IMG/VR virus record: IMGVR_UViG_3300027797_000012
Coordinates: 1-64,000 of that record
From: a virus
Strand: one strand, 5' to 3'
DNA: 64,000 nt
Shown here: one piece after another, positions 1 through 64,000 of the stretch
Layout: every line of letters starts with the position of its first letter
Position numbering within the stretch: position 1 is the first letter of the stretch
Made by a program: the position numbers and the translations under genes
The notes under the pieces: model-generated
Seen by the model: only the letters and a program-made list of their open reading frames with translations
Databases searched by the model: none
Told to the model about the DNA's origin: nothing

Positions 1-3000
1 CGCGAGATGTAATGTCTTTCTGACGATTATCATCAATAAACGCACCGCGATAGTAGGGAAGTCCGTCTCCTTCAAAAAGTCCACCGAGGAACTTGTCATG
101 AACAGAAGAATCAAAATTGTTAACGTTATCTACAGAGATAAATCCATCTGGTGTTGTTGCACCAGTATCAAGGTAGTGGTATGTGCCATCTGGATAACGA
201 ACAGTTAGATTCTGTCCATCACCATCTGTGAAGACAACTTCCGCATTCTTAGGAACTGAAGGATTCAGTTCTGACGCATCAATGTTCTGCTTATTTAAGT
301 ATTCGGATAGATTTTCTCCAGCTGCTCCGTCAAATATTGCTGCGTAGCGCTCCTGTGGGTTTTTCTTTGAGTCTAGCGCAGTTGCCTTTGCGGTATCGTA
401 AGAGAAACTACTAGACTTGTTATCATCGCCGACGAAAGGTCTAAGAGCACTCTTTAAAGCAGGAGCCCAGTCTTCTTGCTTGCTTGGGTCATTCCATGTA
501 ATTGTTCCATCAGGAGAGATAGTTCCAAGAGGATCCATTTCTTCATCGTCATCAATCATGAACGTGACGTCTTTTGACCGAGCGCCATCGCTTGCTCCAA
601 CAAGCTCATGGTAGAAGAGCAGGCCAGACTTAAAGTAGCCGCCCTTGCTCTCTTCAGCGATCTTGTTCTTAAGACTATTAAATGCTTCTTTAGATATAGA
701 GTTTTCTGGACCTGAAGGAGGCTCGTCTGAGCCGCCAGCACCACCTTCGCCTTCAGTTGCTTTACCTGGTTTACGCTCAGACGTCATCTGCTGAGGCTCG
801 TTGTCGAGAATTGCATTGATTTCTTCTACAGATACGCCATTTCGTCGAGCAAGAATCTCTGGAGTCCACCTAGGGTTATCTATCATTTGCTGACGCATTA
901 CTTCTGCAGTCGGAAGTACTGCTTCTTTGCCTGGAAGCCTGTCGCCACCATTTAGTTTTTCAAGTACACTTTGAATACTCCAAGGACTTGTAGTCTCAAA
1001 AGAACCAAGGTTGTAGTACGCTTTGCGCCATACCTTTGCGTCTGGGTCCCACTTTAAACCCGCGTCTTTTATAGCTTGTCTAGAGTCAAAAGTTCTCCCA
1101 CTAAGTTCTAAGTGGAAAACATCAGGAAGTACTTCTCTTTCGCCACGCCATGTAATTGCCGCATCTTTTCTGTAGATATCGTACTTAATTCCGTTATCTA
1201 AAGTACCTGTAATTCTTGTGTCTGTATTCTTAGTTTCTTGTAGCGTAATGATTTGCTGAGTTACGTTACCGCTAAGCTCCTTTGGCCCACTCTTAGGTGG
1301 GTCCATAATAATTTCTTCTACAGACTTGTCATCTTTATCTGGACCGAAATCCATTGGTGGGTCCATGATGCTGTCACCGACTTCACCTTGGATCCTAGCG
1401 TAATCTTTCCGAGCGTTGTCCCACTCTTCTCTTGTTTCCTTAAGAAACTTTTCAATTCTTTTGTCTAGCTCTGTTGGAGCTGGAGGGTTTTCAATAAGAT
1501 CTCTGATCTCAGCATCAAGTTTTTTCTCTTGCTTTTTTGTTAGAGCTGGCCGTGGGTCATTACTTGCTGGAGCTCCTGGAAGTCTATTTCCATCTTTGTC
1601 AAAATACCCAGCTCTGTAGTCTGCGTCATCTGGCTCTGGACCAAATCGCGCGTAGTCAGACGGACCATCTTCGAATCCAGGTAGCTTGATATCTGTTATC
1701 TTGATCTCTTCTTCTTTACCTTCAAGAGTACGAGCGTACTCTGACTCTAGGCGTCGAACTTCTATACGAGTAAGACCGAGGTCTTCTGCAACCTTGTCGA
1801 GGGAATCTCCTGTTGCAATGCGACGTTCATAGATTTCTTTACCTAGTGACTCGCCTTCTGTGGCTTTACCTGGCTTACGCTCAGATACCATTTCTTGAGG
1901 CTCTTTGTCGAGAAGAGCTTTCCAGTTTCTTCTGCCTTCTTCATCAAACCAGATAGTTTCATCATTTTTAATATCACTGATAAACTTTTGCTTTTGTTTT
2001 TCAGTATAAGGAATGCCTTCTGGACCTTCTGTGTCATACTGCACAAGACTACCGTCTGGCATCCGAACAACAATTGCATCACCATTTTGTTCCATTGCAA
2101 CTGTTTCAGAGTCTGCTGGAACCTTAATTCCATTTTCATCACGAGTTTCGTTTTCTGTAGCTTTACCTGGCTTACGCTCAGAAGACATTGAAGGAATATT
2201 CGCGATAGGCTCAAGTTTACGACCGCGCTTTCTTTCTTCTTCTTTAATCCAATTAGGGATATCTGCTTCAACTGCATTCCACGATGGGTAGTCTTTGCCG
2301 TTTGCAGTAAGAGTACCAGCAAGATCGTATCCAGCTGTAACTACGACAGGGCTGGCGTAGTCATCTGCGATTGCCTTTTCATACTCGATGTAAGGAAGTC
2401 CTTCTTCACCAAATACTCTATCTGCGCCAATTGCTCTACGTTCGACATCTGGCATACGGCCTGGTCTAACAACGCCTTTCCAACCAGCAGGAACTTTATT
2501 TCCATTTTGGTCAATTCCGTCATCAACAAGTTTTTCAAGTCTATCAAACTCAGCGTTGTGGGCTGTTCTAGCGTCAAGGCGAGCTTTAACTGTCTGCCGT
2601 CCCCCTGCACTGTCCTGGCCTTTAACTACGTCGTAAGATTCTTCGTCGCCGGTTGCAAGACCGTTAATTTCTGCCCAGTTAGCTCCTTCTCCAACCTTAC
2701 CAGCAAGAGATCCATCTGCGTTTTGACGGAAGAGAGTGTACTCGCCATCAGTAACCTTAACTGTGTAGTTATCGTCTGATGTAAATGTATTATCGTCTAC
2801 CTTTGTCCAACCTGTAGGAGCGTCAACACGTTGACGAACGAGTTCATCTTTTGTAGGAATGTTAACTATGTTTTGATCAGCGCCTCGTGTTTGAGTGATA
2901 CCGGCTCTTTTAAGCTGCCCTGTTGTAAGGCGAGCAGAGTACGTCTGCGCATTTCCAGCTCGAATTGCGTAGATGCCATCTGGGAGATTCTTGTCTCCTG

Positions 3001-3778
3001 AAACTTGGATAAGACCTTTAGGGCGTGGATCTCCATCTGCATCCCATTTCTGTGGCGGTCTAACACCGACGTAGTTACCAGAAACTCTAGCTACAGAGCC
3101 GTCAGGCATACGGAAATTAAAGTTTACACCGCGACCCATTTCAACCCAGCGACCTTTACGGTCACGCCACTGTAAAGCTACACGAGCTCTGCGCGCTGCA
3201 GAAGAGTTGCCACTACCGAACGCAGCGGTAATCGCTTCAACGATGTCGATCTTAAAGTAGCCAGGCACAAACTTTTTTGTTACTAATAGACGAGAGAACG
3301 CGTGTTCACGTTCAATCGAACCAGGCTCAGCCGCGTGGGCACTTGCAACCAGTGAACGAACATCGTCGTTAACTGCAGAATCTGCAGATAGCCACGCTGC
3401 ATATTTTTCACGATACTCCGCTGGAGTAAGAGAAGCGTTCAACGCTGAAAGAGGGTGACCCTGGGCAAGTAGATCTCTATGCTTTGTGTTATTAGCGTTA
3501 AATGTTTTTGTTGCTGTAGAGATAAAGATAGCTACCTCGCGTAGAGCTCCTGCCTCACGAGATTCAACGCTGAGTGAGCTTAGCGATGCCAGCGCGCGGT
3601 CCATTACTGTAAGCGCAGCGCGTGGTGTAACACGACGCTCTTCACGAACGTTGGCATTAGACTCTTGTACTAGCGCAAGTACTTTCTCACGCAACGAGGA
3701 GTACACGGCTGCCTTCTTTGGAGAGGCGGCCTTACGGTTTTCACCGCGCTGGATCTTCTTATTTAACGGAGATTCCAC
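1..3778 (-). CDS. Very large virion-associated protein, partial (3' end beyond the window)
   Basis: One uninterrupted minus-strand frame runs from a GTG at 3778 off the left edge, giving 1,259 codons without a stop. The GTG shares its first G with the TAG stop of the preceding gene, so the two are translationally coupled. I see no enzyme motif. The first ~270 residues are helical and charged. A later part carries repeated short modules of the type R-x-P-G-x-x-P-x-V near SGNYVGV and IPDG-like turns. The peptide SERKPGKATE occurs three times (near residues 531, 629 and 998) as if it separates modules. A stretch near residue 900 (RTFDSRQAIKDAGLKWD) resembles DUF5710-type repeats. Its place directly after the portal and a Cys-rich protein fits a head-assembly, MuF-like or ejected protein, but that is inference from position. 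Confidence 0.75.
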   Translation of the reverse strand, partial: MESPLNKKIQRGENRKAASPKKAAVYSSLREKVLALVQESNANVREERRVTPRAALTVMDRALASLSSLSVESREAGALREVAIFISTATKTFNANNTKHRDLLAQGHPLSALNASLTPAEYREKYAAWLSADSAVNDDVRSLVASAHAAEPGSIEREHAFSRLLVTKKFVPGYFKIDIVEAITAAFGSGNSSAARRARVALQWRDRKGRWVEMGRGVNFNFRMPDGSVARVSGNYVGVRPPQKWDADGDPRPKGLIQVSGDKNLPDGIYAIRAGNAQTYSARLTTGQLKRAGITQTRGADQNIVNIPTKDELVRQRVDAPTGWTKVDDNTFTSDDNYTVKVTDGEYTLFRQNADGSLAGKVGEGANWAEINGLATGDEESYDVVKGQDSAGGRQTVKARLDARTAHNAEFDRLEKLVDDGIDQNGNKVPAGWKGVVRPGRMPDVERRAIGADRVFGEEGLPYIEYEKAIADDYASPVVVTAGYDLAGTLTANGKDYPSWNAVEADIPNWIKEEERKRGRKLEPIANIPSMSSERKPGKATENETRDENGIKVPADSETVAMEQNGDAIVVRMPDGSLVQYDTEGPEGIPYTEKQKQKFISDIKNDETIWFDEEGRRNWKALLDKEPQEMVSERKPGKATEGESLGKEIYERRIATGDSLDKVAEDLGLTRIEVRRLESEYARTLEGKEEEIKITDIKLPGFEDGPSDYARFGPEPDDADYRAGYFDKDGNRLPGAPASNDPRPALTKKQEKKLDAEIRDLIENPPAPTELDKRIEKFLKETREEWDNARKDYARIQGEVGDSIMDPPMDFGPDKDDKSVEEIIMDPPKSGPKELSGNVTQQIITLQETKNTDTRITGTLDNGIKYDIYRKDAAITWRGEREVLPDVFHLELSGRTFDSRQAIKDAGLKWDPDAKVWRKAYYNLGSFETTSPWSIQSVLEKLNGGDRLPGKEAVLPTAEVMRQQMIDNPRWTPEILARRNGVSVEEINAILDNEPQQMTSERKPGKATEGEGGAGGSDEPPSGPENSISKEAFNSLKNKIAEESKGGYFKSGLLFYHELVGASDGARSKDVTFMIDDDEEMDPLGTISPDGTITWNDPSKQEDWAPALKSALRPFVGDDNKSSSFSYDTAKATALDSKKNPQERYAAIFDGAAGENLSEYLNKQNIDASELNPSVPKNAEVVFTDGDGQNLTVRYPDGTYHYLDTGATTPDGFISVDNVNNFDSSVHDKFLGGLFEGDGLPYYRGAFIDDNRQKDITSR

Positions 3779-5202
3779 TATGCTTTTTCCGATCTACGCT
3801 TCTTTGGTAACAGGTCTGAGTCTTTACTATCGTATAACTTTGTTGCAAGTGTGTAAGCTCTTTCAAACGGTACGTCTCCGTCACGAACGCCACGCAACCA
3901 TGCACCGCGAAGTGCTGGAATGATGTCGTAGCTAAGACCGGAGTATTCTGCCATAGAGTATATAGCATGCTCCGGTGAGCCGTACTCCTGGGCGCTCTTA
4001 AGTGCAACCTGCAGTAATTCATGCTGGATCACGGCTGCTTCTCCGCGAGATGACTTAGGGTGAGCCTTAGGAAGTAGATCATTGTCCTGCTTGTAATTTG
4101 GATTTGCAGGAGAGCCAGATTTAAGAAGCTTAAGGAAAGCGTTAACGCGAGCCATGGCCCATTGGTCACGAGTCTTACCTGGTCGATGACTAGATGAGAA
4201 CGCGCCTGAACCTCTGCGGTAGACAGCCTTCAACATTGCAAGTGTTGCCTTACGTCCAGGCCTTGCGTTCTTGTTGTGCTCTGTCACCTTGTTAGAAAGT
4301 GCTTTTTCTGTCTTTGCAGAGAAAACAATTTTCTTAGACCCAGCAGCGCTACCTGGCTTGTTTTTCTTTGAGCCGTAGATGCGATCTTTCTTTGGAGCTT
4401 TGCGGGAACTTGCTGCGGTAATAGGTCCGCCGGTTGCCCACGCGTTACATGTACGAGATGCAGCGCACTTGAAGTCTAGCGCTTCGCAGTATCCAAGCTC
4501 TGCCTGGCCAATTGCTGCGTCAGCATCTACCGCGCTTGAGTCACCCTGCTCTAATCCAGACGCAATGCAGTCAAGCATCTTTGGAGTACGAATAAAAAAT
4601 ACGCAGTTACCACAAACGGCGGTCTTTGCTTCCTCGGCAGTTGTTTTCCACTTGTCAGCTTTTTCTTGCCAAAATTCTTCGTTAGGCTCGTTTGGATTCA
4701 ACGGGCCGTAACCAACGTTGTCAATTGCGTTTTGACGATTCTTTAAGTTAAGTTCAATGTCCTGTGTTGCAACAGGGCATGAATCATCATTTGATTCCGC
4801 GGCAGCAACGATCTGGCTGTCTTCAACCTTAACTATTCCGTCAGGGATAACCGCAAAGCGACACTTGCCGTCGTCTTCAATTGTTTGTTTAATAATCTTG
4901 CAAACACCAGGACCTTCGTAGAGTACACAGTTGATGCACTTAACACCAATTTCTTTATACTCATTTTCAGCCGCAGGAGTGTATCCTGCCCAAATGCCTG
5001 TTTTGTCCTCGTTAAACTTTCCGTGCTTCTTTGCGATCTCTAGGAGAGCTGCAGCAAGGTCCTGCTCTTCAGCAACTATAATCCCTGCTGCCACAACTGC
5101 CTCAGCCTGCTTCTCTTTCTCGAGGTAAAGACCGACGGCGACGTTAGCGACGTTAGCAAGGGCGTTAACAAGATCTGTCTTGTCAACCTTTGGTTGCTCC
5201 AT
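3778..5202 (-). CDS. Cys-rich head-region protein downstream of portal
   Basis: A 474-residue protein lying 5 bp after the portal stop and overlapping the next gene by one base. Residues ~85-135 contain a four-cysteine cluster (CINCVLYEGPGVCK then C at KCRF), and a second cysteine group (CGNCVFF, CIASG, CEALDFKC) lies near 200-255. Both look like metal or Fe-S binding knuckles. The basic segment that follows includes RPGRKATLAMLKAVYRRG and RDQWAMARVNAFLKLL, and a near-repeat of the phrase DxDLLPK occurs twice near the C-terminus. This layout is common for phage proteins encoded between portal and capsid genes, but I cannot name the family. A prohead protease role is possible; no catalytic triad is visible. 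Confidence 0.75.
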   Translation of the reverse strand: MEQPKVDKTDLVNALANVANVAVGLYLEKEKQAEAVVAAGIIVAEEQDLAAALLEIAKKHGKFNEDKTGIWAGYTPAAENEYKEIGVKCINCVLYEGPGVCKIIKQTIEDDGKCRFAVIPDGIVKVEDSQIVAAAESNDDSCPVATQDIELNLKNRQNAIDNVGYGPLNPNEPNEEFWQEKADKWKTTAEEAKTAVCGNCVFFIRTPKMLDCIASGLEQGDSSAVDADAAIGQAELGYCEALDFKCAASRTCNAWATGGPITAASSRKAPKKDRIYGSKKNKPGSAAGSKKIVFSAKTEKALSNKVTEHNKNARPGRKATLAMLKAVYRRGSGAFSSSHRPGKTRDQWAMARVNAFLKLLKSGSPANPNYKQDNDLLPKAHPKSSRGEAAVIQHELLQVALKSAQEYGSPEHAIYSMAEYSGLSYDIIPALRGAWLRGVRDGDVPFERAYTLATKLYDSKDSDLLPKKRRSEKA

Positions 5203-5207
5203 TTTAC

Positions 5208-6926
5208 TTAGATGCCTTCCCGTAGAGCTGGTGGTAATTCTTCTGTTGGTGCTTCTTCTGTTGGTGCTTCTTCTGTTGGAGGGTTTGCCTGCGAGAGAAG
5301 CTGATCAATCTCTGGTGGAACCGGAGCAACGGAGTCTGCCTGCTGCGCTTGGCGAACGCTCTCCATAACCTCAGGTGCGATAGCTCCAAGCATTGCCTGT
5401 GTAAGCTCTGGAGATATAGATCCCTTTTCAACGAGCAAGCGAATTGCAATTTCTTTTGCGTCAGGGGCGTCAGAAGCCGAGAAACCGTGAGCGCGTCTCC
5501 ATGTGTCATAGGAAACAGCCATATTTGCAAAGCCGTCATCAGCATCCTTAGCACGGTCGTTACGTGTAGCAACCTGTGAAGGGTCGTACCAAACAACGAT
5601 GCGCTTAGCATCCTCTGCGGAGTAGCCTGATGCGATGAGCGCTGGTCGTAGGTATACAACAGTGAGTGCATCTGCAATCAAAAGCATCAACGGTTCGATG
5701 TGTGCCTTATATAAGGCTTCGTCAATTTGAAGGGCATTGGAATACTTAACGTTTGCTAGACCGGTAACAATATCCTTAGGGACGTCAAGTCCCTGGAGGA
5801 TACGCTCGAGTACGCGATCTGACCGCTCTGCAAGTGCAGGGTCAAACGAACGTTCAAACTTAAACTGCTTAATTTTGTCGCCAAGCTCTGCTGGTCCACG
5901 AATAATAAGTGGTACGACAGCGCTTGCGGAGTCTTCATCGCGAATCGGAGTCGTCATCGCATCCATGAGTTGATCTTCAAACTCGTCTGCTGCCTCCTCG
6001 GCAGTCATACCTGGATTAAGATTGTTCTCATCATCATATGGATAGTCTGGATCTGGAGACGCGGCAACAGATAGACCGTCTGGTAAGTATAAGGCTCCTG
6101 CGTTTAAGCGCGAGCGCGCAGTTGCACGGAACGTACGGTTGAGCAAAAGTAGTTCAGCGCAAAGATCTAATAGACCGCGGATACTTGAATCTGCTTCTTC
6201 AGAGTAGCGTGGGTGAGCTCTCCAGATGCGTCCAACAAAAGCTGAGTTAGGGAGCTTAAGCTCTCCAACGTTTCCGGAGTTACTTCCGCGCGCCATATCG
6301 CGGCGAGGCACAATGACGTATGAGTTTTTAGCGTCAACTTGCAATTCATCTGTTGAGCGAATATCCCAGGACTCTGCAATTCCGCTTCCTACTCGCTCTG
6401 GAGACTGAATAAGATAGCACTCGCCTGTAACGGATAAGTTTAACGCCGCGTCCTTTAATAGACCAGCTTGCCCGCCGTACGCGGAGTCTAGGCGTCCTAA
6501 AATGCGTTCTGCTGCTGCCGCAAGTCGTTCGTCGATAACATCAGAGTTACGAACAGGGATAGGGCTCTCTGCAGGATTGTCAACTACAGCAGCGTATAAA
6601 CGAATACGCGAAACAACTGAAGCGACTAAGTTAAAGGCGTATTTAATTTCACCGATAGCGTCATAGTACTCCCAAGCTTCACTCTGCCAGTCACTTGACT
6701 TGCCGCCACGGCGTTGCTTGAAGCGTTCAACCTCGCCCTTATCGTTAAGGGGCATCTGCATTGCCGCGGCTGTAAGAGCACGAGGAGCAGAGTAAGGAGC
6801 GGACTGTGCGTAGTTAGGGTTAGACGTAATGTTGATAGAACTCTGCGGAACGACACGAGAAGGTTTAGTTTGTGCGCGGCGTTGAGCGCGCGATGGCTTT
6901 TTATCGTTGCTACTAAAGACTGCCAC
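5208..6926 (-). CDS. Portal protein
   Basis: A 572-residue protein with the profile of siphophage/myophage portals. The basic N-terminal tail is followed by WQSEAWEYYDAIGEIKYAFN and a long alpha/beta body. RVLERILQGLDVPKDIVTGL and NALQIDEALYKAHIEPLM match the stem/wing region where the ring lines the DNA channel. The C-terminus is a short Pro-Thr-Glu repeat (PTEEAPTEEAPTEE), a likely disordered tail. The portal forms the dodecameric vertex through which terminase pumps DNA. The start is GTG, with GAGGAG upstream, and lies 40 bp after the DUF1360 gene. The large terminase lies 4.7 kb upstream in the same direction, with lysis genes between. Confidence 0.88.
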   Translation of the reverse strand: MAVFSSNDKKPSRAQRRAQTKPSRVVPQSSINITSNPNYAQSAPYSAPRALTAAAMQMPLNDKGEVERFKQRRGGKSSDWQSEAWEYYDAIGEIKYAFNLVASVVSRIRLYAAVVDNPAESPIPVRNSDVIDERLAAAAERILGRLDSAYGGQAGLLKDAALNLSVTGECYLIQSPERVGSGIAESWDIRSTDELQVDAKNSYVIVPRRDMARGSNSGNVGELKLPNSAFVGRIWRAHPRYSEEADSSIRGLLDLCAELLLLNRTFRATARSRLNAGALYLPDGLSVAASPDPDYPYDDENNLNPGMTAEEAADEFEDQLMDAMTTPIRDEDSASAVVPLIIRGPAELGDKIKQFKFERSFDPALAERSDRVLERILQGLDVPKDIVTGLANVKYSNALQIDEALYKAHIEPLMLLIADALTVVYLRPALIASGYSAEDAKRIVVWYDPSQVATRNDRAKDADDGFANMAVSYDTWRRAHGFSASDAPDAKEIAIRLLVEKGSISPELTQAMLGAIAPEVMESVRQAQQADSVAPVPPEIDQLLSQANPPTEEAPTEEAPTEELPPALREGI

Positions 6927-6966
6927 TACTTATTACTCCTCGTCATTGTCGTAACGGAACGCCAGA

Positions 6967-7305
6967 TCATTCTTGATCTATACGCGCGGTTATTAGTCCA
7001 ACTAAACCGGACAGGGCAAATATACACCCTACTAGGAAAGTGATACTTGGAAAAGCGGCATAAAAAATCACAACTGGGAGCGCAACCCATAACGAGACGC
7101 ACCAGTGACATGTAAAGAAGAAGCCCAGGTAGCTATCCTCGGGAGACTTCTTGGACCAGATAAGTTCACGTACAGGCGAGAATATCTCGTCGTAAACAAG
7201 CGCCCGTGTAACGCGGAAAACAAAGAATACTAGAACGATGAAGTGTAGTGCTGAGATACTGCTGAGGCTTATTATACTCGTTGGCAAGTTGCTTATGGTT
7301 GTCAT
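6967..7305 (-). CDS. DUF1360 family membrane protein
   Basis: A 112-residue membrane protein. The start at 7305 is fixed by an ATGA overlap with the stop of the preceding gene; a longer frame to 7368 exists but would overlap that gene. Hydrophobic segments lie near residues 15-35, 62-85 and 88-108. The motif FFTCHWCVSLW between them is the hallmark of DUF1360, a small family found in actinobacteria, bacilli and their phages. R-V-T-R-A-L-V-Y-D at ~31 is also typical. The biochemical role of the family is not known to me. Confidence 0.8.
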   Translation of the reverse strand: MTTISNLPTSIISLSSISALHFIVLVFFVFRVTRALVYDEIFSPVRELIWSKKSPEDSYLGFFFTCHWCVSLWVALPVVIFYAAFPSITFLVGCIFALSGLVGLITARIDQE

Positions 7306-7691
7306 GTTATCTCTTCTTTCATTGTTTGGTAGGGGCTCCAGGAGCGGAGCCGTGAACCGCAGTCGCAACCGCGGACGTACTTAAAGGCGATAACCTTTCC
7401 GGACTCGGTGATGAGCTGAGAATCTTTTCTTTTGTTTCCAGACCAGTTCAGCGTGCTTATAACTTCCCTAAAGACCAGGCGTGGTCCTTCAGGATGATCC
7501 GCGGCAACAAGAACTACCTGGGTAGCGGGGGTTTGGGAATCTTCCATAACTACAAGGCGTACTCGTGTGAAACTGCGAGCGCCAGTTGGATTAGTAAGAG
7601 AGGAAGAAGTAGAAGCTAAGGTAAAATCCTGAAATACATCAGGGGATGCAACTAGGATAGAAGCAGGGAAGATGTCATGGGTGATCTTCAT
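7302..7691 (-). CDS. Hypothetical protein
   Basis: 129 residues, overlapping both neighbours by 4 bp, so it is part of a coupled run from the HTH gene down to DUF1360. The middle (TPATQVVLVAADHPEGPRL) and end are beta-rich, with a CDC pair near residue 110. I do not recognise a family. The overlaps and the ATG at 7691 leave little doubt that it is translated. Confidence 0.7.
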   Translation of the reverse strand: MKITHDIFPASILVASPDVFQDFTLASTSSSLTNPTGARSFTRVRLVVMEDSQTPATQVVLVAADHPEGPRLVFREVISTLNWSGNKRKDSQLITESGKVIAFKYVRGCDCGSRLRSWSPYQTMKEEIT

Positions 7692-8185
7692 TGGGAAGCC
7701 TTGTCCACGCGACGTTTCATCGCCCGGTAGGTTACGCCGGACGCACGGGCAAGCTCAGACACGGTAACGCCCTTGCTGTACAGAACACCAGCGATACTCG
7801 TAAGCTCGACATTCGCGGTGAAAGAAGAGGACGAAGGAGCTGTGCGGGCGCGATAGCGTCGCGCTAGCGGTGACAGTCTCGCGATGCGCAACTGCTCGTC
7901 TAGCGGGATCCCAGGTGATGGCACACGCTTGCGTCGTGACTTTACTTTTTTAACGGGAGGCTTCGGGATAGGGAAACCTGCGGTGATAACTTCGCGCTCG
8001 GGTAACTCTTTCACAACCCAGGAACGAATGGTACTACGCCGCTTCTCAGGGATGAATCCATTAGCTATGGATTGTAACGACCAACCTGCTTCGTTTAACT
8101 CCTGAACACGGCGCCAGAGTTGCTCCTTGTGCAGGGTGGCGAGAAGTTCTTTCTCCGCCTGCGGAAGTTCTTGCGCCTTAGCCAT
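7688..8185 (-). CDS. Double helix-turn-helix DNA-binding protein
   Basis: 165 residues. An N-terminal HTH (WRRVQELNEAGWSLQSIANG) and a C-terminal HTH (GVTVSELARASGVTYRAMKR) flank a basic linker rich in Lys/Arg (KPPVKKVKSRRKRVPSP). The architecture matches small phage DNA-binding proteins, and a terminase small subunit is possible because it lies in the packaging/head block. Related two-HTH proteins are encoded at 18029-18607 and 39799-40305. The ATG lies 6 nt after a TGATACTGT extended -10, so the mRNA is probably leaderless. Confidence 0.72.
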   Translation of the reverse strand: MAKAQELPQAEKELLATLHKEQLWRRVQELNEAGWSLQSIANGFIPEKRRSTIRSWVVKELPEREVITAGFPIPKPPVKKVKSRRKRVPSPGIPLDEQLRIARLSPLARRYRARTAPSSSSFTANVELTSIAGVLYSKGVTVSELARASGVTYRAMKRRVDKASQ

Positions 8186-8191
8186 GTGAAT

Positions 8192-8200
8192 ACAGTATCA
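8192..8200 (-). promoter_or_regulatory. Extended -10 promoter for the 8185 gene (leaderless)
   Basis: On the minus strand TGATACTGT places a -10 hexamer exactly 6 nt before the ATG at 8185, so transcription should begin at the start codon. No ribosome binding site is present. Confidence 0.5.
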
Positions 8201-8596
8201 TCTTTCTGCGAAGACGTGTACACTTTTGCGGTCATAAGATGATGTACAAAACTAGCAGAAGCAGTACCTTTTGGTTAAATGGCTTGGACGTGAGAAATGG
8301 GTATGCTATGAAATCGGCGCTTCCAAAAACGTCTCCAACAATAAAAAATGTCTACGGGTATCGGTTGTTAGAAATAAAAAAATATTAGCAATAGTTATTA
8401 TAAAAAATAATAATTTATTTTTTGGCAGGTAGAATATTGTTTAGTATATTAGTTACAATGATTATAGATATAAGTATACCTATGAGCTATCTATAAGATA
8501 CTTATAAACTACTAATAAATAAAATATACATATAGTAGATATAAAAAATAAACCCTGTGCAAGTAAATGCACAGGGCTTATTTGTTTAGATAATAA
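8201..8596. other. AT-rich intergenic region
   Basis: About 400 bp without a convincing gene. From about 8360 to 8550 it is almost pure A/T. It contains the inverted pair TATAAGTAT (near 8471) and ATACTTATA (near 8502), with TAGATA/TATCTA nested inside, plus many TATA-type hexamers. Low duplex stability and nested inverted repeats would fit a replication origin or a recombination/regulatory zone. A terminator closes its right side. There is no direct evidence for any of these roles. Confidence 0.5.
8553..8576 (-). terminator. Rho-independent terminator after the lysis cluster
   Basis: Perfect 9-bp stem CCCTGTGCA/TGCACAGGG with a 6-nt loop. On the minus strand it is followed by a T-rich tail (TTTATTTTTTATA). 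It ends the transcript of the wall-hydrolase genes 9778-8597. Confidence 0.88.
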
Positions 8597-9049
8597 TTAA
8601 ACTATTGGAACTACATTCATGTCGCCTTTAAAGATAGCAAGGAACGTGGCTTCATCAACAGTGCCATTAGGCTCTAGTCCTTCAAGCTTTTGGAACTTCT
8701 CAATGGCTGTCTTAGTCTCATCGCCTAACCAACCATCCTTGTCTGTCATGGCCTCGTTGTAGCCTAGCTCTGCTAGACGACGTTGTAGGTGATGTACAGT
8801 TAAAGATTTACGTGCTGCTGTATTCTTATACACACAGTTAGCTAGGTAAACTTCGTCAGTGTCAGCGCCACTTACCGCAGCCTTAGGAGCTGAAGGAATT
8901 GGCGTTTCAACAACCACCGCAGGGATATCGACTACAGGAGTTTCTATCTCTGCTTCAATAATGATTTCCTCATGTACAGGTGCCTCTTCAGCATGCCCCG
9001 CAAATGAATCATCTTCGTGTTGGTCAATGTTAGTAATGTCTTTGCTCAT
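8597..9049 (-). CDS. Peptidoglycan-binding domain protein
   Basis: 150 residues. The N-terminal ~75 residues are acidic and Pro/Val-rich, a likely flexible linker. The C-terminal half is a PG_binding_1 domain: LQRRLAELGY, then DGWLGDETKTAIEKFQKLEG and NGTVDEATF, the repeated pattern that binds stem peptides of peptidoglycan. No catalytic domain is present, so it probably works with the lytic transglycosylase-like protein encoded 26 bp upstream, splitting binding and cutting into two polypeptides. A strong terminator follows. Confidence 0.82.
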   Translation of the reverse strand: MSKDITNIDQHEDDSFAGHAEEAPVHEEIIIEAEIETPVVDIPAVVVETPIPSAPKAAVSGADTDEVYLANCVYKNTAARKSLTVHHLQRRLAELGYNEAMTDKDGWLGDETKTAIEKFQKLEGLEPNGTVDEATFLAIFKGDMNVVPIV

Positions 9050-9075
9050 AGGTACACTATAATCCTTAGACAGAA

Positions 9076-9642
9076 CTACGACTTTGACGATGGGAACTTA
9101 GGGAGCCACTTTGTTAGGGAAGGCTCCGCAGGGTCACCATCGTAAGCATTAGGACCTAAACCCCATGAACCCCAATCAGTTCCCTGGGCTGTCATGTAGT
9201 AGGCTGCCTTAGCATTAGTCACTGGGTCTAGCAACGCGGCATCACTGATGATGCCAAACTTTGCACGACGATCAGAGCCTAATGAACCAATCATATTGAT
9301 TTGGAATAGCCCGTATGAGTTATCTCCAGTACTGGCTGTTTTATTGTGGGACGTAGGGTGCCCACGAGATTCTTTCATGACAGTAGCCCAGGCAAGTTTA
9401 AGTGCCTTACCTTCGAAGCCTACCGCTTGCAAAAGTTCAACTAACTCTGCGTCAGTTAACACCTTTGCATCTTTGTACTTAACCAATGGGTCGGTGATTA
9501 CCGCAACTACTGGTTGTGCCTTTGTTACGGTATCATCAGCCTTGCTTGATGAAGCCATAATGATTGAGAATGTGCCGATTGTTAGTGCCAAAATATAGGC
9601 CGCTGTCGACATTGCTAATCCACGTAGTGTGAGTTTTTGCAA
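9076..9642 (-). CDS. Lytic transglycosylase/lysozyme-like protein, membrane-anchored or exported
   Basis: 188 residues. A hydrophobic segment near residues 10-30 (AYILALTIGTFSIIMAS) acts as signal or anchor. The lysozyme-fold part follows: ATVMKESRGHPTSHN supplies the catalytic Glu, DNSYGLFQINMIG is the standard second motif, and NAKAAYYM the third. This is the arrangement of SLT/GH23-like domains that cut glycan strands. The start is TTG, chosen because AAGGAGG lies 10 nt upstream; an internal ATG 30 nt later has no such site. The start overlaps an upstream small frame. Being encoded beside a binding-domain protein and a small membrane protein suggests a lysis role. Confidence 0.82.
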   Translation of the reverse strand: MQKLTLRGLAMSTAAYILALTIGTFSIIMASSSKADDTVTKAQPVVAVITDPLVKYKDAKVLTDAELVELLQAVGFEGKALKLAWATVMKESRGHPTSHNKTASTGDNSYGLFQINMIGSLGSDRRAKFGIISDAALLDPVTNAKAAYYMTAQGTDWGSWGLGPNAYDGDPAEPSLTKWLPKFPSSKS

Positions 9643-9778
9643 CGCTAGTTCGCCTCCTTAGGTCGGGGATGGGACAACCCATTGAAGTTCCAATGAGCTT
9701 CTTGCTACCGCTATGCTTCTCAAGCTTACGCTTGTCCTCTACCGCTTGCATAGGGCCGGAGATAAGAAGGGATAACAT
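9536..9778 (-). CDS. Small hypothetical protein overlapping the hydrolase start
   Basis: 80 residues. It starts at an ATG with the phage's standard leader (ACGAAAGGA, 5 nt spacing) and has its own promoter upstream, which is the reason to accept it. The first half is basic (KRKLEKHSGSKKL). The second half lies inside the first 107 bp of the hydrolase gene in another frame, and its sequence looks like a frame shadow. It may exist mainly to couple translation to the hydrolase, whose ribosome binding site lies within it. Confidence 0.42.
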   Translation of the reverse strand: MLSLLISGPMQAVEDKRKLEKHSGSKKLIGTSMGCPIPDLRRRTSVAKTHTTWISNVDSGLYFGTNNRHILNHYGFIKQG

Positions 9779-9824
9779 TGTTAGTCCTTTCGTCTCTCCG
9801 TAGTAGGCTGTTTGCCTGTAGTTA

Positions 9825-9833
9825 ACTATAACA
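9825..9833 (-). promoter_or_regulatory. Promoter of the lysis transcript
   Basis: Extended -10 TGTTATAGT on the minus strand. A short AGGC/GCCT stem-loop lies near the predicted RNA start, followed by the ACGAAAGGA ribosome binding site for the gene starting at 9778. Confidence 0.55.
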
Positions 9834-9851
9834 CAACAAGTAACCTAAAGG

Positions 9852-10160
9852 CTACTTTTTGTTTTGTTTCCTGGCATCTCTTTTAGCTTCAGCTCTTTCA
9901 GACCAAGCCTTTGCCTTTTGTTCTAGCACTTCTAATAGATTCAAGAAGGTAGATTCGAAGAGCTCCTGCCGCTGTACTCTACGATAGCCAAGTGGAGCTA
10001 TATCTCTCGCCCAGTCGTCGTCTTCCTCATCGTTGAAGTAGACGTTTACAGGTGAAGAGCTACATCCGCAATTGCTACACCCACAAGTGCGCCTATCAGA
10101 AGCTCCCTCGTTTGAAGGAGCCTCTGATGGAAGGCTGTTTACACTGTCTGTGCTAGACAT
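9852..10160 (-). CDS. Cys-rich small protein
   Basis: 102 residues. A Ser-rich N-terminus leads to RRTCGCSNCGCSSS, a dense four-cysteine cluster, then an acidic patch (NDEEDDDWARD) and a Lys/Arg/Ala coiled-coil-like tail (KAWSERAEAKRDARKQNKK). Its start overlaps the end of the small membrane-protein gene by 22 bp. The TCGC cluster recurs in the 21-residue peptide upstream of the CHAP endolysin (55856-55921). Function unknown; metal binding is likely. Confidence 0.65.
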   Translation of the reverse strand: MSSTDSVNSLPSEAPSNEGASDRRTCGCSNCGCSSSPVNVYFNDEEDDDWARDIAPLGYRRVQRQELFESTFLNLLEVLEQKAKAWSERAEAKRDARKQNKK

Positions 10161-10309
10161 GCTGACGCGATAGCGCTAAGCCCTAAGGCTAGCACTAAGC
10201 TTCCATTGTCTGTATATAGCGAGGTAACAATGGCTAAAGCTGCTAATACCGCAGATGCTACAGCAGGCCAGATTAAGTTACTCACGAGTACACGTAGATT
10301 GGCTAACAT
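10139..10309 (-). CDS. Small two-helix membrane protein, holin candidate
   Basis: 56 residues with start TAATG-coupled to the preceding HTH gene. Two hydrophobic helices (LIWPAVASAVLAALAIVTSL and SLVLALGLSAIASACLA) are separated by a short polar turn (YTDNG). Size, two-helix hairpin topology and position beside wall hydrolases fit a class II holin that permeabilises the membrane at lysis. The protein lacks the long basic tail of many holins, and other candidates exist in the window (33134-33316 and 44260-44556). Confidence 0.6.
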   Translation of the reverse strand: MLANLRVLVSNLIWPAVASAVLAALAIVTSLYTDNGSLVLALGLSAIASACLAQTV

Positions 10310-10494
10310 TACTTAGCCTTACGAGTCTTTCCCTTTAGGCGATCTGAAGTATTACGGATATCAGCACCAGCCTCGGCAATAAGCTTACGAGCCTTGCCGT
10401 ATGTAACACCAAGCTCTGATGCTACTTCTACTACTGACTTACCGGATGTGTATAGCTCTGCTGCCTTTGTTGGGGTTGCAGTGTCTGTTGACAT
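10309..10494 (-). CDS. Small HTH protein
   Basis: 61 residues. The start at 10494 is chosen over an in-frame ATG at 10512 because AGAGGAAAG lies just before it. KSVVEVASELGVTYGKARKLIAEAG is a clear helix-turn-helix, followed by a basic tail. Probably a small phage transcription regulator acting near the lysis cluster. Confidence 0.7.
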   Translation of the reverse strand: MSTDTATPTKAAELYTSGKSVVEVASELGVTYGKARKLIAEAGADIRNTSDRLKGKTRKAK

Positions 10495-10537
10495 TGTCTT
10501 TCCTCTCTTCATTCTTCGTAGTCGTGCTGTAGCGCTT

Positions 10538-10570
10538 AAGCCTATGAACGCACGATTAGCTCATAGGCTT
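10538..10570. other. Intercistronic hairpin
   Basis: Perfect 10-bp inverted repeat AAGCCTATGA/TCATAGGCTT between two minus-strand genes, without a U-run. It may act as an mRNA processing or stability element. Confidence 0.55.
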
Positions 10571-10591
10571 ATTTGAACAGTTTAGTACTGC

Positions 10592-11044
10592 TCAAGATTT
10601 TGTTTTATTATCCTTCTTAGGAGCTTCTTTTCCATGAGTGTTGCATAACATCTTCCCACCCCATGAACCACGAGGCTTGATGTTGTTATCACAAGCACTG
10701 CCGTATCCTGCAGCTTCGCATAGAACTTTACTTCCATTCTTGAAGTTAGAGATCATTGATACAAGAGCTCGCTTGATTACAGTGTTGTTTACCACGAATC
10801 CATTTTGCATGTGGCATTGCCAGCATAGATACTCATTACGGCGATGTGATGGATCTCTAACGGCATTGCTAGATCCACAAGTATCACACGGGGTACTGTG
10901 CTTAACATTACGCACGAGGTCTCTGTAATCATACGCACATACGAGTTGTTCGTTATGTTCATAGACAAGTACGTCTGTTTCATTACACAAGGGACAGGTA
11001 CCGTATACATACACTTGTTCTTTTTGAACAGTTCCTTTTGTCAT
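10592..11044 (-). CDS. Multi-Zn-ribbon protein
   Basis: 150 residues with cysteine pairs CPLC, CDTC, CWQC and later single cysteines (VLCEAAGYGSAC, MLCNTHG). They are arranged as two or three zinc knuckles, and the C-terminus is basic. The start has GGAGG 5 nt upstream and a good promoter. Likely a nucleic-acid- or host-protein-binding factor; the family is not recognised. Confidence 0.7.
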   Translation of the reverse strand: MTKGTVQKEQVYVYGTCPLCNETDVLVYEHNEQLVCAYDYRDLVRNVKHSTPCDTCGSSNAVRDPSHRRNEYLCWQCHMQNGFVVNNTVIKRALVSMISNFKNGSKVLCEAAGYGSACDNNIKPRGSWGGKMLCNTHGKEAPKKDNKTKS

Positions 11045-11071
11045 TGATCCTCCGTATTTGTCGTTGGTAGA

Positions 11072-11101
11072 ACTATAATACTATTTGATTATCTTGTACA
11101 A
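11072..11101 (-). promoter_or_regulatory. Promoter for 10592-11044
   Basis: Minus strand -35 TTGTAC, 18-nt spacer, -10 TATAGT. The leader ends in GGAGG before the ATG at 11044. Confidence 0.65.
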
Positions 11102-11105
11102 CGGA

Positions 11106-11384
11106 TTAGTCGCGTGGGCGAACTACGCCTAAGAGTGCTTGATGGGCCGCTGCCTTGTTGAATTCACGTTCAGCTCTATCGTCATATACAGATGCGATTA
11201 AGAGTGAAGGAAGAACCATAGCGATAGAACCGCAAATGGCAGTGGCAAATGTAAGAACACGCATATTCTCAAAGAACATGATGAGCATTGCAAGTGTCCA
11301 GAATCCTGAGATAACCTTTAGCGCGAATGATACTCGGCGATAACGGAATCCACGTTCACGATATTTCTTTTGTTCTAGTGTCAT
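11106..11384 (-). CDS. Two-helix membrane protein
   Basis: 92 residues. Residues 20-45 and 46-68 are hydrophobic (ISGFWTLAMLIMFF; TAICGSIAMVLPSLLIA) between a basic N-terminus and a charged C-terminus. Function unknown. Confidence 0.65.
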   Translation of the reverse strand: MTLEQKKYRERGFRYRRVSFALKVISGFWTLAMLIMFFENMRVLTFATAICGSIAMVLPSLLIASVYDDRAEREFNKAAAHQALLGVVRPRD

Positions 11385-11426
11385 TTTTCATCCTTTTGTA
11401 ATTTGTAGTGGGGAAGTACTAGTATA

Positions 11427-11435
11427 ATTGTATCA
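11427..11435 (-). promoter_or_regulatory. Promoter for 11106-11384
   Basis: Extended -10 TGATACAAT on the minus strand, between the 39-residue gene and the gene it serves. Confidence 0.55.
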
Positions 11436-11446
11436 GGAAGATAGGA

Positions 11447-11566
11447 TTAAGCACCAAAGATAAAGCATAGTGCAACTGCGATTCCTACGCCAATGAATGC
11501 TCCGATAGGTGCACCAAAGTCTGCGTTCTCGTCAATCCAATCGATTACTGCTGTGAATGGGTTCAC
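11447..11566 (-). CDS. 39-residue membrane peptide
   Basis: GTG start with AACGACGAAAGGA leader 6 nt upstream and its own promoter. The peptide has an acidic N-terminal half (VIDWIDENADFG) and one hydrophobic helix (IGAFIGVGIAVALCFIFGA). Unknown role. Confidence 0.62.
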   Translation of the reverse strand: MNPFTAVIDWIDENADFGAPIGAFIGVGIAVALCFIFGA

Positions 11567-11612
11567 TTTGTTTTCCTTTCGTCGTTACCACCAGTTATTT
11601 GGTGATAGGATA

Positions 11613-11621
11613 ATTGTATCA
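11613..11621 (-). promoter_or_regulatory. Promoter for the 39-residue membrane peptide
   Basis: Extended -10 TGATACAAT just downstream of the terminase stop codon. Confidence 0.55.
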
Positions 11622-11642
11622 GGAAGATAGGGATAATGTACA

Positions 11643-13037
11643 CTACCTGACCTTAAATGTCCCACCACCACGAAACGCAGGCAATTTACGTTGCCCTGGC
11701 GACTTAGCCGTAATCCTTCCACCCATGAACCCTGCTGGTGGCTTAATGAGCAGGGCTGTGAGGGCATGAACTAGTGCGTCCACCCTATCCGGCGACTTTC
11801 CTTCTCCTGGGATCCAGGAGGCCATCTGAGACTCTAGATCACCCATGTATCCGACGTGGTGCACACGATTTTGCTCATAGGCAAGGGTGATAGGCTCAGC
11901 CCGCAGGGCTTTGCCATACTTAGAGTGAACCTCAAGGACCTTTACCGTTGGGTCAATGGTGTTAATGGCGTTTCTTACCAAGGCGCCACCTTGATTGACC
12001 TCAGCGACCACTGGGCATCCCCATTTACGTGCCATAGCGACAACCTTTTGAGCCCAGACGGTGGGTGAGCCTAGAATGGAAGCATCTTCAAGTATCCAGC
12101 TCTGACGTTTGTAAAGATCTCTATCTCCCGTAGAGGCGCAGACGATAATCCCGCATTCATCTCGTGGGTTTTCAGCTACCGATGGGTCAACCCCAATTAC
12201 GCGAAGAGGGACGCCTTGAGGCATAACCATTTCACGGCCTTTGTCGATAAGCTCCATTGTCCATAGAGCTCCTTCAACATCTGAAAGCATCTCGCCGTAA
12301 AGCTCTTGCGCAGCTAGACGAGTTCCTTGGTAAACTCCAAGAATAGCATCAAGGTAAGCTTGAGAAAGGTTTCCGGAGTTATCTAGCGTAGAGCCACGGG
12401 TGATAGCTACGCGCCCAGTAGTCTCGGCTTCTTTAATAAGTGAGTACAAAAGTGGCACGCGCTTCGGTGTGGTAGTAATCATCATCTTAGGATTTTGCCC
12501 AAGACGTACACCCACGCGTAAGTTGTCAAAGGCTGTCATGCCAGCTGCGTCAGGAGTTTGTCGCCAAGCGGCAACCTCATCTCCCCAAGCGTGTGTGAAC
12601 TGAGGTCCACGGAGAGAGTCAGGCTCATCAGCTGTGAAGCATGTGGCGGTATTTCCGTTAGGCCAAGTCAGTCTTCGCTTTGACGGCTCATACAAAGGGC
12701 GTTCACTTGGAGCTGAAACATTTATGATTCCCGATTCACCTTCAACGATAACGTCACGCACGTCGGCAGCTGTACGAGCGACTAGAGCAAAACGGCGTTG
12801 GCCAGTGTCGGTATGCTTAGCTTCTTCTCTTACCCACTCGGCTGCAGCTCTAGTCTTACCAGCACCGCGACCTGCGAGGTACATCCATATAGACCAATCG
12901 CCTTGTGGAGGTTGCTGCTCTGGTCGAGACCAGACAGTCCAATCCCACATGAGATTGTCCATGTCAAAATCCGCAAGGATTTCGTTACGCTCTTCCTCTG
13001 GCAGCATAGCTAGATGCTCCATTATACTTTTACCCAT
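11643..13037 (-). CDS. terL: Terminase large subunit
   Basis: 464 residues, normal length for the family. The ATPase part begins with Walker A AGRGAGKTRAAAEW (~residue 53) and has the acidic pair of Walker B in HAWGDEVAAW. MMITTTPKRVPLL is the coupling motif. The C-terminal RNase H-like nuclease shows GVDPSVAENPRDECG with its first catalytic Asp and DRVDALVHAL near the end. It cuts concatemeric phage DNA and drives packaging through the portal. Its ATG lies just after a TACTAT -10-like element with no ribosome binding site, so translation is probably leaderless. Confidence 0.93.
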   Translation of the reverse strand: MGKSIMEHLAMLPEEERNEILADFDMDNLMWDWTVWSRPEQQPPQGDWSIWMYLAGRGAGKTRAAAEWVREEAKHTDTGQRRFALVARTAADVRDVIVEGESGIINVSAPSERPLYEPSKRRLTWPNGNTATCFTADEPDSLRGPQFTHAWGDEVAAWRQTPDAAGMTAFDNLRVGVRLGQNPKMMITTTPKRVPLLYSLIKEAETTGRVAITRGSTLDNSGNLSQAYLDAILGVYQGTRLAAQELYGEMLSDVEGALWTMELIDKGREMVMPQGVPLRVIGVDPSVAENPRDECGIIVCASTGDRDLYKRQSWILEDASILGSPTVWAQKVVAMARKWGCPVVAEVNQGGALVRNAINTIDPTVKVLEVHSKYGKALRAEPITLAYEQNRVHHVGYMGDLESQMASWIPGEGKSPDRVDALVHALTALLIKPPAGFMGGRITAKSPGQRKLPAFRGGGTFKVR

Positions 13038-13044
13038 GTGTACT

Positions 13045-13050
13045 ATAGTA
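13045..13050 (-). promoter_or_regulatory. Possible leaderless promoter of terL
   Basis: TACTAT on the minus strand, 7 nt before the ATG. It lies inside the palindrome TACTATAGTA, so either of two -10 registers is possible. Confidence 0.4.
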
Positions 13051-13064
13051 CATTAAAAAAGAAA

Positions 13065-13092
13065 AAGCTAGACGGTTTTAGCCGCCTAGCTT
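13065..13092 (-). terminator. Terminator between the deacetylase region and terL
   Basis: Stem AAGCTAG(G)CGG/CCG(T)CTAGCTT on the minus strand, followed by TTTTTCTTTTTTAAT. It terminates RNAs started at 13.2 kb and beyond. Confidence 0.85.
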
Positions 13093-13146
13093 CTTCTCTA
13101 CCTGAGAAAGGATGTCATCACCTGATGGTGGATTGGAGTACGCCAC
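13078..13146 (-). CDS. 22-residue peptide, tentative
   Basis: GTG start preceded by GAGGG (8 nt). The peptide MAYSNPPSGDDILSQVEKKL ends two glycines later, with its TAA inside the terminator loop. It sits on a short transcript with its own promoter at 13197 and terminator at 13065. The RNA may instead be non-coding. Confidence 0.42.
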   Translation of the reverse strand: MAYSNPPSGDDILSQVEKKLGG

Positions 13147-13196
13147 CAGGGAGACCCTCGATGTGGAGTAATGACTTAAACCAATCGAGTAAGGTA

Positions 13197-13205
13197 ATTA
13201 TATCA
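13197..13205 (-). promoter_or_regulatory. Promoter overlapping the deacetylase stop codon
   Basis: Extended -10 TGATATAAT, whose TGA is the deacetylase stop. It can drive a ~125-nt RNA that ends at the 13065 terminator. Confidence 0.6.
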
Positions 13206-14123
13206 GGAAACGTCTCGATAAATCTGCGAAACAACTTTCGCCCAAATTACCGGAGTGTGCTCAAGTGGTTGATAACCACCAGCTCCTCCAATAAGAACTC
13301 TGCCTTGCGAATGCTTATTAGCTATACGAGCTACAGCCTTAGCCGCGTACTCGTATCCTGGATAATCAAACTGCAATGAAGACAGAGGATCTGTCTTGTG
13401 CGCATCGGCTCCAGTAGCTAGAAGAATAACATCTGGCTTGATCTCATCCGCTAATGCTTCTATCTCATCCATTGCCTTCTTGAAAGCTTCATCACCGCTG
13501 TTCGCCGGTAGCGCCCAGTTGTAAACTCCTTCGTCTGGTGAATGCCCGCTTCGCCCAGTACCTGGAAAGATAGTTCCATCATGGATACTCGCAGTAACAA
13601 TATCGTAGTGATCTCGTAAAAGATTCTCTACGCCATCGCCATGGTGCGCATCCCAGTCAATGTACATAACCTTTAGGCCTTTGAGATCAAACTGACGAGC
13701 AGCCCAAGCCATATCGTTGAATACACAGAACCCAGATGAGTGGTCGTACTGCGCATGGTGCTTAGCTCCCTGAGGATTAAACGCAACCTTTGCTTCACCT
13801 GCTAAGATCTTTTCAACAAGACGAACTGTGCCCGCAAACATCTCTAAGGCAACCTGACCCTTTTCAAGACTGTTTGGACGCCATTCTCCGCAGTGCCCAT
13901 CATCCAACACCTTAGAAACATAGTGTGAATCGTGTACGAACTGTACTCGATCTCGATCTATGTCTGTGGCATTAGGCGTGACAAGCTCAATATCAAATTC
14001 TTCTGCAAGAAGATTTGTAGCAAGCTTAGCTCGCATAGGATTAGTCGGATGGTTATCGCCTTCAGATCCAAGCTTCCACTTTAAGTAAACATCATCGTAA
14101 GCTACATGTAGTTTACTCGGCAT
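13203..14123 (-). CDS. Zinc deacetylase, histone deacetylase/acetylpolyamine amidohydrolase superfamily
   Basis: 306 residues, close to bacterial AcuC/HDAC-like length. The active-site set is complete: the His pair in PQGAKHHAQYDHSSG, the glycine-rich GFCVFNDMAWAA, the zinc ligands in MYIDWDAHHGDGVE, and the third ligand in LLATGADAHKTDPL. A conserved GGAGGY near the C-terminus supplies the loop that normally precedes the catalytic Tyr. Enzymes of this fold hydrolyse N-acetyl groups from lysines or polyamines. The gene overlaps the phosphatase gene by 11 bp. A host protein or an acetylpolyamine could be the substrate; the sequence does not decide. Confidence 0.9.
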   Translation of the reverse strand: MPSKLHVAYDDVYLKWKLGSEGDNHPTNPMRAKLATNLLAEEFDIELVTPNATDIDRDRVQFVHDSHYVSKVLDDGHCGEWRPNSLEKGQVALEMFAGTVRLVEKILAGEAKVAFNPQGAKHHAQYDHSSGFCVFNDMAWAARQFDLKGLKVMYIDWDAHHGDGVENLLRDHYDIVTASIHDGTIFPGTGRSGHSPDEGVYNWALPANSGDEAFKKAMDEIEALADEIKPDVILLATGADAHKTDPLSSLQFDYPGYEYAAKAVARIANKHSQGRVLIGGAGGYQPLEHTPVIWAKVVSQIYRDVS

Positions 14124-14631
14124 CTGGTGCTCCTAGCTGGAGTAGGTGCCTTTCAAAGTCCGCATTGCAAAGAACATACGCTGTTCGCTTGCTGCGCATC
14201 AAAGAAATTGCATCTGCAGCTTCATAGCCTTCCCGCATAAGAACGAGAGCTGTAGTCAGACCAGAACGGTTTAACCCAGCTTGGCAACGAATTAAAGTTT
14301 TGTTACCAGATTTCCAAGCGGTATGCGCATATTCAACTACACGCGAAAGCTTTTCCCAGTCGATGTGCTCGATGTTTGAATCATAAAAACCAAAACGCAA
14401 TTCATCAACTAACCAGTCGGCTGGCTTTGCCCATGCATAGAGTGTAATTACCGTATCGAAATCGTCCTTCGTGATTTCACGGCTCAAGCGTGTGTCGGCA
14501 GATGTTTCGATTGTGTCGTTATCATCAGTGCCACCGACCCAGAGACCAGGCAGGATCTCACTCCATAGAGGGAAGTCCCAGCTATCTAGCTCGTGTTTCG
14601 GGGCATACCCTTCTTCGATAATGCTTGCCAT
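14113..14631 (-). CDS. Dual-specificity protein phosphatase
   Basis: 172 residues from the ATG at 14631, chosen because AAAGGAG lies 6 nt upstream; the frame extends to 14667 without a ribosome binding site. The signature loop IRCQAGLNRSGLTTALVLM (near residue 127) contains the catalytic Cys and Arg of the CX5R family. An upstream Asp-containing stretch (SREITKDDFDTVITLYAWA) is typical of compact DSPs. It would dephosphorylate Ser/Thr/Tyr residues or another phospho-substrate. It overlaps the deacetylase gene and shares its promoter. Confidence 0.88.
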   Translation of the reverse strand: MASIIEEGYAPKHELDSWDFPLWSEILPGLWVGGTDDNDTIETSADTRLSREITKDDFDTVITLYAWAKPADWLVDELRFGFYDSNIEHIDWEKLSRVVEYAHTAWKSGNKTLIRCQAGLNRSGLTTALVLMREGYEAADAISLMRSKRTAYVLCNADFERHLLQLGAPDAE

Positions 14632-14677
14632 GTGTTCGTCTCCTTTGTCATTTGTGTCATTTGTCATTATATGTACT

Positions 14678-14686
14678 ATTATATCA
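14678..14686 (-). promoter_or_regulatory. Promoter of the phosphatase-deacetylase operon
   Basis: Extended -10 TGATATAAT on the minus strand in the short gap after the peptidase gene. Confidence 0.65.
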
Positions 14687-14709
14687 GGTTATGTTACTCG
14701 CGAGTACCA

Positions 14710-15276
14710 CTACTCTTCTTGCACGAAGGTGTGGATCTCTCCACCGGAGTAGATGTCATGCTGTATAGCTATTTCAATAGCTCGACGCAAAATCTTCTCC
14801 GCAGCTTCGGGAGTCTTAACTTTTCGATAGCTTAGAGCTTCTAAAGCTCCAAGCGCGATGTCTCCGCCGCTACCGGAGTAATAAACGTTCCTAGCTTCTC
14901 TATCCCAAGAGTAGTCATTAAAAATTGGATAGATAACTCCCTGGACCGAAACAATTAAGTTCGAGTCATGCTCCGCAGCTGCTCCGTCGTCCTTACCTTC
15001 GTAGCCAGCATCTTGAAATGCTTTTCTAAGCGAAGGTATGAACTTCTTAGTCATAAAGATGTCTAAGTTTTCAGTTCGAGTAGGCTTAGGCGCCTTCCAA
15101 CCAAATTGGGCAATGTTGCCACCGCGTGATGCACCGGAGACAGCAATTAGCGCTCCATTGTTTTGCACGATTTTATGCGTAGCAAGATCCATGTATCGAC
15201 CACCTTCATCAGATGCTCGTGAATCGCAACCGAGAACAGACCAGCCATCACCTTGTATTGCCGCAAGTGTAGTCAC
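14710..15276 (-). CDS. HslV/proteasome-beta-like Ntn peptidase
   Basis: 188 residues from a GTG at 15276, selected because GGAGAGGG lies 5 nt upstream; a TTG 15 nt earlier is in frame. With this start the protein reads M-TTLAAIQGDGWSVLGCDSR, so Met removal would expose Thr1 without a propeptide, as in HslV. Asp17 (GCDSRAS), a Lys near 34 (THKIV) and the SGSGGDIALGALEAL segment match the catalytic Asp, Lys and Ser region of proteasome beta and HslV. No alpha subunit or HslU is present in the window. It probably forms a self-assembled peptidase ring. Confidence 0.85.
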   Translation of the reverse strand: MTTLAAIQGDGWSVLGCDSRASDEGGRYMDLATHKIVQNNGALIAVSGASRGGNIAQFGWKAPKPTRTENLDIFMTKKFIPSLRKAFQDAGYEGKDDGAAAEHDSNLIVSVQGVIYPIFNDYSWDREARNVYYSGSGGDIALGALEALSYRKVKTPEAAEKILRRAIEIAIQHDIYSGGEIHTFVQEE

Positions 15277-15301
15277 TGGTTCCCTCTCCAAAAGACCTGG
15301 C

Positions 15302-15335
15302 TAAACGCCTGGGTTAAATATAACCCAAGCGTTTA
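15302..15335 (-). promoter_or_regulatory. Long hairpin upstream of the peptidase gene, possible attenuator
   Basis: 15-nt arms TAAACGC(C)TGGGTTA/TAACCCA(A)GCGTTTA with a 4-nt loop between the 15346 gene stop and the peptidase ribosome binding site. TCTTTT follows shortly after on the minus strand. It could terminate or attenuate part of the transcription entering the peptidase gene. Confidence 0.6.
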
Positions 15336-15345
15336 ACCTTTGTCT

Positions 15346-15678
15346 TTAGACTAGGTCGATTATCGCAACAGGTACTGTGACCAGTGCGGATTCTACGTCA
15401 CGGGTGATTGGATTAACCCGTGCGAATCTACCTGTAGGTGTTACAAGTTTAACCACAACCTTCTTCTGTTTCTTGCTTACCACGGTAGCTTTTTGACCTA
15501 CCATGTAACGAGTCCCAGTAAGACTGTTGAATACTACCGTATCACCTATGTGGTAGTCATTGATGGTGCGTTCACTGCGAGATGCAGTAAGACGATCCTC
15601 AATGGCTTCCTTTAGCTTTGTTAAGGAAGAATCATACACACCCGCGTTAACGCTGGCGATGATTACATCTATGTCCAT
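15346..15678 (-). CDS. Hypothetical protein, KOW/SH3-like
   Basis: 110 residues. Helical N-terminus, then a beta-rich section with IGDTVVFNSLTGTRYMVG and GQKATVVSKKQKKVVVKL, the spacing expected of a small SH3/KOW-type barrel. It has its own promoter and a TTTCC-type leader. Function unknown. Confidence 0.65.
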   Translation of the reverse strand: MDIDVIIASVNAGVYDSSLTKLKEAIEDRLTASRSERTINDYHIGDTVVFNSLTGTRYMVGQKATVVSKKQKKVVVKLVTPTGRFARVNPITRDVESALVTVPVAIIDLV

Positions 15679-15706
15679 TTTTGTTCCTTTCCGTCAGTGT
15701 AGTACT

Positions 15707-15715
15707 ATTATATCA
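15707..15715 (-). promoter_or_regulatory. Promoter for 15346-15678 and possibly the peptidase
   Basis: Extended -10 TGATATAAT followed by AGTAC at the predicted start, then a GACGGAAAGGAAC leader. Confidence 0.7.
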
Positions 15716-15741
15716 GGTATACTGATAAAAGTAAACTAGCC

Positions 15742-15864
15742 CTACTCTTCGGGTTTGCAAAAGACACAGTGGCACATGTCATCGATGATAGATTTCACGA
15801 CAAGCCAGCCGAGAAACAGTATCAACCCGCAAACAATCCACATAATGCCTTCGGGACTAAGCAT
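15742..15864 (-). CDS. 40-residue membrane peptide with Cys tail
   Basis: ATG at 15864 lies inside the last codons of the upstream gene (GATGCTTAG). One hydrophobic helix (IMWIVCGLILFLGWLVV), then CHCVFCKPEE with three cysteines that could bind metal on one side of the membrane. Unknown role. Confidence 0.6.
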   Translation of the reverse strand: MLSPEGIMWIVCGLILFLGWLVVKSIIDDMCHCVFCKPEE

Positions 15865-16057
15865 CAACCTGGCTAGGGCAATGCCCGAATAATTGGGCAG
15901 TCAGTTGCATACTGGTTTTTCCGGTACGGGTCCAGTCTTGATAAACTCGCTTCCACTCTTTGGAAGCACCCTTAGGGTGATAGACCAAGCATTGACAAGG
16001 AGACGTGGACAGTTCATCCACGGCTCTTGTCTGCTCGGCTATCTGAGAATTAAGCAT
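15857..16057 (-). CDS. Small hypothetical protein
   Basis: 66 residues. Start ATG at 16057 embedded in the end of the upstream gene (GATGCTTAA), the same 8-bp coupling seen at its own end. CQCLVYHPKG and SKEWKRVYQDWTRTG are the only notable segments. Confidence 0.58.
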   Translation of the reverse strand: MLNSQIAEQTRAVDELSTSPCQCLVYHPKGASKEWKRVYQDWTRTGKTSMQLTAQLFGHCPSQVDA

Positions 16058-16292
16058 CGACCTCGGCACGGAAGTACCCGATACCTTCAGCTGCTTGAAC
16101 TTCATCTTCTACCCAAGGTAGACGCTTTCGATCTGTGTCAAGGAATGAGCTAGCGTAGAGGACTGCCTCACGCTTTGCAGGTCCAAGAGATTTGAATGCA
16201 CCGTAACGTGCTTGCCCTGAGCCAAGATCCTTAACTGTAACTAACCATGCAGCGTTAGGTGCCTTGCTCTTATGTAATGTTGCTACTATCAT
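16050..16292 (-). CDS. Small hypothetical protein
   Basis: 80 residues, ATGA-coupled to the previous gene. Beta-strand opening (MIVATLHKSKAPNAAWLVTV), then a helical segment ending in EVDA. No family recognised. Confidence 0.62.
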   Translation of the reverse strand: MIVATLHKSKAPNAAWLVTVKDLGSGQARYGAFKSLGPAKREAVLYASSFLDTDRKRLPWVEDEVQAAEGIGYFRAEVDA

Positions 16293-16474
16293 TTAGTGCC
16301 TTTCGTCTTTGTCTTTGGTGGCTCAAGAAGTTTCTTGAGCTTCGCGTTCTTTTCTTCAAGCTCTTTGATGTAGATCCGTAAAGCTCGATTGTCACGTATT
16401 GAAAGAATCATCACAAGGCCTGCGCCTAATAGTGCGATGATGATTGCAAGTATATCCGTAGACTCTAGTATCAT
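16289..16474 (-). CDS. Membrane-anchored coiled-coil peptide
   Basis: 61 residues: a helix (ILAIIIALLGAGLVMILSI), then a Lys/Glu coiled coil (IKELEEKNAKLKKLLEPPK). Topology resembles small phage spanin-like or Rz-type proteins, but its position among early genes argues for another role. Confidence 0.62.
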   Translation of the reverse strand: MILESTDILAIIIALLGAGLVMILSIRDNRALRIYIKELEEKNAKLKKLLEPPKTKTKGTK

Positions 16475-16770
16475 TAGTTTTCCTCCCAGTTAATAGACCA
16501 GCCATCGCAGTAAGCATCCTCTGTTTTAGGGTGCCACCTTGTTACTGTTTTTTCAGGTATACACATGAATTTAGTAAACTCATGTGCACATTTATGACAG
16601 AGCATAAATTGCAGAGGGTTCTCCGCACCTATAGCGTAGATGTTATCTACGAACATCATATACCCACCATCAAGTGACAGCTCAAGAGCCACAGGTATAT
16701 TCGAGTCCATTGACATGGGTTTGAATACCTGTGGGTCTTGGCAGCGAGAACACTCGACTATAGTTATCAT
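16474..16770 (-). CDS. Zn-ribbon protein
   Basis: 98 residues. CSRCQ at the N-terminus and CHKCAHEF near residue 68 form one probable zinc site. One-base stop/start overlaps with both neighbours show tight coupling. Unknown function. Confidence 0.65.
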   Translation of the reverse strand: MITIVECSRCQDPQVFKPMSMDSNIPVALELSLDGGYMMFVDNIYAIGAENPLQFMLCHKCAHEFTKFMCIPEKTVTRWHPKTEDAYCDGWSINWEEN

Positions 16771-17048
16771 TACGCGCCGGTAGATCCTGCAATACTTAGA
16801 TAGCTAATGTCACCAGGCTCGCGATACTGAATTTCCTCGCGCACAACTTCTGGGTGGTTAAGCACGAGAGCGAGTAGCTCCTCTGCGCTCATTTCTTCGT
16901 GAGGCTCTCCACGAGTTTCTTTCATAACTACTACCTTCTCGATTGGTGCGGTAGCACCTAGTAGAAGTTCTCTTACCTGTGCCTTCGTGTCAATGATGTA
17001 GTAGTAAGTAGTTCCCTTAATGGTTACTGCTGTTCCATACGCTGTCAT
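16770..17048 (-). CDS. Hypothetical protein
   Basis: 92 residues, start with AGGAGAGGAC before ATG. Beta-rich first third (YGTAVTIKGTTYYYIID), helical rest. Not recognised. Confidence 0.65.
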   Translation of the reverse strand: MTAYGTAVTIKGTTYYYIIDTKAQVRELLLGATAPIEKVVVMKETRGEPHEEMSAEELLALVLNHPEVVREEIQYREPGDISYLSIAGSTGA

Positions 17049-17060
17049 GTTGTCCTCTCC

Positions 17061-17303
17061 TTAGACCGCAAACGCGAGTCTATATCCTTTTGCAATTTTA
17101 GAGTTAACCTTTGCAACCGCAGCAACTCGAGCGCTTTGGTCTGTAATGAAACGTTGTGATTGGTTCTGGCGTTGAGATTTCTCAGCCATTCCCCATGTGG
17201 TGCGAACTGTAGATCCGTCGAGGATTACCTCGTAAATCTTCTTCTTACCGATAGCACCGCGAGCGCCATCGCTGTCTTTTAAGAGACACCATCTTTGAGT
17301 CAT
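17061..17303 (-). CDS. Small basic protein
   Basis: 80 residues with many Lys/Arg and repeated Gln/Ser (AEKSQRQNQSQRF). It has a GACGGAAGGA leader and its own promoter. Possibly nucleic-acid binding. Confidence 0.62.
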   Translation of the reverse strand: MTQRWCLLKDSDGARGAIGKKKIYEVILDGSTVRTTWGMAEKSQRQNQSQRFITDQSARVAAVAKVNSKIAKGYRLAFAV

Positions 17304-17332
17304 TTTATATCCTTCCGTCGTTTGGTAATACT

Positions 17333-17341
17333 ATTATATCA
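17333..17341 (-). promoter_or_regulatory. Promoter for 17061-17303
   Basis: Extended -10 TGATATAAT, 30 nt before the start codon. Confidence 0.68.
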
Positions 17342-17350
17342 GGTTTAGTT

Positions 17351-17524
17351 TTACTTGTACAACACCTTGCATAAGGCTTCGTACTTTTCATCTAACCACT
17401 TAATTTGGTTTTCTGTGAGGGTTTGAACCTCAACCTCGCCGCGTTCTTCACGACGACGTCCGCGCTTAGCCAGCTTGACACCGGCGTATAGAACCACGCT
17501 GTCCTTGACTAATCCGTTAAACAT
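17351..17524 (-). CDS. Small basic protein
   Basis: 57 residues from the ATG at 17524, selected by AGAAAAGGAAAG just upstream; the frame extends to 17629 but that part crosses the promoter. KLAKRGRRREERGEVEV is strongly charged. Unknown role. Confidence 0.6.
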   Translation of the reverse strand: MFNGLVKDSVVLYAGVKLAKRGRRREERGEVEVQTLTENQIKWLDEKYEALCKVLYK

Positions 17525-17564
17525 TTTCTTTCCTTTTCTACCAGCCACCTTGGCTGATAGGTTA

Positions 17565-17573
17565 ATTATAACA
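17565..17573 (-). promoter_or_regulatory. Promoter for 17351-17524
   Basis: Extended -10 TGTTATAAT, immediately after the stop of the 17596 gene. Confidence 0.65.
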
Positions 17574-17595
17574 TGGTACTGGTAAAAAGTACACC

Positions 17596-17871
17596 TTACT
17601 CGTCGGTAACATCTTCCTCGTCCGGCCACATCTCCGGACGGAGGGCAAACTCGTATTGGTCACCCCTCCAGGAGTTTGTACCAAAGGAGATGTCTTCCTC
17701 CATGAGCTTGTTCAGGGACAGGACCGCAGTGTGCCCTTCAGCCTCGAACATGATTACCAATTTGGTATCTGATTGCTCAGGGTCATCAACGAGAGCTACA
17801 GTGAACGGCATCCCACCGATTCCATTTCTGTGAGTGTCCATGTCAACAATCTCTAGCTTATCGGCGTTCAT
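17596..17871 (-). CDS. Hypothetical acidic protein
   Basis: 91 residues, ATGA-coupled to the upstream gene. VALVDDPEQSDTKLVIMFEA and an acidic C-terminus (WPDEEDVTDE). No family recognised. Confidence 0.63.
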   Translation of the reverse strand: MNADKLEIVDMDTHRNGIGGMPFTVALVDDPEQSDTKLVIMFEAEGHTAVLSLNKLMEEDISFGTNSWRGDQYEFALRPEMWPDEEDVTDE

Positions 17872-18032
17872 TCTTCTCTCTTCCGTTCTGGTCGTCTCTT
17901 AGAAATCTCATGGGTTGCTAAATCCATCTTATGTTTGTGCAGCCAATCCTTTGCTACAGTTTCATTTATGAACTCACCCAGCCATTTTCCCTCTGGATTA
18001 AATACATTTACAAGATCGTATAGGGTACTCAT
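17868..18032 (-). CDS. Small hypothetical protein
   Basis: 54 residues, ATGA-coupled at both ends. LYDLVNVFNPEGKWLGEFIN and a basic tail (SKRRPERKREE). Position between an HTH gene and another small gene suggests a shared transcript. Confidence 0.6.
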   Translation of the reverse strand: MSTLYDLVNVFNPEGKWLGEFINETVAKDWLHKHKMDLATHEISKRRPERKREE

Positions 18033-18607
18033 TGAGAAACTCTATTCGCTGACTTGACTGGTGTATAGCATGTGCTCTTTCCCTTATGTTGTATGTATCC
18101 GTAACGAGCTAACCGAAAGCGTAGAGCTCCATGGGTAACCCCAAGAGATTTAGCAAGACGGTACAGAGTAACTTTTTCTACCGTGTGAGCTTTCCAAATT
18201 AGCGCACTGTACTCTTCAGCTTCAGCTCGGTATTGTTTGTGGTCGTAGCGAACTTTCTGTGCAAGAGGTTGTAGCTCAAGTAAACGAGCTAGAGTCTCCT
18301 TGCTTGGCAAGATCGGTACATGCACATCCTTAACCTCAACGTCTTCAAGTGGAACAGACGGCATAGGGAATTCTCCGGGATTAGCAAGAATGCTAATAAC
18401 GAGAGAAGGTTGGGCAGATGATTCAATTTGACGAATACGTTCTCTGGTAAGACCCATTGCATTCGCAAGGCTCTGCAGTGTCCACTTGTTACAGCGGAGT
18501 GCATACACATAAGCTGCGCGAGTCTCTTTGTCTTTGATGATACCGAGTTTAACGGTAGCTTCGAACGGCAACACTAAGTGCTGTCTAACTTCTTTTTGTA
18601 CTATCAT
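18029..18607 (-). CDS. Sigma-region-4-like double HTH regulator
   Basis: 192 residues. The first HTH, WTLQSLANAMGLTRERIRQI, closely resembles sigma70 region 4, including the RERIRQIE recognition helix. The second, VTLYRLAKSLGVTHGALRF, is a MarR/Xre-like helix pair. It lacks regions 2 and 3 of sigma factors, so it probably modifies host RNA polymerase or binds promoters rather than acting as a full sigma. It heads a coupled run of small genes and could control the repeated extended -10 promoters nearby, which is speculation. Confidence 0.75.
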   Translation of the reverse strand: MIVQKEVRQHLVLPFEATVKLGIIKDKETRAAYVYALRCNKWTLQSLANAMGLTRERIRQIESSAQPSLVISILANPGEFPMPSVPLEDVEVKDVHVPILPSKETLARLLELQPLAQKVRYDHKQYRAEAEEYSALIWKAHTVEKVTLYRLAKSLGVTHGALRFRLARYGYIQHKGKSTCYTPVKSANRVSQ

Positions 18608-18616
18608 TGGTTTCCT

Positions 18617-18826
18617 TTAGTTAATTGCTAGTGGGTCGCATGTAGGGAGAGTGTGAGTTCTCCAGTCGGTAATAACTGTGTCTAGTACTTCGGCAAGATC
18701 TTCCGGTAACTGCGCTGCGATAAGCTTTACAGTCGCAACGGTAACCGCATTATCTGTAAACATGTCATCATGCTCAGACTGATTGAATCCGCACATGTGA
18801 CATAGATCTCCTCCACCACTACTCAT
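18617..18826 (-). CDS. Small protein with CxxC
   Basis: 69 residues: GDLCHMCGFNQSEHD near the N-terminus, a helical body and a final TCDP. Overlaps the next upstream gene by 4 bp. Confidence 0.6.
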   Translation of the reverse strand: MSSGGGDLCHMCGFNQSEHDDMFTDNAVTVATVKLIAAQLPEDLAEVLDTVITDWRTHTLPTCDPLAIN

Positions 18827-18978
18827 GCGGCCACCTGCGCTTGACTCTTAATACGAGATTGAAGATCTGAAACCATGTGGGCAAGGTGATGGAATCCTGC
18901 ATTTTGGCAGGAAGCTTTCTCTTTGCCAAGCGCACGCAGAATTAGCTCTACGTCTTTATCGGTAAGTTCAATGTTCAC
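18823..18978 (-). CDS. Small helical protein
   Basis: 51 residues. GTG start 2 nt after the preceding stop. VELILRALGKEKASCQNAGF and a C-terminal helix. The sequence pattern resembles small phage antirepressor-like peptides but is not diagnostic. Confidence 0.58.
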   Translation of the reverse strand: MNIELTDKDVELILRALGKEKASCQNAGFHHLAHMVSDLQSRIKSQAQVAA

Positions 18979-18980
18979 TA

Positions 18981-19271
18981 TTACACCAGTCTTTCTTTTG
19001 CAAGAACTGCGTTCTTTACGAGTTCAACTACATCTTTGTTAAATCCACCGATGTTGTACTCCATAACTTCATCCATGTCAGGCGCACCTAAATCGTAGCG
19101 CTTCCAATCATAAACTGTCGCAACAGACCCATCTGAAAACATGTGGGTCCATTCAACGGTAACTTTGTCACCTGGGTAGTAGAACGTTGGTTCGTCAAAT
19201 GCCTTAATGAGATCTCTCATTGTAGTTGTGACATACCCTTGTAGGGATGTTCCATTTGCGATGTTGCTCAT
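18981..19271 (-). CDS. Hypothetical protein
   Basis: 96 residues with promoter and ACGACGAAAGGA leader directly upstream. FYYPGDKVTVEWTHMFSDGS suggests a beta-rich fold. Not recognised. Confidence 0.66.
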   Translation of the reverse strand: MSNIANGTSLQGYVTTTMRDLIKAFDEPTFYYPGDKVTVEWTHMFSDGSVATVYDWKRYDLGAPDMDEVMEYNIGGFNKDVVELVKNAVLAKERLV

Positions 19272-19300
19272 TTCTTTGTCCTTTCGTCGTTGTTAGTACT

Positions 19301-19309
19301 ATTATAACA
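19301..19309 (-). promoter_or_regulatory. Promoter for the 19271-17.6 kb gene run
   Basis: Extended -10 TGTTATAAT, then AGTAC and the AACGACGAAAGGA leader. Confidence 0.68.
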
Positions 19310-19312
19310 TGT

Positions 19313-19537
19313 TTACTTGTCTAAGTAAACTATCTCCACAAATTCATTTGCCCAGGCGGTAAGCCCAGCTTCCATCTTGTTTTTATGATGACCGCAGAAG
19401 AATAGCTCAGCTCCGGAGTTCCCTTTTACTTTCCAGATTGCCTGAGCTGTCTGGCAGGAATCACAAGGAACCCAACCGTAAGAATCTTTAGGCGTTTCTT
19501 CAAGTACTTTTACTTCTTCAGTAATGGTAGACTCCAC
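19313..19537 (-). CDS. DUF7455-like Zn-ribbon protein
   Basis: 74 residues from GTG 19537, preferred over ATG 19564 because AAAGGAG lies 6 nt before the GTG. VPCDSCQTAQAIWKVKG followed by AELFFCGHHKNKMEAGL is the CxxC...CxHH pattern of a small zinc-ribbon family frequent in actinobacteria and their phages. Its molecular role is unknown. Confidence 0.7.
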   Translation of the reverse strand: MESTITEEVKVLEETPKDSYGWVPCDSCQTAQAIWKVKGNSGAELFFCGHHKNKMEAGLTAWANEFVEIVYLDK

Positions 19538-19571
19538 GTTCTCTCCTTTAGTTGAGTTAATCATACTTGGT

Positions 19572-19811
19572 TTAGAAATTGTTGTTTGGGTCGTACCAGC
19601 CTTCGCGTGAGTTTTCCTCACCGCACTGGTTACAGATCCACTCAGCAGTCCAAGTTACATCGCCGTGCGAGTACTCTTCAATGGTCGGTACCTCATAAGA
19701 TGCGGTACACTCGTCATTACCGCAATCAAGCTCTTGAACGCCATCGCTCTCATCAGCACCAGCAATCTGCCATTCAGAACCGGAGACTCCCGGTGGGTAG
19801 TTGCTACTCAT
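19572..19811 (-). CDS. Zn-ribbon protein
   Basis: 79 residues. CGNDEC and CNQCGEENS form one probable zinc site, with Trp-rich EYSHGDVTWTAEWI between them. TAATG-coupled to the upstream gene. Confidence 0.65.
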   Translation of the reverse strand: MSSNYPPGVSGSEWQIAGADESDGVQELDCGNDECTASYEVPTIEEYSHGDVTWTAEWICNQCGEENSREGWYDPNNNF

Positions 19812-20002
19812 TAGTTGTTCCGATGGTTTAGAAAGTCTTCAATGGTGTTTTGAATCGCATCATTGATGTCGTCCGCAAGTTGGTCGATTTCTTCTTTCGT
19901 GTATTCCACGAAACCTTCTTCATCTCCATTACCCCACATCAGTCTCAACTGATCTGTGGTTAGAGATGAGTCAAAGATTACTATGTCTTCTTTCTCGTCC
20001 AT
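19811..20002 (-). CDS. Small acidic protein
   Basis: 63 residues, strongly acidic (MWGNDEEGFVEYTKEEIDQ region). A DNA-mimic or inhibitor role is possible but not shown. Confidence 0.62.
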   Translation of the reverse strand: MDEKEDIVIFDSSLTTDQLRLMWGNGDEEGFVEYTKEEIDQLADDINDAIQNTIEDFLNHRNN

Positions 20003-20032
20003 AGGGTTCCTTTCGTCGTTGTGTATAAGTTA

Positions 20033-20041
20033 ATTATAACA
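20033..20041 (-). promoter_or_regulatory. Promoter for the 20002-19313 genes
   Basis: Extended -10 TGTTATAAT and an ACGACGAAAGGAACC leader. Confidence 0.68.
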
Positions 20042-20063
20042 TGTTTTAGATCTAAAGTACACT

Positions 20064-20153
20064 TTAGTCTTTATGCCAGCAGTCACAACCGCATCTCTTG
20101 GCGCAGTACTCGTGTTCGCCGCTTAGACAATTATCGCACTTAGGTTTAGACAT
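20064..20153 (-). CDS. 29-residue Cys-rich peptide
   Basis: ATG with ACGGAAGGAACACAAG upstream. KCDNCLSGEHEYCAKRCGCD carries six of the cysteines, arranged as a compact zinc-binding peptide. It follows the 20209-20655 gene on the same transcript after a hairpin. Confidence 0.58.
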   Translation of the reverse strand: MSKPKCDNCLSGEHEYCAKRCGCDCWHKD

Positions 20154-20174
20154 CTTGTGTTCCTTCCGTGGAAG

Positions 20175-20201
20175 GTAGCTCACCGGAGTGGTGAGCTACC
20201 C
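20175..20201 (-). other. Intercistronic hairpin
   Basis: 11-bp stem GGTAGCTCACC/GGTGAGCTACC with a 5-nt loop right after a stop codon. The missing U-run argues for processing or stabilisation rather than full termination. Confidence 0.6.
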
Positions 20202-20208
20202 GCAACTA

Positions 20209-20655
20209 TTACTTAACTGGGTACTTGTCCGCATCTTTCTGAGTGACCGGAGTCATCTGACCAAAATCTGGGTTTGTTAGGTGTGAGTTAATGTAAACTA
20301 TAATGTCTTCATAATCTACATCAAAGGAGAAGAGAGTGTGAGTATAGTACTCACTGTGAATTCTTAGCTCATAACATTTAGAACCGGTGTCTTCAACTAG
20401 AGTAGGTTCTGACTGGTCTTCATCTACTATGTAGTAGATACCTTCTGGAGTCTTTACTAAGAAGGTGCCCGCATCTTGTCCACCTAAACCTATAGATAGA
20501 AGAATGGTTCCTTCTGGGAGAGTATTGATGTATGGGGTTTCTAATTCATCATACCAAGAAACTTTATTGTTTTCATCATTTAGGTATGAATTGAAATCAA
20601 CTGCTGGAGTATTTTTGAAGTGGTTGTTGAAGTGAGTAAGTGTTGAAGTCTTCAT
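20209..20655 (-). CDS. Hypothetical protein
   Basis: 148 residues. Central GTILLSIGLGGQDAGTFLVK and GIYYIVDEDQSEPTLVED are beta-rich, and the end is helical. It has a strong two-box promoter. No family recognised. Confidence 0.68.
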   Translation of the reverse strand: MKTSTLTHFNNHFKNTPAVDFNSYLNDENNKVSWYDELETPYINTLPEGTILLSIGLGGQDAGTFLVKTPEGIYYIVDEDQSEPTLVEDTGSKCYELRIHSEYYTHTLFSFDVDYEDIIVYINSHLTNPDFGQMTPVTQKDADKYPVK

Positions 20656-20698
20656 TTAGGTTCCAATCTATTTTTTAACCCTTGTGGTTAATAAGATA

Positions 20699-20728
20699 AT
20701 TGTATCATACTTCTATTATAAAGTACAA
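20699..20728 (-). promoter_or_regulatory. Promoter for 20209-20655
   Basis: -35 TTGTAC, 18-nt spacer, extended -10 TGATACAAT on the minus strand. Confidence 0.68.
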
Positions 20729-20733
20729 TTGAA

Positions 20734-20759
20734 GGTACCCTACCGGTGAGTAGGGTACC
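20734..20759 (-). terminator. Hairpin after the 47-residue membrane gene
   Basis: 9-bp stem GGTACCCTA/TAGGGTACC with an 8-nt loop that includes CTCACCGG. The tail TTCAATTGT is only moderately U-rich, and the next promoter's -35 lies within it. Confidence 0.55.
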
Positions 20760-20773
20760 CGCAATAATTAGAA

Positions 20774-20917
20774 TTAGCTCCAGAAGTTTTCTGAGGCGTA
20801 GCTCTCAGCCTGGACTGCCGGCTTGCTCTCCTTGCGGGCTAGCCAGACCCACATAATGATAAGAGGTGTGTTTAGAAGTAGTGCGCCTGCGATAATCTGA
20901 ACTAGTGCTGTTGTCAT
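20774..20917 (-). CDS. 47-residue membrane protein
   Basis: ATG preceded by GATTGGAAAACAAA. One helix (IIAGALLLNTPLIIMWVWLA) is followed by a polar tail. Own two-box promoter upstream. Function unknown. Confidence 0.62.
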   Translation of the reverse strand: MTTALVQIIAGALLLNTPLIIMWVWLARKESKPAVQAESYASENFWS

Positions 20918-20966
20918 TTTGTTTTCCAATCTTTCTTTTTTATTAACCCTTGTGGTTAATAAGTTA

Positions 20967-20996
20967 ATTATAACATGGTTCTATTACAAAGTACAA
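20967..20996 (-). promoter_or_regulatory. Promoter for the 47-residue membrane gene
   Basis: -35 TTGTAC, 18-nt spacer, extended -10 TGTTATAAT. Confidence 0.68.
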
Positions 20997-21008
20997 TACC
21001 AAATGAAA

Positions 21009-21048
21009 GAAGCTGGCCGCGTGGATTGGAATACGCGCAGCCAGCTTC
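21009..21048 (-). terminator. Strong terminator of the putative ncRNA
   Basis: Stem GAAGCTGGC/GCCAGCTTC, continued after one C-A mismatch by GCGTG/CGCGC-type pairs, loop of ~10 nt, then TTTCATTT on the minus strand. Confidence 0.82.
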
Positions 21049-21296
21049 AATTCACTGGACAAGACAGTTTGCTCACAAAGGGCCTGATTCGCGCTTCACT
21101 TTTTGCGCAGTACCGCATGTCGATTCTGCTATGCGGTTTTAATCCTAACTTCCCTAAGACAATATTGCTCTGTCTCTTTCCTAAGTCAAGCTACCCATAC
21201 CCGCGGTGCCGTGTCAGCTTATCGGGAGTAGTGTCTCCATGAGATACCCTTATGCTCCAAGACTTAGTAAGTCCAAACCTACGTATTAAGTTGTTA
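21009..21296 (-). ncRNA. Putative structured non-coding RNA (~290 nt)
   Basis: The segment lies between an extended -10 promoter (21302) and a strong terminator. It has no open frame longer than about 23 codons on the transcribed strand, and no standard leader precedes any of them. Several local hairpins are visible by eye: GACTT/AAGTC near the 5' end, TCTC/GAGA, ACCGCAT/ATGCGGT (21131-21137 with 21112-21118), GCGC/GCGC, and the terminator itself. AAGCT/AGCTT could close a longer domain. A tiny frame (METLLPIS) has AAGGG before it. I do not recognise a known RNA family. Confidence 0.6.
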
Positions 21297-21301
21297 GTCC
21301 T

Positions 21302-21310
21302 ATTATAACA
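21302..21310 (-). promoter_or_regulatory. Promoter of the putative ncRNA
   Basis: Extended -10 TGTTATAAT, 6 bp after the stop codon of the gene ending at 21314. The -35 is weak. Confidence 0.62.
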
Positions 21311-21313
21311 GGT

Positions 21314-21493
21314 TTATTCCCATTCGGTAATAAATACTGCCTCGAAATCTTCTATTGGTCGTTTTAGACCAATCCGCGCCATCTCCAGGTATCGGGTAAC
21401 GTCCGCACGTTTACGGGCACGAAACTTAGAGATGCGTTCACCCGTATGAACATCACGAATTTCCCAGATGCCAGCCGATGCATTTTTGCTCAC
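21314..21493 (-). CDS. Small basic protein
   Basis: 59 residues. The GTG at 21493 overlaps the upstream stop as GTGA, which fixes the start; a frame to 21565 also exists. WEIRDVHTGERISKFRARKR then an acidic end. Unknown. Confidence 0.62.
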   Translation of the reverse strand: MSKNASAGIWEIRDVHTGERISKFRARKRADVTRYLEMARIGLKRPIEDFEAVFITEWE

Positions 21494-21861
21494 CGGAAGA
21501 ACCCAGCTTCTTCTTCGTACGAATTGCGAAGCTTTCTTGCAAGTTCCTCGAGCTGTACTAGCCAAGGGTGCGGTAGAGCTAGGTTGTCACCTTCATCGTC
21601 CGTGCCGCCGGTGAATACGACGTCGCCCATAATGATGTCGGACATGATGAAAGACTTTTCCCAAAGGTGAGTAGCAATAACGTTTGGTTGCATTCCATTG
21701 ATAAGCTTACCCTCTTCGTTACACCAAAGTGTGAGGTCGTCATACAGGTCTGCTGCTTCAACCAAGCCGCCGACAGCTTCCTGGAGTTGTGTGAGACTGT
21801 CTACCTCAAGATCTAAGATCTCTGTTGTGAAGTCCGTGTTAATTCGTAGTGCTGTTTTCAT
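21490..21861 (-). CDS. DUF3846 family protein
   Basis: 123 residues from an ATGA-coupled start. LQEAVGGLVEAADLYDDLTL, WCNEEGKLINGMQPN and the end MGDVVFTGGTDDEGDNLAL follow the DUF3846 consensus, a family found in actinobacteria and their phages. The biochemical role is not known to me. Confidence 0.82.
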   Translation of the reverse strand: MKTALRINTDFTTEILDLEVDSLTQLQEAVGGLVEAADLYDDLTLWCNEEGKLINGMQPNVIATHLWEKSFIMSDIIMGDVVFTGGTDDEGDNLALPHPWLVQLEELARKLRNSYEEEAGFFR

Positions 21862-22043
21862 GATGTAGCTATCTCCGCTTCTGGAAACCACTTAAGGAAT
21901 ACTTGAATGAGATGATTGTAGTCTCCTGAAGTCATCTCTTCGGTAAATGTTGCAAGCTCGTCTTCACGACCCGCACTTATTAAAGCACGCCTACCGGCGC
22001 CAATGAATGAGAAAGCATTCCCATCGTTAACTGAAACTGTCAT
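21858..22043 (-). CDS. Small hypothetical protein
   Basis: 61 residues, 4-bp overlaps on both sides. FSFIGAGRRALISAGREDEL and a C-terminal helix. Confidence 0.62.
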   Translation of the reverse strand: MTVSVNDGNAFSFIGAGRRALISAGREDELATFTEEMTSGDYNHLIQVFLKWFPEAEIATS

Positions 22044-22273
22044 GAACTCATCTCCTCTACGAATAAGTGGCCTGGTCCATTACCCTCAGGATCTTGTGAC
22101 GGTACGAATCCATGCCCATTGTCGAGAATGTAAACTACAGGTATCGAACCTGAACTGTCTTGTTCCCAACCGAACAAGTCTAGCTCTTCATTATTTAGCT
22201 CACGGACCTTAACGATTGTTCGCCCAATGAGGGAACCCCAGGTCTTTTGAATGTATGCATCGTACTTACTCAT
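22040..22273 (-). CDS. Hypothetical protein
   Basis: 77 residues. RTIVKVRELNNEELDLFGW and VVYILDNGHGFVPSQDPEGN suggest a small beta fold. TAA-ATG spacing to the upstream Cys peptide is zero. Confidence 0.64.
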   Translation of the reverse strand: MSKYDAYIQKTWGSLIGRTIVKVRELNNEELDLFGWEQDSSGSIPVVYILDNGHGFVPSQDPEGNGPGHLFVEEMSS

Positions 22274-22408
22274 TTAGATAACCTCTCTTCCGCATTCACG
22301 GTACAAGTCTTCACCGCATCCTCCGCAGTAGGCAAGCAGACATTTAGCTCCATCTGCGTGAATGCAAGGAATGAAACTTACTTCTGTACTATTACAGTAT
22401 GTGCTCAT
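22274..22408 (-). CDS. 44-residue Cys-rich peptide
   Basis: ATG with GAAAGGATTGGAAAGCA upstream. Six cysteines, including CGGCGEDLYREC, typical of a Zn-ribbon. First gene after the long structured leader, so it and the four genes behind it are the likely targets of that leader. Confidence 0.6.
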   Translation of the reverse strand: MSTYCNSTEVSFIPCIHADGAKCLLAYCGGCGEDLYRECGREVI

Positions 22409-22435
22409 TGCTTTCCAATCCTTTCGTCGTTTAAG

Positions 22436-22559
22436 TATTCAAGGGCCGCGGTGATGCTTCGGCCTATCTTGCCAGAGGTGCCTGCAGATTATGCACGGCA
22501 CGTGGACTCGGGCGTCGCGTGTTCCGCCTAGTTTAACTGGTGACCAGCACCCTTGAATA
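22436..22559 (-). ncRNA. Long structured 5' leader, riboswitch-like candidate
   Basis: The 10-bp closing stem TATTCAAGGG/CCCTTGAATA begins at the predicted transcription start and ends ~10 nt before the AACGACGAAAGGA site. Inside are GTGCC-TGCA/TGCA-GGCAC (a 9-bp hairpin with TAATC loop), GGCG/CGCC and GGTG/CACC pairings, giving a multi-branched fold. Not recognised as a named riboswitch. Confidence 0.55.
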
Positions 22560-22564
22560 GTTTA

Positions 22565-22573
22565 ATTATATCA
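22565..22573 (-). promoter_or_regulatory. Promoter of the structured-leader transcript
   Basis: Extended -10 TGATATAAT, 6 nt before the closing stem of the leader. Confidence 0.68.
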
Positions 22574-22596
22574 GGTTATGAGGAAGAAGTACAGGG

Positions 22597-22614
22597 CTGC
22601 CTCAGCAGAGGCAG
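22597..22614 (-). terminator. Terminator overlapping a stop codon
   Basis: 7-bp stem CTGCCTC/GAGGCAG with loop TGCT on the minus strand. The TGA stop of the 22602 gene is inside the hairpin, and the tail is CCCTGTACTTCTTCC. Confidence 0.6.
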
Positions 22615-22898
22615 ACCCCGGACTTTGATGGTGTTGTGAAACAGTTACCGCAAGTGTTAAGGATTACCTTTGGTTTGTTAGATTGCTTGTGGTGGTTTAC
22701 CGCACCGATGTTAACAAGTTTTGTTGCCACAGAATAGTAACTGCGACCTAGCTCTTTCGCAATGTCTTTAATAGACATCTTGCCAGCTCGAAGAGATTGC
22801 ATTCTGCTAATCTCTGTATGCGTCCATTCCTCATTGAGGTTGACCGCGGTAGCTAGCGAGAAGCTTTGAGCTCCCCGCATCCAATCTTGTGAGTCCAT
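22602..22898 (-). CDS. HTH protein with terminal Cys motif
   Basis: 98 residues from the ATG at 22898, which has ACGGAAGGAAAG upstream. MSIKDIAKELGRSYYSVATKL is a SANT/HTH-like DNA-binding helix pair after ISRMQSLRAG, and CGNC with C-x-C at the end may bind zinc. Likely a small regulator. Confidence 0.72.
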   Translation of the reverse strand: MDSQDWMRGAQSFSLATAVNLNEEWTHTEISRMQSLRAGKMSIKDIAKELGRSYYSVATKLVNIGAVNHHKQSNKPKVILNTCGNCFTTPSKSGVCLC

Positions 22899-22928
22899 GT
22901 ACTTTCCTTCCGTCGTTGTGATAGTACA

Positions 22929-22958
22929 ATTGTAACATGGTTCTATTATAAAGTACAA
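22929..22958 (-). promoter_or_regulatory. Promoter for 22602-22898
   Basis: -35 TTGTAC, 18-nt spacer, extended -10 TGTTACAAT. Confidence 0.66.
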
Positions 22959-22970
22959 TACCCTCCGGAA

Positions 22971-23204
22971 TTATTTTTTGTTCTCGTACTCCCAGTAGCT
23001 TTTAGCCAGCTCATAGAACATTTTCGCAAGACCAGGGGTAATCTCGTATCCAATCTGCTCACACGAAGAACGGCAGTAGCCATTGTCAATGTCTTCCATT
23101 AGCTCCGGGTCCTTTAACAGCTTTTCTGAAGAGAAGATGAATCCGGTGTCTGCTAAATCAAAAAATGTATCCATGCCTTCATGGGCAACATAAATGCTAT
23201 CCAT
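22971..23204 (-). CDS. Hypothetical acidic protein
   Basis: 77 residues, TAATG-coupled to the upstream gene. KLLKDPELMEDIDNGYCRSS and YELAKSYWEYENKK. Unknown. Confidence 0.62.
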   Translation of the reverse strand: MDSIYVAHEGMDTFFDLADTGFIFSSEKLLKDPELMEDIDNGYCRSSCEQIGYEITPGLAKMFYELAKSYWEYENKK

Positions 23205-23356
23205 TATCCAACCTGGAAATCATCGCAATAGCGACATTGGTATGAGTCACCTAGAATTGAGCGTGGGTCATAATTGTGAATGTAGTCGTGTTGCTCTTGA
23301 GTTGCACAGAATTGAAAGTCGCCTCTGCGAATGTAAGTGCGTTGTTTCGTTATCAC
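23204..23356 (-). CDS. 50-residue protein with CxxC
   Basis: GTG at 23356 is preceded by ACGACGAAAGGA. A frame to 23386 would start inside the leader hairpin. FCATQEQHDYIHNYDPRS and SYQCRYCDDFQ suggest a small zinc site of C, H and CxxC. Confidence 0.6.
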   Translation of the reverse strand: MITKQRTYIRRGDFQFCATQEQHDYIHNYDPRSILGDSYQCRYCDDFQVG

Positions 23357-23379
23357 GGTTGTCCTTTCGTCGTTGGTAG

Positions 23380-23439
23380 AGCTCACCGGAGGATTTTCCG
23401 TATCCTGTCCCGGAATTGGAAGACCCGTTCCGGTGAGCT
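23380..23439 (-). promoter_or_regulatory. 5'-terminal leader stem-loop
   Basis: 11-bp closing stem AGCTCACCGGA/TCCGGTGAGCT starting at the predicted RNA 5' end, with an internal GGAT/ATCC hairpin. It ends before the ACGACGAAAGGA ribosome binding site. Confidence 0.62.
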
Positions 23440-23446
23440 TAGTACT

Positions 23447-23455
23447 ATTATATCA
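23447..23455 (-). promoter_or_regulatory. Promoter for 23356-22971
   Basis: Extended -10 TGATATAAT just after the subtilase stop codon. Confidence 0.68.
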
Positions 23456-23457
23456 GG

Positions 23458-24360
23458 TTACCAGTACTTTCGTTCGAATACCGTTACCGTACGGTAGGCG
23501 TTTTGTAGGGACGCCTTAACGTTATCCATTACCGTTCCTATGGCCAAGCCACCCGATAGCTCTCTAGCCAGTCTGGTAGCTACTGAGACCGTTGCACCTG
23601 AGGTACCCAGGCTGACCGCCTTTGTCCCCGTTACGTCGGTTACCGTCCATCGTCCCATGGCATACAGGTCTAGGTCCGGGCTGGAGTTCGATATCAGCAT
23701 GATGGGGTAGACCCAGCCTTGAATATTCTTGACCGTGTATCGGGTATCCGTTGCCCCTACCGCTATCGCCTGTGGTATACAGGCTGGGTAGTAAACTTTC
23801 TTTTGATCCGAGCCGTTACCCGTTGAAACAACAACCGGCACGTTAACCGAGGCTAGCCCAATGATTTGATCTTGTAATTTAGTTTCGATAGGGCATGCCG
23901 CTTCTCTGTACGCCCGTCCGAATGAGACTGATACCGCGCCAACATTTAGCCGTGCCGCATTGGCAGATACCCAATCGAGAGCGAGTGATAGAGCTTTAGT
24001 TGTGTATGTGGTTGCACGTCCTTTAGACATGCCGACAACACGAACAAACACAATCTTGACGTCTGGGTTTACCGTTACTGCAACCGACGCCATCTGCGTG
24101 CCGTGACTCATAGCTTTGTCTGTTACAAGCTTTGGGTCTAGCGTTGCCGCACCTGGGCCAACCATACTTGACTTGCCGTTTGGACACAAGCCGTACTCGA
24201 TGAAGCATGCTTCTTCGATGACCGCACTCTTTGCCCAGTCGAGATTTGTGTTGATACCGGAGTCGATGATGACAAGAGTTTTATCGCTTGCCGCATTCGC
24301 CGGAGTTGAGAGTAGAGCTAAGCCTAAGGCTGCACATATAAGTAGCACTTTAGTTTTCAT
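23458..24360 (-). CDS. Secreted subtilisin-like serine protease
   Basis: 300 residues. A signal peptide (KVLLICAALGLALLSTPANA) is followed by the S8 triad in order: Asp in TLVIIDSGINTN, His in MSHGTQMASVAV, oxyanion Asn in VVSTGNGSD, and Ser in LGTSGATVSVATRLA. All catalytic residues are present, and there is no obvious propeptide or C-terminal anchor. Exported proteases of this kind are rare in phage genomes. It may cut host surface or competing proteins, or act in lysis. Its start has AAGAAGGAACC upstream and overlaps the 48-residue gene. Confidence 0.88.
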   Translation of the reverse strand: MKTKVLLICAALGLALLSTPANAASDKTLVIIDSGINTNLDWAKSAVIEEACFIEYGLCPNGKSSMVGPGAATLDPKLVTDKAMSHGTQMASVAVTVNPDVKIVFVRVVGMSKGRATTYTTKALSLALDWVSANAARLNVGAVSVSFGRAYREAACPIETKLQDQIIGLASVNVPVVVSTGNGSDQKKVYYPACIPQAIAVGATDTRYTVKNIQGWVYPIMLISNSSPDLDLYAMGRWTVTDVTGTKAVSLGTSGATVSVATRLARELSGGLAIGTVMDNVKASLQNAYRTVTVFERKYW

Positions 24361-24496
24361 CGGTTCCTTCTTTCATTATGTCGTTGTGTTTGGTTTTACG
24401 TGTATACTTCTTTTTATTAGTAAGTGGACGAGCTGCGTTGGATCTCCGGAGTTCAAGTAATCTCCGGAGTTCTTCTTTTGATTTTGGTAGTTTCAT
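24350..24496 (-). CDS. 48-residue basic peptide
   Basis: Lys/Arg-rich (SKEELRRLLELRRSNAARPL and KKKYTRKTKHND). ATG has no clear ribosome binding site and lies just after a long hairpin. Overlaps the protease start by 11 bp. Confidence 0.45.
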   Translation of the reverse strand: MKLPKSKEELRRLLELRRSNAARPLTNKKKYTRKTKHNDIMKEGTDEN

Positions 24497-24509
24497 AATA
24501 GTTGTGGGA

Positions 24510-24555
24510 CCGGTGTGGCCGGGGACGATCTGACGGAAGGATCCGACCACACCGG
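24510..24555 (-). other. Hairpin with an anti-ribosome-binding-site loop
   Basis: 9-bp stem CCGGTGTGG/CCACACCGG. In the transcribed strand the loop reads ATCCTTCCGTCA, the exact 12-nt complement of TGACGGAAGGAT at the ribosome binding site of the VWA gene that ends just upstream (26363-26374). Confidence 0.6.
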
Positions 24556-24561
24556 AGCTTG

Positions 24562-26358
24562 TTAGGCAGCCCGCTGCCCAATCTTTGTAAGTGCCTTCGC
24601 TGCTGCAGAACCAATCTGCACCGCAGCTTCTGCTGGGTCTCGTACATCTGAAAGAATCACAGTATCCGGACCTGCAATTCCACGAGCGTATCTGCCCTCT
24701 TCGAAAGGAATCCATAGAACTGCAACTCCAGCTTTTTCGCAAGCGCGAACCCACGCTTTAGCTTTTGTTCGCTCATCATCTGTATAGCAACCATCGCTAA
24801 CAATTACGAGTAGACGAGCGCCAGTTCCATTGAGAAGATTTAGAGAACCATCAAGTGCCTTGAACGCCTTATCGAACTTTTCAGTTCCATCAGGTGCAGT
24901 GTACACAGTAACTTGGTCAAGGTGCTGTCCTGGCTTAAGCGTAGGGAACACATCCTGTCCGTAGTAAACCATTGCGCATCTACCTTGAACACGTCGAACA
25001 GCTTCTGACATCGCCCAGGCAGTTGCTGCCATAGGCTCCATGGCTGATGCCATTGAACCGGAGATGTCAACCATAACTCCAACGTTAAGCGTTGGGTCAT
25101 CTGTATGACGACGCACAGTTCTACGCCAAGGTTCTGCATGCATCATAGGATTCACAACTTTGTAAGCTGCTTCCTGAACCATTGCGCGAGTACGCAAGCG
25201 ACCGGGAGGAAGAATAGATTTGATCTCCTTCTCATCGCGCTCACGGTACTTAGCTTTTTCTAAGAGCTGAGCAATCTTAACTGCTGCCGCACGCTCAGGA
25301 CCGGTAGGATTACGAGTCTCTTTGATACGAGAGTGAGTCTTGAATGACGACATCTCTCCGGTAGCTTTTGCGAATACTTCACTAGCAGTTTTCTCGTGGT
25401 CGCGTTGCTGCTTAGCAGCTATGCTGCGCATGTCAACAACGTCTTTCCACTCTTCAGCTTGCTCTTGATCTTGAGCTTCATCGTTTACAGAGATAGCAAT
25501 CTCTTCAGATGCTTCTTCCAAAGCGTCCATGACTTCACCAAGTGGTCCATCCATGAGAATAAGAATTCCCTTTTCACCAAGGGGAGCTTCGTCGTCGCCT
25601 TTGTCTTCAGCAAGCTTAGAGATGATGTCGTCCCATTCTTTTGCAAGAACGATTAGATTTGTTGGATCGCTATGTAGCTCGTGCTTTTGAAAGCGCAACC
25701 ACACGTCGCGAAGCTGCGCGAGCACCTCTGTACCGAAGAAGTTAAGTAGAAGTTCTTTTACTTCTAGCACATCGTCTGCGTCTAGCGAACCTGCATCAAC
25801 ACGAGCAAGTACTAGTCCAGCCATTCGTCCCATAGAACGAGTAGTTGTAGTTTCAGCGAGTGATGATTTAATGTCTTCAAGAATGATATCCATTGCGCAA
25901 GCGCGAAGGAACACTCTGTTGTTTGGATAGTTTTCTACACCGAGAGCTTCGATACGAGTCTCTTCAAGAAGTGTAAGTGCGTCGAACACATTGCGACTTA
26001 CTTCTTTGTCTTCGCTAATCTTTAGAAGATCGTAGCGTGAGTACCGAGCGTGCAGTGCTTCATGGAAGATAGCTCCTGCGCCTCGTGGATAGTTAAATTG
26101 AATTGTTCTATTGCGAATATCGCCAATAGTTTCAGGAGATACTCCTGTGCCGAAAGCTACATCCACGTTGACCTCAACTTCAGCCATTGGTGGATTAAAG
26201 CATGCAGGCGCTGGTCCTCCAGCTCCGGGGCCAACGTATGCGACAATGTCGCTGCGTCCTGCCCAAGTATTCACGAGCTCACCCAGCTGGGCGCCTACGC
26301 GTAGCCACTCTGGCTGCGTACGTTCCGCTCGGGTCATTGATAACTTAATGTGTCCCAT
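24562..26358 (-). CDS. VWA-domain protein with HExxH metallopeptidase-like domain (DUF2201/CobT type)
   Basis: 598 residues. The N-terminal half contains GAGAIFHEALHARYSRYDLL with the zincin HExxH motif. A long acidic middle (EEASEEIAISVNDEAQDQEQ) follows. The C-terminal VWA domain has the MIDAS motif VMVDISGSMASAM, then WAMSEAVRRVQGRCAMVYYG and LLVIVSDGCYTDDERTKA. Such proteins pair with MoxR-type AAA+ ATPases in metal insertion or remodelling complexes; the ATPase here is encoded 480 bp upstream across a tRNA. The leader is TGACGGAAGGAT. Confidence 0.86.
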   Translation of the reverse strand: MGHIKLSMTRAERTQPEWLRVGAQLGELVNTWAGRSDIVAYVGPGAGGPAPACFNPPMAEVEVNVDVAFGTGVSPETIGDIRNRTIQFNYPRGAGAIFHEALHARYSRYDLLKISEDKEVSRNVFDALTLLEETRIEALGVENYPNNRVFLRACAMDIILEDIKSSLAETTTTRSMGRMAGLVLARVDAGSLDADDVLEVKELLLNFFGTEVLAQLRDVWLRFQKHELHSDPTNLIVLAKEWDDIISKLAEDKGDDEAPLGEKGILILMDGPLGEVMDALEEASEEIAISVNDEAQDQEQAEEWKDVVDMRSIAAKQQRDHEKTASEVFAKATGEMSSFKTHSRIKETRNPTGPERAAAVKIAQLLEKAKYRERDEKEIKSILPPGRLRTRAMVQEAAYKVVNPMMHAEPWRRTVRRHTDDPTLNVGVMVDISGSMASAMEPMAATAWAMSEAVRRVQGRCAMVYYGQDVFPTLKPGQHLDQVTVYTAPDGTEKFDKAFKALDGSLNLLNGTGARLLVIVSDGCYTDDERTKAKAWVRACEKAGVAVLWIPFEEGRYARGIAGPDTVILSDVRDPAEAAVQIGSAAAKALTKIGQRAA

Positions 26359-26385
26359 TGTAATCCTTCCGTCATTGATAGGTTA

Positions 26386-26394
26386 ATTATATCA
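26386..26394 (-). promoter_or_regulatory. Promoter of the VWA gene
   Basis: Extended -10 TGATATAAT followed by a ~20-nt leader. Confidence 0.68.
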
Positions 26395-26404
26395 GGTTTA
26401 TTGG

Positions 26405-26674
26405 TTAATCCCAACCACGGCATCCGCAGTAGAAAGTGTCCTGTGCGTCTCCACGGGGAACGAAGTCATGGACTCCGTAGTTATGCCCAGGGCGACCGGT
26501 GGTTGGATTGATTTCCATGTGTGTGACTATGCTGTACCCACAAGAGAGACAACTGCTTGTAGCTCTGTCGCTACCTTCGCCATTGAATTGAAAGAATGGC
26601 AAGCTTGTGGCTGATGCACTTTCGCTTGTGCAGGATACGCACTTAGCGGTTCTTCCTTCGAGAGTAATTTCCAT
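26405..26674 (-). CDS. Zn-ribbon protein
   Basis: 89 residues. KCVSCTSES and SSCLSCGYS give two CxxC pairs, and FYCGCRGWD ends the protein. GACGGAAGGAAC leader. Unknown function. Confidence 0.66.
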   Translation of the reverse strand: MEITLEGRTAKCVSCTSESASATSLPFFQFNGEGSDRATSSCLSCGYSIVTHMEINPTTGRPGHNYGVHDFVPRGDAQDTFYCGCRGWD

Positions 26675-26701
26675 TTTAGTTCCTTCCGTCTGTTAGGTAC
26701 T

Positions 26702-26710
26702 ATTATATCA
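26702..26710 (-). promoter_or_regulatory. Promoter for 26405-26674
   Basis: Extended -10 TGATATAAT between the tRNA 3' end and the gene. Confidence 0.66.
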
Positions 26711-26716
26711 GGTAAG

Positions 26717-26791
26717 TGGGGAGAGTGGGGCTCGAACCCACGCGACGACCGGAGTATAAGTCCGGAGCTCTACCAACTGAGCTACCTCCCC
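26717..26791 (-). tRNA. tRNA-Ile (anticodon UAU)
   Basis: Complete cloverleaf: acceptor GGGGAGG/TCTCCCC, D-arm AGCTCAGTTGGTAGAGC, anticodon stem CCGGA/TCCGG with loop CTTATAC (anticodon TAT), and T-arm GTGGG-TTCGAGC-CCCAC. CCA is not encoded. It reads the AUA codon and lies between the MoxR-type ATPase and Zn-ribbon genes. Confidence 0.93.
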
Positions 26792-26840
26792 GTGCGTGAA
26801 CCCTGGGCACCCATACCCAGGGTTCACCGCGCGAAGGGGA

Positions 26841-27836
26841 TTATATCTTCGCTGGTCGACACTCCTCGCCATACACTCTGGTGAGAACATCCGCAACGAC
26901 GGGGCGGTCCAACTCCGGAGCGGAGGCGATTAGGTTCGCTACTGCGAACTTCGTGCCGAACGATTTAGAGATGTCACGGAACGCAAGTAGCTCACGCATC
27001 TGTGGACACCAACCGCATTCGCCAGAAGCCTGGCGACGATTTATATTTTGCGCAACTGTAACTACCTGCGCTGAGGCTCCAAGCTTCTTAGCGAGTGACC
27101 AGTCGGTAGTCATCTCAACTTGAATCACGAAGCGAGATAGAAGAGCTTCAGATAGTCGAACTCCAGGCGCATTTGGATTTGTAGCTCCGATGACGTAGAA
27201 CCCGTCTTTAGCTTTAACAGTTCCACGCTCTGGATTAGCAGTGACTGTAATCTCACGGCGACCGTCCATAAGTCCATAAGCTCCTGAAAGAACCTTAGGA
27301 TCAATAAGACCAATCTCATCGATTAGCAGTGGCACGCCTTCTTCGGCAGCTTTTAGTAGTGGGCCATCTTCCCACAGGAATCCACCTGCAGGAGTTTGAA
27401 TGAATCCACCAATTAAGTCTGAAAGCTCAGTGTCGCCTGAACCCATAATTGTGTACATCTTTTCGAACGCAGCTTCAACGAGTGCAGTTTTACCGCAACC
27501 TGGAGCTCCGTACAGAAGAATAAACTGTTGGTCCATACGCGCCTTGCGAAGAACCATGACGTCGTCATGCTCTCCCCATTTACGAGAGTGGTACATCTCG
27601 CCATTAGGACGAGCGTAGGAATCTTCTCCTACAAGGGCATCTGCAGATAACACTGGCGCTACTTTCTTGGTTGGGGTTGCTCGATGAGTAACCTTACCCT
27701 GAGCGAGAAGCATTGAGTCAAGTGCACTCGAGATCTCTGCATTGGTAGATTGAGCGAGAATATGCGTGATAGATTCGGTAGTTCCGACAGCAACTGAGTC
27801 AATTGCTGTTCTTACATCTTCTAATACTGTTGACAT
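26841..27836 (-). CDS. MoxR/CobS-type AAA+ ATPase
   Basis: 331 residues. Walker A LLYGAPGCGKTALVEAAF (~residue 110), Walker B VPLLIDEIGLIDPKVL, sensor 1 IGATNPNAPGVRLSEALLSR. The N-terminal ~85 residues are a separate helical domain. This class remodels substrates together with VWA-domain partners; the only such partner in the window is the downstream VWA gene. A ring ATPase might also feed the HslV-like peptidase, for which no dedicated unfoldase is present, but that is speculation. ACGACGAAAGGAAAG leader. Confidence 0.87.
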   Translation of the reverse strand: MSTVLEDVRTAIDSVAVGTTESITHILAQSTNAEISSALDSMLLAQGKVTHRATPTKKVAPVLSADALVGEDSYARPNGEMYHSRKWGEHDDVMVLRKARMDQQFILLYGAPGCGKTALVEAAFEKMYTIMGSGDTELSDLIGGFIQTPAGGFLWEDGPLLKAAEEGVPLLIDEIGLIDPKVLSGAYGLMDGRREITVTANPERGTVKAKDGFYVIGATNPNAPGVRLSEALLSRFVIQVEMTTDWSLAKKLGASAQVVTVAQNINRRQASGECGWCPQMRELLAFRDISKSFGTKFAVANLIASAPELDRPVVADVLTRVYGEECRPAKI

Positions 27837-27867
27837 TTACTTTCCTTTCGTCGTTTGGGTGTGGGTA

Positions 27868-28329
27868 TTAGCTAGAGAATAGCGCTTCGCCGAAGCCGAG
27901 AGTCTTTCGGACTCGAGTGATTCGACCAAGAACTTTGTAGGGAGTCTTGCATAAGCGAATTGTTTCAATATCTTCTGCAGATACTTCAACGAATATCGGA
28001 GTCTTATACATCGTGTAGCCATAGGCTTGAAGTCGATTGAACGTACTTCCTAGCGCATCATTGATGCGTGTGCCTGATACAGACTTAGCAGTGTCCATAT
28101 CCTGTGGGTCGTACGTTCCGAATGCGTTAAGCGGAAGAGCTGGGAACGACTGTGTTCTCCAAGCTTTGCGAGGCTTAGCCTCTGATATCTGTCGGCGGTA
28201 AACCATTGCTGGTACTGCTCGACCGGAAGATGAAACTCCATCTGGAGTTATGATCATTTGGTATGTAGACCCGGAGTTCCGGAGCTCTAGATATAGAGCC
28301 TTTCCTACAACCTTGTCTTTGTCAGCCAT
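27868..28329 (-). CDS. Hypothetical protein
   Basis: 153 residues; starts with GALYLELRNSGSTYQM-like beta strands and has no motif I recognise. Own promoter and ACGACGAAAGGA leader. It precedes the ATPase gene on the same strand, and a common transcript is possible. Confidence 0.67.
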   Translation of the reverse strand: MADKDKVVGKALYLELRNSGSTYQMIITPDGVSSSGRAVPAMVYRRQISEAKPRKAWRTQSFPALPLNAFGTYDPQDMDTAKSVSGTRINDALGSTFNRLQAYGYTMYKTPIFVEVSAEDIETIRLCKTPYKVLGRITRVRKTLGFGEALFSS

Positions 28330-28364
28330 TGTTATCCTTTCGTCGTTTGGGTGAATATAGTACT

Positions 28365-28373
28365 ATTATATCA
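28365..28373 (-). promoter_or_regulatory. Promoter for 27868-28329 (and the AAA+ gene)
   Basis: Extended -10 TGATATAAT, then AGTAC and an ACGACGAAAGGA leader. Confidence 0.68.
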
Positions 28374-28380
28374 GGTATAT

Positions 28381-28617
28381 TTAGTTGTTCAGTACATAAT
28401 TGATGATTTCAATAAGCGCTTCGTCATCGTAGCTTTCAGCGTTCTCGTACTCGTCAACAATGTCACTCCACTGCTTAGCAGTGAATTCAATCTCTTCATG
28501 CTCCATGTAAGAGTAGATGTCTTCCGCGTCAAGCTTTGTCTTGATTGTAGGGACAGCGATAATTTCATCGTCAGCCATTCCTTCAAGTCTTTTAAGAATA
28601 TCAGCTTTGGTACTCAT
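28381..28617 (-). CDS. Small acidic protein
   Basis: 78 residues from the ATG with GGAAGGAACC upstream. YMEHEEIEFTAKQWSDIVDE and YENAESYDDEALIEIINYVL are acidic and helical. Possible DNA-mimic or inhibitor. Confidence 0.62.
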   Translation of the reverse strand: MSTKADILKRLEGMADDEIIAVPTIKTKLDAEDIYSYMEHEEIEFTAKQWSDIVDEYENAESYDDEALIEIINYVLNN

Positions 28618-28643
28618 GGTAGGTTCCTTCCGTCGTAGGGTGG

Positions 28644-28702
28644 GCAATCAGCGGAAGAAAGTCTGGTAGGCTCTCGCCTACGGTTTCATGTCCGCTGATT
28701 GC
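28644..28702 (-). promoter_or_regulatory. 5'-terminal leader stem-loop
   Basis: 12-bp closing stem GCAATCAGCGGA/TCCGCTGATTGC at the predicted RNA 5' end, enclosing an inner hairpin GTAGGC-GAGA-GCCTAC. Confidence 0.65.
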
Positions 28703-28710
28703 GTAGTACT

Positions 28711-28719
28711 ATTATATCA
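28711..28719 (-). promoter_or_regulatory. Promoter for 28381-28617
   Basis: Extended -10 TGATATAAT, AGTAC start region, then the leader stem. Confidence 0.68.
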
Positions 28720-28728
28720 GGTTTGTTG

Positions 28729-28887
28729 TTATCCGTACAACTGAGGCTTTTCCATAAAGTCGTTACCCACGAGTATCTCGGTGATACGCTCTAGCTTTTC
28801 GTCTCTGAAGAGTGTCCCTTCAACTACGTCAACTATATCCTTTAGGATAGCTTCATAAACTTCTTCCCAGTTAATGTCTCTCGTCAT
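28729..28887 (-). CDS. Small hypothetical protein
   Basis: 52 residues, TAATG-coupled. EEVYEAILKDIVDVVEGTLF and LERITEILVGNDFMEK: amphipathic helices, acidic. Confidence 0.6.
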   Translation of the reverse strand: MTRDINWEEVYEAILKDIVDVVEGTLFRDEKLERITEILVGNDFMEKPQLYG

Positions 28888-29051
28888 TACTCCTCCTCGT
28901 TTAGAGGGTAGAGAATATTTCCAAGGTCGATGCCCATTCCGGTGCGAATGATTACCTCATCGCCATCAAGGACTACTGTAGAACCTAAGAGACGTTCTTG
29001 CACGTACTCGCGCAGATGCTCTAGCGTTTGGATGTCACCAAGCTCAATCAT
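28887..29051 (-). CDS. Small hypothetical protein
   Basis: 54 residues. ATGA start inside the stop of the upstream gene. TLEHLREYVQERLLGSTVVL then VIIRTGMGIDLGNILYPL. Confidence 0.62.
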   Translation of the reverse strand: MIELGDIQTLEHLREYVQERLLGSTVVLDGDEVIIRTGMGIDLGNILYPLNEEE

Positions 29052-29251
29052 TCGACTATCTCCCCGCCATACCACTCTTCAAGCACAGGGAACGCTTCGT
29101 CTGTGACTGAAACAATTGCTGTAGGCCAGCCTGAACCATAACCATTCTCAGATGTGAGAATAACTGTTGCGCCTTCAATGGCGTTAATCTGCGCTACTGC
29201 TTCTTCTAGAGTGATATCCTCTGTGACAATATCTAGCTCATAGGTTTTCAT
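29048..29251 (-). CDS. Small hypothetical protein
   Basis: 67 residues, alternating strands and helix (ITLEEAVAQINAIEGATVIL, SENGYGSGWPTAIVSV). Leader ACGACGAAAGGAAC. First gene of a three-gene coupled run. Confidence 0.63.
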   Translation of the reverse strand: MKTYELDIVTEDITLEEAVAQINAIEGATVILTSENGYGSGWPTAIVSVTDEAFPVLEEWYGGEIVE

Positions 29252-29281
29252 ATTGTTCCTTTCGTCGTTGTGTATAGAACT

Positions 29282-29310
29282 ATTATATCATGGTTTGAGA
29301 TAAAGTACAT
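29282..29310 (-). promoter_or_regulatory. Promoter for 29251-28729
   Basis: -10 TATAAT with upstream TG extension (TGATATAAT) and ATGTAC near -35. Confidence 0.62.
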
Positions 29311-29521
29311 CATGCGCGAAAGCTTTTGCGCACTCGCGGCCTACTGGCCAGTAACCTTGTGAGATAGCCTCGCCTGCGGGGTGGGCGATGACTCCTGCAA
29401 TGTCTACATGAACTAGGTAGGAATTCTTGCCTACCTTACGTCCGCACTGTATGCAAGAGGAGTTGCTTGGGTCTTTAGGCTCAACCCAATTAGGGCAGTC
29501 GCCGTATGTAAGCTTTTCCAT
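29288..29521 (-). CDS. Zn-binding small protein
   Basis: 77 residues. CPNW, SSCIQCGRKVGKNSYLVH and RECAKAF give four cysteines for one zinc site. The end overlaps the next promoter. Confidence 0.63.
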   Translation of the reverse strand: MEKLTYGDCPNWVEPKDPSNSSCIQCGRKVGKNSYLVHVDIAGVIAHPAGEAISQGYWPVGRECAKAFAHDVLYLKP

Positions 29522-29552
29522 TTCATTGCCTTCCGTCTTAGGTAAAGTTAGT

Positions 29553-29632
29553 AACGATGAAGGCGCCGTATTGTTTCGGACCCCTGCAGGTGTCGAGTCT
29601 TTAGTTTGGCCACCGGCCGCCCCTTCATCGTT
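29553..29632 (-). promoter_or_regulatory. 5'-terminal leader stem-loop, 80 nt
   Basis: 11-bp closing stem AACGATGAAGG/CCTTCATCGTT at the predicted RNA 5' end. It encloses a GGCC/GGCC hairpin and a CC-TGCA-GG palindrome. Confidence 0.62.
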
Positions 29633-29640
29633 ATGGTTTA

Positions 29641-29670
29641 ATTATAACATGGAACTATTATAAAGTACAA
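29641..29670 (-). promoter_or_regulatory. Promoter for 29288-29521
   Basis: -35 TTGTAC, 18-nt spacer, extended -10 TGTTATAAT. Confidence 0.7.
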
Positions 29671-29675
29671 TAGGA

Positions 29676-29702
29676 AACCCCTGGCCAGTTTGACCAGGGG
29701 TT
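29676..29702 (-). terminator. Terminator after 29716-30060
   Basis: 9-bp stem AACCCCTGG/CCAGGGGTT with flanking GGA/TCC pairs; tail TTTCCTATTGT. It abuts the next promoter's -35. Confidence 0.7.
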
Positions 29703-29715
29703 CCTTGGGTAACTA

Positions 29716-30060
29716 TTAGATAGTTTTTATGAAGGTGTATGGAGTCTTTACCAGAGTTGCTTCGAAAGCTTCTGGGAAAAGCTCCTGCAGGACCTTGCGG
29801 TCGATTTTGGAATTGGTTGAGTGTGCAAGCTTGAAACGCTCTACACCACCAATAACTGCGACATCCGCGTCACCTAGAAGTTCGCGGAGGGTAGCTTCTG
29901 CTTCCGCCTTCTTCTCTTCGTACGCCTTAATCGCATCCTTCGCGAATGTAAATGCTGCTAGTGCCTTTTCAGTTGCGGCAGCTTGGGCTGTTAGGTCTAC
30001 CTTGCCGGTGACCTTTGTTACTGTAGAGACTTTAGTCTCTGTGATTACGGTGCTAACCAT
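29716..30060 (-). CDS. Hypothetical protein
   Basis: 114 residues. Helical Ala/Glu/Lys middle (KAYEEKKAEAEATLRELLG), then GGVERFKLAHSTNSKIDRK and a Phe-Pro-Glu-Ala phrase. This tail resembles C-terminal regions seen next to phage RecE/YqaJ-type exonucleases, but no nuclease is nearby. Function not assigned. Confidence 0.66.
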   Translation of the reverse strand: MVSTVITETKVSTVTKVTGKVDLTAQAAATEKALAAFTFAKDAIKAYEEKKAEAEATLRELLGDADVAVIGGVERFKLAHSTNSKIDRKVLQELFPEAFEATLVKTPYTFIKTI

Positions 30061-30094
30061 GTGGTTACTTCCCTTTCGTCATTCTGTCATTTAC

Positions 30095-30110
30095 CGCCGG
30101 GGTTCCGGCG
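30095..30110 (-). promoter_or_regulatory. 5'-terminal leader hairpin
   Basis: CGCCGG-AACC-CCGGCG at the predicted RNA start of the 29716-30060 transcript. Confidence 0.6.
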
Positions 30111-30118
30111 ATGGTTTA

Positions 30119-30127
30119 ATTATATCA
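30119..30127 (-). promoter_or_regulatory. Promoter for 29716-30060
   Basis: Extended -10 TGATATAAT. Confidence 0.66.
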
Positions 30128-30130
30128 GGT

Positions 30131-30358
30131 TTACTCGATAAGTAAAACACCACTGGCACATTCAAGACAGACAAGCCAGATGTCGTCATCTTCCTCGACG
30201 CAGATAACACAGGGAGAGAACCGACTGTTGATGTAGCCGATAGCTACGTCGCAGTTCTCACACACTGTGTCATCCGCAGAGAATTCTACAAGATCTAATG
30301 CCTCAGCTTGCTTTGCCTGTTCGGCTGTCTCTACTACATACAATTGAATGTTCACCAT
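30131..30358 (-). CDS. Zn-ribbon protein
   Basis: 75 residues. VCENCDVAIGYINSRF, PCVICVEEDD and WLVCLECASG provide three CxxC pairs, typical of a RING-like or rubredoxin-like knuckle. Unknown role. Confidence 0.66.
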   Translation of the reverse strand: MVNIQLYVVETAEQAKQAEALDLVEFSADDTVCENCDVAIGYINSRFSPCVICVEEDDDIWLVCLECASGVLLIE

Positions 30359-30379
30359 GGGGTGAACAATAAACGGATG

Positions 30380-31027
30380 TTAGAGAGCTGACTTAAAGAG
30401 TTCCTGCAGCTTCGCCAGCTTGGCGTTTGCCGCATCGAGCTGGGATTGGATCTCAGCAGTACGCTCGGTAACCATTTTCTCAATGAGGTAATCTACTACC
30501 GCGTTTGAGTTTGTCGGTGGTACAGGAGCTACACTGTTGAGCTGAGCGTCTAAGTGTTCGCGTTGGATCTTTTTAGTAGAGTACTTATAGATCTTGCGAG
30601 CTGTAAATTGTTCGGGCTTAAACAATGTCAAGCCAGAGACTGCTTCCGCAACGGTGCGCGGTGGAACGATTCCTGCAGGAGACCAGAATAGAGATGCTCG
30701 CATAGAACGCGCTGCGTTACTTTCTCCGCCTCCTCGTATAGCTCTCTCTTGAGATGTCTCTTTACGAGAAGAGACTTTACCTGCGCCTTGAAGTTCTTTA
30801 AGTGCAAGCCTAATATATGTTTCGTCATACGGACGTTTTGTTTCACGAGAGACGAGCTCTGTGATTTCAAGTACTGATAGCGGCTGAGTCTGGCGTCCTA
30901 ATATAGAGCGAACAGTCTCTGTGAATGTAAGTCCTGGTTTTACCATTGATGATGTAACTGGCGTTGTCCTTTCGTCGTTTATATCTACCGGTGTGGTAAA
31001 CCTAGCTATGTCTTTTAGTTTTGGCAT
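30380..31027 (-). CDS. Winged-helix/coiled-coil DNA-binding protein
   Basis: 215 residues. TFTETVRSILGRQTQPLSVL through YIRLALKELQGAGKVSSRK is a winged helix, and the C-terminal 45 residues form a coiled coil (TAEIQSQLDAANAKLAKLQE). ATG lies 6 nt after a TGATATAAT -10, so it is probably leaderless. The coding DNA for N-D-E-R (residues ~17-20) reads AACGACGAAAGG, identical to the leader ribosome binding site used elsewhere, so a second downstream initiation is conceivable. Confidence 0.73.
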   Translation of the reverse strand: MPKLKDIARFTTPVDINDERTTPVTSSMVKPGLTFTETVRSILGRQTQPLSVLEITELVSRETKRPYDETYIRLALKELQGAGKVSSRKETSQERAIRGGGESNAARSMRASLFWSPAGIVPPRTVAEAVSGLTLFKPEQFTARKIYKYSTKKIQREHLDAQLNSVAPVPPTNSNAVVDYLIEKMVTERTAEIQSQLDAANAKLAKLQELFKSAL

Positions 31028-31033
31028 AGTTGA

Positions 31034-31042
31034 ATTATATCA
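31034..31042 (-). promoter_or_regulatory. Leaderless promoter for 30380-31027
   Basis: Extended -10 TGATATAAT, 6 nt before ATG. Confidence 0.62.
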
Positions 31043-31103
31043 GGAGGTAGATGAAAATAAATGCAAGACTGCTCCGGAGTTTCTCAGCTAATTAGCTAAG
31101 CCT

Positions 31104-31200
31104 CTTGACTTTTACTAAGAAGAATAGCTCGAAGGGCATCCCACTTCTTGTCTGTCCGATATGTCCGTTTTAAGCGGGATTTTTGACTTCTACTAAGAAG
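31104..31200. repeat. Imperfect direct repeat at the end of the CHAP-like gene
   Basis: TTGACTTTTACTAAGAAG (31105-31122) and TTGACTTCTACTAAGAAG (31183-31200) lie 78 bp apart. The second is inside the last codons of the CHAP-like gene, the first is just beyond. A partial relative, TTACTAAGAAGTC, occurs near 53159. Confidence 0.6.
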
Positions 31201-32012
31201 TGACCCGTAGTCGAGCCGAGTAGCTCAAGCGAAGCTTGATCCGGTACTCCGTTAGCTCTTTCACCAACGTACCCGATTATCCGTTGCCAACGTGCGTAAG
31301 CTTGCTTTGTGCTACCGTCGAACATATCCGTCGTGATATTACGCAGGCCGGTCACCTGTTCAAGCGCAAGCTGCACATGCCCGATGTCTTTATTTCGTTT
31401 ACCAGGCCTGATGCTCGAAAGTAGAATTGTCGCCCGTTGACCCGTTTTAGCTTTTATATCCCCAGGCCTGAACTCAGGTCGAGCGAACCCGATGATCTCG
31501 TGCTCTGACCGTACTCGTCGGTACACACCGCGAGCTGCCGTGTCGCCTTTAGGCAGGCCGCTATTGACCTGGCCTTCAACCGTTCCTACCAAGCCCGTTG
31601 CCGTCCACCTAGATATATCCGTTACCAGGCCGACATGCCCTACTCCAAAATCTGCTGCCGTTGGAAACGTAAAGAACACGATGTCTCCAGGCTGGGGTTT
31701 TAAGTGAACCCGTTGAGCTTTATTAAACTCGGCCAGGCCTGAAGGTGTGTAAACACAACTTGGAATCGTCACCGCACATGAATGGAAGACGAAGTCGATA
31801 AACGCACCCGACCAGATGTTACCGTCATAGCCAGACCGTTCTCCAAAAGGAGTCCGTCCGTTAGGACCCGCTAGGTAGCCGACCCAGCTTTCTGCCGCTT
31901 CAATGACGGGCAGGCTGGCCTCGCTACTGTGCTGCGAGAATAGAGATGATGACTGTATTAAGTCTTGCAGAAATGTTTTCCGCTTCATTCGCCCTTGCCG
32001 ATAAACGGACAT
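31170..32012 (-). CDS. CHAP-like protein with substituted nucleophile plus peptidoglycan-binding domain
   Basis: 280 residues. The CHAP fold is recognisable: the region where the family has W-C-A reads GNIWSGAFIDFVFHSC, so the nucleophilic Cys is Ser. The His motif FGVGHVGLVTDI and KPQPGDIVFF are intact. A C-terminal PG_binding-like part follows (VQLALEQVTGLRNITTDMFD). Either an inactive binding module of the virion or a variant enzyme. The start ATG has GGGAGGAAC upstream and overlaps the preceding small gene by 89 bp. Compare the intact CHAP protein at 55069-55854. Confidence 0.8.
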   Translation of the reverse strand: MSVYRQGRMKRKTFLQDLIQSSSLFSQHSSEASLPVIEAAESWVGYLAGPNGRTPFGERSGYDGNIWSGAFIDFVFHSCAVTIPSCVYTPSGLAEFNKAQRVHLKPQPGDIVFFTFPTAADFGVGHVGLVTDISRWTATGLVGTVEGQVNSGLPKGDTAARGVYRRVRSEHEIIGFARPEFRPGDIKAKTGQRATILLSSIRPGKRNKDIGHVQLALEQVTGLRNITTDMFDGSTKQAYARWQRIIGYVGERANGVPDQASLELLGSTTGHFLVEVKNPA

Positions 32013-32109
32013 GTTCCTCCCGTGTCGCTGCTAGCTCCACGTCGCTGTTTAAGCAAGCCGCGTGCTCTCGCAAAAGAAAGGATATTTCTTCTAGCTCTAT
32101 TTGGTTCAT
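31924..32109 (-). CDS. Small helical protein
   Basis: 61 residues, ATGA-coupled to the preceding gene. LEEISFLLREHAACLNSDVE and the following part are helical and coiled-coil-like. Its 3' end lies inside the CHAP-like gene. Confidence 0.58.
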   Translation of the reverse strand: MNQIELEEISFLLREHAACLNSDVELAATREEHVRLSARANEAENISARLNTVIISILAAQ

Positions 32110-33032
32110 TCTTCTTCTGCCCCGGTCTCTTCAGCTTCGATAACATTGGCGTCACTTATACTCCCGTCACTAGTTTCTATTTGAATGCCCGCTTCAGCTA
32201 GTGTCGCAGCTATTGCTAGAGCTCCACTTGCTAATCGGTTTAACCGTTCGTTAATAATATCTGCTGCAGGCCTTGCGTCCGTCACAGTTATATTACCGTC
32301 TAACTCTACACCACCACGGACACCCGCGCGGTCTAGAATCTCCGTAGATGCTTTTAATCTTACTGGCTCTGATACTGCCGATGACATTAAATCTTCAAGA
32401 ACATCAACCGCGTATGGCGCAGCCTGAACTAATTTCTTCCGGGCCCGTTCGATGTCTTCACTTGGGTTCTTCTTGACATGACGAAGATGAACACGACACA
32501 AGCCGTCATCCTTAAGTCTTCCTGATGTCCAAAGCATGCAGCGAATCTTGTCGTCTTTAATTTGTCTGCAACGACTTGGCATTGCCGTCGGCTTACGCTT
32601 CTCACTTACGATTGGATTATCTTGCTCTGCTACCCACATCCGCGTAGCTCCAACTACCCAGGGAGGGACTAGATGATCGGACGCCGCCTCGGCTATTAAA
32701 TCCAGGCCCGTCAGGTAATCGCTGTTCATGTTCTTCGGATCTACGAGGATCGGCTTCTTCTCAGCTAACGAGAGGATACGCCGTTGGGTAACCATGTCCT
32801 TTGACCGTGCCTGAATCAAACCGGTAGGCACGCCGTTTGTTGCGTAGACCGTGTCCCAACCAAGTTGGGAAGATCTTAGGACCGCACGGTTTTCAAATGT
32901 ATCTTCACAGACTCCGCGCTCTACCTCGATGATTCCGAGAGCCGCGAGGTCAGGCCGGATGTTAACCGGAGTCTCGATGATAGGTGTATCATCACCGGAC
33001 TCTTCCTCAAGTAGTGCTGGTTTGTTTTCCAT
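32106..33032 (-). CDS. Putative terminase small subunit-like protein
   Basis: 308 residues. A central zinc-like cluster (SRCRQIKDDKIRCMLWTSG then CRVHLRH) precedes PVRLKASTEILDRAGVRGGV, a phrase typical of phage small-terminase and related DNA-recognition proteins. N- and C-terminal tails are acidic. It lies 19 kb from terL, so packaging function is only a possibility. ATG is 6 nt after TACAAT, hence leaderless. Confidence 0.6.
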   Translation of the reverse strand: MENKPALLEEESGDDTPIIETPVNIRPDLAALGIIEVERGVCEDTFENRAVLRSSQLGWDTVYATNGVPTGLIQARSKDMVTQRRILSLAEKKPILVDPKNMNSDYLTGLDLIAEAASDHLVPPWVVGATRMWVAEQDNPIVSEKRKPTAMPSRCRQIKDDKIRCMLWTSGRLKDDGLCRVHLRHVKKNPSEDIERARKKLVQAAPYAVDVLEDLMSSAVSEPVRLKASTEILDRAGVRGGVELDGNITVTDARPAADIINERLNRLASGALAIAATLAEAGIQIETSDGSISDANVIEAEETGAEEE

Positions 33033-33038
33033 AGTTCA

Positions 33039-33044
33039 ATTGTA
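33039..33044 (-). promoter_or_regulatory. Leaderless promoter for 32106-33032
   Basis: TACAAT -10, 6 nt before ATG. Confidence 0.55.
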
Positions 33045-33060
33045 CATACAAGTAGAAAAG

Positions 33061-33110
33061 GAGACAGACTCCATACCGCCGGGGAGAGGACTGGATACGG
33101 AGCCTGTCTC
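33061..33110 (-). terminator. Terminator after the 60-residue membrane protein
   Basis: Long stem GAGACAG(G)CTCC/GGAG(T)CTGTCTC, tail CTTTTCTACTTG on the minus strand. GTTCTTTT on the other side would also allow plus-strand termination. Confidence 0.78.
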
Positions 33111-33133
33111 GTTCTTTTAGGTTTAGAAGTTAA

Positions 33134-33316
33134 TTACTTCTTTCGACCAAACGCTGCGTCATTTGGATTTAGGTAACGCAAGACTACTGGGAGCATAGCT
33201 GCTAGACCAGCCTTTGCGATATCCGCTGGATCTGTCACGCCAGCCATGTACACGGCAATTCCTGCGGCAAGAAATGATCTTGCCCATGATGCTGCCATTG
33301 CTTTTAAATCATTCAT
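33134..33316 (-). CDS. Small membrane protein, holin candidate
   Basis: 60 residues. WARSFLAAGIAVYMAGVTD and AKAGLAAMLPVVLRYLNPND form two weakly hydrophobic helices, and the C-terminus is basic (FGRKK). Short proteins of this pattern are widespread in phages and often labelled holins. AAAAGGAG lies 5 nt before ATG, preceded by a GAGACA/TGTCTC hairpin (near 33328-33344). Located beside the CHAP-like gene. Confidence 0.68.
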   Translation of the reverse strand: MNDLKAMAASWARSFLAAGIAVYMAGVTDPADIAKAGLAAMLPVVLRYLNPNDAAFGRKK

Positions 33317-33465
33317 GTGTTCTCCTTTTGAGACAGGGTTTGTCTCTAAGGAAATACTACACTACGTCTCGAAGGTTTAGTGGGTGAGAGAGGAGATAAT
33401 TACCCTTAAAAGACCCATGTAGAAACAGAAGTTTTACAAGGGTACCTAACTGCTTCTTTTTATGG

Positions 33466-33675
33466 TTAGTTTTTCTTTTCAACCGTCAAAGCTTTGGGCT
33501 TCCAAGACTTGTTACAGTCACAAGAACACACCCATAATTTCTCGTACCAGGCGATTTCATGAGCGCATTTCTCACATTTAGTGTCTCGACAAAGTCCGCA
33601 TGGAAGCGCAGTGGGAATCACAGTCCGTGTTCCCCACCAGGCTTCCGCACGTAGATCTTTACTTTGATTATTCAA
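33466..33675 (-). CDS. Zn-ribbon protein
   Basis: 69 residues with CGLCRDTKCEKCAHE and WVCSCDCNKSW, seven cysteines in all. Overlaps the glycosyltransferase end by 8 bp. Confidence 0.65.
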   Translation of the reverse strand: MNNQSKDLRAEAWWGTRTVIPTALPCGLCRDTKCEKCAHEIAWYEKLWVCSCDCNKSWKPKALTVEKKN

Positions 33676-34333
33676 CTACGTAAATCACTTCCTTATGATG
33701 TTTAACCTTGACCAGTGAATCTACCCAGATCTTGTATCCAGCTTCCTTAGCTCCTTCGCACCATGAGTAGTCTTCACCCATGTTAACAGGGAATCCAATT
33801 TCTTCCCAGTAAACCTCGCGAATCTTGAACCACGGTCTCTTCATGTTTTCAAAGACTCCATGCTTCATAGCCACGAATCCAAAACCTACACCGCCGACCT
33901 CTACGGGGTCCCAACGGAGAAGGAAATCAGACTTGTTGACCTTTGTCGGTCTCCCTTCAGGATCTGTAAGATTAACTGCTACTGTACCGTTTGGGTGAGT
34001 CATGTACACTCCACTGACCACGTCCATCTCGGAATCGTAGATACGCATGAAGTCATCTGGCTCCCACTCGATATCTGAATCAATCCAGAAGATCTTCTTG
34101 TACGAGTACTTTCCTCCGGCAATTTCGTTAGTTGACCAGTCATGACCATACGAGTCAGATGCTACCTGCTCACGGGTAGATGGGATAAACGAACCAGACT
34201 TGTTTAGAAGATGATACGAAATCCCGTACTCATTAAGAACACGAGTGGTAGCTACTAAACTATCAACGTAAGCTGCTTTGTAGGAAGATCCTGGAGTCGC
34301 AATCAAAACGTCGTAATGTTTTTTATCCGTCAC
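33668..34333 (-). CDS. GT-A type glycosyltransferase-like protein
   Basis: 221 residues from a GTG that overlaps the upstream stop as GTGA. YDVLIATPGSSYKAAYVDSL is the nucleotide-sugar strand, KKIFWIDSDIEWEPDDF carries the DxD-type metal motif, and GEDYSWCEGAKEAGYKIWVD matches the ED acceptor/catalytic region. It probably glycosylates DNA, a virion protein or host surface glycans. A second member lies at 54085-54930. Confidence 0.8.
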   Translation of the reverse strand: MTDKKHYDVLIATPGSSYKAAYVDSLVATTRVLNEYGISYHLLNKSGSFIPSTREQVASDSYGHDWSTNEIAGGKYSYKKIFWIDSDIEWEPDDFMRIYDSEMDVVSGVYMTHPNGTVAVNLTDPEGRPTKVNKSDFLLRWDPVEVGGVGFGFVAMKHGVFENMKRPWFKIREVYWEEIGFPVNMGEDYSWCEGAKEAGYKIWVDSLVKVKHHKEVIYVVE

Positions 34334-34476
34334 CACTCTGCTCCAATCCAAAAGAAGCACAGATCAAGATCAAACGATTTCTTGTCAAAGCGGATAGCTA
34401 ACGAGAAGTGCTTGAAGGAGTATCCATAATGAAACCAGGTGTTTCCCTTCTTCCCGACTTTAATCTCTTTGTGCAT
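34330..34476 (-). CDS. 48-residue hypothetical protein
   Basis: ATG at 34476 overlaps the end of the upstream gene. GNTWFHYGYSFKHFSLAIRF then a short aromatic end. Coupled to the glycosyltransferase. Confidence 0.58.
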   Translation of the reverse strand: MHKEIKVGKKGNTWFHYGYSFKHFSLAIRFDKKSFDLDLCFFWIGAEW

Positions 34477-34684
34477 TTTTAAGATCCTTCTTGTTTATTT
34501 TTACCCTGGTTGCTTCATCTTCATAGGAGTCACCGTCATAGGTGAATCCGGTGTATTCAACGCCGATGACCCAAGCTTTACCTGGAACTCGTAATAGCTT
34601 GAGCATGAAATCAAAAATTCTGCTCTTCCATTCTGGCATATCAATCACAACGAACACAGGAAGATCTTTTTTCTTCTTAGCCAC
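34460..34684 (-). CDS. Small hypothetical protein
   Basis: 74 residues from GTG 34684, one base after the upstream stop, with GAGGTG upstream. PVFVVIDMPEWKSRIFDFML then LRVPGKAWVIGVEYTG. A frame to 34810 lies wholly inside the upstream gene and is not used. Confidence 0.6.
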   Translation of the reverse strand: MAKKKKDLPVFVVIDMPEWKSRIFDFMLKLLRVPGKAWVIGVEYTGFTYDGDSYEDEATRVKINKKDLKNAQRD

Positions 34685-34685
34685 A

Positions 34686-35162
34686 TCACACCTCAGTTCT
34701 ACAGGAAGAGCATAGAAGAGCATCAAAACCGGTAGGACCATCGGAAGCTCTACCTGAAGCAGAAACTGGAACGGGAACAACCTTGCTGTCGTTCTTCCCG
34801 CAACGAGCACATGCTAGCTCGATAATCCACTCGACGCCCTTACCCGCTGAGATACAAGCGTAAATCCCACGACTCAACGCGTGCATTGCTCCAGCACCTT
34901 CAGTCTTACGAAGGAACATACGAGTATCATCCGCAGTCAATACGGCATGGATCTTCTTGCAAGGGCATAACATCGCAGAAGGTTTACACGTAAGAATTCC
35001 AGCGTAGGTCGTATGCTTTGAAACAGCATGGCCACAAACGCAGATCCTCTTGTCTCGCCCACCAGACTTAGACTTATTCACAATTGCCTTATCCGCTGCC
35101 TCAACCTCATCAAAAGTTAATCCCATAGCCTCAAGGGCGTCAAGGGAATTATCCTGTGACAT
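34686..35162 (-). CDS. Multi-cysteine protein
   Basis: 158 residues. RICVCGHAVSKHTTY, LTCKPSAMLCPCKKIH, LACARCGKND and LLCSSCRTEV carry paired cysteines for two zinc sites. CVCGH...H is an LIM/HIT-like start common in actinophage proteins. Function unknown. Confidence 0.68.
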   Translation of the reverse strand: MSQDNSLDALEAMGLTFDEVEAADKAIVNKSKSGGRDKRICVCGHAVSKHTTYAGILTCKPSAMLCPCKKIHAVLTADDTRMFLRKTEGAGAMHALSRGIYACISAGKGVEWIIELACARCGKNDSKVVPVPVSASGRASDGPTGFDALLCSSCRTEV

Positions 35163-35349
35163 ACGTGTAACCCATCAAGCAGATCCACCATAGGAATAAT
35201 AAGCTGGAGATAGAATTAACTACCGTTGCCAGTAGCGTAATAGTTCTATTTTCCTTCTTTATAATATGTTTTTGTGTTGTCTTTACCAAGCTTGCTGCTA
35301 CCCAAAGAAAAATAGAAAACCAAAACAGTTTAGATTCAAAGGTATTCAT
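35149..35349 (-). CDS. Two-helix membrane protein
   Basis: 66 residues from ATG 35349 with GAGAGGTGGGCT upstream. LFWFSIFLWVAASLV and LATVVNSISSLLFLWWICLM are membrane helices around a basic loop (KTTQKHIIKKENRT). Confidence 0.62.
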   Translation of the reverse strand: MNTFESKLFWFSIFLWVAASLVKTTQKHIIKKENRTITLLATVVNSISSLLFLWWICLMGYTYVTG

Positions 35350-35561
35350 AGCCCACCTCTCAGAAGCAAGTGCACCTTGTGTACACGAGAAAATAATATC
35401 ATAAAAACTCAACTAAAGTACTACTAAAATCAACTTCTTTCTTTGATTCTTTAATCCTCAACTATAAATTCTAAAGCCCCTAGGGAGAATCTCCTACACG
35501 TAAACTAAATATAGTAGAGTATTAAAGTATCAATATATACTTTATATAGTTTTTTACCCAC

Positions 35562-35667
35562 TTACTAAGGCATTCTGTCTCTTTAGTTTTATTTTTCTAC
35601 CTTAGTAAGCCTCTCTGGCAGTACTAAGGCAAAACAGTACTTCTCTCACTCTTTTCTACCTTAGTAT
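35562..35667. repeat. Four-arm TACTAAGG inverted repeat element
   Basis: Four copies of an 8-bp core in alternating orientation: TTACTAAGG (35562), CCTTAGTAA (35600), GTACTAAGG (35621), CCTTAGTAT (35659). The middle two also enclose GCC/GGC, forming a 30-nt hairpin. Arms can pair in two mutually exclusive ways. Confidence 0.7.
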
Positions 35668-35726
35668 CTTTTTTATCACTTTTTCTTTATTTCTCTCTTC
35701 TTTCTCTTCTTCTCATTTTTCTTCTC

Positions 35727-35735
35727 ATTATAAGA
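35727..35735 (-). promoter_or_regulatory. Minus-strand promoter upstream of the four-arm element
   Basis: -10 TATAAT on the minus strand, with TCACCGCAA 7 nt upstream. It would give a leader of ~370 nt containing the four-arm element before the gene at 35349. Confidence 0.5.
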
Positions 35736-35756
35736 CACATTGCGGTGATAAGATGA

Positions 35757-35762
35757 TAAAAT
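35757..35762 (+). promoter_or_regulatory. Leaderless plus-strand promoter
   Basis: TAAAAT, 6 nt before the ATG at 35769. Confidence 0.5.
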
Positions 35763-35768
35763 TCCACC

Positions 35769-35999
35769 ATGAGATCCGAACAAACGGTGGACTTTAATAC
35801 CACCATGAGTCGAGTATCTGCCTGTACTATTACGGTCCGTCAGACCATGCAAGATCTAATTGATCCATACTTTCTTGACCAACGAGCGGATCTACTCATA
35901 GCCGTTCAAGACTTACTCAATGACGCCACACGACTCTACAACATCGCATCCGAGATCGCCTGGTCCGAGTCAGATGAAAAGGCCGAGCAAGAACAATAG
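35769..35999 (+). CDS. Small helical protein
   Basis: 76 residues, likely leaderless. SACTITVRQTMQDLIDPYFL and LIAVQDLLNDATRLYNIASE, acidic end. First gene of the plus-strand operon; its stop directly precedes the ribosome binding site of the giant gene. Confidence 0.66.
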   Translation: MRSEQTVDFNTTMSRVSACTITVRQTMQDLIDPYFLDQRADLLIAVQDLLNDATRLYNIASEIAWSESDEKAEQEQ

Positions 36000-36011
36000 G
36001 AGAGAAATAAA

Positions 36012-39000
36012 ATAAATCGCAAAGCTCAACGTGGGGGAGAGCACGCGATACCAAGTAAGGCAAAACTACTACGAGCAACGTCCGCGTTGTTCGTTTTCAT
36101 GTCCGTAGTTCTAGGACCCCTTCTTCTTACAATGCCGTCTGCCCAGGCAAACCCTTCAGGGTTAACCGCCGAGGTCTACAACGTTCTAGGCCAGAATAAC
36201 GCTCCTTACATTCCTCAAGGCGCTTCTCCCGTAGTTACAACTAGCGTTCCCAATATTAACTTCCAATGGGGAAGCGGCAGCGTTCTAGGCGGACCGTATG
36301 AAGATGTAATCGTAGTCTTTACAGGATGGATTACCAGTGATGCTACCCAGGACATTTCATTTTTAGCTACCGCGGATGACGGAACTAAACTCTACATTGA
36401 CGGTAACTTAATAACCAGCGACTGGTTTGATAAAGGTGGCGGAGGAACTACAAGCTCCCCTGTACCTTTTACCGCAGGAGTCTCAAAGTCTATAGAGCTT
36501 ATGTACTATGAAAACGGTGGCGGAGCAAACGTATTTCTTCACTGGGATAAGTCTGGCCAAATGGAAATCATTCCAGCCTCTGCTTTTGTGTATGCTACTC
36601 CTCCACCTCCTGAAGTCTTGTCCGTTGGCGCTCCTACCAATCTAACAGTAGTTGATGGCGCATCTTCGGTTGTTCTTACGTGGAACGCTCCTACAGATGG
36701 AAATAGACAACCAGAGCGCTATGCTATTGGTTTTACCTGTCAAGGTTGTGGCGGTTGGGGAGTTGCTACAGGAAACGTTGGCGGTCCTAACTCGTTGAAC
36801 ACTACCATTACCTTAGATCATTCTTTGTTTAATTCATTAAAGCCAAGTGGCACCGTCTGGACATTCACAGTTAGATCTGACAATGACACGTTAGCTCTCT
36901 ACTCCTCTGTCTCCAACGCGGTGACAGTTAAGGTAGGTCTTACCGCACAAGAAATTGCAGATGCTGAAGCTGCAATCGCAGCAGCTACTGCGGAAGCCGC
37001 ACGGTTAGCAGAGGTAGCAAGGCTTGCGGAAGTTGCGCGTTTAGCAGAGGTCGCACGTCTTGAAGCAGAGGCCGCAGCTCTTATCGCCGCGCAGGCAGCA
37101 GCCGCACAGGCACTTGCAGATCAAACTGCAGCAGATGCGGTAAAGCTACTAATAACTAATTCAAGTTGGACACAGGCTAGAGCTGCATACGACATCTTAA
37201 CAGCTCCTCAAAAAGATCTCGTTACTAATTACGCAACCTTAACATCCGCGGAAGCGGCAGCAATTGCAGCACAAGTAGCAGCCGCGCAAGCGGCAGCAAC
37301 CGCTGAAGCCGCAAGAATAGCAGCAGAGGTTGCAGAAGTTGCAAGATTAGCAGAAGTTGCAAGATTAGCAGAAGTTGCGCGATTAGCGGAGATAGCAAGA
37401 TTAGCTGAGGTAGCAAGGCTTCAAGCAGAAGCAGCAGCGGTATTAGCTGCGCAGCAAGAAGAAGCAAGAATTGCAGCCGCCACAGCAGAGGCTGCTCGTC
37501 TTGCTGAAGTTGCTAGACTCGCTGAAGTTGCAAGACTAGCGGAAGTTGAAAGGCTAGCAGAGATTGCTAGAGTAGCAGAAGCGGCAAGACTGGCAGAGAT
37601 AGCAAGACTTGCCGAAGTGGCTAGACTTGCTGAGGCAGCAAGATTAGCGGAAGCAGAGAGAATAGAAGCCGAAAGAATTGCAGCTGCTACTGCTGAGGTA
37701 GCAAGATTAGCTGAGATCGCGAGACTTGCTGAAGTTGCCAGGTTAGCAGAAGTCGAAAGACTTGCCGAGATAGCGAGACTTGCAGAAGTAGCGAGATTGG
37801 CTGAAGTCGCTAGAGTAGCAGAAGAGGCCAGACTTGCTGAAGTTGCTAGACTTGCAGAGGCTGAAAGACTCGAGGCTGAAAGAATAGCAGCAGCAACTGA
37901 AGCTGCTCGTGTCGCCGCAGAAGCAGAGGCTGCCCGTATAGCCGCTGAGGTTGAAGCTGCGAGAATAGCGGCAGAGGCAGCAGCCAAAGCGGAAGCTGAC
38001 AGAATTGCTGCAGAAGAAGCTGCAAGAGAAGAAGCAAGAATTAAAGCAGAGGCCGAGGCAAAAGCCGAGGAAGAGCGCATTGCAGCCGAGATTGAAGCAG
38101 CAAGAATTCAAGCAGAGATAGAAGCTAAGGAAGAAGCGGATCGTATTGCAGCGGAGGTTGCAGCAGCTGAGGCAAAGGCCGAAGCCGAGGCTAAGGCTGA
38201 AGCTGAACGTATAGCGGCAGAGGAAGCGGCTGCAAAGGCAGAGGAAGAAAGACTTGCAGCAGAGGCAGAGGCAGCAGCTAAGGCTGAAGAAGAAAGAATA
38301 GCAGCAGAATTAGCAGAGGCAGAACGTCTTGCAGAAATTGAACGTCAACGAATTGAAGCGGAACGTATCGCTGCTGAGGAAGAAGCCGAAGCTGCACAGG
38401 CAGCAATTGACGAAGGTACACCTGAAGCGGTTGATAATTCGGTAACTGATGCGCTCGCAGATGGAAAAGTCAGTTCAACAGAGGTAGCAGCAGTTGCAGA
38501 GATAATGGCGGCAGATGGAAAAGTTGACGCTAAAGAAACAAATCAACTAGTTGAAGCGTTATCAGCAGACGGTAAAGTTTCTGTAGCAGACCAAGTCTCT
38601 GTGCTAGCAGCGCTTGCATCAGACGGTGACGTTTCAAAAGAAGACGTAGCAGCCATCGTTGCGTTAGCTGGTTCGGACGGGGCATTATCAGAGGGTGAAA
38701 AAGACATTGTTGCAGATGCTCTTATCCAGTCAGTCGCCCCAGGAGAAAACTTAACTACAGAACAAATTCAAGATGCTGGAATCGAGTATAAAGATCTCCC
38801 TGCTGAAACTCCCGTTGAAGTTCGTACAGATGACAGCGGAAATGAAATTGTTATCACCGCCGAGGTTGCAGCTAACATCGAGCTTGTAACAGATCCTGGA
38901 GCATTAGCCGAGGCATTGTTCACAGACCCTGGAGCAGCGCTCGCAGCCTTTGGAAGTCTAGGCGCGGATATGTCTGAGGAAGAACGTGAAGAGTCAACCA

Positions 39001-39185
39001 AGGCGGTTGTTGCAACTGTTGTTGCGGCAGGCGCTGCAATTCAAGCAGCTGCAGGCGCAGCCGCTGTAGCAACATCAACAGGAGGCTCGTCTAGTGGCGG
39101 TGGGTCTTCAAGCGGTGGAGGAGCTCCTACAGGAGATGCACGACGCAGAAATGCAGCTGGACCAAAGAGAACCCCTGGAAAGTAA
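36012..39185 (+). CDS. Giant exported PA14/Fn3/coiled-coil repeat protein, probable AUA start
   Basis: About 1,057 residues if translation begins at ATA 36012, which has AGGAGAG 8 nt upstream. No ATG, GTG or TTG occurs in frame until TTG 36087, and starting there would delete the basic n-region ([19 protein letters not shown]) of an otherwise typical signal peptide. Order: signal peptide ending PSAQA; PA14 domain (~50-190; [33 protein letters not shown]); Fn3 domain (~205-295); ~500 residues of Ala/Glu coiled coil, with dozens of R-L-A-E-V-A heptads; four DGKVS-type EF-hand-like loops; then a Gly/Ser tail with basic end. Probably a long surface or fibre-like adhesin. Confidence 0.82.
36950..38410 (+). 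repeat. Ala/Glu heptad repeat coding region
   Basis: Tandem imperfect repeats encoding [12 protein letters not shown], then [15 protein letters not shown] variants. Synonymous codons vary between copies, so the protein repeat is older or selected against DNA slippage. Confidence 0.8.
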
Positions 39186-39221
39186 TATAAAATAACTACG
39201 CGCAATAAGGAGATGTAAACA

Positions 39222-39395
39222 ATGAAAGACTTAATCCGTGACATGGTTGACCAGGCATGGACATTTTTAGGAATGTTCGTAGCATGGTTAGTCCTTGATG
39301 GAAGCGCAAAGACAATCACCGGTTACGCTATTGTAGCTACCGCGGTGTTCTGGGCAGCAACCTACCCGTTGCGCAATCCTAAAGACGAAGAGTAA
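39222..39395 (+). CDS. 57-residue membrane protein
   Basis: ATG with AAGGAGATG upstream. TFLGMFVAWLVLDG and GYAIVATAVFWAATYP are membrane helices, with an acidic C-terminus. It follows the giant exported protein and may assist its membrane passage; unproven. Confidence 0.62.
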   Translation: MKDLIRDMVDQAWTFLGMFVAWLVLDGSAKTITGYAIVATAVFWAATYPLRNPKDEE

Positions 39396-39444
39396 TCTTA
39401 ATCTTCCCTTATAATTCAATTGTAATAATAGACTAATACCTGTA

Positions 39445-39450
39445 TATAAT
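39445..39450 (+). promoter_or_regulatory. Promoter for the 39491-40918 operon
   Basis: TATAAT preceded by CTGTA. A CCTGT/ACAGG stem in the leader partly covers the AGGAGAG ribosome binding site. Confidence 0.55.
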
Positions 39451-39490
39451 CAAACCTGTACGTAAGCACAAGTTACAGGAGAGATTATAG

Positions 39491-39802
39491 ATGAAAAGAC
39501 TTGTTGTCTACATTGTAAACGTAGATGAAGATCTAGCAGAGAAAGCACTTGAAGATTCACTTGCGGTGATAGCTTTACTTCCTTTTATTAAGGTAAAGCC
39601 GAAGTCTATGTTCGCAGAGCCGTACAGTGACGCACGCGGAATCATTGCCTACTTTGACTACGACTACTCCACTCCTGAAGCTGACGCGAGTAAAAATGCG
39701 TCTAAGGCTCTATACAATACTCTTGAAGAGTTAATCAAGGCACACCTATGGAATATCCCTGCGGTGAAAATCACATTAGAAAGTGGACGTAAACCAGAAT
39801 GA
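39491..39802 (+). CDS. Hypothetical protein
   Basis: 103 residues. RLVVYIVNVDEDLAEKALED and a beta-alpha pattern. AGGAGAG leader; overlaps the HTH gene by 4 bp. No family recognised. Confidence 0.66.
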   Translation: MKRLVVYIVNVDEDLAEKALEDSLAVIALLPFIKVKPKSMFAEPYSDARGIIAYFDYDYSTPEADASKNASKALYNTLEELIKAHLWNIPAVKITLESGRKPE

Positions 39803-40305
39803 CTAAGATAGTTAAAACAAAAGATTACCCGGAGATCACCGAGAAGTACGCAAAGAAGATAGATCCGCTGCTTGCGCTCGCTAAACGAGCTTACGGCTTG
39901 CGCGGTCAAGCTACTCCTGCGCACACCGCGTCAACCAAGTACACCGAGCTAGTTAAGGAGTACTACGCTAACGGAGGATCTCTCGTTGCTCTTTCACAAA
40001 GATTAGGTGTTGCCTACTCAGGATTACGCCGTCGTGTATTTACGTCTGCGTTGCCACCTGTTACCCGTAAGAATCGCTCTAAAGTCTCCGAGGAGACCAT
40101 CGCTAAGGCTATGGACGCGGTTCTAAAGGCACGAGATACTTCAACCGAGGATTACCACAAGGCGCTTCATAAGGCGTATCACGAAGGCATCTCCCTTGCA
40201 ACCGTCTCTAAGGCGCTTGGTCTTTCATCGTCTGCTCCGTTGTATTACGCTGTCCAGCGCCACGAAATACGCCAGCAGGAGAATAAGAAGAAGAAGAAGA
40301 AGTGA
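39799..40305 (+). CDS. Double-HTH DNA-binding protein
   Basis: 168 residues. Two HTH segments, GSLVALSQRLGVAYSGLRRR and GISLATVSKALGLSSSAPLY, followed by a Lys-only tail (ENKKKKKK). It resembles the 7688-8185 protein in plan. Probable regulator of this operon. Confidence 0.72.
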   Translation: MTKIVKTKDYPEITEKYAKKIDPLLALAKRAYGLRGQATPAHTASTKYTELVKEYYANGGSLVALSQRLGVAYSGLRRRVFTSALPPVTRKNRSKVSEETIAKAMDAVLKARDTSTEDYHKALHKAYHEGISLATVSKALGLSSSAPLYYAVQRHEIRQQENKKKKKK

Positions 40306-40493
40306 TTACCCTACTTGCTATATTACTTACCTGGTACCTAACTAAGGTCTACTACACAAGATCATTGCGTCTAAATATAGACGGTGTAGACAATGATAAG
40401 TTTGTCAGAGTTAAGTGCTCTAAGTGCACTCGAGATACTTTTGTAGTTAGAGATAACCTTCGTACTCCGTTCTACTGTTCGATGTGTAAATGA
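40302..40493 (+). CDS. Membrane-anchored Zn-ribbon peptide
   Basis: 63 residues, GTGA-coupled. N-terminal helix (ITLLAILLTWYL), then VKCSKCTRDTFVVRD and FYCSMCK, one four-Cys zinc site. Confidence 0.64.
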   Translation: MITLLAILLTWYLTKVYYTRSLRLNIDGVDNDKFVRVKCSKCTRDTFVVRDNLRTPFYCSMCK

Positions 40494-40918
40494 AAAAGAT
40501 AGTTGTCATTAGCGGTGGATTTGATCCACTTCACTCTGGACATATCGCGTATCTTCGTGCGGCGCGTATGCTAGGAGATCAACTTGTTGTTGGAATAAAC
40601 TCTGACGCATGGCTAGTTCGTAAGAAGGGTAAGGCGTTCCTACCGTTTGAAGAACGCAGGGCTATTCTTTCAGAGTGCCGTTCAGTTAATCATACGGTAG
40701 AGTTTAATGATGATGACGGCTCCGCAAAGAATCTTATCCTAACTACGCTCGAGGTTTTCCCTGACGCGGAGATCATCTTTGCTAACGGCGGTGATAGAAC
40801 CTCAGAGAATATTCCGGAGATGGAAATTCAAGATCCACGCTTATCGTTTGTGTTTAGCGTTGGCGGAGAAGATAAAAAGAATAGCTCTAGTTGGATTCTT
40901 AAGAACTGGGAATCGTAA
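40490..40918 (+). CDS. Cytidylyltransferase-like nucleotidyltransferase
   Basis: 142 residues, ATGA-coupled. SGGFDPLHSGHIAYLRAARM has the HxGH signature of the CTP:glycerol-3-phosphate/RfaE2-like family, FANGGDRTSENIP supplies the conserved Asp/Arg, and KKNSSSWILK fits the SSS/T motif. It would activate a sugar or polyol phosphate with CTP or ATP, possibly for surface-glycan change with the two glycosyltransferases. Confidence 0.85.
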   Translation: MKKIVVISGGFDPLHSGHIAYLRAARMLGDQLVVGINSDAWLVRKKGKAFLPFEERRAILSECRSVNHTVEFNDDDGSAKNLILTTLEVFPDAEIIFANGGDRTSENIPEMEIQDPRLSFVFSVGGEDKKNSSSWILKNWES

Positions 40919-40930
40919 GAGTAGTACAAC

Positions 40931-41003
40931 GCGGACGTAGCGCAGTTGGTAGCGCGGAACCTTGCCAAGGTTCAGGTCGCCGGTTCGAACCCGGTCGTCC
41001 GCT
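40931..41003 (+). tRNA. tRNA-Gly (anticodon GCC)
   Basis: Acceptor GCGGACG/CGTCCGC, anticodon loop TTGCCAA between GAACC and GGTTC, T-arm GCCGG-TTCGAAC-CCGGT. Its 3' base abuts the stop codon of the convergent gene at 41004. CCA not encoded. Confidence 0.93.
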
Positions 41004-41204
41004 CTAGATTTCAGTTAATTGTTCTATTTCTTGAACAACATCCTGTTTCATAGCGTAAAGACTATTTAGTACATCTTGTCTTAAAGGTTTATCTGGATGA
41101 TCAGAATCTGGGTAATCTAAAATGTTCTTTTCTAATATGTCTATATGCACATCAAAATTGTCAATTTGATTGTTTAATAAAACTATCTGTTCTTCATTAG
41201 TCAT
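41004..41204 (-). CDS. Small helical protein
   Basis: 66 residues from ATG 41204, 1 nt after the Fn3 gene stop. NEEQIVLLNNQIDNFDVHID and a helical rest. May be a chaperone for the fibre encoded upstream (position only). Confidence 0.62.
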   Translation of the reverse strand: MTNEEQIVLLNNQIDNFDVHIDILEKNILDYPDSDHPDKPLRQDVLNSLYAMKQDVVQEIEQLTEI

Positions 41205-41205
41205 G

Positions 41206-44031
41206 TTATGCCCACCCTGAAGTTGCTGTTCCTGAAGTACCTGTTGCATTTGATGCGTAGACTGTAAAGTAAGCCCATAAGCCATTCGCACTGTTCATTG
41301 CCTGCGTAAATGATGTTCCTGTTGTATTGCCGCTTGCAGTTGCAGTAACAGTTCCGCCGCTTGATGAAGACTGATATAGAGTCCAATAGTACGTGATTGG
41401 GGCAGTTCCCGTTGCAGATGCCGTCCATGAACAAGTCCAAGAAGGTCCGATTGAGTATGTATTTATCAAAGACGTAGGTGTTGATGGAGCAACGCTCTTT
41501 GTAGTAAACGTAACAGGCGCGGAGCTTACTGGATCAGAGTTACCAGCCGAGTTGCCTGCGTATAAACTTATGTAAAAGGTTCCAGCTTGCGCAAATTCAA
41601 CCGAAGTTCCTGTTGTACTACCACTTGCTGCAACTCCTACAAGATATCTAATTATTTCATAATAATATGTAATTGTTGCGGTGCCGGTTGCAGACGCTGT
41701 CCAAGAGAAAGTTCCACCTACAGGACTTAGATTATTAGATCCAGAAGCGCTTGCTGGTGCACTAGGAACTACTCCGATAATGCTCCCGTTACCAGATGTA
41801 TTAGCACTTCCACTATTGTAGTTAGCGCGAGACGTAGTAACGGTAACAGTTGAAGCCTGGCCAGAACTTAATCCACTAACTGTAAATGGCAGTGTGCTTC
41901 CAGAGATAGTACCAAATGCTACAGAGCCCACGCTGCTGTTAGCGCTAAAGGTGTAATTTGCATCGTAGTTAGTAACAGATCCAGTAAATCCGCCTGAAAC
42001 AGAAGTGTTAGAACCAAACGTAGGTGTAAGTGCAGATCCTGCAAATGGCGTTGCGCTATTAGAAGCAGCTGATGCGCTTGAAGTTCCTTGCGCGTTTGTC
42101 GCGGTGACGGTGTACGTACGGGCATTTCCGTTAGTGTCAGACACAACGATAGGACTGCTAGAACCAGTGTTTGTATTTCCACTAGATGAAGTTACGGTAT
42201 ATCCTGTAATACCACTTCCACCAGTTGCGCCTCCGGTGAACGTTACAGATGTACTTCCAATACCTGCGGTAGCTGTACCGATAGTTGGAGCTTGCGGAAC
42301 AGAAGACGGCGTTGCGCTATTTGATGCACTGCTTGCAGATCCTGTTCCTTGAGCATTCGTTGCGGTGACAGTATAGGTTCGTGGAGTTCCTACTGTATCT
42401 GAAACGTATACAGGACTGCTTCCACCGGTGCCAGTATTTCCACTAGACGATGTAACGGTGTACCCCGTGATTGCACTGCCACCAGTAGCAGGTGCGGTGA
42501 ATGTAACTCCTACGTTAGCGTTACCGGTGTATGACTGTCCGCTTGCAACAGTAGCAGTTCCTATAGTTGGAGCAGCAGGCTTAGTTGTTATTGCTACACT
42601 TGCGCTAGAGCCAGATACCGCAGACCCGTTAGCGTTAGTTGCTGTAACAGTAAACGTGTAGCTACCTGCAGCAAGTGAGCCAACAGTTATAGGAGAAGTT
42701 CCTGATGCAGATCCGCTTGGAGTTCCAGTCGCGGTGTACGTTACTGCTTTTCCACCCGTTCCATTTGCGGTAAAGGCAACGCTTGCTTGTCCGTTATTGT
42801 ACGCGCTTCCACTTCCATTAGTAGCAGTTCCAATGGTAGGAGCTTGAGGTATCGTCGTTGCGGTAATCTGATTTGACGCAGATGAAGCAGAGCTACTTCC
42901 AACGCTGTTTCTTGCTGTAACACTAAATGTATAGTTTGTATTAGAAGCTAAACCTGTAACAGTAAGAGGAGAAGACCCCCCTGTAGCCGTGTAGCCTCCA
43001 GGTGAAGAAGTAACTGTATAGTCAATAATTGAAGCTCCACCGTTTGACGCAGGAGCCGAAAACGTAACAGTTGCAGATCCGTTGTTGTACGCGCGGCTAG
43101 TTCCAACGTCCGTTGCAGTTCCTATCGTAGGAGCCCCAGGAACAGTTGTAGCAGAGTCTGTTGTTATTTGGTTAGACGCGGATGATGCAGCGCCGGTTCC
43201 TACACCGTTCGTTGCGGTGACGGTAAACGTATAGTTTGTTGAAGCAGTAAGTCCTGTTACACTTATAGTTCCGCTTGCTGCCTGAGCAAGAGTTGCAGTG
43301 ATTCCACCCGGTGAAGATGTCGCGGTGTATAGAGTAATTGTCGACCCGTTATTAGCAGGCGCGGTGAAAGCTACGGTTGCAGTTGTTTGCCCGGTCTTTG
43401 TGGCCGTGCCAATCGTAGGAGCTCCCGGAACTGCCACAGGAGTTATCGAGGTAGTCGCAGATGATGCTGCCGAGTCTCCAACTCCGTTTGTTGCAATAAC
43501 TGTAAAGGTGTATGCAGTTCCCGCGGTTAAGCCAGAAACTGTTATGCTCCCGCTCCCCGCTTGCGAAATTGCTCCAGTGATTCCACCAGGACTTGATGTT
43601 GCAGTGTAACTAGTAATAGCATCTCCGCCGTTAGAGTTAGGCGCGGTGAACGGGACAGAAACAGAAGTAGAGCTTGCAATACTTGGAGTTCCTATGGTTG
43701 GAGCTCCTGGAACCGTCGCAGGAACAACGGACGATGAATTGCCAGAGCTGTCCGAATAAACTCCGTACACGGTGTATGTTTGAAGAGTAAAGGTATAGGA
43801 AACTCCGTTTGTAAGTCCGCTGACTGTTACCGGACTAGTTTCACTCGTTCCTGTATTATTTGAGCCAGCGCCACTAGACGTTGCAACGTAGGTAGCTGTA
43901 CTTTTTCCTTTGTAGGCAGGCTCGTTAAAATACACAAGCGCGGAGCCATTACCTCGAGTAACAGAGGTAATAGTTGGAATTCCAGGTTTAAGCCCTGCAG
44001 AGGCGTCAACAGCTTTAGCGCGTGCAGCCAC
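41206..44031 (-). CDS. Ten-repeat fibronectin type III protein, tail-fibre or adhesin
   Basis: 941 residues from GTG with GGGAGG 6 nt upstream. Ten Fn3-like units of 85-95 residues begin with PxxPTIG-type strands (VPGAPTIG, IPQAPTIG, VPQAPTIG) and contain TVTATNxxGxGxAS. No signal peptide. Such repeats decorate phage virions and bind host surface glycans weakly. Codon patterns are similar between units, consistent with internal duplication. Confidence 0.83.
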   Translation of the reverse strand: MAARAKAVDASAGLKPGIPTITSVTRGNGSALVYFNEPAYKGKSTATYVATSSGAGSNNTGTSETSPVTVSGLTNGVSYTFTLQTYTVYGVYSDSSGNSSSVVPATVPGAPTIGTPSIASSTSVSVPFTAPNSNGGDAITSYTATSSPGGITGAISQAGSGSITVSGLTAGTAYTFTVIATNGVGDSAASSATTSITPVAVPGAPTIGTATKTGQTTATVAFTAPANNGSTITLYTATSSPGGITATLAQAASGTISVTGLTASTNYTFTVTATNGVGTGAASSASNQITTDSATTVPGAPTIGTATDVGTSRAYNNGSATVTFSAPASNGGASIIDYTVTSSPGGYTATGGSSPLTVTGLASNTNYTFSVTARNSVGSSSASSASNQITATTIPQAPTIGTATNGSGSAYNNGQASVAFTANGTGGKAVTYTATGTPSGSASGTSPITVGSLAAGSYTFTVTATNANGSAVSGSSASVAITTKPAAPTIGTATVASGQSYTGNANVGVTFTAPATGGSAITGYTVTSSSGNTGTGGSSPVYVSDTVGTPRTYTVTATNAQGTGSASSASNSATPSSVPQAPTIGTATAGIGSTSVTFTGGATGGSGITGYTVTSSSGNTNTGSSSPIVVSDTNGNARTYTVTATNAQGTSSASAASNSATPFAGSALTPTFGSNTSVSGGFTGSVTNYDANYTFSANSSVGSVAFGTISGSTLPFTVSGLSSGQASTVTVTTSRANYNSGSANTSGNGSIIGVVPSAPASASGSNNLSPVGGTFSWTASATGTATITYYYEIIRYLVGVAASGSTTGTSVEFAQAGTFYISLYAGNSAGNSDPVSSAPVTFTTKSVAPSTPTSLINTYSIGPSWTCSWTASATGTAPITYYWTLYQSSSSGGTVTATASGNTTGTSFTQAMNSANGLWAYFTVYASNATGTSGTATSGWA

Positions 44032-44105
44032 AGAGCACCTCCCTACACATCATAACAGTTACCATTACTATCTTATCACTTATTAGACTTAATGATGTAG
44101 GAGGC

Positions 44106-44249
44106 TTATTTACCTGTATCCATATGCTTTTCTTCGCATCCCCGCGCAAGATCTGGGACTACGTAAACCTTGTCGCATATAGCGCATGTCCATCTGGCTA
44201 TGCGCTCGGCATCACTCATAAAACCATGCACGTTCTTAGGTGTTGGCAT
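44106..44249 (-). CDS. 47-residue CxxC peptide
   Basis: RWTCAICDKVYVVPDLARGC suggests a small zinc ribbon, with a further His near the end (EEKHMD). Start ATG 44249 has no clear ribosome binding site; internal ATG 44219 is an alternative. Confidence 0.52.
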   Translation of the reverse strand: MPTPKNVHGFMSDAERIARWTCAICDKVYVVPDLARGCEEKHMDTGK

Positions 44250-44259
44250 TAAGAACTTA

Positions 44260-44556
44260 TTACTTATCGGCTCGCTTGTCCACTGAAGTAAAGGCCGAGT
44301 TTATTTCTGCGGCGGTTAGCTTTCCATCGTCTAAAAAACCACGTGCAAGTCTTTCAACTACAGTTGCAACACCAAGTGTTCCAGCAAGGATTACTGCCTT
44401 AGCTGTGCTGATTCCAACAACTGCGCCTGCGCCAATTACCGATAAGCCTGATGCTGCGAATACAGCAATGATACGAGCAAAGATGTTTCCCATTGCGGTC
44501 ACTGCGCCCGCGCCTACAGTTACAGGTGCGTCTTGCGCTGCCTTGTTTGTTGCCAT
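44260..44556 (-). CDS. Membrane protein, possible holin
   Basis: 98 residues from ATG 44556 (GGGAG upstream). IFARIIAVFAASGLSVIGAG and the following Ala/Gly-rich stretch are membrane helices, with a charged tail (SVDKRADK). Compatible with a holin, or with a virion-associated membrane protein given the neighbouring fibre gene. Confidence 0.64.
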   Translation of the reverse strand: MATNKAAQDAPVTVGAGAVTAMGNIFARIIAVFAASGLSVIGAGAVVGISTAKAVILAGTLGVATVVERLARGFLDDGKLTAAEINSAFTSVDKRADK

Positions 44557-44611
44557 ATGTAAGTCTCCCAAGAGAGTAGTAGTTGATACCCCTCTCCCAA
44601 GGTGATAGTTA

Positions 44612-44620
44612 ATTCTAACG
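44612..44620 (-). promoter_or_regulatory. Promoter for 44260-44556
   Basis: TAGAAT with upstream GTTAGAAT on the minus strand. The leader carries a GAGAG/CTCTC pairing. Confidence 0.45.
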
Positions 44621-44622
44621 CA

Positions 44623-44904
44623 TTACGTAGATTTTGACTTTAAGCGCCTACGATAGACGCGACGCTCTTTCTGGGTTGTCCCACCCCAGATTCCCATCTC
44701 GTCGTGGACTACGGCCCACTCAAGACAAGGTTGCTTGTACGGACAGCCTGCGCACATTCTTCGCGCTGCGTTGACGATGTATAGAGATTGACCCTTAGCT
44801 CCTTTTTCTGGAAAGAATATCTCCGGATCTGTAGTCGCACAAGCTGGGACTCCGTGATCTTCAAAGACAGGGTAATTGCTAGATAGTTGTATGTCCAATG
44901 CCAT
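44623..44904 (-). CDS. WhiB-like Fe-S regulator 1
   Basis: 93 residues. ACATTDPEIFFPEKG opens the Wbl domain; RMCAGCPYKQPCLEWAV gives the CxxCxxxxxC cluster, so with the first Cys the four iron-sulphur ligands are present. EMGIWGGTTQKERRVYRRRL is the G(V/I)WGG turn and basic DNA-binding tail. Phage Wbl proteins often act as dominant negatives of host WhiB or as late-gene regulators. Confidence 0.92.
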   Translation of the reverse strand: MALDIQLSSNYPVFEDHGVPACATTDPEIFFPEKGAKGQSLYIVNAARRMCAGCPYKQPCLEWAVVHDEMGIWGGTTQKERRVYRRRLKSKST

Positions 44905-44949
44905 GGACGGACCATATACAAAATAGGTACTCTTGTAAACTGTAAGTTT

Positions 44950-45255
44950 TTAGTTTACACTTACCTTAACGCCACGCTTGCGCAGCAGCGCGTGACGTTG
45001 CTCTGGAGTCATTCCGCCCCAGACGCCATAGAACTCTGGAACTTTTAGTGCGTGTGATAAGCACTGCTCTATTACAGGACAACCTCGGCATATCTTCTGC
45101 GCTTCTCTTTGTTTCTGGTTTTTCTGTACTCCGCGCTCTCCTGCGTCAAGAAAGAATATCTCTGTATCTGCTTCTTTGCATTTCCCGTCTTCTTGCCATG
45201 CCCACTCATCGTAGACTGGGCGCAGGTTAGCTATTTGCGGGTTTTGCTTTGTCAT
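44950..45255 (-). CDS. WhiB-like Fe-S regulator 2
   Basis: 101 residues from ATG 45255. KCKEADTEIFFLDAGERG, ICRGCPVIEQCLSHALK and FYGVWGGMTPEQRHALLRKR make a complete Wbl domain. It is only distantly similar to its neighbour outside the ligands, so both may have separate targets. Probably leaderless (TACAAT 6 nt before ATG). Confidence 0.92.
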   Translation of the reverse strand: MTKQNPQIANLRPVYDEWAWQEDGKCKEADTEIFFLDAGERGVQKNQKQREAQKICRGCPVIEQCLSHALKVPEFYGVWGGMTPEQRHALLRKRGVKVSVN

Positions 45256-45261
45256 TTGACA

Positions 45262-45267
45262 ATTGTA
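45262..45267 (-). promoter_or_regulatory. Leaderless promoter for WhiB 2
   Basis: TACAAT, 6 nt before ATG, within TTATACAATTG. Confidence 0.55.
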
Positions 45268-45290
45268 TAAGGTAAGGGTCAAAAAACGCC

Positions 45291-45470
45291 TTAACCCCCT
45301 GTTGAATAGAACCCGTTTCCTTTGAAGCTTATTGCAGGAAGGCTATAGACTCTCTTAAGACTCTCTGAGCACTCTGGCGCTGTGCACGTCGGATTACCCT
45401 CTGGCTCAGTCATTGGTCGCTCTATGAGGTTCTCATGACCACTAGTGCATACGTATTCGTACGTTGCCAT
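45291..45470 (-). CDS. FmdB-like zinc ribbon protein
   Basis: 59 residues. ATYEYVCTSGHENLIERPMT, a C...C pair in NPTCTAPECSES, and the family's ending ISFKGNGFYSTGG. FmdB-like proteins are putative regulators with one zinc ribbon; here one of the usual CxxC pairs is C-x-S-G-H. Follows the reductase gene. Confidence 0.78.
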   Translation of the reverse strand: MATYEYVCTSGHENLIERPMTEPEGNPTCTAPECSESLKRVYSLPAISFKGNGFYSTGG

Positions 45471-45472
45471 AG

Positions 45473-47512
45473 CTACTTAAGATTTTCTACAATCAGCTTG
45501 ACCTCGCACGCGTCGGTTGTGCAGTAAGCATCTCCAATTGCGTCTGAAGCCATTCCCGCGTAGACTCCTGTAAAGTCAATAGGGAACAACTTCATTGTTG
45601 AATCCTCGTACTCCTCTGCGGTGATCTGTGTGTAAGGCATCTGTGGGTACGTAAAGTTACCCATAGGCAAGAAGGATACGGTCTTTAATTGTCCGTCATA
45701 CATGTGTAAAACAGTTCCTACGTGCTCGGCTTCCTTTTCAGGATCAAATGACACGGTTACAGATACAGAGTTATCTGACCAGTAACGTTGCGCGGTTGCG
45801 GCGATGGCTGTCTTCTCAAAGATAGATACTTCTTTTTCAGCTCTTCGGGCGTTTGACTTAATAGGGAAGAACACAACCGAAGTAGAGTCTGGTGACTCTG
45901 ATGCAGGCTCAACTCTATAGTTTGCCATCTTGAATAAAGGAAGCATTGGATCTTCGTTTGAGAAACGAATTGCGCGGTTAAAGTATTCTCCGCCTGGTGT
46001 CCAGTGAACTCCAGGTGACTCACCTGCAAGAATTGAAACTGTGCCTGACGGCTTAACGGTTGTCATCTTAATTGACTCGCGAATACCTAACCACTCTGAA
46101 TAAGTATTGTCGTAAGACTTGACAGTTTTATAGCCTTCGTCCATCCAGTCGCGTAATATAGGCAAGCCAACGCGATCAGCGAAGTTAGCAACACCGGACA
46201 TTGACGTGCCAATGCGACGGTTACGCTGCATGATCGCGTTGGTTTCCTCCCAGTGAGTAGGAAGTAGCGTTACGGTCTTAGCGTAAAGGTAAGCAAACTT
46301 CAACGTGCGCTTATAATCTTCAAGCGAATCGTGACGACCTAAGTATGTTTCAACAAGTGTGCAGCACTCATAGCTCTCTAGGCTTTGCTCTGCGCAAGGG
46401 TTATAACCAGCAATTCGCCAATCCTTATTGTTTACTGGATCTGCAAGGCGACCATACTTCTTAGATACATCCATCCAGATTACGCCAGGCTCACCGTTAC
46501 GTGCGATACCTGGAACAATCTTGTTTAGGTTTTGACCTACGCTTGTCTCAACAGAGTTGTTAGACATCCAACCCCAACCAGGAGCAGTTGGATCATAAGA
46601 GTTACGCTCTGGGAATTGTTCTGCATTCTTTAAGTTTAAGAAAGTATCGTCATCTAGGCGACCTATAAGTAACTCTGCCGAGCGTCGAACGTTGCCAGAA
46701 ACAACGCAAACGCCGATAAGGTTTCCAATATCCGCGATGTCAACACGTGTAAGTTTTTCACCAGCTCTGTCCTTAAACAGTTTAGTGATGTAGTTGTGTA
46801 AACGTTCTAGTGGTTCGTGTCCTGCGGCTGTGCCACCAAATGTTTTAATTGGTACGCCTGCCGGGCGGACTTGGCTGTAATCAAAGACTGGAGTCTTCTG
46901 ATCTGCTCGTAGGTAAGCGTTGAGGATGAGCGAGAGTGATTCAACCCAACCTTCTCTTGTGTCTGGGACAACATGTGGTTCCTCTCCTTGCGGTGAATAA
47001 ATTGTAAAGTCTTTGTCTGCGCCTTTATCGTCAAAGCCAACACCAACACCAAGCATTGATGCTTCCATAAGAAACGCGAATGGCTTTGCTGGATTTTGCT
47101 TTGTCATTTCCATAGTTGAAACAAACGCACAGTTTTGCAAAGCAGCTGAGTTCTTTTGTACGTTAACTAAAGGAGTTCCCATAACCCAAAGCCCACGACC
47201 AGGTGGCGTCCACTTTAGATTGAACAGACGGTCAAAGCCTTCCTTAGCTGAAGCCTGTGCCTTTGAATCATTCCACGGTAGTCGCTGACTTTTGCAGTGA
47301 TCTTTTTGAATCGAGTACATGCCGTTAATGACACGCTCGCAAACGTCAGCCCAAGTTTCCTTAGTGCCGTCCTCTTTAAGACGTGAATACGTACGAAGAA
47401 ACGTGATCTCTCCAACAGAGTTTCCTGCTGCATCTGTATAACCAAATGGAGCTTTCTTTCCACGGTATCCTTGTACAAAATCATCACTTAGTCTGAAAGA
47501 GAAAAAACTCAC
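45473..47512 (-). CDS. nrdJ: Adenosylcobalamin-dependent (class II) ribonucleotide reductase
   Basis: 679 residues from GTG 47512 (GGGGG upstream; TTG 47524 is an alternative). GVGVGFDDKG, AGYNPCAEQSLESYECCTLV and MSGVANFADRVGLPI are hallmarks of monomeric B12-dependent ribonucleoside-triphosphate reductase, and the C-terminal CTTDACEVK is the disulphide shuttle reduced by thioredoxin. It makes dNTPs without oxygen dependence, using host cobalamin. A thioredoxin gene lies 1 kb away. No class I subunits seen. Confidence 0.92.
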   Translation of the reverse strand: MSFFSFRLSDDFVQGYRGKKAPFGYTDAAGNSVGEITFLRTYSRLKEDGTKETWADVCERVINGMYSIQKDHCKSQRLPWNDSKAQASAKEGFDRLFNLKWTPPGRGLWVMGTPLVNVQKNSAALQNCAFVSTMEMTKQNPAKPFAFLMEASMLGVGVGFDDKGADKDFTIYSPQGEEPHVVPDTREGWVESLSLILNAYLRADQKTPVFDYSQVRPAGVPIKTFGGTAAGHEPLERLHNYITKLFKDRAGEKLTRVDIADIGNLIGVCVVSGNVRRSAELLIGRLDDDTFLNLKNAEQFPERNSYDPTAPGWGWMSNNSVETSVGQNLNKIVPGIARNGEPGVIWMDVSKKYGRLADPVNNKDWRIAGYNPCAEQSLESYECCTLVETYLGRHDSLEDYKRTLKFAYLYAKTVTLLPTHWEETNAIMQRNRRIGTSMSGVANFADRVGLPILRDWMDEGYKTVKSYDNTYSEWLGIRESIKMTTVKPSGTVSILAGESPGVHWTPGGEYFNRAIRFSNEDPMLPLFKMANYRVEPASESPDSTSVVFFPIKSNARRAEKEVSIFEKTAIAATAQRYWSDNSVSVTVSFDPEKEAEHVGTVLHMYDGQLKTVSFLPMGNFTYPQMPYTQITAEEYEDSTMKLFPIDFTGVYAGMASDAIGDAYCTTDACEVKLIVENLK

Positions 47513-47586
47513 CACAACCCCCAAAATATATGTTTATTTTACTTAAAAGTAGAAGTCAAATTATACTGACTTTTTGCGCCAACGTG

Positions 47587-47814
47587 TTACTTTTCTAGTG
47601 TTTCAAAGATTTCTTTACATGTCTTACAGACAGGAAACTTCTTCCCGTCTCTTGTTGGAACCCACAGTTTCCCACATAGAGCTACAGCAGGCTTGCCTTC
47701 TACGAAGGCTTCCATCATCTGGTCGCGGTGAACATAATGCGAAAACTTGTCATGTTCCCCGTCACTCGTCCGGACATCTGCTTCAGTATCTAACTCGATA
47801 ATTACGTCACTCAT
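47587..47814 (-). CDS. DUF3039-like protein
   Basis: 75 residues from ATG 47814. HYVHRDQMMEAFVEGKPAVA, LCGKLWVPTRDGKKFPVC and KTCKEIFETLEK fit DUF3039, an actinobacterial zinc-knuckle family of unknown role. TATAAT 7 nt upstream suggests leaderless translation. Confidence 0.8.
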   Translation of the reverse strand: MSDVIIELDTEADVRTSDGEHDKFSHYVHRDQMMEAFVEGKPAVALCGKLWVPTRDGKKFPVCKTCKEIFETLEK

Positions 47815-47821
47815 AGACACA

Positions 47822-47827
47822 ATTATA
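47822..47827 (-). promoter_or_regulatory. Leaderless promoter for the DUF3039 gene
   Basis: TATAAT, 7 nt before ATG; divergent from the SAM-decarboxylase-like gene. Confidence 0.55.
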
Positions 47828-47872
47828 CTTAATATAGTATATAGTGTCTACCTATTACCGAAAGGAGAGCCT

Positions 47873-48307
47873 GTGGCTCTGCATAATCATTTATTACTTA
47901 ATGCCAAGGTCAACCAGCCTCCCGTGGATACCGCCGCTGCAATTACCTGGCTAACTGAGCTAGTTGACGCAATTGACATGAAGATCGTTCAAGGTCCTTT
48001 TGCCTCATACATAGAAGCAGAAGGAAACCGCGGATTAACCGCGTCTGTAATGATCGAGACCTCCCACATCGCTTTTCACGTCTGGGATGAAGAGTCACCC
48101 GCGCTTCTACAGTTTGACCTCTACACTTGCTCGACTTTGCCATTCTTAGACGTTCTTAACAAGATCCACGAGTTTATGGATATTCAAGACTACCGATATA
48201 TGATTTTTGAGCGAGAAGAAGAATTCAGAATGCTACACAAGTCTGTGGTAACAAACTACATGCCAGGAGTTACTCCCCCTCCTGGAGCTTTAATAGAACA
48301 ACCTTAA
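47873..48307 (+). CDS. S-adenosylmethionine decarboxylase-like protein
   Basis: 144 residues from a GTG with AAAGGAGAG upstream. [20 protein letters not shown] followed by FDLYTCSTL aligns with the SpeH/SpeD core (ESHxSIHTWPE...FTCG). The residue before the Ser that becomes pyruvoyl is Thr instead of Glu, so self-processing may differ. The N-terminal third differs from host enzymes. If active it would make the aminopropyl donor for spermidine. Confidence 0.75.
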
Positions 48308-48621
48308 AGGTCTATATACTCTTTCAACCAAGCAAGGATGGCAGGTTTAGGTTTAGCCCCTGTCATTCTTGCTATTTCTTTTCCTTTACTAAATAGTATC
48401 AATGTCGGAATTGAAGAAATAGAATTCCCTAGTGTTATCTTAGAGTTCTCGTCGCTATTCAACTTTGCGGTGATAAAAGCAGACTCGTACTCTGCGGAGA
48501 TCTCTTCTAATATTGGCGCCAGCATGCGACACGGTCCACACCACTCTGCCCAGAAGTCTACAAGTACCGGGAGATCGTTTTCTAACAAGGAGTCGAATGT
48601 TGCAGTTGTTGCCTCGATCAA
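48304..48621 (-). CDS. Thioredoxin
   Basis: 105 residues. [20 protein letters not shown] has the WCGPC active site, and [20 protein letters not shown] the cis-Pro loop. TTG start with AGGAG 10 nt upstream, overlapping the upstream small gene. Likely reductant of the class II reductase. Confidence 0.93.
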
Positions 48622-48755
48622 TTCTTACGTTCTCCTCGAATAATCTCTAGCGCGATGGTTAACGTTCCCAGCGCGTTCATAAATCCAGGTTTTTCTATCA
48701 TAGGCCTTAACGCAGCCTCTACCTCTTTAGCTATCTCTTCCCTTGATGATTCCAT
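48618..48755 (-). CDS. 45-residue helical peptide
   Basis: [20 protein letters not shown] and [15 protein letters not shown]. Leaderless ATG 7 nt after TGATATACT; its end overlaps the thioredoxin start. Confidence 0.58.
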
Positions 48756-48762
48756 AGCTAAT

Positions 48763-48771
48763 AGTATATCA
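48763..48771 (-). promoter_or_regulatory. Promoter for the small gene and thioredoxin
   Basis: Extended -10 TGATATACT, with the box TCACCGCAA 9 nt farther upstream. Confidence 0.58.
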
Positions 48772-48796
48772 AGCCACTTGCGGTGATAGTTTTACG

Positions 48797-49663
48797 TTAG
48801 AACGTTATGCTTCCGCTTCCGGTCCATTCGTAAATGTAATTTCCACCTGATGATGTTTGAGTTGGTGCACCGGTTGTCGCTGCTGCAAGACCAAAAGATG
48901 TTGGGTATGAAATAATTACAATTCCTGAACCGCCAGCACCGCCAAAGTACGATGGCGTAGTCGTATTAAATGCAAGGCCACCACCTCCTCCGCCGCCGCC
49001 TGTGTTTGCAGTTGCAGCAACGCCATTCGCTCCGCCAGCACTGCCACGACCTCCTCCACCTGCGCCACCAGAAGCGTTAGGGAACTGAGTAGCGCCACCA
49101 CCACCACCACCACCACGAGTAACGCTTGAACCTGTAATAGATGAGGCTAAGCCAGCGCCGCCCGCGCCGCCAGTTGCGCTGCCGTTGCCACCGACTGCGC
49201 CCGCGCCACCACCTCCACCATTGCCACCGTTGTTACCTACATTAAAACTTTGACTTGAACCTCCAGTGTTTCCTTGCGTTGGGCTACTTGTTGCGCCCGT
49301 GTTACCGCCACCATTTGATCCACCCGTTGATGAGCCTGACCCGCCAGCGCCAGGATTTGCTTGTCCGCCTATGCCGCCACCTGTAGAAGTAATTGAACTA
49401 AATACAGAGTTCCCACCCGATAAGGCTTGTCCTGCTGCTGTTGTTCCACCAGCTCCAACAGTTACAGTTTGTTGAACGCCTTTGGCAAGTGAAAGTGATG
49501 AAGTGCGGTATCCACCAGCACCACCACCGCCACCGCATTGAAGAGTACCGATATATTGTCCTGAGTGACCACCACCACCACCGCCTGCAATTACTAGGTA
49601 TTCTACTGTTACTTCTAGGCGTGAGCCTTTACCGTGGGATGCAGTGTTGCCTAAGAGAGTCAT
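48797..49663 (-). CDS. Glycine-rich fibre protein, paralogue 1
   Basis: 288 residues. N-terminus LLGNTASHGKGSRL then VEYLVIAGGGGGG; a very Gly/Ser-rich body; end YIYEWTGSGSITF. This is the phage glycine-rich domain type found in tail fibres. Related copies at 50054-50959 and 52268-53116 share both ends. Confidence 0.8.
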   Translation of the reverse strand: MTLLGNTASHGKGSRLEVTVEYLVIAGGGGGGHSGQYIGTLQCGGGGGAGGYRTSSLSLAKGVQQTVTVGAGGTTAAGQALSGGNSVFSSITSTGGGIGGQANPGAGGSGSSTGGSNGGGNTGATSSPTQGNTGGSSQSFNVGNNGGNGGGGGAGAVGGNGSATGGAGGAGLASSITGSSVTRGGGGGGGATQFPNASGGAGGGGRGSAGGANGVAATANTGGGGGGGGLAFNTTTPSYFGGAGGSGIVIISYPTSFGLAAATTGAPTQTSSGGNYIYEWTGSGSITF

Positions 49664-49664
49664 C

Positions 49665-50033
49665 TTAGCCTTCTGTAAGAATTATTTCAACCCAGACTTG
49701 GTTGTCTTCATCCCACGTGTAAGGCTTCTCATCTGTTGGATAAGGAACGGGCGCTTCCCAAAGACAGGTTGTCTCGTTCAATGTCCATGAAGGAAATGGC
49801 TTAGGAGGCACGAACGCGTCTAGTGTTGCGTCATACTTAAAACCGATACCGGCGTAGTGCTTACGAAAAGTAGCGTTATAGGAAGTTTGCTTCCAGTTTG
49901 TGTACCCGCCTGACCAGTCAGTTAGAAACGCAATGCCTGAGGTTTCCTCGGCAGCAGGGTCAAGTACATCGTTATTAACAACGTTGACTTCTAGTACAAC
50001 GTTGCTCTCATCTAGTTTCGCGAAATGTGCCAT
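49665..50033 (-). CDS. Tail-fibre-associated protein
   Basis: 122 residues. AHFAKLDESNVVLEVNVVNN and YAGIGFKYDATLDAFVPPKP resemble short tail or neck proteins of aquatic phages. One base separates it from the glycine-rich gene. Leaderless (TACAAT, 6 nt). Confidence 0.75.
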   Translation of the reverse strand: MAHFAKLDESNVVLEVNVVNNDVLDPAAEETSGIAFLTDWSGGYTNWKQTSYNATFRKHYAGIGFKYDATLDAFVPPKPFPSWTLNETTCLWEAPVPYPTDEKPYTWDEDNQVWVEIILTEG

Positions 50034-50039
50034 AAGTTA

Positions 50040-50045
50040 ATTGTA
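50040..50045 (-). promoter_or_regulatory. Leaderless promoter for 49665-50033
   Basis: TACAAT, 6 nt before ATG. Confidence 0.55.
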
Positions 50046-50053
50046 TCCTGTTC

Positions 50054-50959
50054 TTAGAAAGTGATGCTTCCGTTACCTGTCCATTTGTAATATCTGTACC
50101 CGCCTGAAGTTACTGTGCTAGGTGTCCCTGTAGTAGTAGTTGCAACTGCATAAGAATCGGGATAGCGAATTATTACAATTCCACTACCGCCAGCAGCAGA
50201 TGCAGTTTTTCTTGTGTCAAATCCACCAGCTCCACCGCCACCTCCGCCTGTATTTGCAGTTCCTGCGCCTGTTAGTAATGCAAAACTACCTGTTGTCTCT
50301 CCGCCACCGGTGCCACCGCCACCAGCTCCACCATTACTAACAACCGAAGCAGCAGAAAGATAATAAGTCGTGTAACCGCCGCCGCCGCCACCTGCAAAGT
50401 ACCCACTAGCGCCTGATGAAGTAGCAGTTGCCCATGACGAGTATGCGTTTGTGCCAGCTCCACCAGGGCGTCCTAGCCCTTGCGGTTGATCTCCACTGCC
50501 ACCTACTGCGCCTGCGCCACCACCGCCACCTCCACCTTGATTTCCCATACCGCCGTTGTTTCCTTGCCCAGCAGTGCCAAGTCCAAAACCGTTACCTTGA
50601 ACTGATCCACCACCTGAACCGCCAGTGGCAGGTGTTCCGCCTGATGCACCTGCGCCAGGGCCACCACCAAGCACAAGAGTCGCAGTTCCAACTCTTGAGT
50701 TACTGCCAATAGTTCCCATAGCAGCGCCAGCACCACCAGCACCACCAGCGCCACCGCCGCCAACTGTAATCGCTGTTGTACCTGTTAAAGAAAGAGAGGC
50801 GAAATAAAGTAAGCCACCAGCACCAGCTCCTGCAGCTGAATAATAGTCTGCGTTAGTTGCACCTCCGCCACCGCCACCTGCAACAACTAAAGCCTCAACA
50901 GAAGGAGGAAGCAGACGTGAGCCTTTTCCGTGCGACGAGGTATTTCCTAAAATAGGCAT
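50054..50959 (-). CDS. Glycine-rich fibre protein, paralogue 2
   Basis: 301 residues, ILGNTSSHGKGSRLLPPSVE start and YRYYKWTGNGSITF end. Internal glycine blocks differ from the other copies, the part most likely to contact host receptors. Confidence 0.8.
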   Translation of the reverse strand: MPILGNTSSHGKGSRLLPPSVEALVVAGGGGGGATNADYYSAAGAGAGGLLYFASLSLTGTTAITVGGGGAGGAGGAGAAMGTIGSNSRVGTATLVLGGGPGAGASGGTPATGGSGGGSVQGNGFGLGTAGQGNNGGMGNQGGGGGGGAGAVGGSGDQPQGLGRPGGAGTNAYSSWATATSSGASGYFAGGGGGGYTTYYLSAASVVSNGGAGGGGTGGGETTGSFALLTGAGTANTGGGGGGAGGFDTRKTASAAGGSGIVIIRYPDSYAVATTTTGTPSTVTSGGYRYYKWTGNGSITF

Positions 50960-50997
50960 AATTTATTCTATTCTAGTTTACGTAAAGTGTCTACAAG

Positions 50998-51345
50998 TTA
51001 CGATCTTCCAAAATCATCTTCATACCTAATGATGTCATCTTCTCCAAGATAGTCACCTGTCTGGATCTCTATAAAGACTAGGTCCATCTCGCCTTCCGCC
51101 CTTACGCGGTGAACTTCTCCAACTCCGATTGAGACGTAGTCTCCTGGGCCAAGGTGAAGTATCTGGTCAAATAGCTCAACCTCCGCGTAGCCTTCGGTGA
51201 TGTACCAGTGCTCCGCGCGGTGTTTGTGTGATTGCTTGCTAAGACGATTACCGCTTTGAACATGTATTCGCTTAACTTGAACACGTTGCTCGGTATGAAG
51301 GATTACGTAGAATCCCCACGGACGAACTTCTATTTGTCTACTCAT
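50998..51345 (-). CDS. Cupin, mannose-6-phosphate isomerase type II-like
   Basis: 115 residues from an ATGA-coupled start. EVRPWGFYVIL, SKQSHKHRAEHWYITEGYAE and LGPGDYVSIGVGEVHRVRAE form the cupin barrel with metal His residues. Likely a sugar-phosphate isomerase domain, or a cupin acting on a surface sugar, with the adjacent methyltransferase. Confidence 0.82.
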   Translation of the reverse strand: MSRQIEVRPWGFYVILHTEQRVQVKRIHVQSGNRLSKQSHKHRAEHWYITEGYAEVELFDQILHLGPGDYVSIGVGEVHRVRAEGEMDLVFIEIQTGDYLGEDDIIRYEDDFGRS

Positions 51346-51923
51346 GCTGTTTTCACACACCAGACTTGATATGACTTCTGCATTATCTTAATCCTATCTC
51401 CATAGACCGCAAGGAATGCGTCTATAGCTACCTTTGGCTCGTTGTATACGCCTTTTCCACTTGGCCACATGTAGTCGTCAAACGCAAGAATTCCTCCAAT
51501 AGATAAACACTCGTACGCGTTGATCGCGTCCTTCATTACCCCGTACGCGGTATGGTCTCCGTCAACGTATATGAAATCAAAGGTATCTTTATTCTTAGCA
51601 AAGAACTCGTCACTTGTAGACTTAACCTTAGTTACTTTCTTAGTCTCTCGCCAAGCCTTTGTTACGCTGTTGTATTTTTTCTCAACCTGAGACCAGTCTA
51701 TCTGCTTATGCTCTTCTTCGCTAGATCCGGCCCAAGTATCAACGTCCACCAGGTACGAATCTTTGTGAAGTAGTATATGCTCGACAAGCCAACTTGTTGC
51801 GTCTCCTGTGTACGCACCAACCTGGAGACAGCGCATACGCGTATTCTTAAATCGTACTAGGTGGCGTCTAAAGATCTCATCAGCGCCCACCCTAATAAAC
51901 CAGTTAGGCAAGTCTTGTGTCAT
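51342..51923 (-). CDS. Class I SAM-dependent methyltransferase (Methyltransf_24-like)
   Basis: 193 residues. CLQVGAYTGDATSWLVEHIL is the SAM loop, and FDFIYVDGDHTAYGVMKDAI with ILAFDDYMWP are typical of this family, which acts on sugars or lipids. Coupled to the cupin gene; they may modify a virion or host glycan. Confidence 0.85.
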   Translation of the reverse strand: MTQDLPNWFIRVGADEIFRRHLVRFKNTRMRCLQVGAYTGDATSWLVEHILLHKDSYLVDVDTWAGSSEEEHKQIDWSQVEKKYNSVTKAWRETKKVTKVKSTSDEFFAKNKDTFDFIYVDGDHTAYGVMKDAINAYECLSIGGILAFDDYMWPSGKGVYNEPKVAIDAFLAVYGDRIKIMQKSYQVWCVKTA

Positions 51924-51929
51924 GTAAAG

Positions 51930-51938
51930 ACTATATCA
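51930..51938 (-). promoter_or_regulatory. Leaderless promoter for the methyltransferase
   Basis: Extended -10 TGATATAGT, 6 nt before ATG. Confidence 0.6.
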
Positions 51939-51943
51939 TACGC

Positions 51944-52204
51944 CTATGCGTTTTTAAGTGTATTCACCCAGTCAATTATGCCGTCCATAGACAGATCCAT
52001 CATGCCGTCTTCACCTAGAAGCTCTTCAAGACGCTCGATGATTTCCGCAAGCTGATCTTGATCTACATCGGTAACGCGCATGATGTGCGCTTCCATAAGA
52101 ACCATAAGCTCGCGCATAAAGTCTAGAGGAACAAGTGCAAGATTCTCATCCTTGAGATACTTCTCAAGAGCGTCATCGTCCCAGTCTTCATCATCCTCTA
52201 GCAT
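51944..52204 (-). CDS. Small acidic protein
   Basis: 86 residues. LEDDEDWDDDALEKYLKDEN and repeated Asp/Glu helices. AGAGAAGGATAT leader. A DNA-mimic or assembly factor is possible. Confidence 0.64.
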   Translation of the reverse strand: MLEDDEDWDDDALEKYLKDENLALVPLDFMRELMVLMEAHIMRVTDVDQDQLAEIIERLEELLGEDGMMDLSMDGIIDWVNTLKNA

Positions 52205-52267
52205 ATATCCTTCTCTCCTAAGAATGTTGCTATAGTATCTTACTCAACTTGCGGTGACAGTTTTACG

Positions 52268-53116
52268 TTAGAACGTGATAGTTCCGTTGCCTGTCCATTG
52301 ATAAATTCTGTAACCGCCTGATGTTGTTATTGTTGGCGATCCTGTTGTAGAGGCTGCTAAATCAAAAGTATCTGCATAGCGAATGCAAACAAAACCAGAT
52401 GAACCATTCCCACCTGTTGCAGATGTACCCGCGCCGCCGCCGCCGCCTGAACCACGATTTGCGATTGAGGCACTAGAACCATTTGCATTATTGCCACCAG
52501 CACCAGCACCCGCGCCACCACTTGCGCCACCGCCGCCTGTTCCGCCACCGCCTGCGCCGCCTGCATAAGCAACGCTAGTTCCAGTTATAGAACTATTAGA
52601 TGATGTGCCACCATCACCGCCGATATTTCCGTTTATATTGCTACCTGCGCTGGCTTTTCCACCGCCGCCGCCTGCCGATGTATTACCAAGACCTGACCCG
52701 CCATTGTTGCCTTGACCAGCGGTTCCTGTGCCAGCTGTATTTCTACCGCCGCCGCCTGACCCACCATTTTGCCCGACACCGCTACCCGCTGCTGGAAAAT
52801 CACAAGAACCTTGCCCGCCATAAGTAGAGGTTATTGTGTCAAAAACAGAGTTAGTGCCGTTGCCTGCTGTTGTGTTTGTAGTTTGTCCAGCACCGCCAGC
52901 GCCGATTGTTACAGTCAATGGAGAACCTGCAGCAACCGATAAACCTGTAGCCGTACGCATACCACCAGCACCGCCACCGCCGCCACCGCTGCTTCCTGCG
53001 CCTGATGTTCCACCACCACCGCCGCCGCCTGCAATAACCAAGTATTCAACAGTTGAAGTTGGGTTAGCTAGGCGTGAGCCTTTGCCGTGCGACGATGTGT
53101 TTCCTAAAATGGGCAT
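52268..53116 (-). CDS. Glycine-rich fibre protein, paralogue 3
   Basis: 282 residues, ILGNTSSHGKGSRLANPTST start and YRIYQWTGNGTITF end. Its 3' flank is nearly identical over ~20 bp to that of paralogue 1. Leaderless. Confidence 0.8.
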   Translation of the reverse strand: MPILGNTSSHGKGSRLANPTSTVEYLVIAGGGGGGGTSGAGSSGGGGGGAGGMRTATGLSVAAGSPLTVTIGAGGAGQTTNTTAGNGTNSVFDTITSTYGGQGSCDFPAAGSGVGQNGGSGGGGRNTAGTGTAGQGNNGGSGLGNTSAGGGGGKASAGSNINGNIGGDGGTSSNSSITGTSVAYAGGAGGGGTGGGGASGGAGAGAGGNNANGSSASIANRGSGGGGGAGTSATGGNGSSGFVCIRYADTFDLAASTTGSPTITTSGGYRIYQWTGNGTITF

Positions 53117-53122
53117 GAGTTA

Positions 53123-53128
53123 ATTGTA
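53123..53128 (-). promoter_or_regulatory. Leaderless promoter for paralogue 3
   Basis: TACAAT, 6 nt before ATG. Confidence 0.55.
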
Positions 53129-53271
53129 TCTTATTATCTGTTAATAGACTAAGAAGTCTTACTAAGAAGTCAAAAACCATGATAAATTCTGTTAACCCTT
53201 AACTTTAAGGATGTACAGTACTTCCTGTTCGTTGTTCTGTTGGAAAAATTGTACATTAGAACGGAGAAAGT

Positions 53272-53940
53272 ATTATTTCTGCAGAGAATGTACATGCGCT
53301 TTTATACGCCAGAGTTAGCACTCAGATGCAGGTTCAAGACGGTTTATCCCTACAAGCTCAAGAGCGAGTTCTGCGTAACGCTGCCGAACTAGCAGGCTTC
53401 ACAAGTATGGAGTTGCTCTTAGAGGAAGGCAGATCTGGCAAGTCGATTAAGGGTCGTCCTGTTCTAAAAGATGCCTTACAAAGGCTAGACGAGGGTAGTG
53501 CGCAAGCTCTTATTGTTTCTCGTATTGACCGCCTAGCTCGATCTACCCAGGACTTTCTTAGCATCGTTGATAGAGCTCATAAGAATAACTGGCGTCTTGT
53601 TCTTTTAGATCTTAACCTTGACACCTCTACTTATCAAGGAAGATTCGTAGTTACGGTTATGTCTGCGCTTGCCGAGATGGAACGAGGTATCATCGCAGAG
53701 CGTCAAAAAGATGTACATAAATACAGACGAGACAATGGAAAAGTCTGGGGAGTAGACCTAGGACCTAAGCAAATGATCTCTGACGAGATACGTGCTCGTA
53801 TTGTCACTGAAAGAGAAAAAGGTCTTTCTTTACGCGTTATAGCTCGCATGCTTGATGTTGAAGGTATTCCTACCGCCTACGGCGGTAAATGGTCTGCGTC
53901 TAGTATTAAATACGTGTTAGATCAACAGTCAGGTGCTTAA
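53272..53940 (+). CDS. Small serine recombinase with probable AUU start
   Basis: 222 residues from ATT 53272. The first ATG is 53326, after the catalytic motif; upstream in frame the sequence reads VHALLYARVSTQMQ, with nucleophile Ser16, so translation must start before 53296. Only ATT codons (53272 and 53275) follow the ribosome binding site ACGGAGAAAGT. Other motifs: LIVSRIDRLARSTQDFLS, MSALAEMERGIIAERQ, and a C-terminal HTH (LSLRVIARMLDVEGIPTAYG). Size fits a resolvase/invertase or compact integrase. It sits next to the glycine-rich fibre paralogues. Confidence 0.85.
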   Translation: MISAENVHALLYARVSTQMQVQDGLSLQAQERVLRNAAELAGFTSMELLLEEGRSGKSIKGRPVLKDALQRLDEGSAQALIVSRIDRLARSTQDFLSIVDRAHKNNWRLVLLDLNLDTSTYQGRFVVTVMSALAEMERGIIAERQKDVHKYRRDNGKVWGVDLGPKQMISDEIRARIVTEREKGLSLRVIARMLDVEGIPTAYGGKWSASSIKYVLDQQSGA

Positions 53941-53947
53941 GACTACT

Positions 53948-54085
53948 TTATATATCTTCTTCTTCTTCTATGTCAAAGTCAAAGACAGAATCTAAGTCAA
54001 GCGCCTGTAGTACCTTCATAAGGTAAGCGCCCATCGCAAGACCGGTCGTGGTGATTACTAGTAGGGCTATTAACTTCTTTTTCAT
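53948..54085 (-). CDS. 45-residue membrane or exported peptide
   Basis: KKKLIALLVITTTGLAMGAY is a signal-anchor; the end is acidic (DSVFDFDIEEEEDI). TAATG-coupled to the glycosyltransferase stop. Confidence 0.6.
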   Translation of the reverse strand: MKKKLIALLVITTTGLAMGAYLMKVLQALDLDSVFDFDIEEEEDI

Positions 54086-54930
54086 TATTCGTCTACCTTA
54101 GATACAAAGGTATGCCCTCTAAATGTATGTGTCCCAATGTGGTTTAGAACTATCTTAGTATCTAGCCATATCTTTCCTCCAAGAGCTTGCCACCTGCGGC
54201 AGAACGTGTAGTCCTCACTTAGGTAACGTCTTGTCTCTGGCTCGATGATAGTGTCAAATAAGGCGTACTGCTCTGTAGGTATGTTCTGCACGCTGCCATC
54301 TGGCATTAAGTCTTTGTTGTCTTTTATGTATGATACCTCGTCTTTGTAAGCTTCTATCATTTCTTCTAACACCTCGCGACGGATCATCATAAACCCCGTC
54401 CCTGCGTCTTTAACCTTTAGAAGATCACCGTGCAGTGTAACAGAGCCGGTCGCCCTGTCTTCTTCACTGTCAAACTCAAAGTTAATTACGTAATCTGTTA
54501 CTCTTTCTGAAATTTCCTTTGCAGATAGAGTCATATTTTCTACATTGTTGTAGTTTACAACCTTCAGAGGGTAAGCTCCTACAACAACGTCCTTATCGTG
54601 AATAAGCAGTCTTATAACGTCCGTGGGCTCAAACTCGATATCCGCGTCTATAAACAGAAGATAATCTGGCTTCTTGTACTCGCCATCGTTATGTTCTACC
54701 TCTAAAGAAAGAAATGAGGCAACTATGTTGTTACGCGCTCTAGTCACTAAACTTTCATTTGTTATTGTGTTTAGAACAACTCGTACACCTAGCGTCTCAC
54801 ACACGCGCTGAAGTAAAAATACAGACTGAAGATAGCCAGTAGTGCACATACCGCCGTAGCAAGGAGTCCCAATCATAATAGATTTGCCAACTAAAAACTC
54901 TCGCTGTGCGTCGGTTAGCTCTATTGCCAT
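54085..54930 (-). CDS. GT-A type glycosyltransferase-like protein 2
   Basis: 281 residues. KSIMIGTPCYGGMCTTGYLQ, LLFIDADIEFEPTDVIRLLI with the DxD motif, FMMIRREVLEEMIEAY, and SEDYTFCRRWQALGGKIWLD. Distantly similar to 33668-34333. Leader CGGAAAGAC. Confidence 0.83.
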   Translation of the reverse strand: MAIELTDAQREFLVGKSIMIGTPCYGGMCTTGYLQSVFLLQRVCETLGVRVVLNTITNESLVTRARNNIVASFLSLEVEHNDGEYKKPDYLLFIDADIEFEPTDVIRLLIHDKDVVVGAYPLKVVNYNNVENMTLSAKEISERVTDYVINFEFDSEEDRATGSVTLHGDLLKVKDAGTGFMMIRREVLEEMIEAYKDEVSYIKDNKDLMPDGSVQNIPTEQYALFDTIIEPETRRYLSEDYTFCRRWQALGGKIWLDTKIVLNHIGTHTFRGHTFVSKVDE

Positions 54931-54970
54931 AGTATAGTCTTTCCGTAGGTAGTCTTTCGTAATTTGTTAA

Positions 54971-55009
54971 AACAGAACGGAACGCGCTTACGCGCGTTAC
55001 CGCCCTGTT
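54971..55009 (-). terminator. Terminator after the endolysin
   Basis: Stem AACAG..CGG.AACGCGC/GCGCGTT.CCG..CTGTT with a TTAC-type loop, followed by TTTTAACAAATT on the minus strand. Confidence 0.85.
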
Positions 55010-55068
55010 TAAGATCTTAGCGTCTCTCCCAAGCGCTAAAACGTATTTCTAATATATACCTAAAAGCT

Positions 55069-55854
55069 CTACTTAGCAGGAAATCCTGTAATAGCAGTCC
55101 AAGTTTTTGGACCGACAACTCCGTCTGCCGCGCCTAGCTTTGGGTTAGCTTTTTGGAAGGCGATAACTGCCTTCTTAGTTACAGGCCCATAGTGACCGTC
55201 GGCTGGCTTAATATCAAGTGCAGCCTGAATAGTCTTAACGTGAATACCTGCTTCGCCTGGATCAATTGTCTCTCCAGGGTAAACCTTACCTGTTGTATCC
55301 TTTTCCTTTACTGCCTTAGGAGCAACTGGAGCAGCTGCAGATCCCGCGTAGTCAGGACGACCCCAGCCGACGATGCCCATAGGAAGTTTCTTCGCATTGT
55401 TTTTACGGAATCCGCGCTCCTTCTTGCAGGTTTCGCCTCCGTTGCGTTGGTCACCTTTAGGTGAGCCTGAAGTGTTGCCTTCAAGACAGATTGCAACACC
55501 GGTCTTAGCGTCTGCCTTAACAATGATACCTACGTGCGAAATGCGATCTACGCCATCACCTGCAAAATCAAAGTACACGATGTCGCCTGGTTCAGGGACG
55601 TTAGTCCCGTCGTTCTCGTACCAGCGCTTCATCTTCTTAAACGCGGTTGATCCAGCCACCGTTGAGACGGTGTTTGGAATTTTTACTCCAGCTTTATTTC
55701 CGCACCAATTTACGTAAGAACCACACCAAGGCAAGAAGTTTGCTTTTGTGAACGCTCCGTACTTTGTTTCATTGTCCTTAGGACCTTCAATTGTTCCTAC
55801 CTCAGCAAGCGCAACCTCAATTAGTCGCGCGGCTGTTCCTTGAGCTGCTGCCAT
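55069..55854 (-). CDS. CHAP-domain endolysin with peptidoglycan-binding domain
   Basis: 261 residues. FLPWCGSYVNWCGNKAG has the nucleophilic Cys, RISHVGIIVKADAKTG the His, and GDIVYFDFAGDG the third motif. The C-terminal domain (IHVKTIQAALDIKPADGHYG, then AVIAFQKANPKLGAADGVVG) binds peptidoglycan. AAAAGGAGG precedes ATG. A complete D,L-endopeptidase/amidase-type enzyme and probably the main endolysin. Confidence 0.88.
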   Translation of the reverse strand: MAAAQGTAARLIEVALAEVGTIEGPKDNETKYGAFTKANFLPWCGSYVNWCGNKAGVKIPNTVSTVAGSTAFKKMKRWYENDGTNVPEPGDIVYFDFAGDGVDRISHVGIIVKADAKTGVAICLEGNTSGSPKGDQRNGGETCKKERGFRKNNAKKLPMGIVGWGRPDYAGSAAAPVAPKAVKEKDTTGKVYPGETIDPGEAGIHVKTIQAALDIKPADGHYGPVTKKAVIAFQKANPKLGAADGVVGPKTWTAITGFPAK

Positions 55855-55855
55855 T

Positions 55856-55921
55856 TTACTTGCCTCCTTTTGGCTTTGGCTTTGGCTTTGGCTTTGATTT
55901 ACATCCGCATGTCGCGCACAT
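55856..55921 (-). CDS. 21-residue Cys-(Lys-Pro) peptide
   Basis: ATG with GAGAGGAAGTAAT upstream. MCATCGCKSKPKPKPKPKGG, then a Lys. Four KP dipeptides follow a C-x-x-C-x-C cluster. Its last codons contain the endolysin ribosome binding site, so it may also couple translation. Confidence 0.6.
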   Translation of the reverse strand: MCATCGCKSKPKPKPKPKGGK

Positions 55922-55944
55922 ATTACTTCCTCTCTGTTAGATTC

Positions 55945-56595
55945 TTACTTAACGATTATAACTGATATTTTAGCTTTAGGACATTTAGCGTTGCTGTCCT
56001 TTATTACCTTTAGCTCTTTGTCATCTACTGTAAGTGACCAGCGAATTTTTACAGCAACCCAATTTTTAATGTAAGTACATACATCTTTTGCAGGAAGCCA
56101 TTCTGCTGGATCTTGATCTGACTTTGAACGATTAGTCGCTGCGGTGACAGCAATCAACGCGTTAACGTCTCCCATGTCATTTGCGTATTGTTGACGCTTG
56201 TCAGCGTCCCATTTACTTGCGCCTGAATCCCAAGCCTCGGCAAGAGGGACCATATGGTCAACATCTAGCGCAGAAAAATTTGTAACGGTTAATCCGTCAT
56301 ATGCAGAGTACCACTTGCCTGTATCTTTAACGATCTTGCATCCTGCTTCAACCTTAGGCTTTTCAAGAGCTTCTTGAAGGATTACATCGTTGCGCGTGTT
56401 GCAACCGTTCTTATCTAGGTCAGACCAGTGCTTAAACTGCGAACGAGCGTAACCTACGCGAACGTCAGGTGCAACCTTGAGCACTTTAATTCCAGCGTCA
56501 ACAGAGGCAAATACCTTTGGCTTTTCTACCGCATAGGCAGAAGACATAACTGTAAGTGACACAAGTGCTCCTGCAAAAATAATTTTTTTATTCAC
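55945..56595 (-). CDS. Exported HNH/DUF1524-type nuclease
   Basis: 216 residues from GTG 56595 (AGGAACAAA upstream). Signal peptide (KIIFAGALVSLTVMSSAYA). Core: SALDVDHMVPLAEAWDSGAS with the DHxV motif, QYANDMGDVNALIAVTAATN and RSKSDQDPAEWLP, the family's conserved order. Four cysteines could form disulphides. It would degrade DNA outside the cytoplasm. Confidence 0.88.
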   Translation of the reverse strand: MNKKIIFAGALVSLTVMSSAYAVEKPKVFASVDAGIKVLKVAPDVRVGYARSQFKHWSDLDKNGCNTRNDVILQEALEKPKVEAGCKIVKDTGKWYSAYDGLTVTNFSALDVDHMVPLAEAWDSGASKWDADKRQQYANDMGDVNALIAVTAATNRSKSDQDPAEWLPAKDVCTYIKNWVAVKIRWSLTVDDKELKVIKDSNAKCPKAKISVIIVK

Positions 56596-56602
56596 TTTGT
56601 TC

Positions 56603-59221
56603 CTAACGTGTTGAGTAGCGTGAAGCAATGCCCCAGTCAACTTCTCCTGTTGGCACAGCACGCGGAACTAATGCGCGGCCTTGAATCTCAGCTCGTGAGC
56701 CAAGACCTACAACTTTCATTCCACGATCAGATATCTTACGCTGGAATGCGATCTGTGTCATTGGTCGTTCACCACGTTCTTCAGACCACGCACGGTAGAC
56801 AGAATATAAAGCCTTAACTGGAACTACAGTCCCTTCAGACTCCTTTGTCTCTTCATTTAAGAAGATACCGATACGGTCTTCGTTCTTACGATACATGTCA
56901 CTTGCTTCGGCAACAGCGGCGCACATACCAAGAGCGTCTCTTGCGCTTGAGCCAAGAAGCTTAATCGCACCCTCTACTGCCCAAGAGAGAACAGCAGGCA
57001 GTGCACCTTCAGGATCAAATATGTAGTGCTTTAAGTCTGGGTCCGGTGACTCCGGAACGTTTGTTAGAGGCACTGGACGAATACGACGCCACATTGCATC
57101 ATCGTTAATGATAGGTCGGTGGTTTGTTGTTACCCAAAGTTTTGCGCGAGAAGAAAATGTGAACGGTTTTTCACCAGGTGAACGAGCTGAAATTTCACTT
57201 GAACCTGTAAGCTTCTTAACTGAGTTTTCCTTAAGGCGCTCTGACTCAGGAAGTTCGTCAACCCACACTAGACGGCGACCGCGAAGCTCTGCCCAGTGAT
57301 AAAGATCTGATCCGTTTGCGTGACCGTCTCCTTGAGCAAGGATAGATGAGTCTAAAGGCCAGGCGTATTGCTGCGTGCCCATGCACTTAACTAAAGCTTC
57401 AACTAGTGTGTTCTTACCTGAACCTGCAGGTCCATAGATCAAAAACATTACGTCATAAGTACGAAGACCAGTTAGCGAGTAACCAGCTGCGCGTTGTAAC
57501 CAGTCCTGTAGCTCTTTATCTCCGCCTGTTGCAAAATCTAAGAACTGTTCCCACTTAACATTTCGCATTCCTGGCGTGTACGCAACTGGTGCGCGACGAG
57601 TAATAAATAAATCCGGGCGACCTTTAAGAAGTTCTCCAGTGCGAAGATCAATAACTCCGTTAGCAACACCAAGTAGTGTTTCATCTGAGTCCCAGGCGTT
57701 AACCTCAACCTGTACGCGAGGATCTGACGTCGCGTTTTCAATGCAGCCTGCAATGCGTGAATTAGACTTTGCCTGCAGAGCCCACTTCATAAGTTCAGAC
57801 TGCTTGTCTGCATCTTCGTAGTTTACAACTTCAGACGCAATGATCGGTGCAAGTTTTTTTGTTAGCTCTTGAAGCTCGAGGTTTTCAACGTCTGGCTTCC
57901 AGTATCCACCGTCCCAGTGAAACCAGCCAAGTCCTGGAGTGTAACGAATTGCAGGACCAAATGAATCTACAAGACGACGACCATTTCCTGTATCTGTAAG
58001 TGTACGCTTACCAGGTTCTCCACCGTCGTTCTCATTAACGGCGTCAACGTCTCTAGGCACATCCATTTTCATAAGACTTGATGCTTCAGAAATTGAATCA
58101 CCATCTGAGATTGACTGTGTGATTCCACCACCAATAGTTCCAGGCATGTTGTAAGTATCCTGCGGTGAATAATTTTCAGTTGTTCTTATTTCCTTTTGTA
58201 CTGCAGGCTTAGAGCGTGTCTCCTCTTGAGATTTAGTTGCCCATTCTTGAAGTCCTGGCCACATGCGCTCTGTCTTTGGGTTGTCAATAACAAATTGAAT
58301 AGCGCGACGTACGTGCATCAACAATCCGCCTTGGCCTTCAAGCTCAAGCGGCGGCCGCACCTTTTCTGCGTTAAAACGAATCATCATTGTTTCAACAGCA
58401 AGACGTCCTGCTTCAGTATTTATTGGAAACTTATTAGCAAGTGCGCATGTCATAGAGTAAATATCAACAGCGCGTGAGCCTTCGTCGATTCCTTCTTCAA
58501 GAAGTCTTTCAACATCAACACGCTCGCCCGCAAAATCTAAATCATCTAAGAAACTCCAGTCGCCTTCACCTAATGCTGTCGGTGACTTGCGTCCGCGCTT
58601 ACGAAGTGACATAAGCAACTCTTCTGGAGCAGTTGCCATTTCAATTTCCCAAGGCGCATGACCAGGTGCCCACTCGTAGCAAACTCCAGAGAAGTGACGT
58701 GAAGGCGTAATTAAAACGTATCCGTTGTGTTTAATGTCAACGCCCGGAAGATTTGCTTTCTTAAGATTTCCAACGAGCTGCTCTGCTTCTTCACACTTAT
58801 AAAATAGGTGTCGTCCTCGCATAACTTTTCCACCGGCGATTGTGTACTCACCTGTGATTGCCTCAACTGTAGGAGGCAAGAATCCTTCAACTAACGCTTC
58901 AAATTTTTCGAATGAATCTGGCCCACCTGAGCGCGGATCAATGTCAATTACAAAAAATCCACTTGAACGACACATGACGCCGATATTCATGTTTGGATCT
59001 TTATCCCACCAGGCGTTTACAGTCGCAGCGTCTGTAGTTGCGAACTTGTTCCACTCTGGAAGTGATGGGTGCTTGCCTACATCTTTTGGCTCAACGTGTG
59101 CGCCGCCGCAAGTACAGCGGCCTCCGACGATTCCGTAGCAAGGAAGTATTGACCAGTTATTAGTTGCGTACCAACTCGCAGCAGGACCTAAACGTCCCTC
59201 TGCTGATTCCCATACGCTCAT
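56603..59221 (-). CDS. Primase-polymerase/SF3 helicase fusion
   Basis: 872 residues. The N-terminal prim-pol (bifunctional DNA primase/polymerase) part holds SSGFFVIDIDPRSGGPDSF with the acidic D-x-D pair, GKHPSLPEWNKFATTD and RHLFYKCEEAE. The C-terminal D5-like helicase has Walker A FLIYGPAGSGKNTLVEALVK, VWVDELPESERLKENSVKKL and LWVTTNHRPIINDDAMWRRI. It primes and unwinds phage DNA; no separate DNA polymerase was found in this window. Confidence 0.9.
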   Translation of the reverse strand: MSVWESAEGRLGPAASWYATNNWSILPCYGIVGGRCTCGGAHVEPKDVGKHPSLPEWNKFATTDAATVNAWWDKDPNMNIGVMCRSSGFFVIDIDPRSGGPDSFEKFEALVEGFLPPTVEAITGEYTIAGGKVMRGRHLFYKCEEAEQLVGNLKKANLPGVDIKHNGYVLITPSRHFSGVCYEWAPGHAPWEIEMATAPEELLMSLRKRGRKSPTALGEGDWSFLDDLDFAGERVDVERLLEEGIDEGSRAVDIYSMTCALANKFPINTEAGRLAVETMMIRFNAEKVRPPLELEGQGGLLMHVRRAIQFVIDNPKTERMWPGLQEWATKSQEETRSKPAVQKEIRTTENYSPQDTYNMPGTIGGGITQSISDGDSISEASSLMKMDVPRDVDAVNENDGGEPGKRTLTDTGNGRRLVDSFGPAIRYTPGLGWFHWDGGYWKPDVENLELQELTKKLAPIIASEVVNYEDADKQSELMKWALQAKSNSRIAGCIENATSDPRVQVEVNAWDSDETLLGVANGVIDLRTGELLKGRPDLFITRRAPVAYTPGMRNVKWEQFLDFATGGDKELQDWLQRAAGYSLTGLRTYDVMFLIYGPAGSGKNTLVEALVKCMGTQQYAWPLDSSILAQGDGHANGSDLYHWAELRGRRLVWVDELPESERLKENSVKKLTGSSEISARSPGEKPFTFSSRAKLWVTTNHRPIINDDAMWRRIRPVPLTNVPESPDPDLKHYIFDPEGALPAVLSWAVEGAIKLLGSSARDALGMCAAVAEASDMYRKNEDRIGIFLNEETKESEGTVVPVKALYSVYRAWSEERGERPMTQIAFQRKISDRGMKVVGLGSRAEIQGRALVPRAVPTGEVDWGIASRYSTR

Positions 59222-59471
59222 ATATGATTACCTTGCTCTAGCATCTTTGCGTCGTTAACTCCAATCAAATCTTAATGTACTGCGCTGCTTTAGCAGAGAA
59301 GCTCTATCATATCACTTTTGTGCAAAATGTGTTACTTGGCGAATATAAAGGGTACTTGCCATAAGTGTACACTACATTTCACTTAAATTACTCTTTTTAT
59401 CATTAACTACTTATTCCACTTAATATACAATTTATCCACTATAACCATTCACCTGGAAGGCACTATTCTCT
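59222..59471. other. Divergent intergenic region
   Basis: 250 bp between the primase (minus) and the 59472 gene (plus). It contains CTGCTTTAGCAG near 59282, many A/T tracts and TATA-like hexamers for outward promoters. No gene seen. Confidence 0.5.
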
Positions 59472-59828
59472 ATGCAAAGCGTTTCAATGCAGATAGGTTT
59501 TATTGCCGCCTGTGTCGGTGGGATTACTTTTTTAATTGGCTTCTTGTACTCTGTCTATAAGGTGATCCGCAGGGTAGAATCTGCCATCGGTACAGATGAA
59601 AAAGGAAGAACTGTTTCTGACCGTATGGAAAGAGTCGAGTACCAGCTTTGGGAAAATGGCGGAAGCTCACTTGCCGATAGGGTAAATACCATCGGAGCTC
59701 ACGCAGACCAGATGGCGGTAGAAGTTAAGTTTATCAAGGATGTGCTCCTTCGTCTCTTGGATATGCCTGAGATTGAAGTTGAGCCTGCGGTAAAAAAACG
59801 CACAAGAAGTAAAAAAGCAGAGGCTTAA
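59472..59828 (+). CDS. Membrane-anchored coiled-coil protein
   Basis: 118 residues. IAACVGGITFLIGFLYSVYK is the membrane helix; a helical region and a basic tail follow (KKRTRSKKAEA). GGAAGG lies 14 nt upstream. Unknown. Confidence 0.64.
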   Translation: MQSVSMQIGFIAACVGGITFLIGFLYSVYKVIRRVESAIGTDEKGRTVSDRMERVEYQLWENGGSSLADRVNTIGAHADQMAVEVKFIKDVLLRLLDMPEIEVEPAVKKRTRSKKAEA

Positions 59829-60020
59829 AGAAGCAGTTTATTTGCTTATATAATTATTATATAGGTACTTTGAATTATCTGTATAAGTACAACATGCCGA
59901 TAAGGTTGTAGGCAAGTATGACTTGTAAAGTTCTGGAAACTATAGCGTTAAAACCACGCTAAGCTTGCACCTATAGGTTATAGTTTATTCTAACATAGAC
60001 CTGTTAGGAGAAACAAGCGT

Positions 60021-60320
60021 ATGTCATTGATACAAAGACTTGAAAAAGAAGCAGGTAAGTCAAGGCCTGGATTGGCTTGCAGGGTTGGATCCATACTTCT
60101 TAGCAACGATATGACTAAAGAAGATAAAGACTATCTTAAAAAAGTATTAGAAACTCCGGCTGATGATCCGGCTCGAATACCAACAACAGCGATAACTCAA
60201 GCGCTTCGTCAAGAAGGTTTTGACGCAGGTCCCGCGGCGATAAATCGTCATCGCAGGCGCGAGTGCCGTTGCTACGGCTCAAGCCCAAAGTTTAATTTAA
60301 GAGAAGAAGAAGAGGCTTAG
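60021..60320 (+). CDS. Small HTH-like protein
   Basis: 99 residues. SLIQRLEKEAGKSRPGLACR and ALRQEGFDAGPAAINRHRRR resemble terminase-small-subunit or WhiB-unrelated recognition helices found before metallophosphoesterase genes in actinophages. Start has TTAGGAGAAAC upstream; a 190-bp A/T-rich gap precedes it. Confidence 0.66.
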   Translation: MSLIQRLEKEAGKSRPGLACRVGSILLSNDMTKEDKDYLKKVLETPADDPARIPTTAITQALRQEGFDAGPAAINRHRRRECRCYGSSPKFNLREEEEA

Positions 60321-60324
60321 TCCA

Positions 60325-61542
60325 GTGGCTTTTTCTGACAAGCTTGAAGATCTTTTATCTGCGCCAACCTCTTCTTTTGCAAGAAGAGCACGCCCAAGCT
60401 ACCCGTCTGGCTGGGAGCCAGGGGTTCTACATGGGGAAGATGGCGTTCTTACTGTAACCACAGATAGAATTCCAAAGATAGAAGATGAAGATTCTTGGAA
60501 GGCCGCTGTTGAGTCTTTAGGCGTTGCTGTCCCAGAAGGCTGGGTAGTTAGACCGTTTGAAGCGCGATACGACCCTGCTGTTTGGCACCGTGATGAAGAG
60601 GGCGCCGACGCAGTAACACGCCCCGTGTGGCGATATAAGTTCAAGATAGAGCAGGCTTACGCGTCGGATATTAACTTTGAAGAGCTAATAGAGCTAGTTT
60701 CTAAGCATAAGGCAAAGAAACCATCGGACGCAGAAATTGGTACACGGCAATGGGTTCTAGCAACTGGCGACTGGCAGCTTGGCAAGATAGACGGTGACGG
60801 AGTAGAGGGCACCGTAAAGCGTATCCTTGAGTCTACAGATCGCTCGATTGAACGTATTAAGGAATTAAAGCGTCTAAAGAAGTGGCCTGGTAACGCGGTG
60901 CTTCTTCTAACAGGCGACTGCGTTGAAGGTTTTGTTTCACAAGGTGGCGGAAATACATGGCGCACTAACTTGACTATGACAGAGCAAGTTAGACTTTACC
61001 GCCGCTTAGTTTTTGAGATAGTTACACGTTTAGCAGGAGAAACTGAGAATCTTCTTGTAGTTGCTGTACCTGGTAACCATGGCGAGACAGTTCGTTTGAT
61101 GGGTAAAATGTCTACTCGTATGGATGATTCATGGGATATTGACGCGGTAATCGCGGTAGCCGAGACACTACAGCAAAATAAGGCAGCCTACTCACATGTC
61201 AAGTTTGTTACTCCTTCAAAGGATGAAGGCACTATCGTATTAGACCTAGGCGGAACCATTACCGCTATCGCCCACGGTCACCAGGTCAAGGGTGGCAACG
61301 TCCCCAAGTGGGTTGCAGAGCACGCAAAGAATATGGCGCCAGTTGGAGACGCCCACTTAATTGTTACTGGTCATCATCATCATTTGCACATCCAAGCGAT
61401 GGGACCTCGCACTTGGATACAGGTTCCGGCAATGGAATCAGAGTCAACATGGTGGCGTGAAAAGACTGGAGAGGTATCTCCTCCAGGTATGGTAAGTATG
61501 CTTGTAGGCGCGAGAACTTGGTCTGATCTAGCAGTTTTATAG
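60325..61542 (+). CDS. Metallophosphoesterase (phage Calcineurin-like)
   Basis: 405 residues from GTG. LATGDWQLGKIDGDGVEGTV, LLTGDCVEGFVSQGG, VVAVPGNHGETVRL and IVTGHHHHLHI give the metal-binding motif order of the calcineurin-like family. The N-terminal ~140 residues are an extra domain. The substrate may be DNA ends or nucleotides. Confidence 0.86.
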   Translation: MAFSDKLEDLLSAPTSSFARRARPSYPSGWEPGVLHGEDGVLTVTTDRIPKIEDEDSWKAAVESLGVAVPEGWVVRPFEARYDPAVWHRDEEGADAVTRPVWRYKFKIEQAYASDINFEELIELVSKHKAKKPSDAEIGTRQWVLATGDWQLGKIDGDGVEGTVKRILESTDRSIERIKELKRLKKWPGNAVLLLTGDCVEGFVSQGGGNTWRTNLTMTEQVRLYRRLVFEIVTRLAGETENLLVVAVPGNHGETVRLMGKMSTRMDDSWDIDAVIAVAETLQQNKAAYSHVKFVTPSKDEGTIVLDLGGTITAIAHGHQVKGGNVPKWVAEHAKNMAPVGDAHLIVTGHHHHLHIQAMGPRTWIQVPAMESESTWWREKTGEVSPPGMVSMLVGARTWSDLAVL

Positions 61543-61667
61543 CAAATTACACTAATGTAACCAAGTAAATAGTATAAACTTTTGGTAATATCTACTTGTA
61601 GTCTGCTATAGGTAGCAGTGCGCTAGCTTGCACTCGTGCCGTGCAACAGCGAAAGAACGGAGCGTCT

Positions 61668-63740
<2,073 letters not shown>

Positions 63741-63752
63741 GAGACCTAAGAT

Positions 63753-64000
63753 ATGAAACCATTATCCGGTCGCTTTTCAGTATCTGCAGTAACTGAAACT
63801 GCAGCAGGTGTCTACAGTGTCACAGGCACGTTTAACGACGAGTCAGGTCTATACGGCCCTGGTGATATTGCAATTGGCCAACGCCTATATATGTACGAGA
63901 ATAATGAAGGCGCAATTCGTTATGAAGTAACAGGCATCACCAGCGTTGCGTCTAACCCTGTATCAATATCTGTTACCTGGGACGCTGCTGGAGACGCAAT
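63753..64000 (+). CDS. Fibre-associated protein, partial
   Basis: 82 codons to the right edge. ATG with AGGAGACC upstream, 12 bp after the collagen-like gene. SGRFSVSAVTETAAGVYSVT, then beta strands. Likely a tail-fibre or receptor-binding accessory protein. Confidence 0.7.
   Translation, partial: MKPLSGRFSVSAVTETAAGVYSVTGTFNDESGLYGPGDIAIGQRLYMYENNEGAIRYEVTGITSVASNPVSISVTWDAAGDA

What the first reader, a model, noticed from the sequence alone, without database searches (positions are those of the whole stretch)
13203..15276. Deacetylase, dual-specificity phosphatase and HslV-like peptidase clustered in one phage locus
Three enzymes with apparently intact active sites are encoded side by side: HDAC-fold deacetylase (zinc ligands DWDAHH and GADAH), CX5R phosphatase and Thr1-type peptidase. 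Each can erase or destroy protein modification states (acetyl, phosphate, polypeptide). The first two overlap by 11 bp under one promoter. I know of no described phage system combining them. A role in resetting host signalling is inference.
Basis: partly seen in the sequence, partly recalled or inferred. Interest (0 to 1): 0.78.

Follow-up and report, generated by a model that had tools for sequence, protein, structure and literature searches.

The report
Phage deacetylase–phosphatase pair, separable peptidase
A lake phage carries a protein-deacetylase-like enzyme and a phosphatase that travel together through evolution and also sit together in rare bacterial gene clusters thought to fight phages, whereas the neighbouring proteasome-like peptidase is a separate phage gene.

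Summary
The three genes are real and their catalytic residues are intact, but the "trio" is really a pair plus a neighbour. Across phages anchored on the adjacent terminase gene, the HDAC-fold deacetylase and the dual-specificity phosphatase (DSP) are present together or absent together: 34 both, 6 neither, 0 single, among 40 contigs with at least 5 kb upstream. In one clade the two genes lie on opposite sides of the terminase and are still both kept. The proteasome-like ("HslV") peptidase is found without the pair, and the pair without it. The closest cellular relatives of both enzymes (44-53% identity) come from freshwater actinobacteria. There, an HDAC of the same subfamily (invariant FNPQGAKHHA motif) lies beside a DSP, within operons carrying a Nudix/NrtR regulator, ARPP, vWA, TY-Chap3, Macro or ADP-ribosylglycohydrolase genes. 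These are the parts of the predicted "ARG-centric" anti-phage systems (PMC9503650), whose main text does not mention an HDAC. Phages of this lineage that lack the pair usually carry another gene of the same operons instead. I infer a modification-eraser pair exchanged between phages and such conflict loci. Its substrate is untested. New variant of a known kind.

The parts
13203..14123 (-). HDAC-fold Zn deacylase of the FNPQGAKHHA subfamily (306 aa)
   Evidence: PF00850 9.5e-56; catalytic residues invariant in 34 relatives; AlphaFold pLDDT 90, HDAC fold
14113..14667 (-). Dual-specificity-type cysteine phosphatase (184 aa; C128-x5-R134, Asp96), overlapping the HDAC start by 11 bp
   Evidence: PF00782 2.4e-10, PHROG 10650 1.8e-18; motif conserved in 44 sequences; no structure model made
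14710..15276 (-). Proteasome-family (T1) peptidase, GTG start then Thr1; a neighbour, not judged part of the pair
   Evidence: PHROG 1040 1.8e-25; start and Thr1/Asp17/Lys33 conserved; fold nearest BPH/HslV; separable from the pair
15299..15338 (-). 18-bp hairpin just upstream of the peptidase ribosome-binding site (terminator-like or regulatory)
   Evidence: number of such hits in the region not above chance, but the stem is long
13058..13099 (-). 18-bp terminator-like hairpin between HDAC and terminase genes
   Evidence: same caveat
15346..15678 (-). 110-aa protein of unknown function upstream of the peptidase, usually kept with it (also in DSL-LC01)
11643..13037 (-). Terminase large subunit, used as unbiased anchor
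   Evidence: PF03237 3.4e-22; anchor survey

Best explanation
The HDAC and the DSP are one functional two-enzyme module; the peptidase beside them is an independent lineage gene. The module has been exchanged between phages and rare conflict operons of freshwater actinobacteria. In those operons an HDAC of this subfamily and usually a DSP accompany a Nudix/NrtR repressor, ARPP, vWA and TY-chaperones, an unnamed 'MWIFT' protein, and in some an ADP-ribosylglycohydrolase or Macro protein. Most likely mechanism (inferred): during infection the zinc enzyme removes acyl groups from lysines and the cysteine phosphatase removes phosphate from a shared set of modified host or phage proteins, or from the phosphoribosyl remnants of ADP-ribosylation, which blunts host marking or signalling that would restrict the phage. 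Shown: gene identity, intact active sites, purifying selection, all-or-none co-occurrence, survival of the pairing after rearrangement, shared ancestry and context with the cellular operons. Inferred: substrate, timing, direction (counter-defence versus takeover).
For: Terminase-anchored survey: 34 contigs have both, 6 neither, 0 single. Whole-record Pfam searches: 8 of the lineage records have both, 7 neither (Fisher p=1.6e-4, not corrected for kinship). In L121, L125, L133, L134 and L141 the DSP gene lies beyond the terminase in the opposite orientation yet is kept. HDAC and DSP trees agree on the main groups, and this rearranged clade is sister to the cellular clade in the HDAC tree (100/99) while the terminase tree puts phages without the pair as its nearest relatives, which suggests a separate acquisition of the pair. 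Cellular loci: DSP near the HDAC in 8 of 17, 3 of the other 9 being cut off inside the HDAC gene; ARG-system neighbours in 13 of 17 against 0 of 63 loci of other HDACs. Neighbours identified as ARPP-1, ARG, Macro, NrtR_WHD, TY-Chap3, NT5C, HD and vWA. The HDAC subfamily was found in 6 of 400 genomes of one bacterial family, patchy like an accessory system. Rim residue Leu247, aligned with HDAC6, suits acyl-lysine rather than HDAC10-type polyamine specificity (PMC5454378).
Against: No substrate, expression or phenotype data. HDAC occurs without a DSP in distant Magritte and E3 and without an adjacent DSP in L143, L148, L151, L153 and L156. The window phage has no Macro, ARG or Nudix hit. The conflict role of the cellular operons is itself a published prediction, and none of 10 proteins tested matches PADLOC. 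Co-occurrence counts are from related contigs.
Confidence: 0.5

Rival explanations
1. The pair works on a soluble ADP-ribose or nucleotide derivative (a host alarm molecule or RNA-repair by-product) rather than on proteins: the DSP removes a terminal ribose phosphate and the HDAC an acyl group, silencing the signal.
For: Cellular operons include ARPP, NT5C, HD and Nudix proteins that suit nucleotide or ribose chemistry; PMC9503650 argues that phage ADPr-processing domains mostly counter soluble ADPr derivatives.
Against: HDAC-fold enzymes are known to cleave N-acyl amides (family knowledge), not O-acetyl-ADP-ribose; the operons also carry predicted peptide-binding chaperones (vWA, TY-Chap3), which point to proteins.
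Confidence: 0.25
2. The HDAC is an acetylpolyamine amidohydrolase that frees polyamines for translation or DNA packaging, with the DSP unrelated in function.
For: The window also encodes an AdoMet decarboxylase homologue at 47747-48307; giant-virus acetylpolyamine amidohydrolases are proven (PMC9992855).
Against: The decarboxylase family was found in only 1 of the 13 other HDAC-bearing records searched, including long ones; the residue matching HDAC10's specificity glutamate is Leu in 32 of 34 sequences (PMC5454378); it does not explain retention with the DSP. Bacterial-type APAH uses other determinants, so this is not excluded.
Confidence: 0.1
3. One reading: deacetylase, phosphatase and peptidase form one three-enzyme system that erases protein modification states.
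For: The three genes are adjacent, co-directional and conserved in order in 30 of 40 contigs.
Against: The peptidase occurs with no pair in DSL-LC01 and many contigs, and the pair with no peptidase found in L056, L125, L133 and L141; other genes separate peptidase and DSP in several relatives; tblastn found no peptidase homologue in the cellular operon loci.
Confidence: 0.08
4. The genes are passengers in a variable slot upstream of the terminase, with no shared function.
For: The slot is variable: phages without the pair usually carry the MWIFT gene there.
Against: Low dN/dS, all-or-none co-occurrence and retention after being split around the terminase.
Confidence: 0.07

Closest known systems
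ARG-centric ADP-ribose conflict systems (Iyer et al. 2022, PMC9503650)
   Same: Cellular loci of this HDAC carry ARG with fused DSP, ARPP, Nudix/NrtR regulator, vWA, TY-Chap3, Macro, HD and NT5C.
   Different: The paper's main text does not mention an HDAC; most of the cellular loci seen show no ARG nearby (found in L145, L147, L149, L152); the phage carries only HDAC and DSP, without ARG, Macro or Nudix hits.
Bacterial HDAC superfamily (HDAH, KDAC1, lysine deacylase 5zmp, Burkholderia 5ji5)
   Same: Same fold (TM about 0.8) and full catalytic set.
   Different: About 25% identity; the PPGHHA-type loop reads FNPQGAKHHA, invariant in the subfamily.
Phage dual-specificity phosphatases (PHROG 10650; mycobacteriophage and Gordonia phage 'PTPc')
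   Same: Same family, about 27-35% identity.
   Different: The window DSP is closer (44-52%) to DSPs beside cellular HDACs; no close HDAC homologue was found in the mycobacteriophage or Gordonia phage records.
Proteasome homologue BPH / HslV (PHROG 1040)
   Same: Ntn-hydrolase fold, Thr1, Asp17 and Lys33 equivalents.
   Different: Nearest structure is BPH rather than HslV; no HslU gene was identified, though only part of the genome was annotated.

Membership tests
HDAC (arginase/deacetylase) superfamily | Zn ligands Asp/His/Asp, His-His dyad, catalytic Tyr on the HDAC fold | tested here: met
HDAC (arginase/deacetylase) superfamily | Zn-dependent deacylase activity | not testable with these tools
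   needs enzyme assay
HDAC10-type polyamine deacetylase | Glutamate gatekeeper at the active-site rim (HDAC10 E274) | tested here: not met
   Leu247 in 32 of 34, Ala and Gly in the other two; position mapped from the HDAC6 alignment, role from PMC5454378
Dual-specificity phosphatase | C-x5-R loop with upstream general-acid Asp | tested here: met
   C128-x5-R134, Asp96; PF00782 above cut-off
Proteasome / HslV (T1) peptidases | N-terminal Thr exposed by Met removal, Asp17, Lys33, Ntn fold | tested here: met
HslUV | Partner ATPase HslU | tested here: inconclusive
   none identified among the proteins annotated; an AAA_5 protein with a vWA_CoxE partner exists; not all ORFs scanned
ARG-centric ADP-ribose conflict system | ADP-ribosylglycohydrolase in the neighbourhood | tested here: not met
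   no PF03747 in the phage record; present in cellular loci L145, L147, L149, L152
ARG-centric ADP-ribose conflict system | Rhodanese-phosphatase-superfamily phosphatase coupled in the neighbourhood | tested here: met
   DSP beside the HDAC in phage and cell
ARG-centric ADP-ribose conflict system | Protects the host from phage | not testable with these tools
   a published prediction only

The most novel reading that the evidence does not exclude
HDAC plus DSP is the core of an undescribed HDAC-type branch of the ADP-ribose conflict operons of freshwater actinobacteria. Phages of one lineage carry either this pair or the operon's MWIFT protein as alternative modules taken from, or aimed at, the same host system.
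Probability: 0.35. Interest if true: 0.8.

Novelty: new variant of a known kind. Interest (0 to 1): 0.64.

Why it matters
If true, HDAC-type deacylases join the enzymes of ADP-ribose-linked phage-host conflict, and a predicted class of host defence gains a specific phage counterpart that can be tested. It would also show lysine deacylation as part of bacterial immunity or its evasion, a little explored idea. The pair-versus-MWIFT alternation in one phage lineage gives a natural experiment for finding what the cellular operon does.

Tried and rejected
(1) The trio as a unit: rejected by separability of the peptidase. (2) Polyamine role: weighed because of an AdoMetDC homologue in the window, lowered by lack of co-occurrence and the Leu gatekeeper. 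(3) Common promoter: no convincing sigma-70 site before the DSP gene, and TATAGTACA was no clear regulon motif (22 found, 14.7 expected by shuffling). (4) ARG, Macro and Nudix in the own genome: none found. (5) PADLOC: no hits. (6) Literature on phage HslV, or on HDAC with DSP in phages, gave nothing direct; the follow-up paper on the rhodanese-phosphatase superfamily, which I recall from memory, was not found in the library, so HDAC may be mentioned there. (7) The high L019/L021 DSP dN/dS (0.72) is probably an alignment artefact and was ignored. (8) Loci L154 and L159 come from one MAG and are not independent.

Full report
Observation. The three ORFs exist as described. The HDAC (13203-14123, -) matches PF00850 at 9.5e-56. 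Its active-site residues are invariant in 34 phage and cellular relatives, and its model (pLDDT 90) is an HDAC fold with TM about 0.8 to 5ji5, HDAH and HDAC6. The DSP (14113-14667, -) matches PF00782 and carries C128-x5-R134 and Asp96; it was not modelled. The peptidase starts at the GTG at 15276, giving Met-Thr-Thr; this start and the Thr1/Asp17/Lys33 equivalents are conserved. Its nearest solved fold is the proteasome homologue BPH, then HslV and 20S beta subunits. dN/dS is low for all three genes. The 11-bp overlap is correct; the single promoter is not supported.

Pair, not trio. The window lies in a 130,553-base virus record. A search with the HDAC gave 80 viral loci, nearly all with all three genes, but that search is biased towards HDAC carriers. 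I therefore anchored on the terminase. Of 40 contigs with at least 5 kb upstream, 30 have the upstream 110-aa gene, peptidase, DSP and HDAC; 1 has all but the peptidase; 3 have only DSP and HDAC; 4 have only the peptidase (with or without the 110-aa gene); 2 have none. HDAC and DSP are thus both present in 34, both absent in 6, and never single. Whole-record Pfam searches agree: 8 lineage records have both and 7 neither; the only HDAC-alone cases are distant phages Magritte and E3. In L121, L125, L133, L134 and L141 the DSP gene sits beyond the terminase in the opposite direction, while HDAC stays upstream. Retention despite separation argues for selection on the combination rather than hitchhiking. 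The peptidase is present without the pair in complete phage DSL-LC01 (terminase 80% identical) and in many contigs, and no peptidase was found in the L056, L125, L133 and L141 records, which are partial.

Origin. The closest cellular HDACs (44-53% identity) are in freshwater actinobacteria: Aurantimicrobium, Rhodoluna and other Micrococcales, plus one Nocardioides. They share the invariant motif FNPQGAKHHA with the phage proteins. A DSP 44-52% identical to the window's lies near the HDAC in 8 of 17 such loci, usually directly adjacent. The surrounding genes are ARPP-1, ADP-ribosylglycohydrolase with fused DSP, Nudix/NrtR regulator, vWA, TY-Chap3, HD, NT5C, Macro and a PD-(D/E)XK nuclease. Thirteen of 17 loci of this subfamily have such neighbours, against 0 of 63 loci of other HDACs. 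These parts are those listed by Iyer et al. 2022 for ARG-centric systems predicted to counter viral ADP-ribosylation; HDAC is not named in the main text. The subfamily was found in only 6 of 400 genomes of one bacterial family.

Trees. HDAC and DSP trees agree on the main groups. The rearranged phages are sister to the cellular clade in the HDAC tree (100/99), while their terminase places them among phages of the window's lineage, next to phages lacking the pair. This suggests that the pair was gained at least twice in this terminase lineage, each time together. Support in the DSP tree is weaker (87/88), and repeated loss is not excluded.

Alternative module. A protein starting MWIFTETGF, encoded directly upstream of the HDAC in several cellular operons, has homologues in phages of this lineage that lack the pair. 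None of the pair-bearing records searched has it, and none of 29 loci found with it carries HDAC or DSP. The two modules therefore alternate, mostly between peptidase and terminase. Whether this reflects related functions or just a shared slot is unknown.

Mechanism. Shown: two intact, selected enzymes that are kept together and shared with conflict-type operons. Inferred: they act together on a common target. HDAC chemistry, the Leu gatekeeper (PMC5454378) and the chaperones in the cellular operons favour modified proteins; nucleotide-handling neighbours keep a soluble ADP-ribose derivative as the main rival. A polyamine role is less likely because the AdoMet decarboxylase family is absent from most other HDAC-bearing records. 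The phage record itself has no ARG, Macro or Nudix hit, so it carries a subset, not the system.

Limits. Many contigs are fragments and related to each other, so the p-values overstate the independent evidence. No literature beyond the open library could be checked. Substrate and phenotype remain untested.

Noticed in passing
L142:2015-2344, L083:14702-15031, L155:4358-4900: A roughly 110-aa 'MWIFT' protein without Pfam family sits beside the HDAC in cellular operons and replaces the HDAC-DSP pair in related phages; distant relatives occur in Yersinia, Morganella, Enterobacter and Aeromonas phages.
   Followed up: partly
window 47747-48307 (+): AdoMet decarboxylase homologue (PF02675, 1.2e-10); such phage homologues can be ornithine or arginine decarboxylases (PMC9992855). 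Found in 1 of 20 related records.
   Followed up: partly
window 23458-27836 (-): Subtilase next to a vWA_CoxE-like protein and an AAA_5 (MoxR-like) ATPase.
   Followed up: no
L268:223-6045 (-), record 124223-130045: 1940-aa protein with a weak PI3/PI4-kinase-like match near its C-terminus (2e-4, below Pfam cut-off), perhaps a kinase domain in a large virion protein.
   Followed up: no
window 61641-63740 and L265:5-19066: Several collagen-repeat proteins followed by glycosyltransferase, 2OG oxygenase, epimerase and methyltransferase genes, suggesting decorated collagen-like fibres.
   Followed up: no
window 15299-15338 and 13058-13099: Two 18-bp hairpins bracket the peptidase-DSP-HDAC genes; conservation in relatives not checked.
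   Followed up: no
L143:2806-10747: Aurantimicrobium HDAC without DSP sits among NERD helicase, GmrSD restriction and T5orf172 helicase genes, which looks like a defence island.
   Followed up: no
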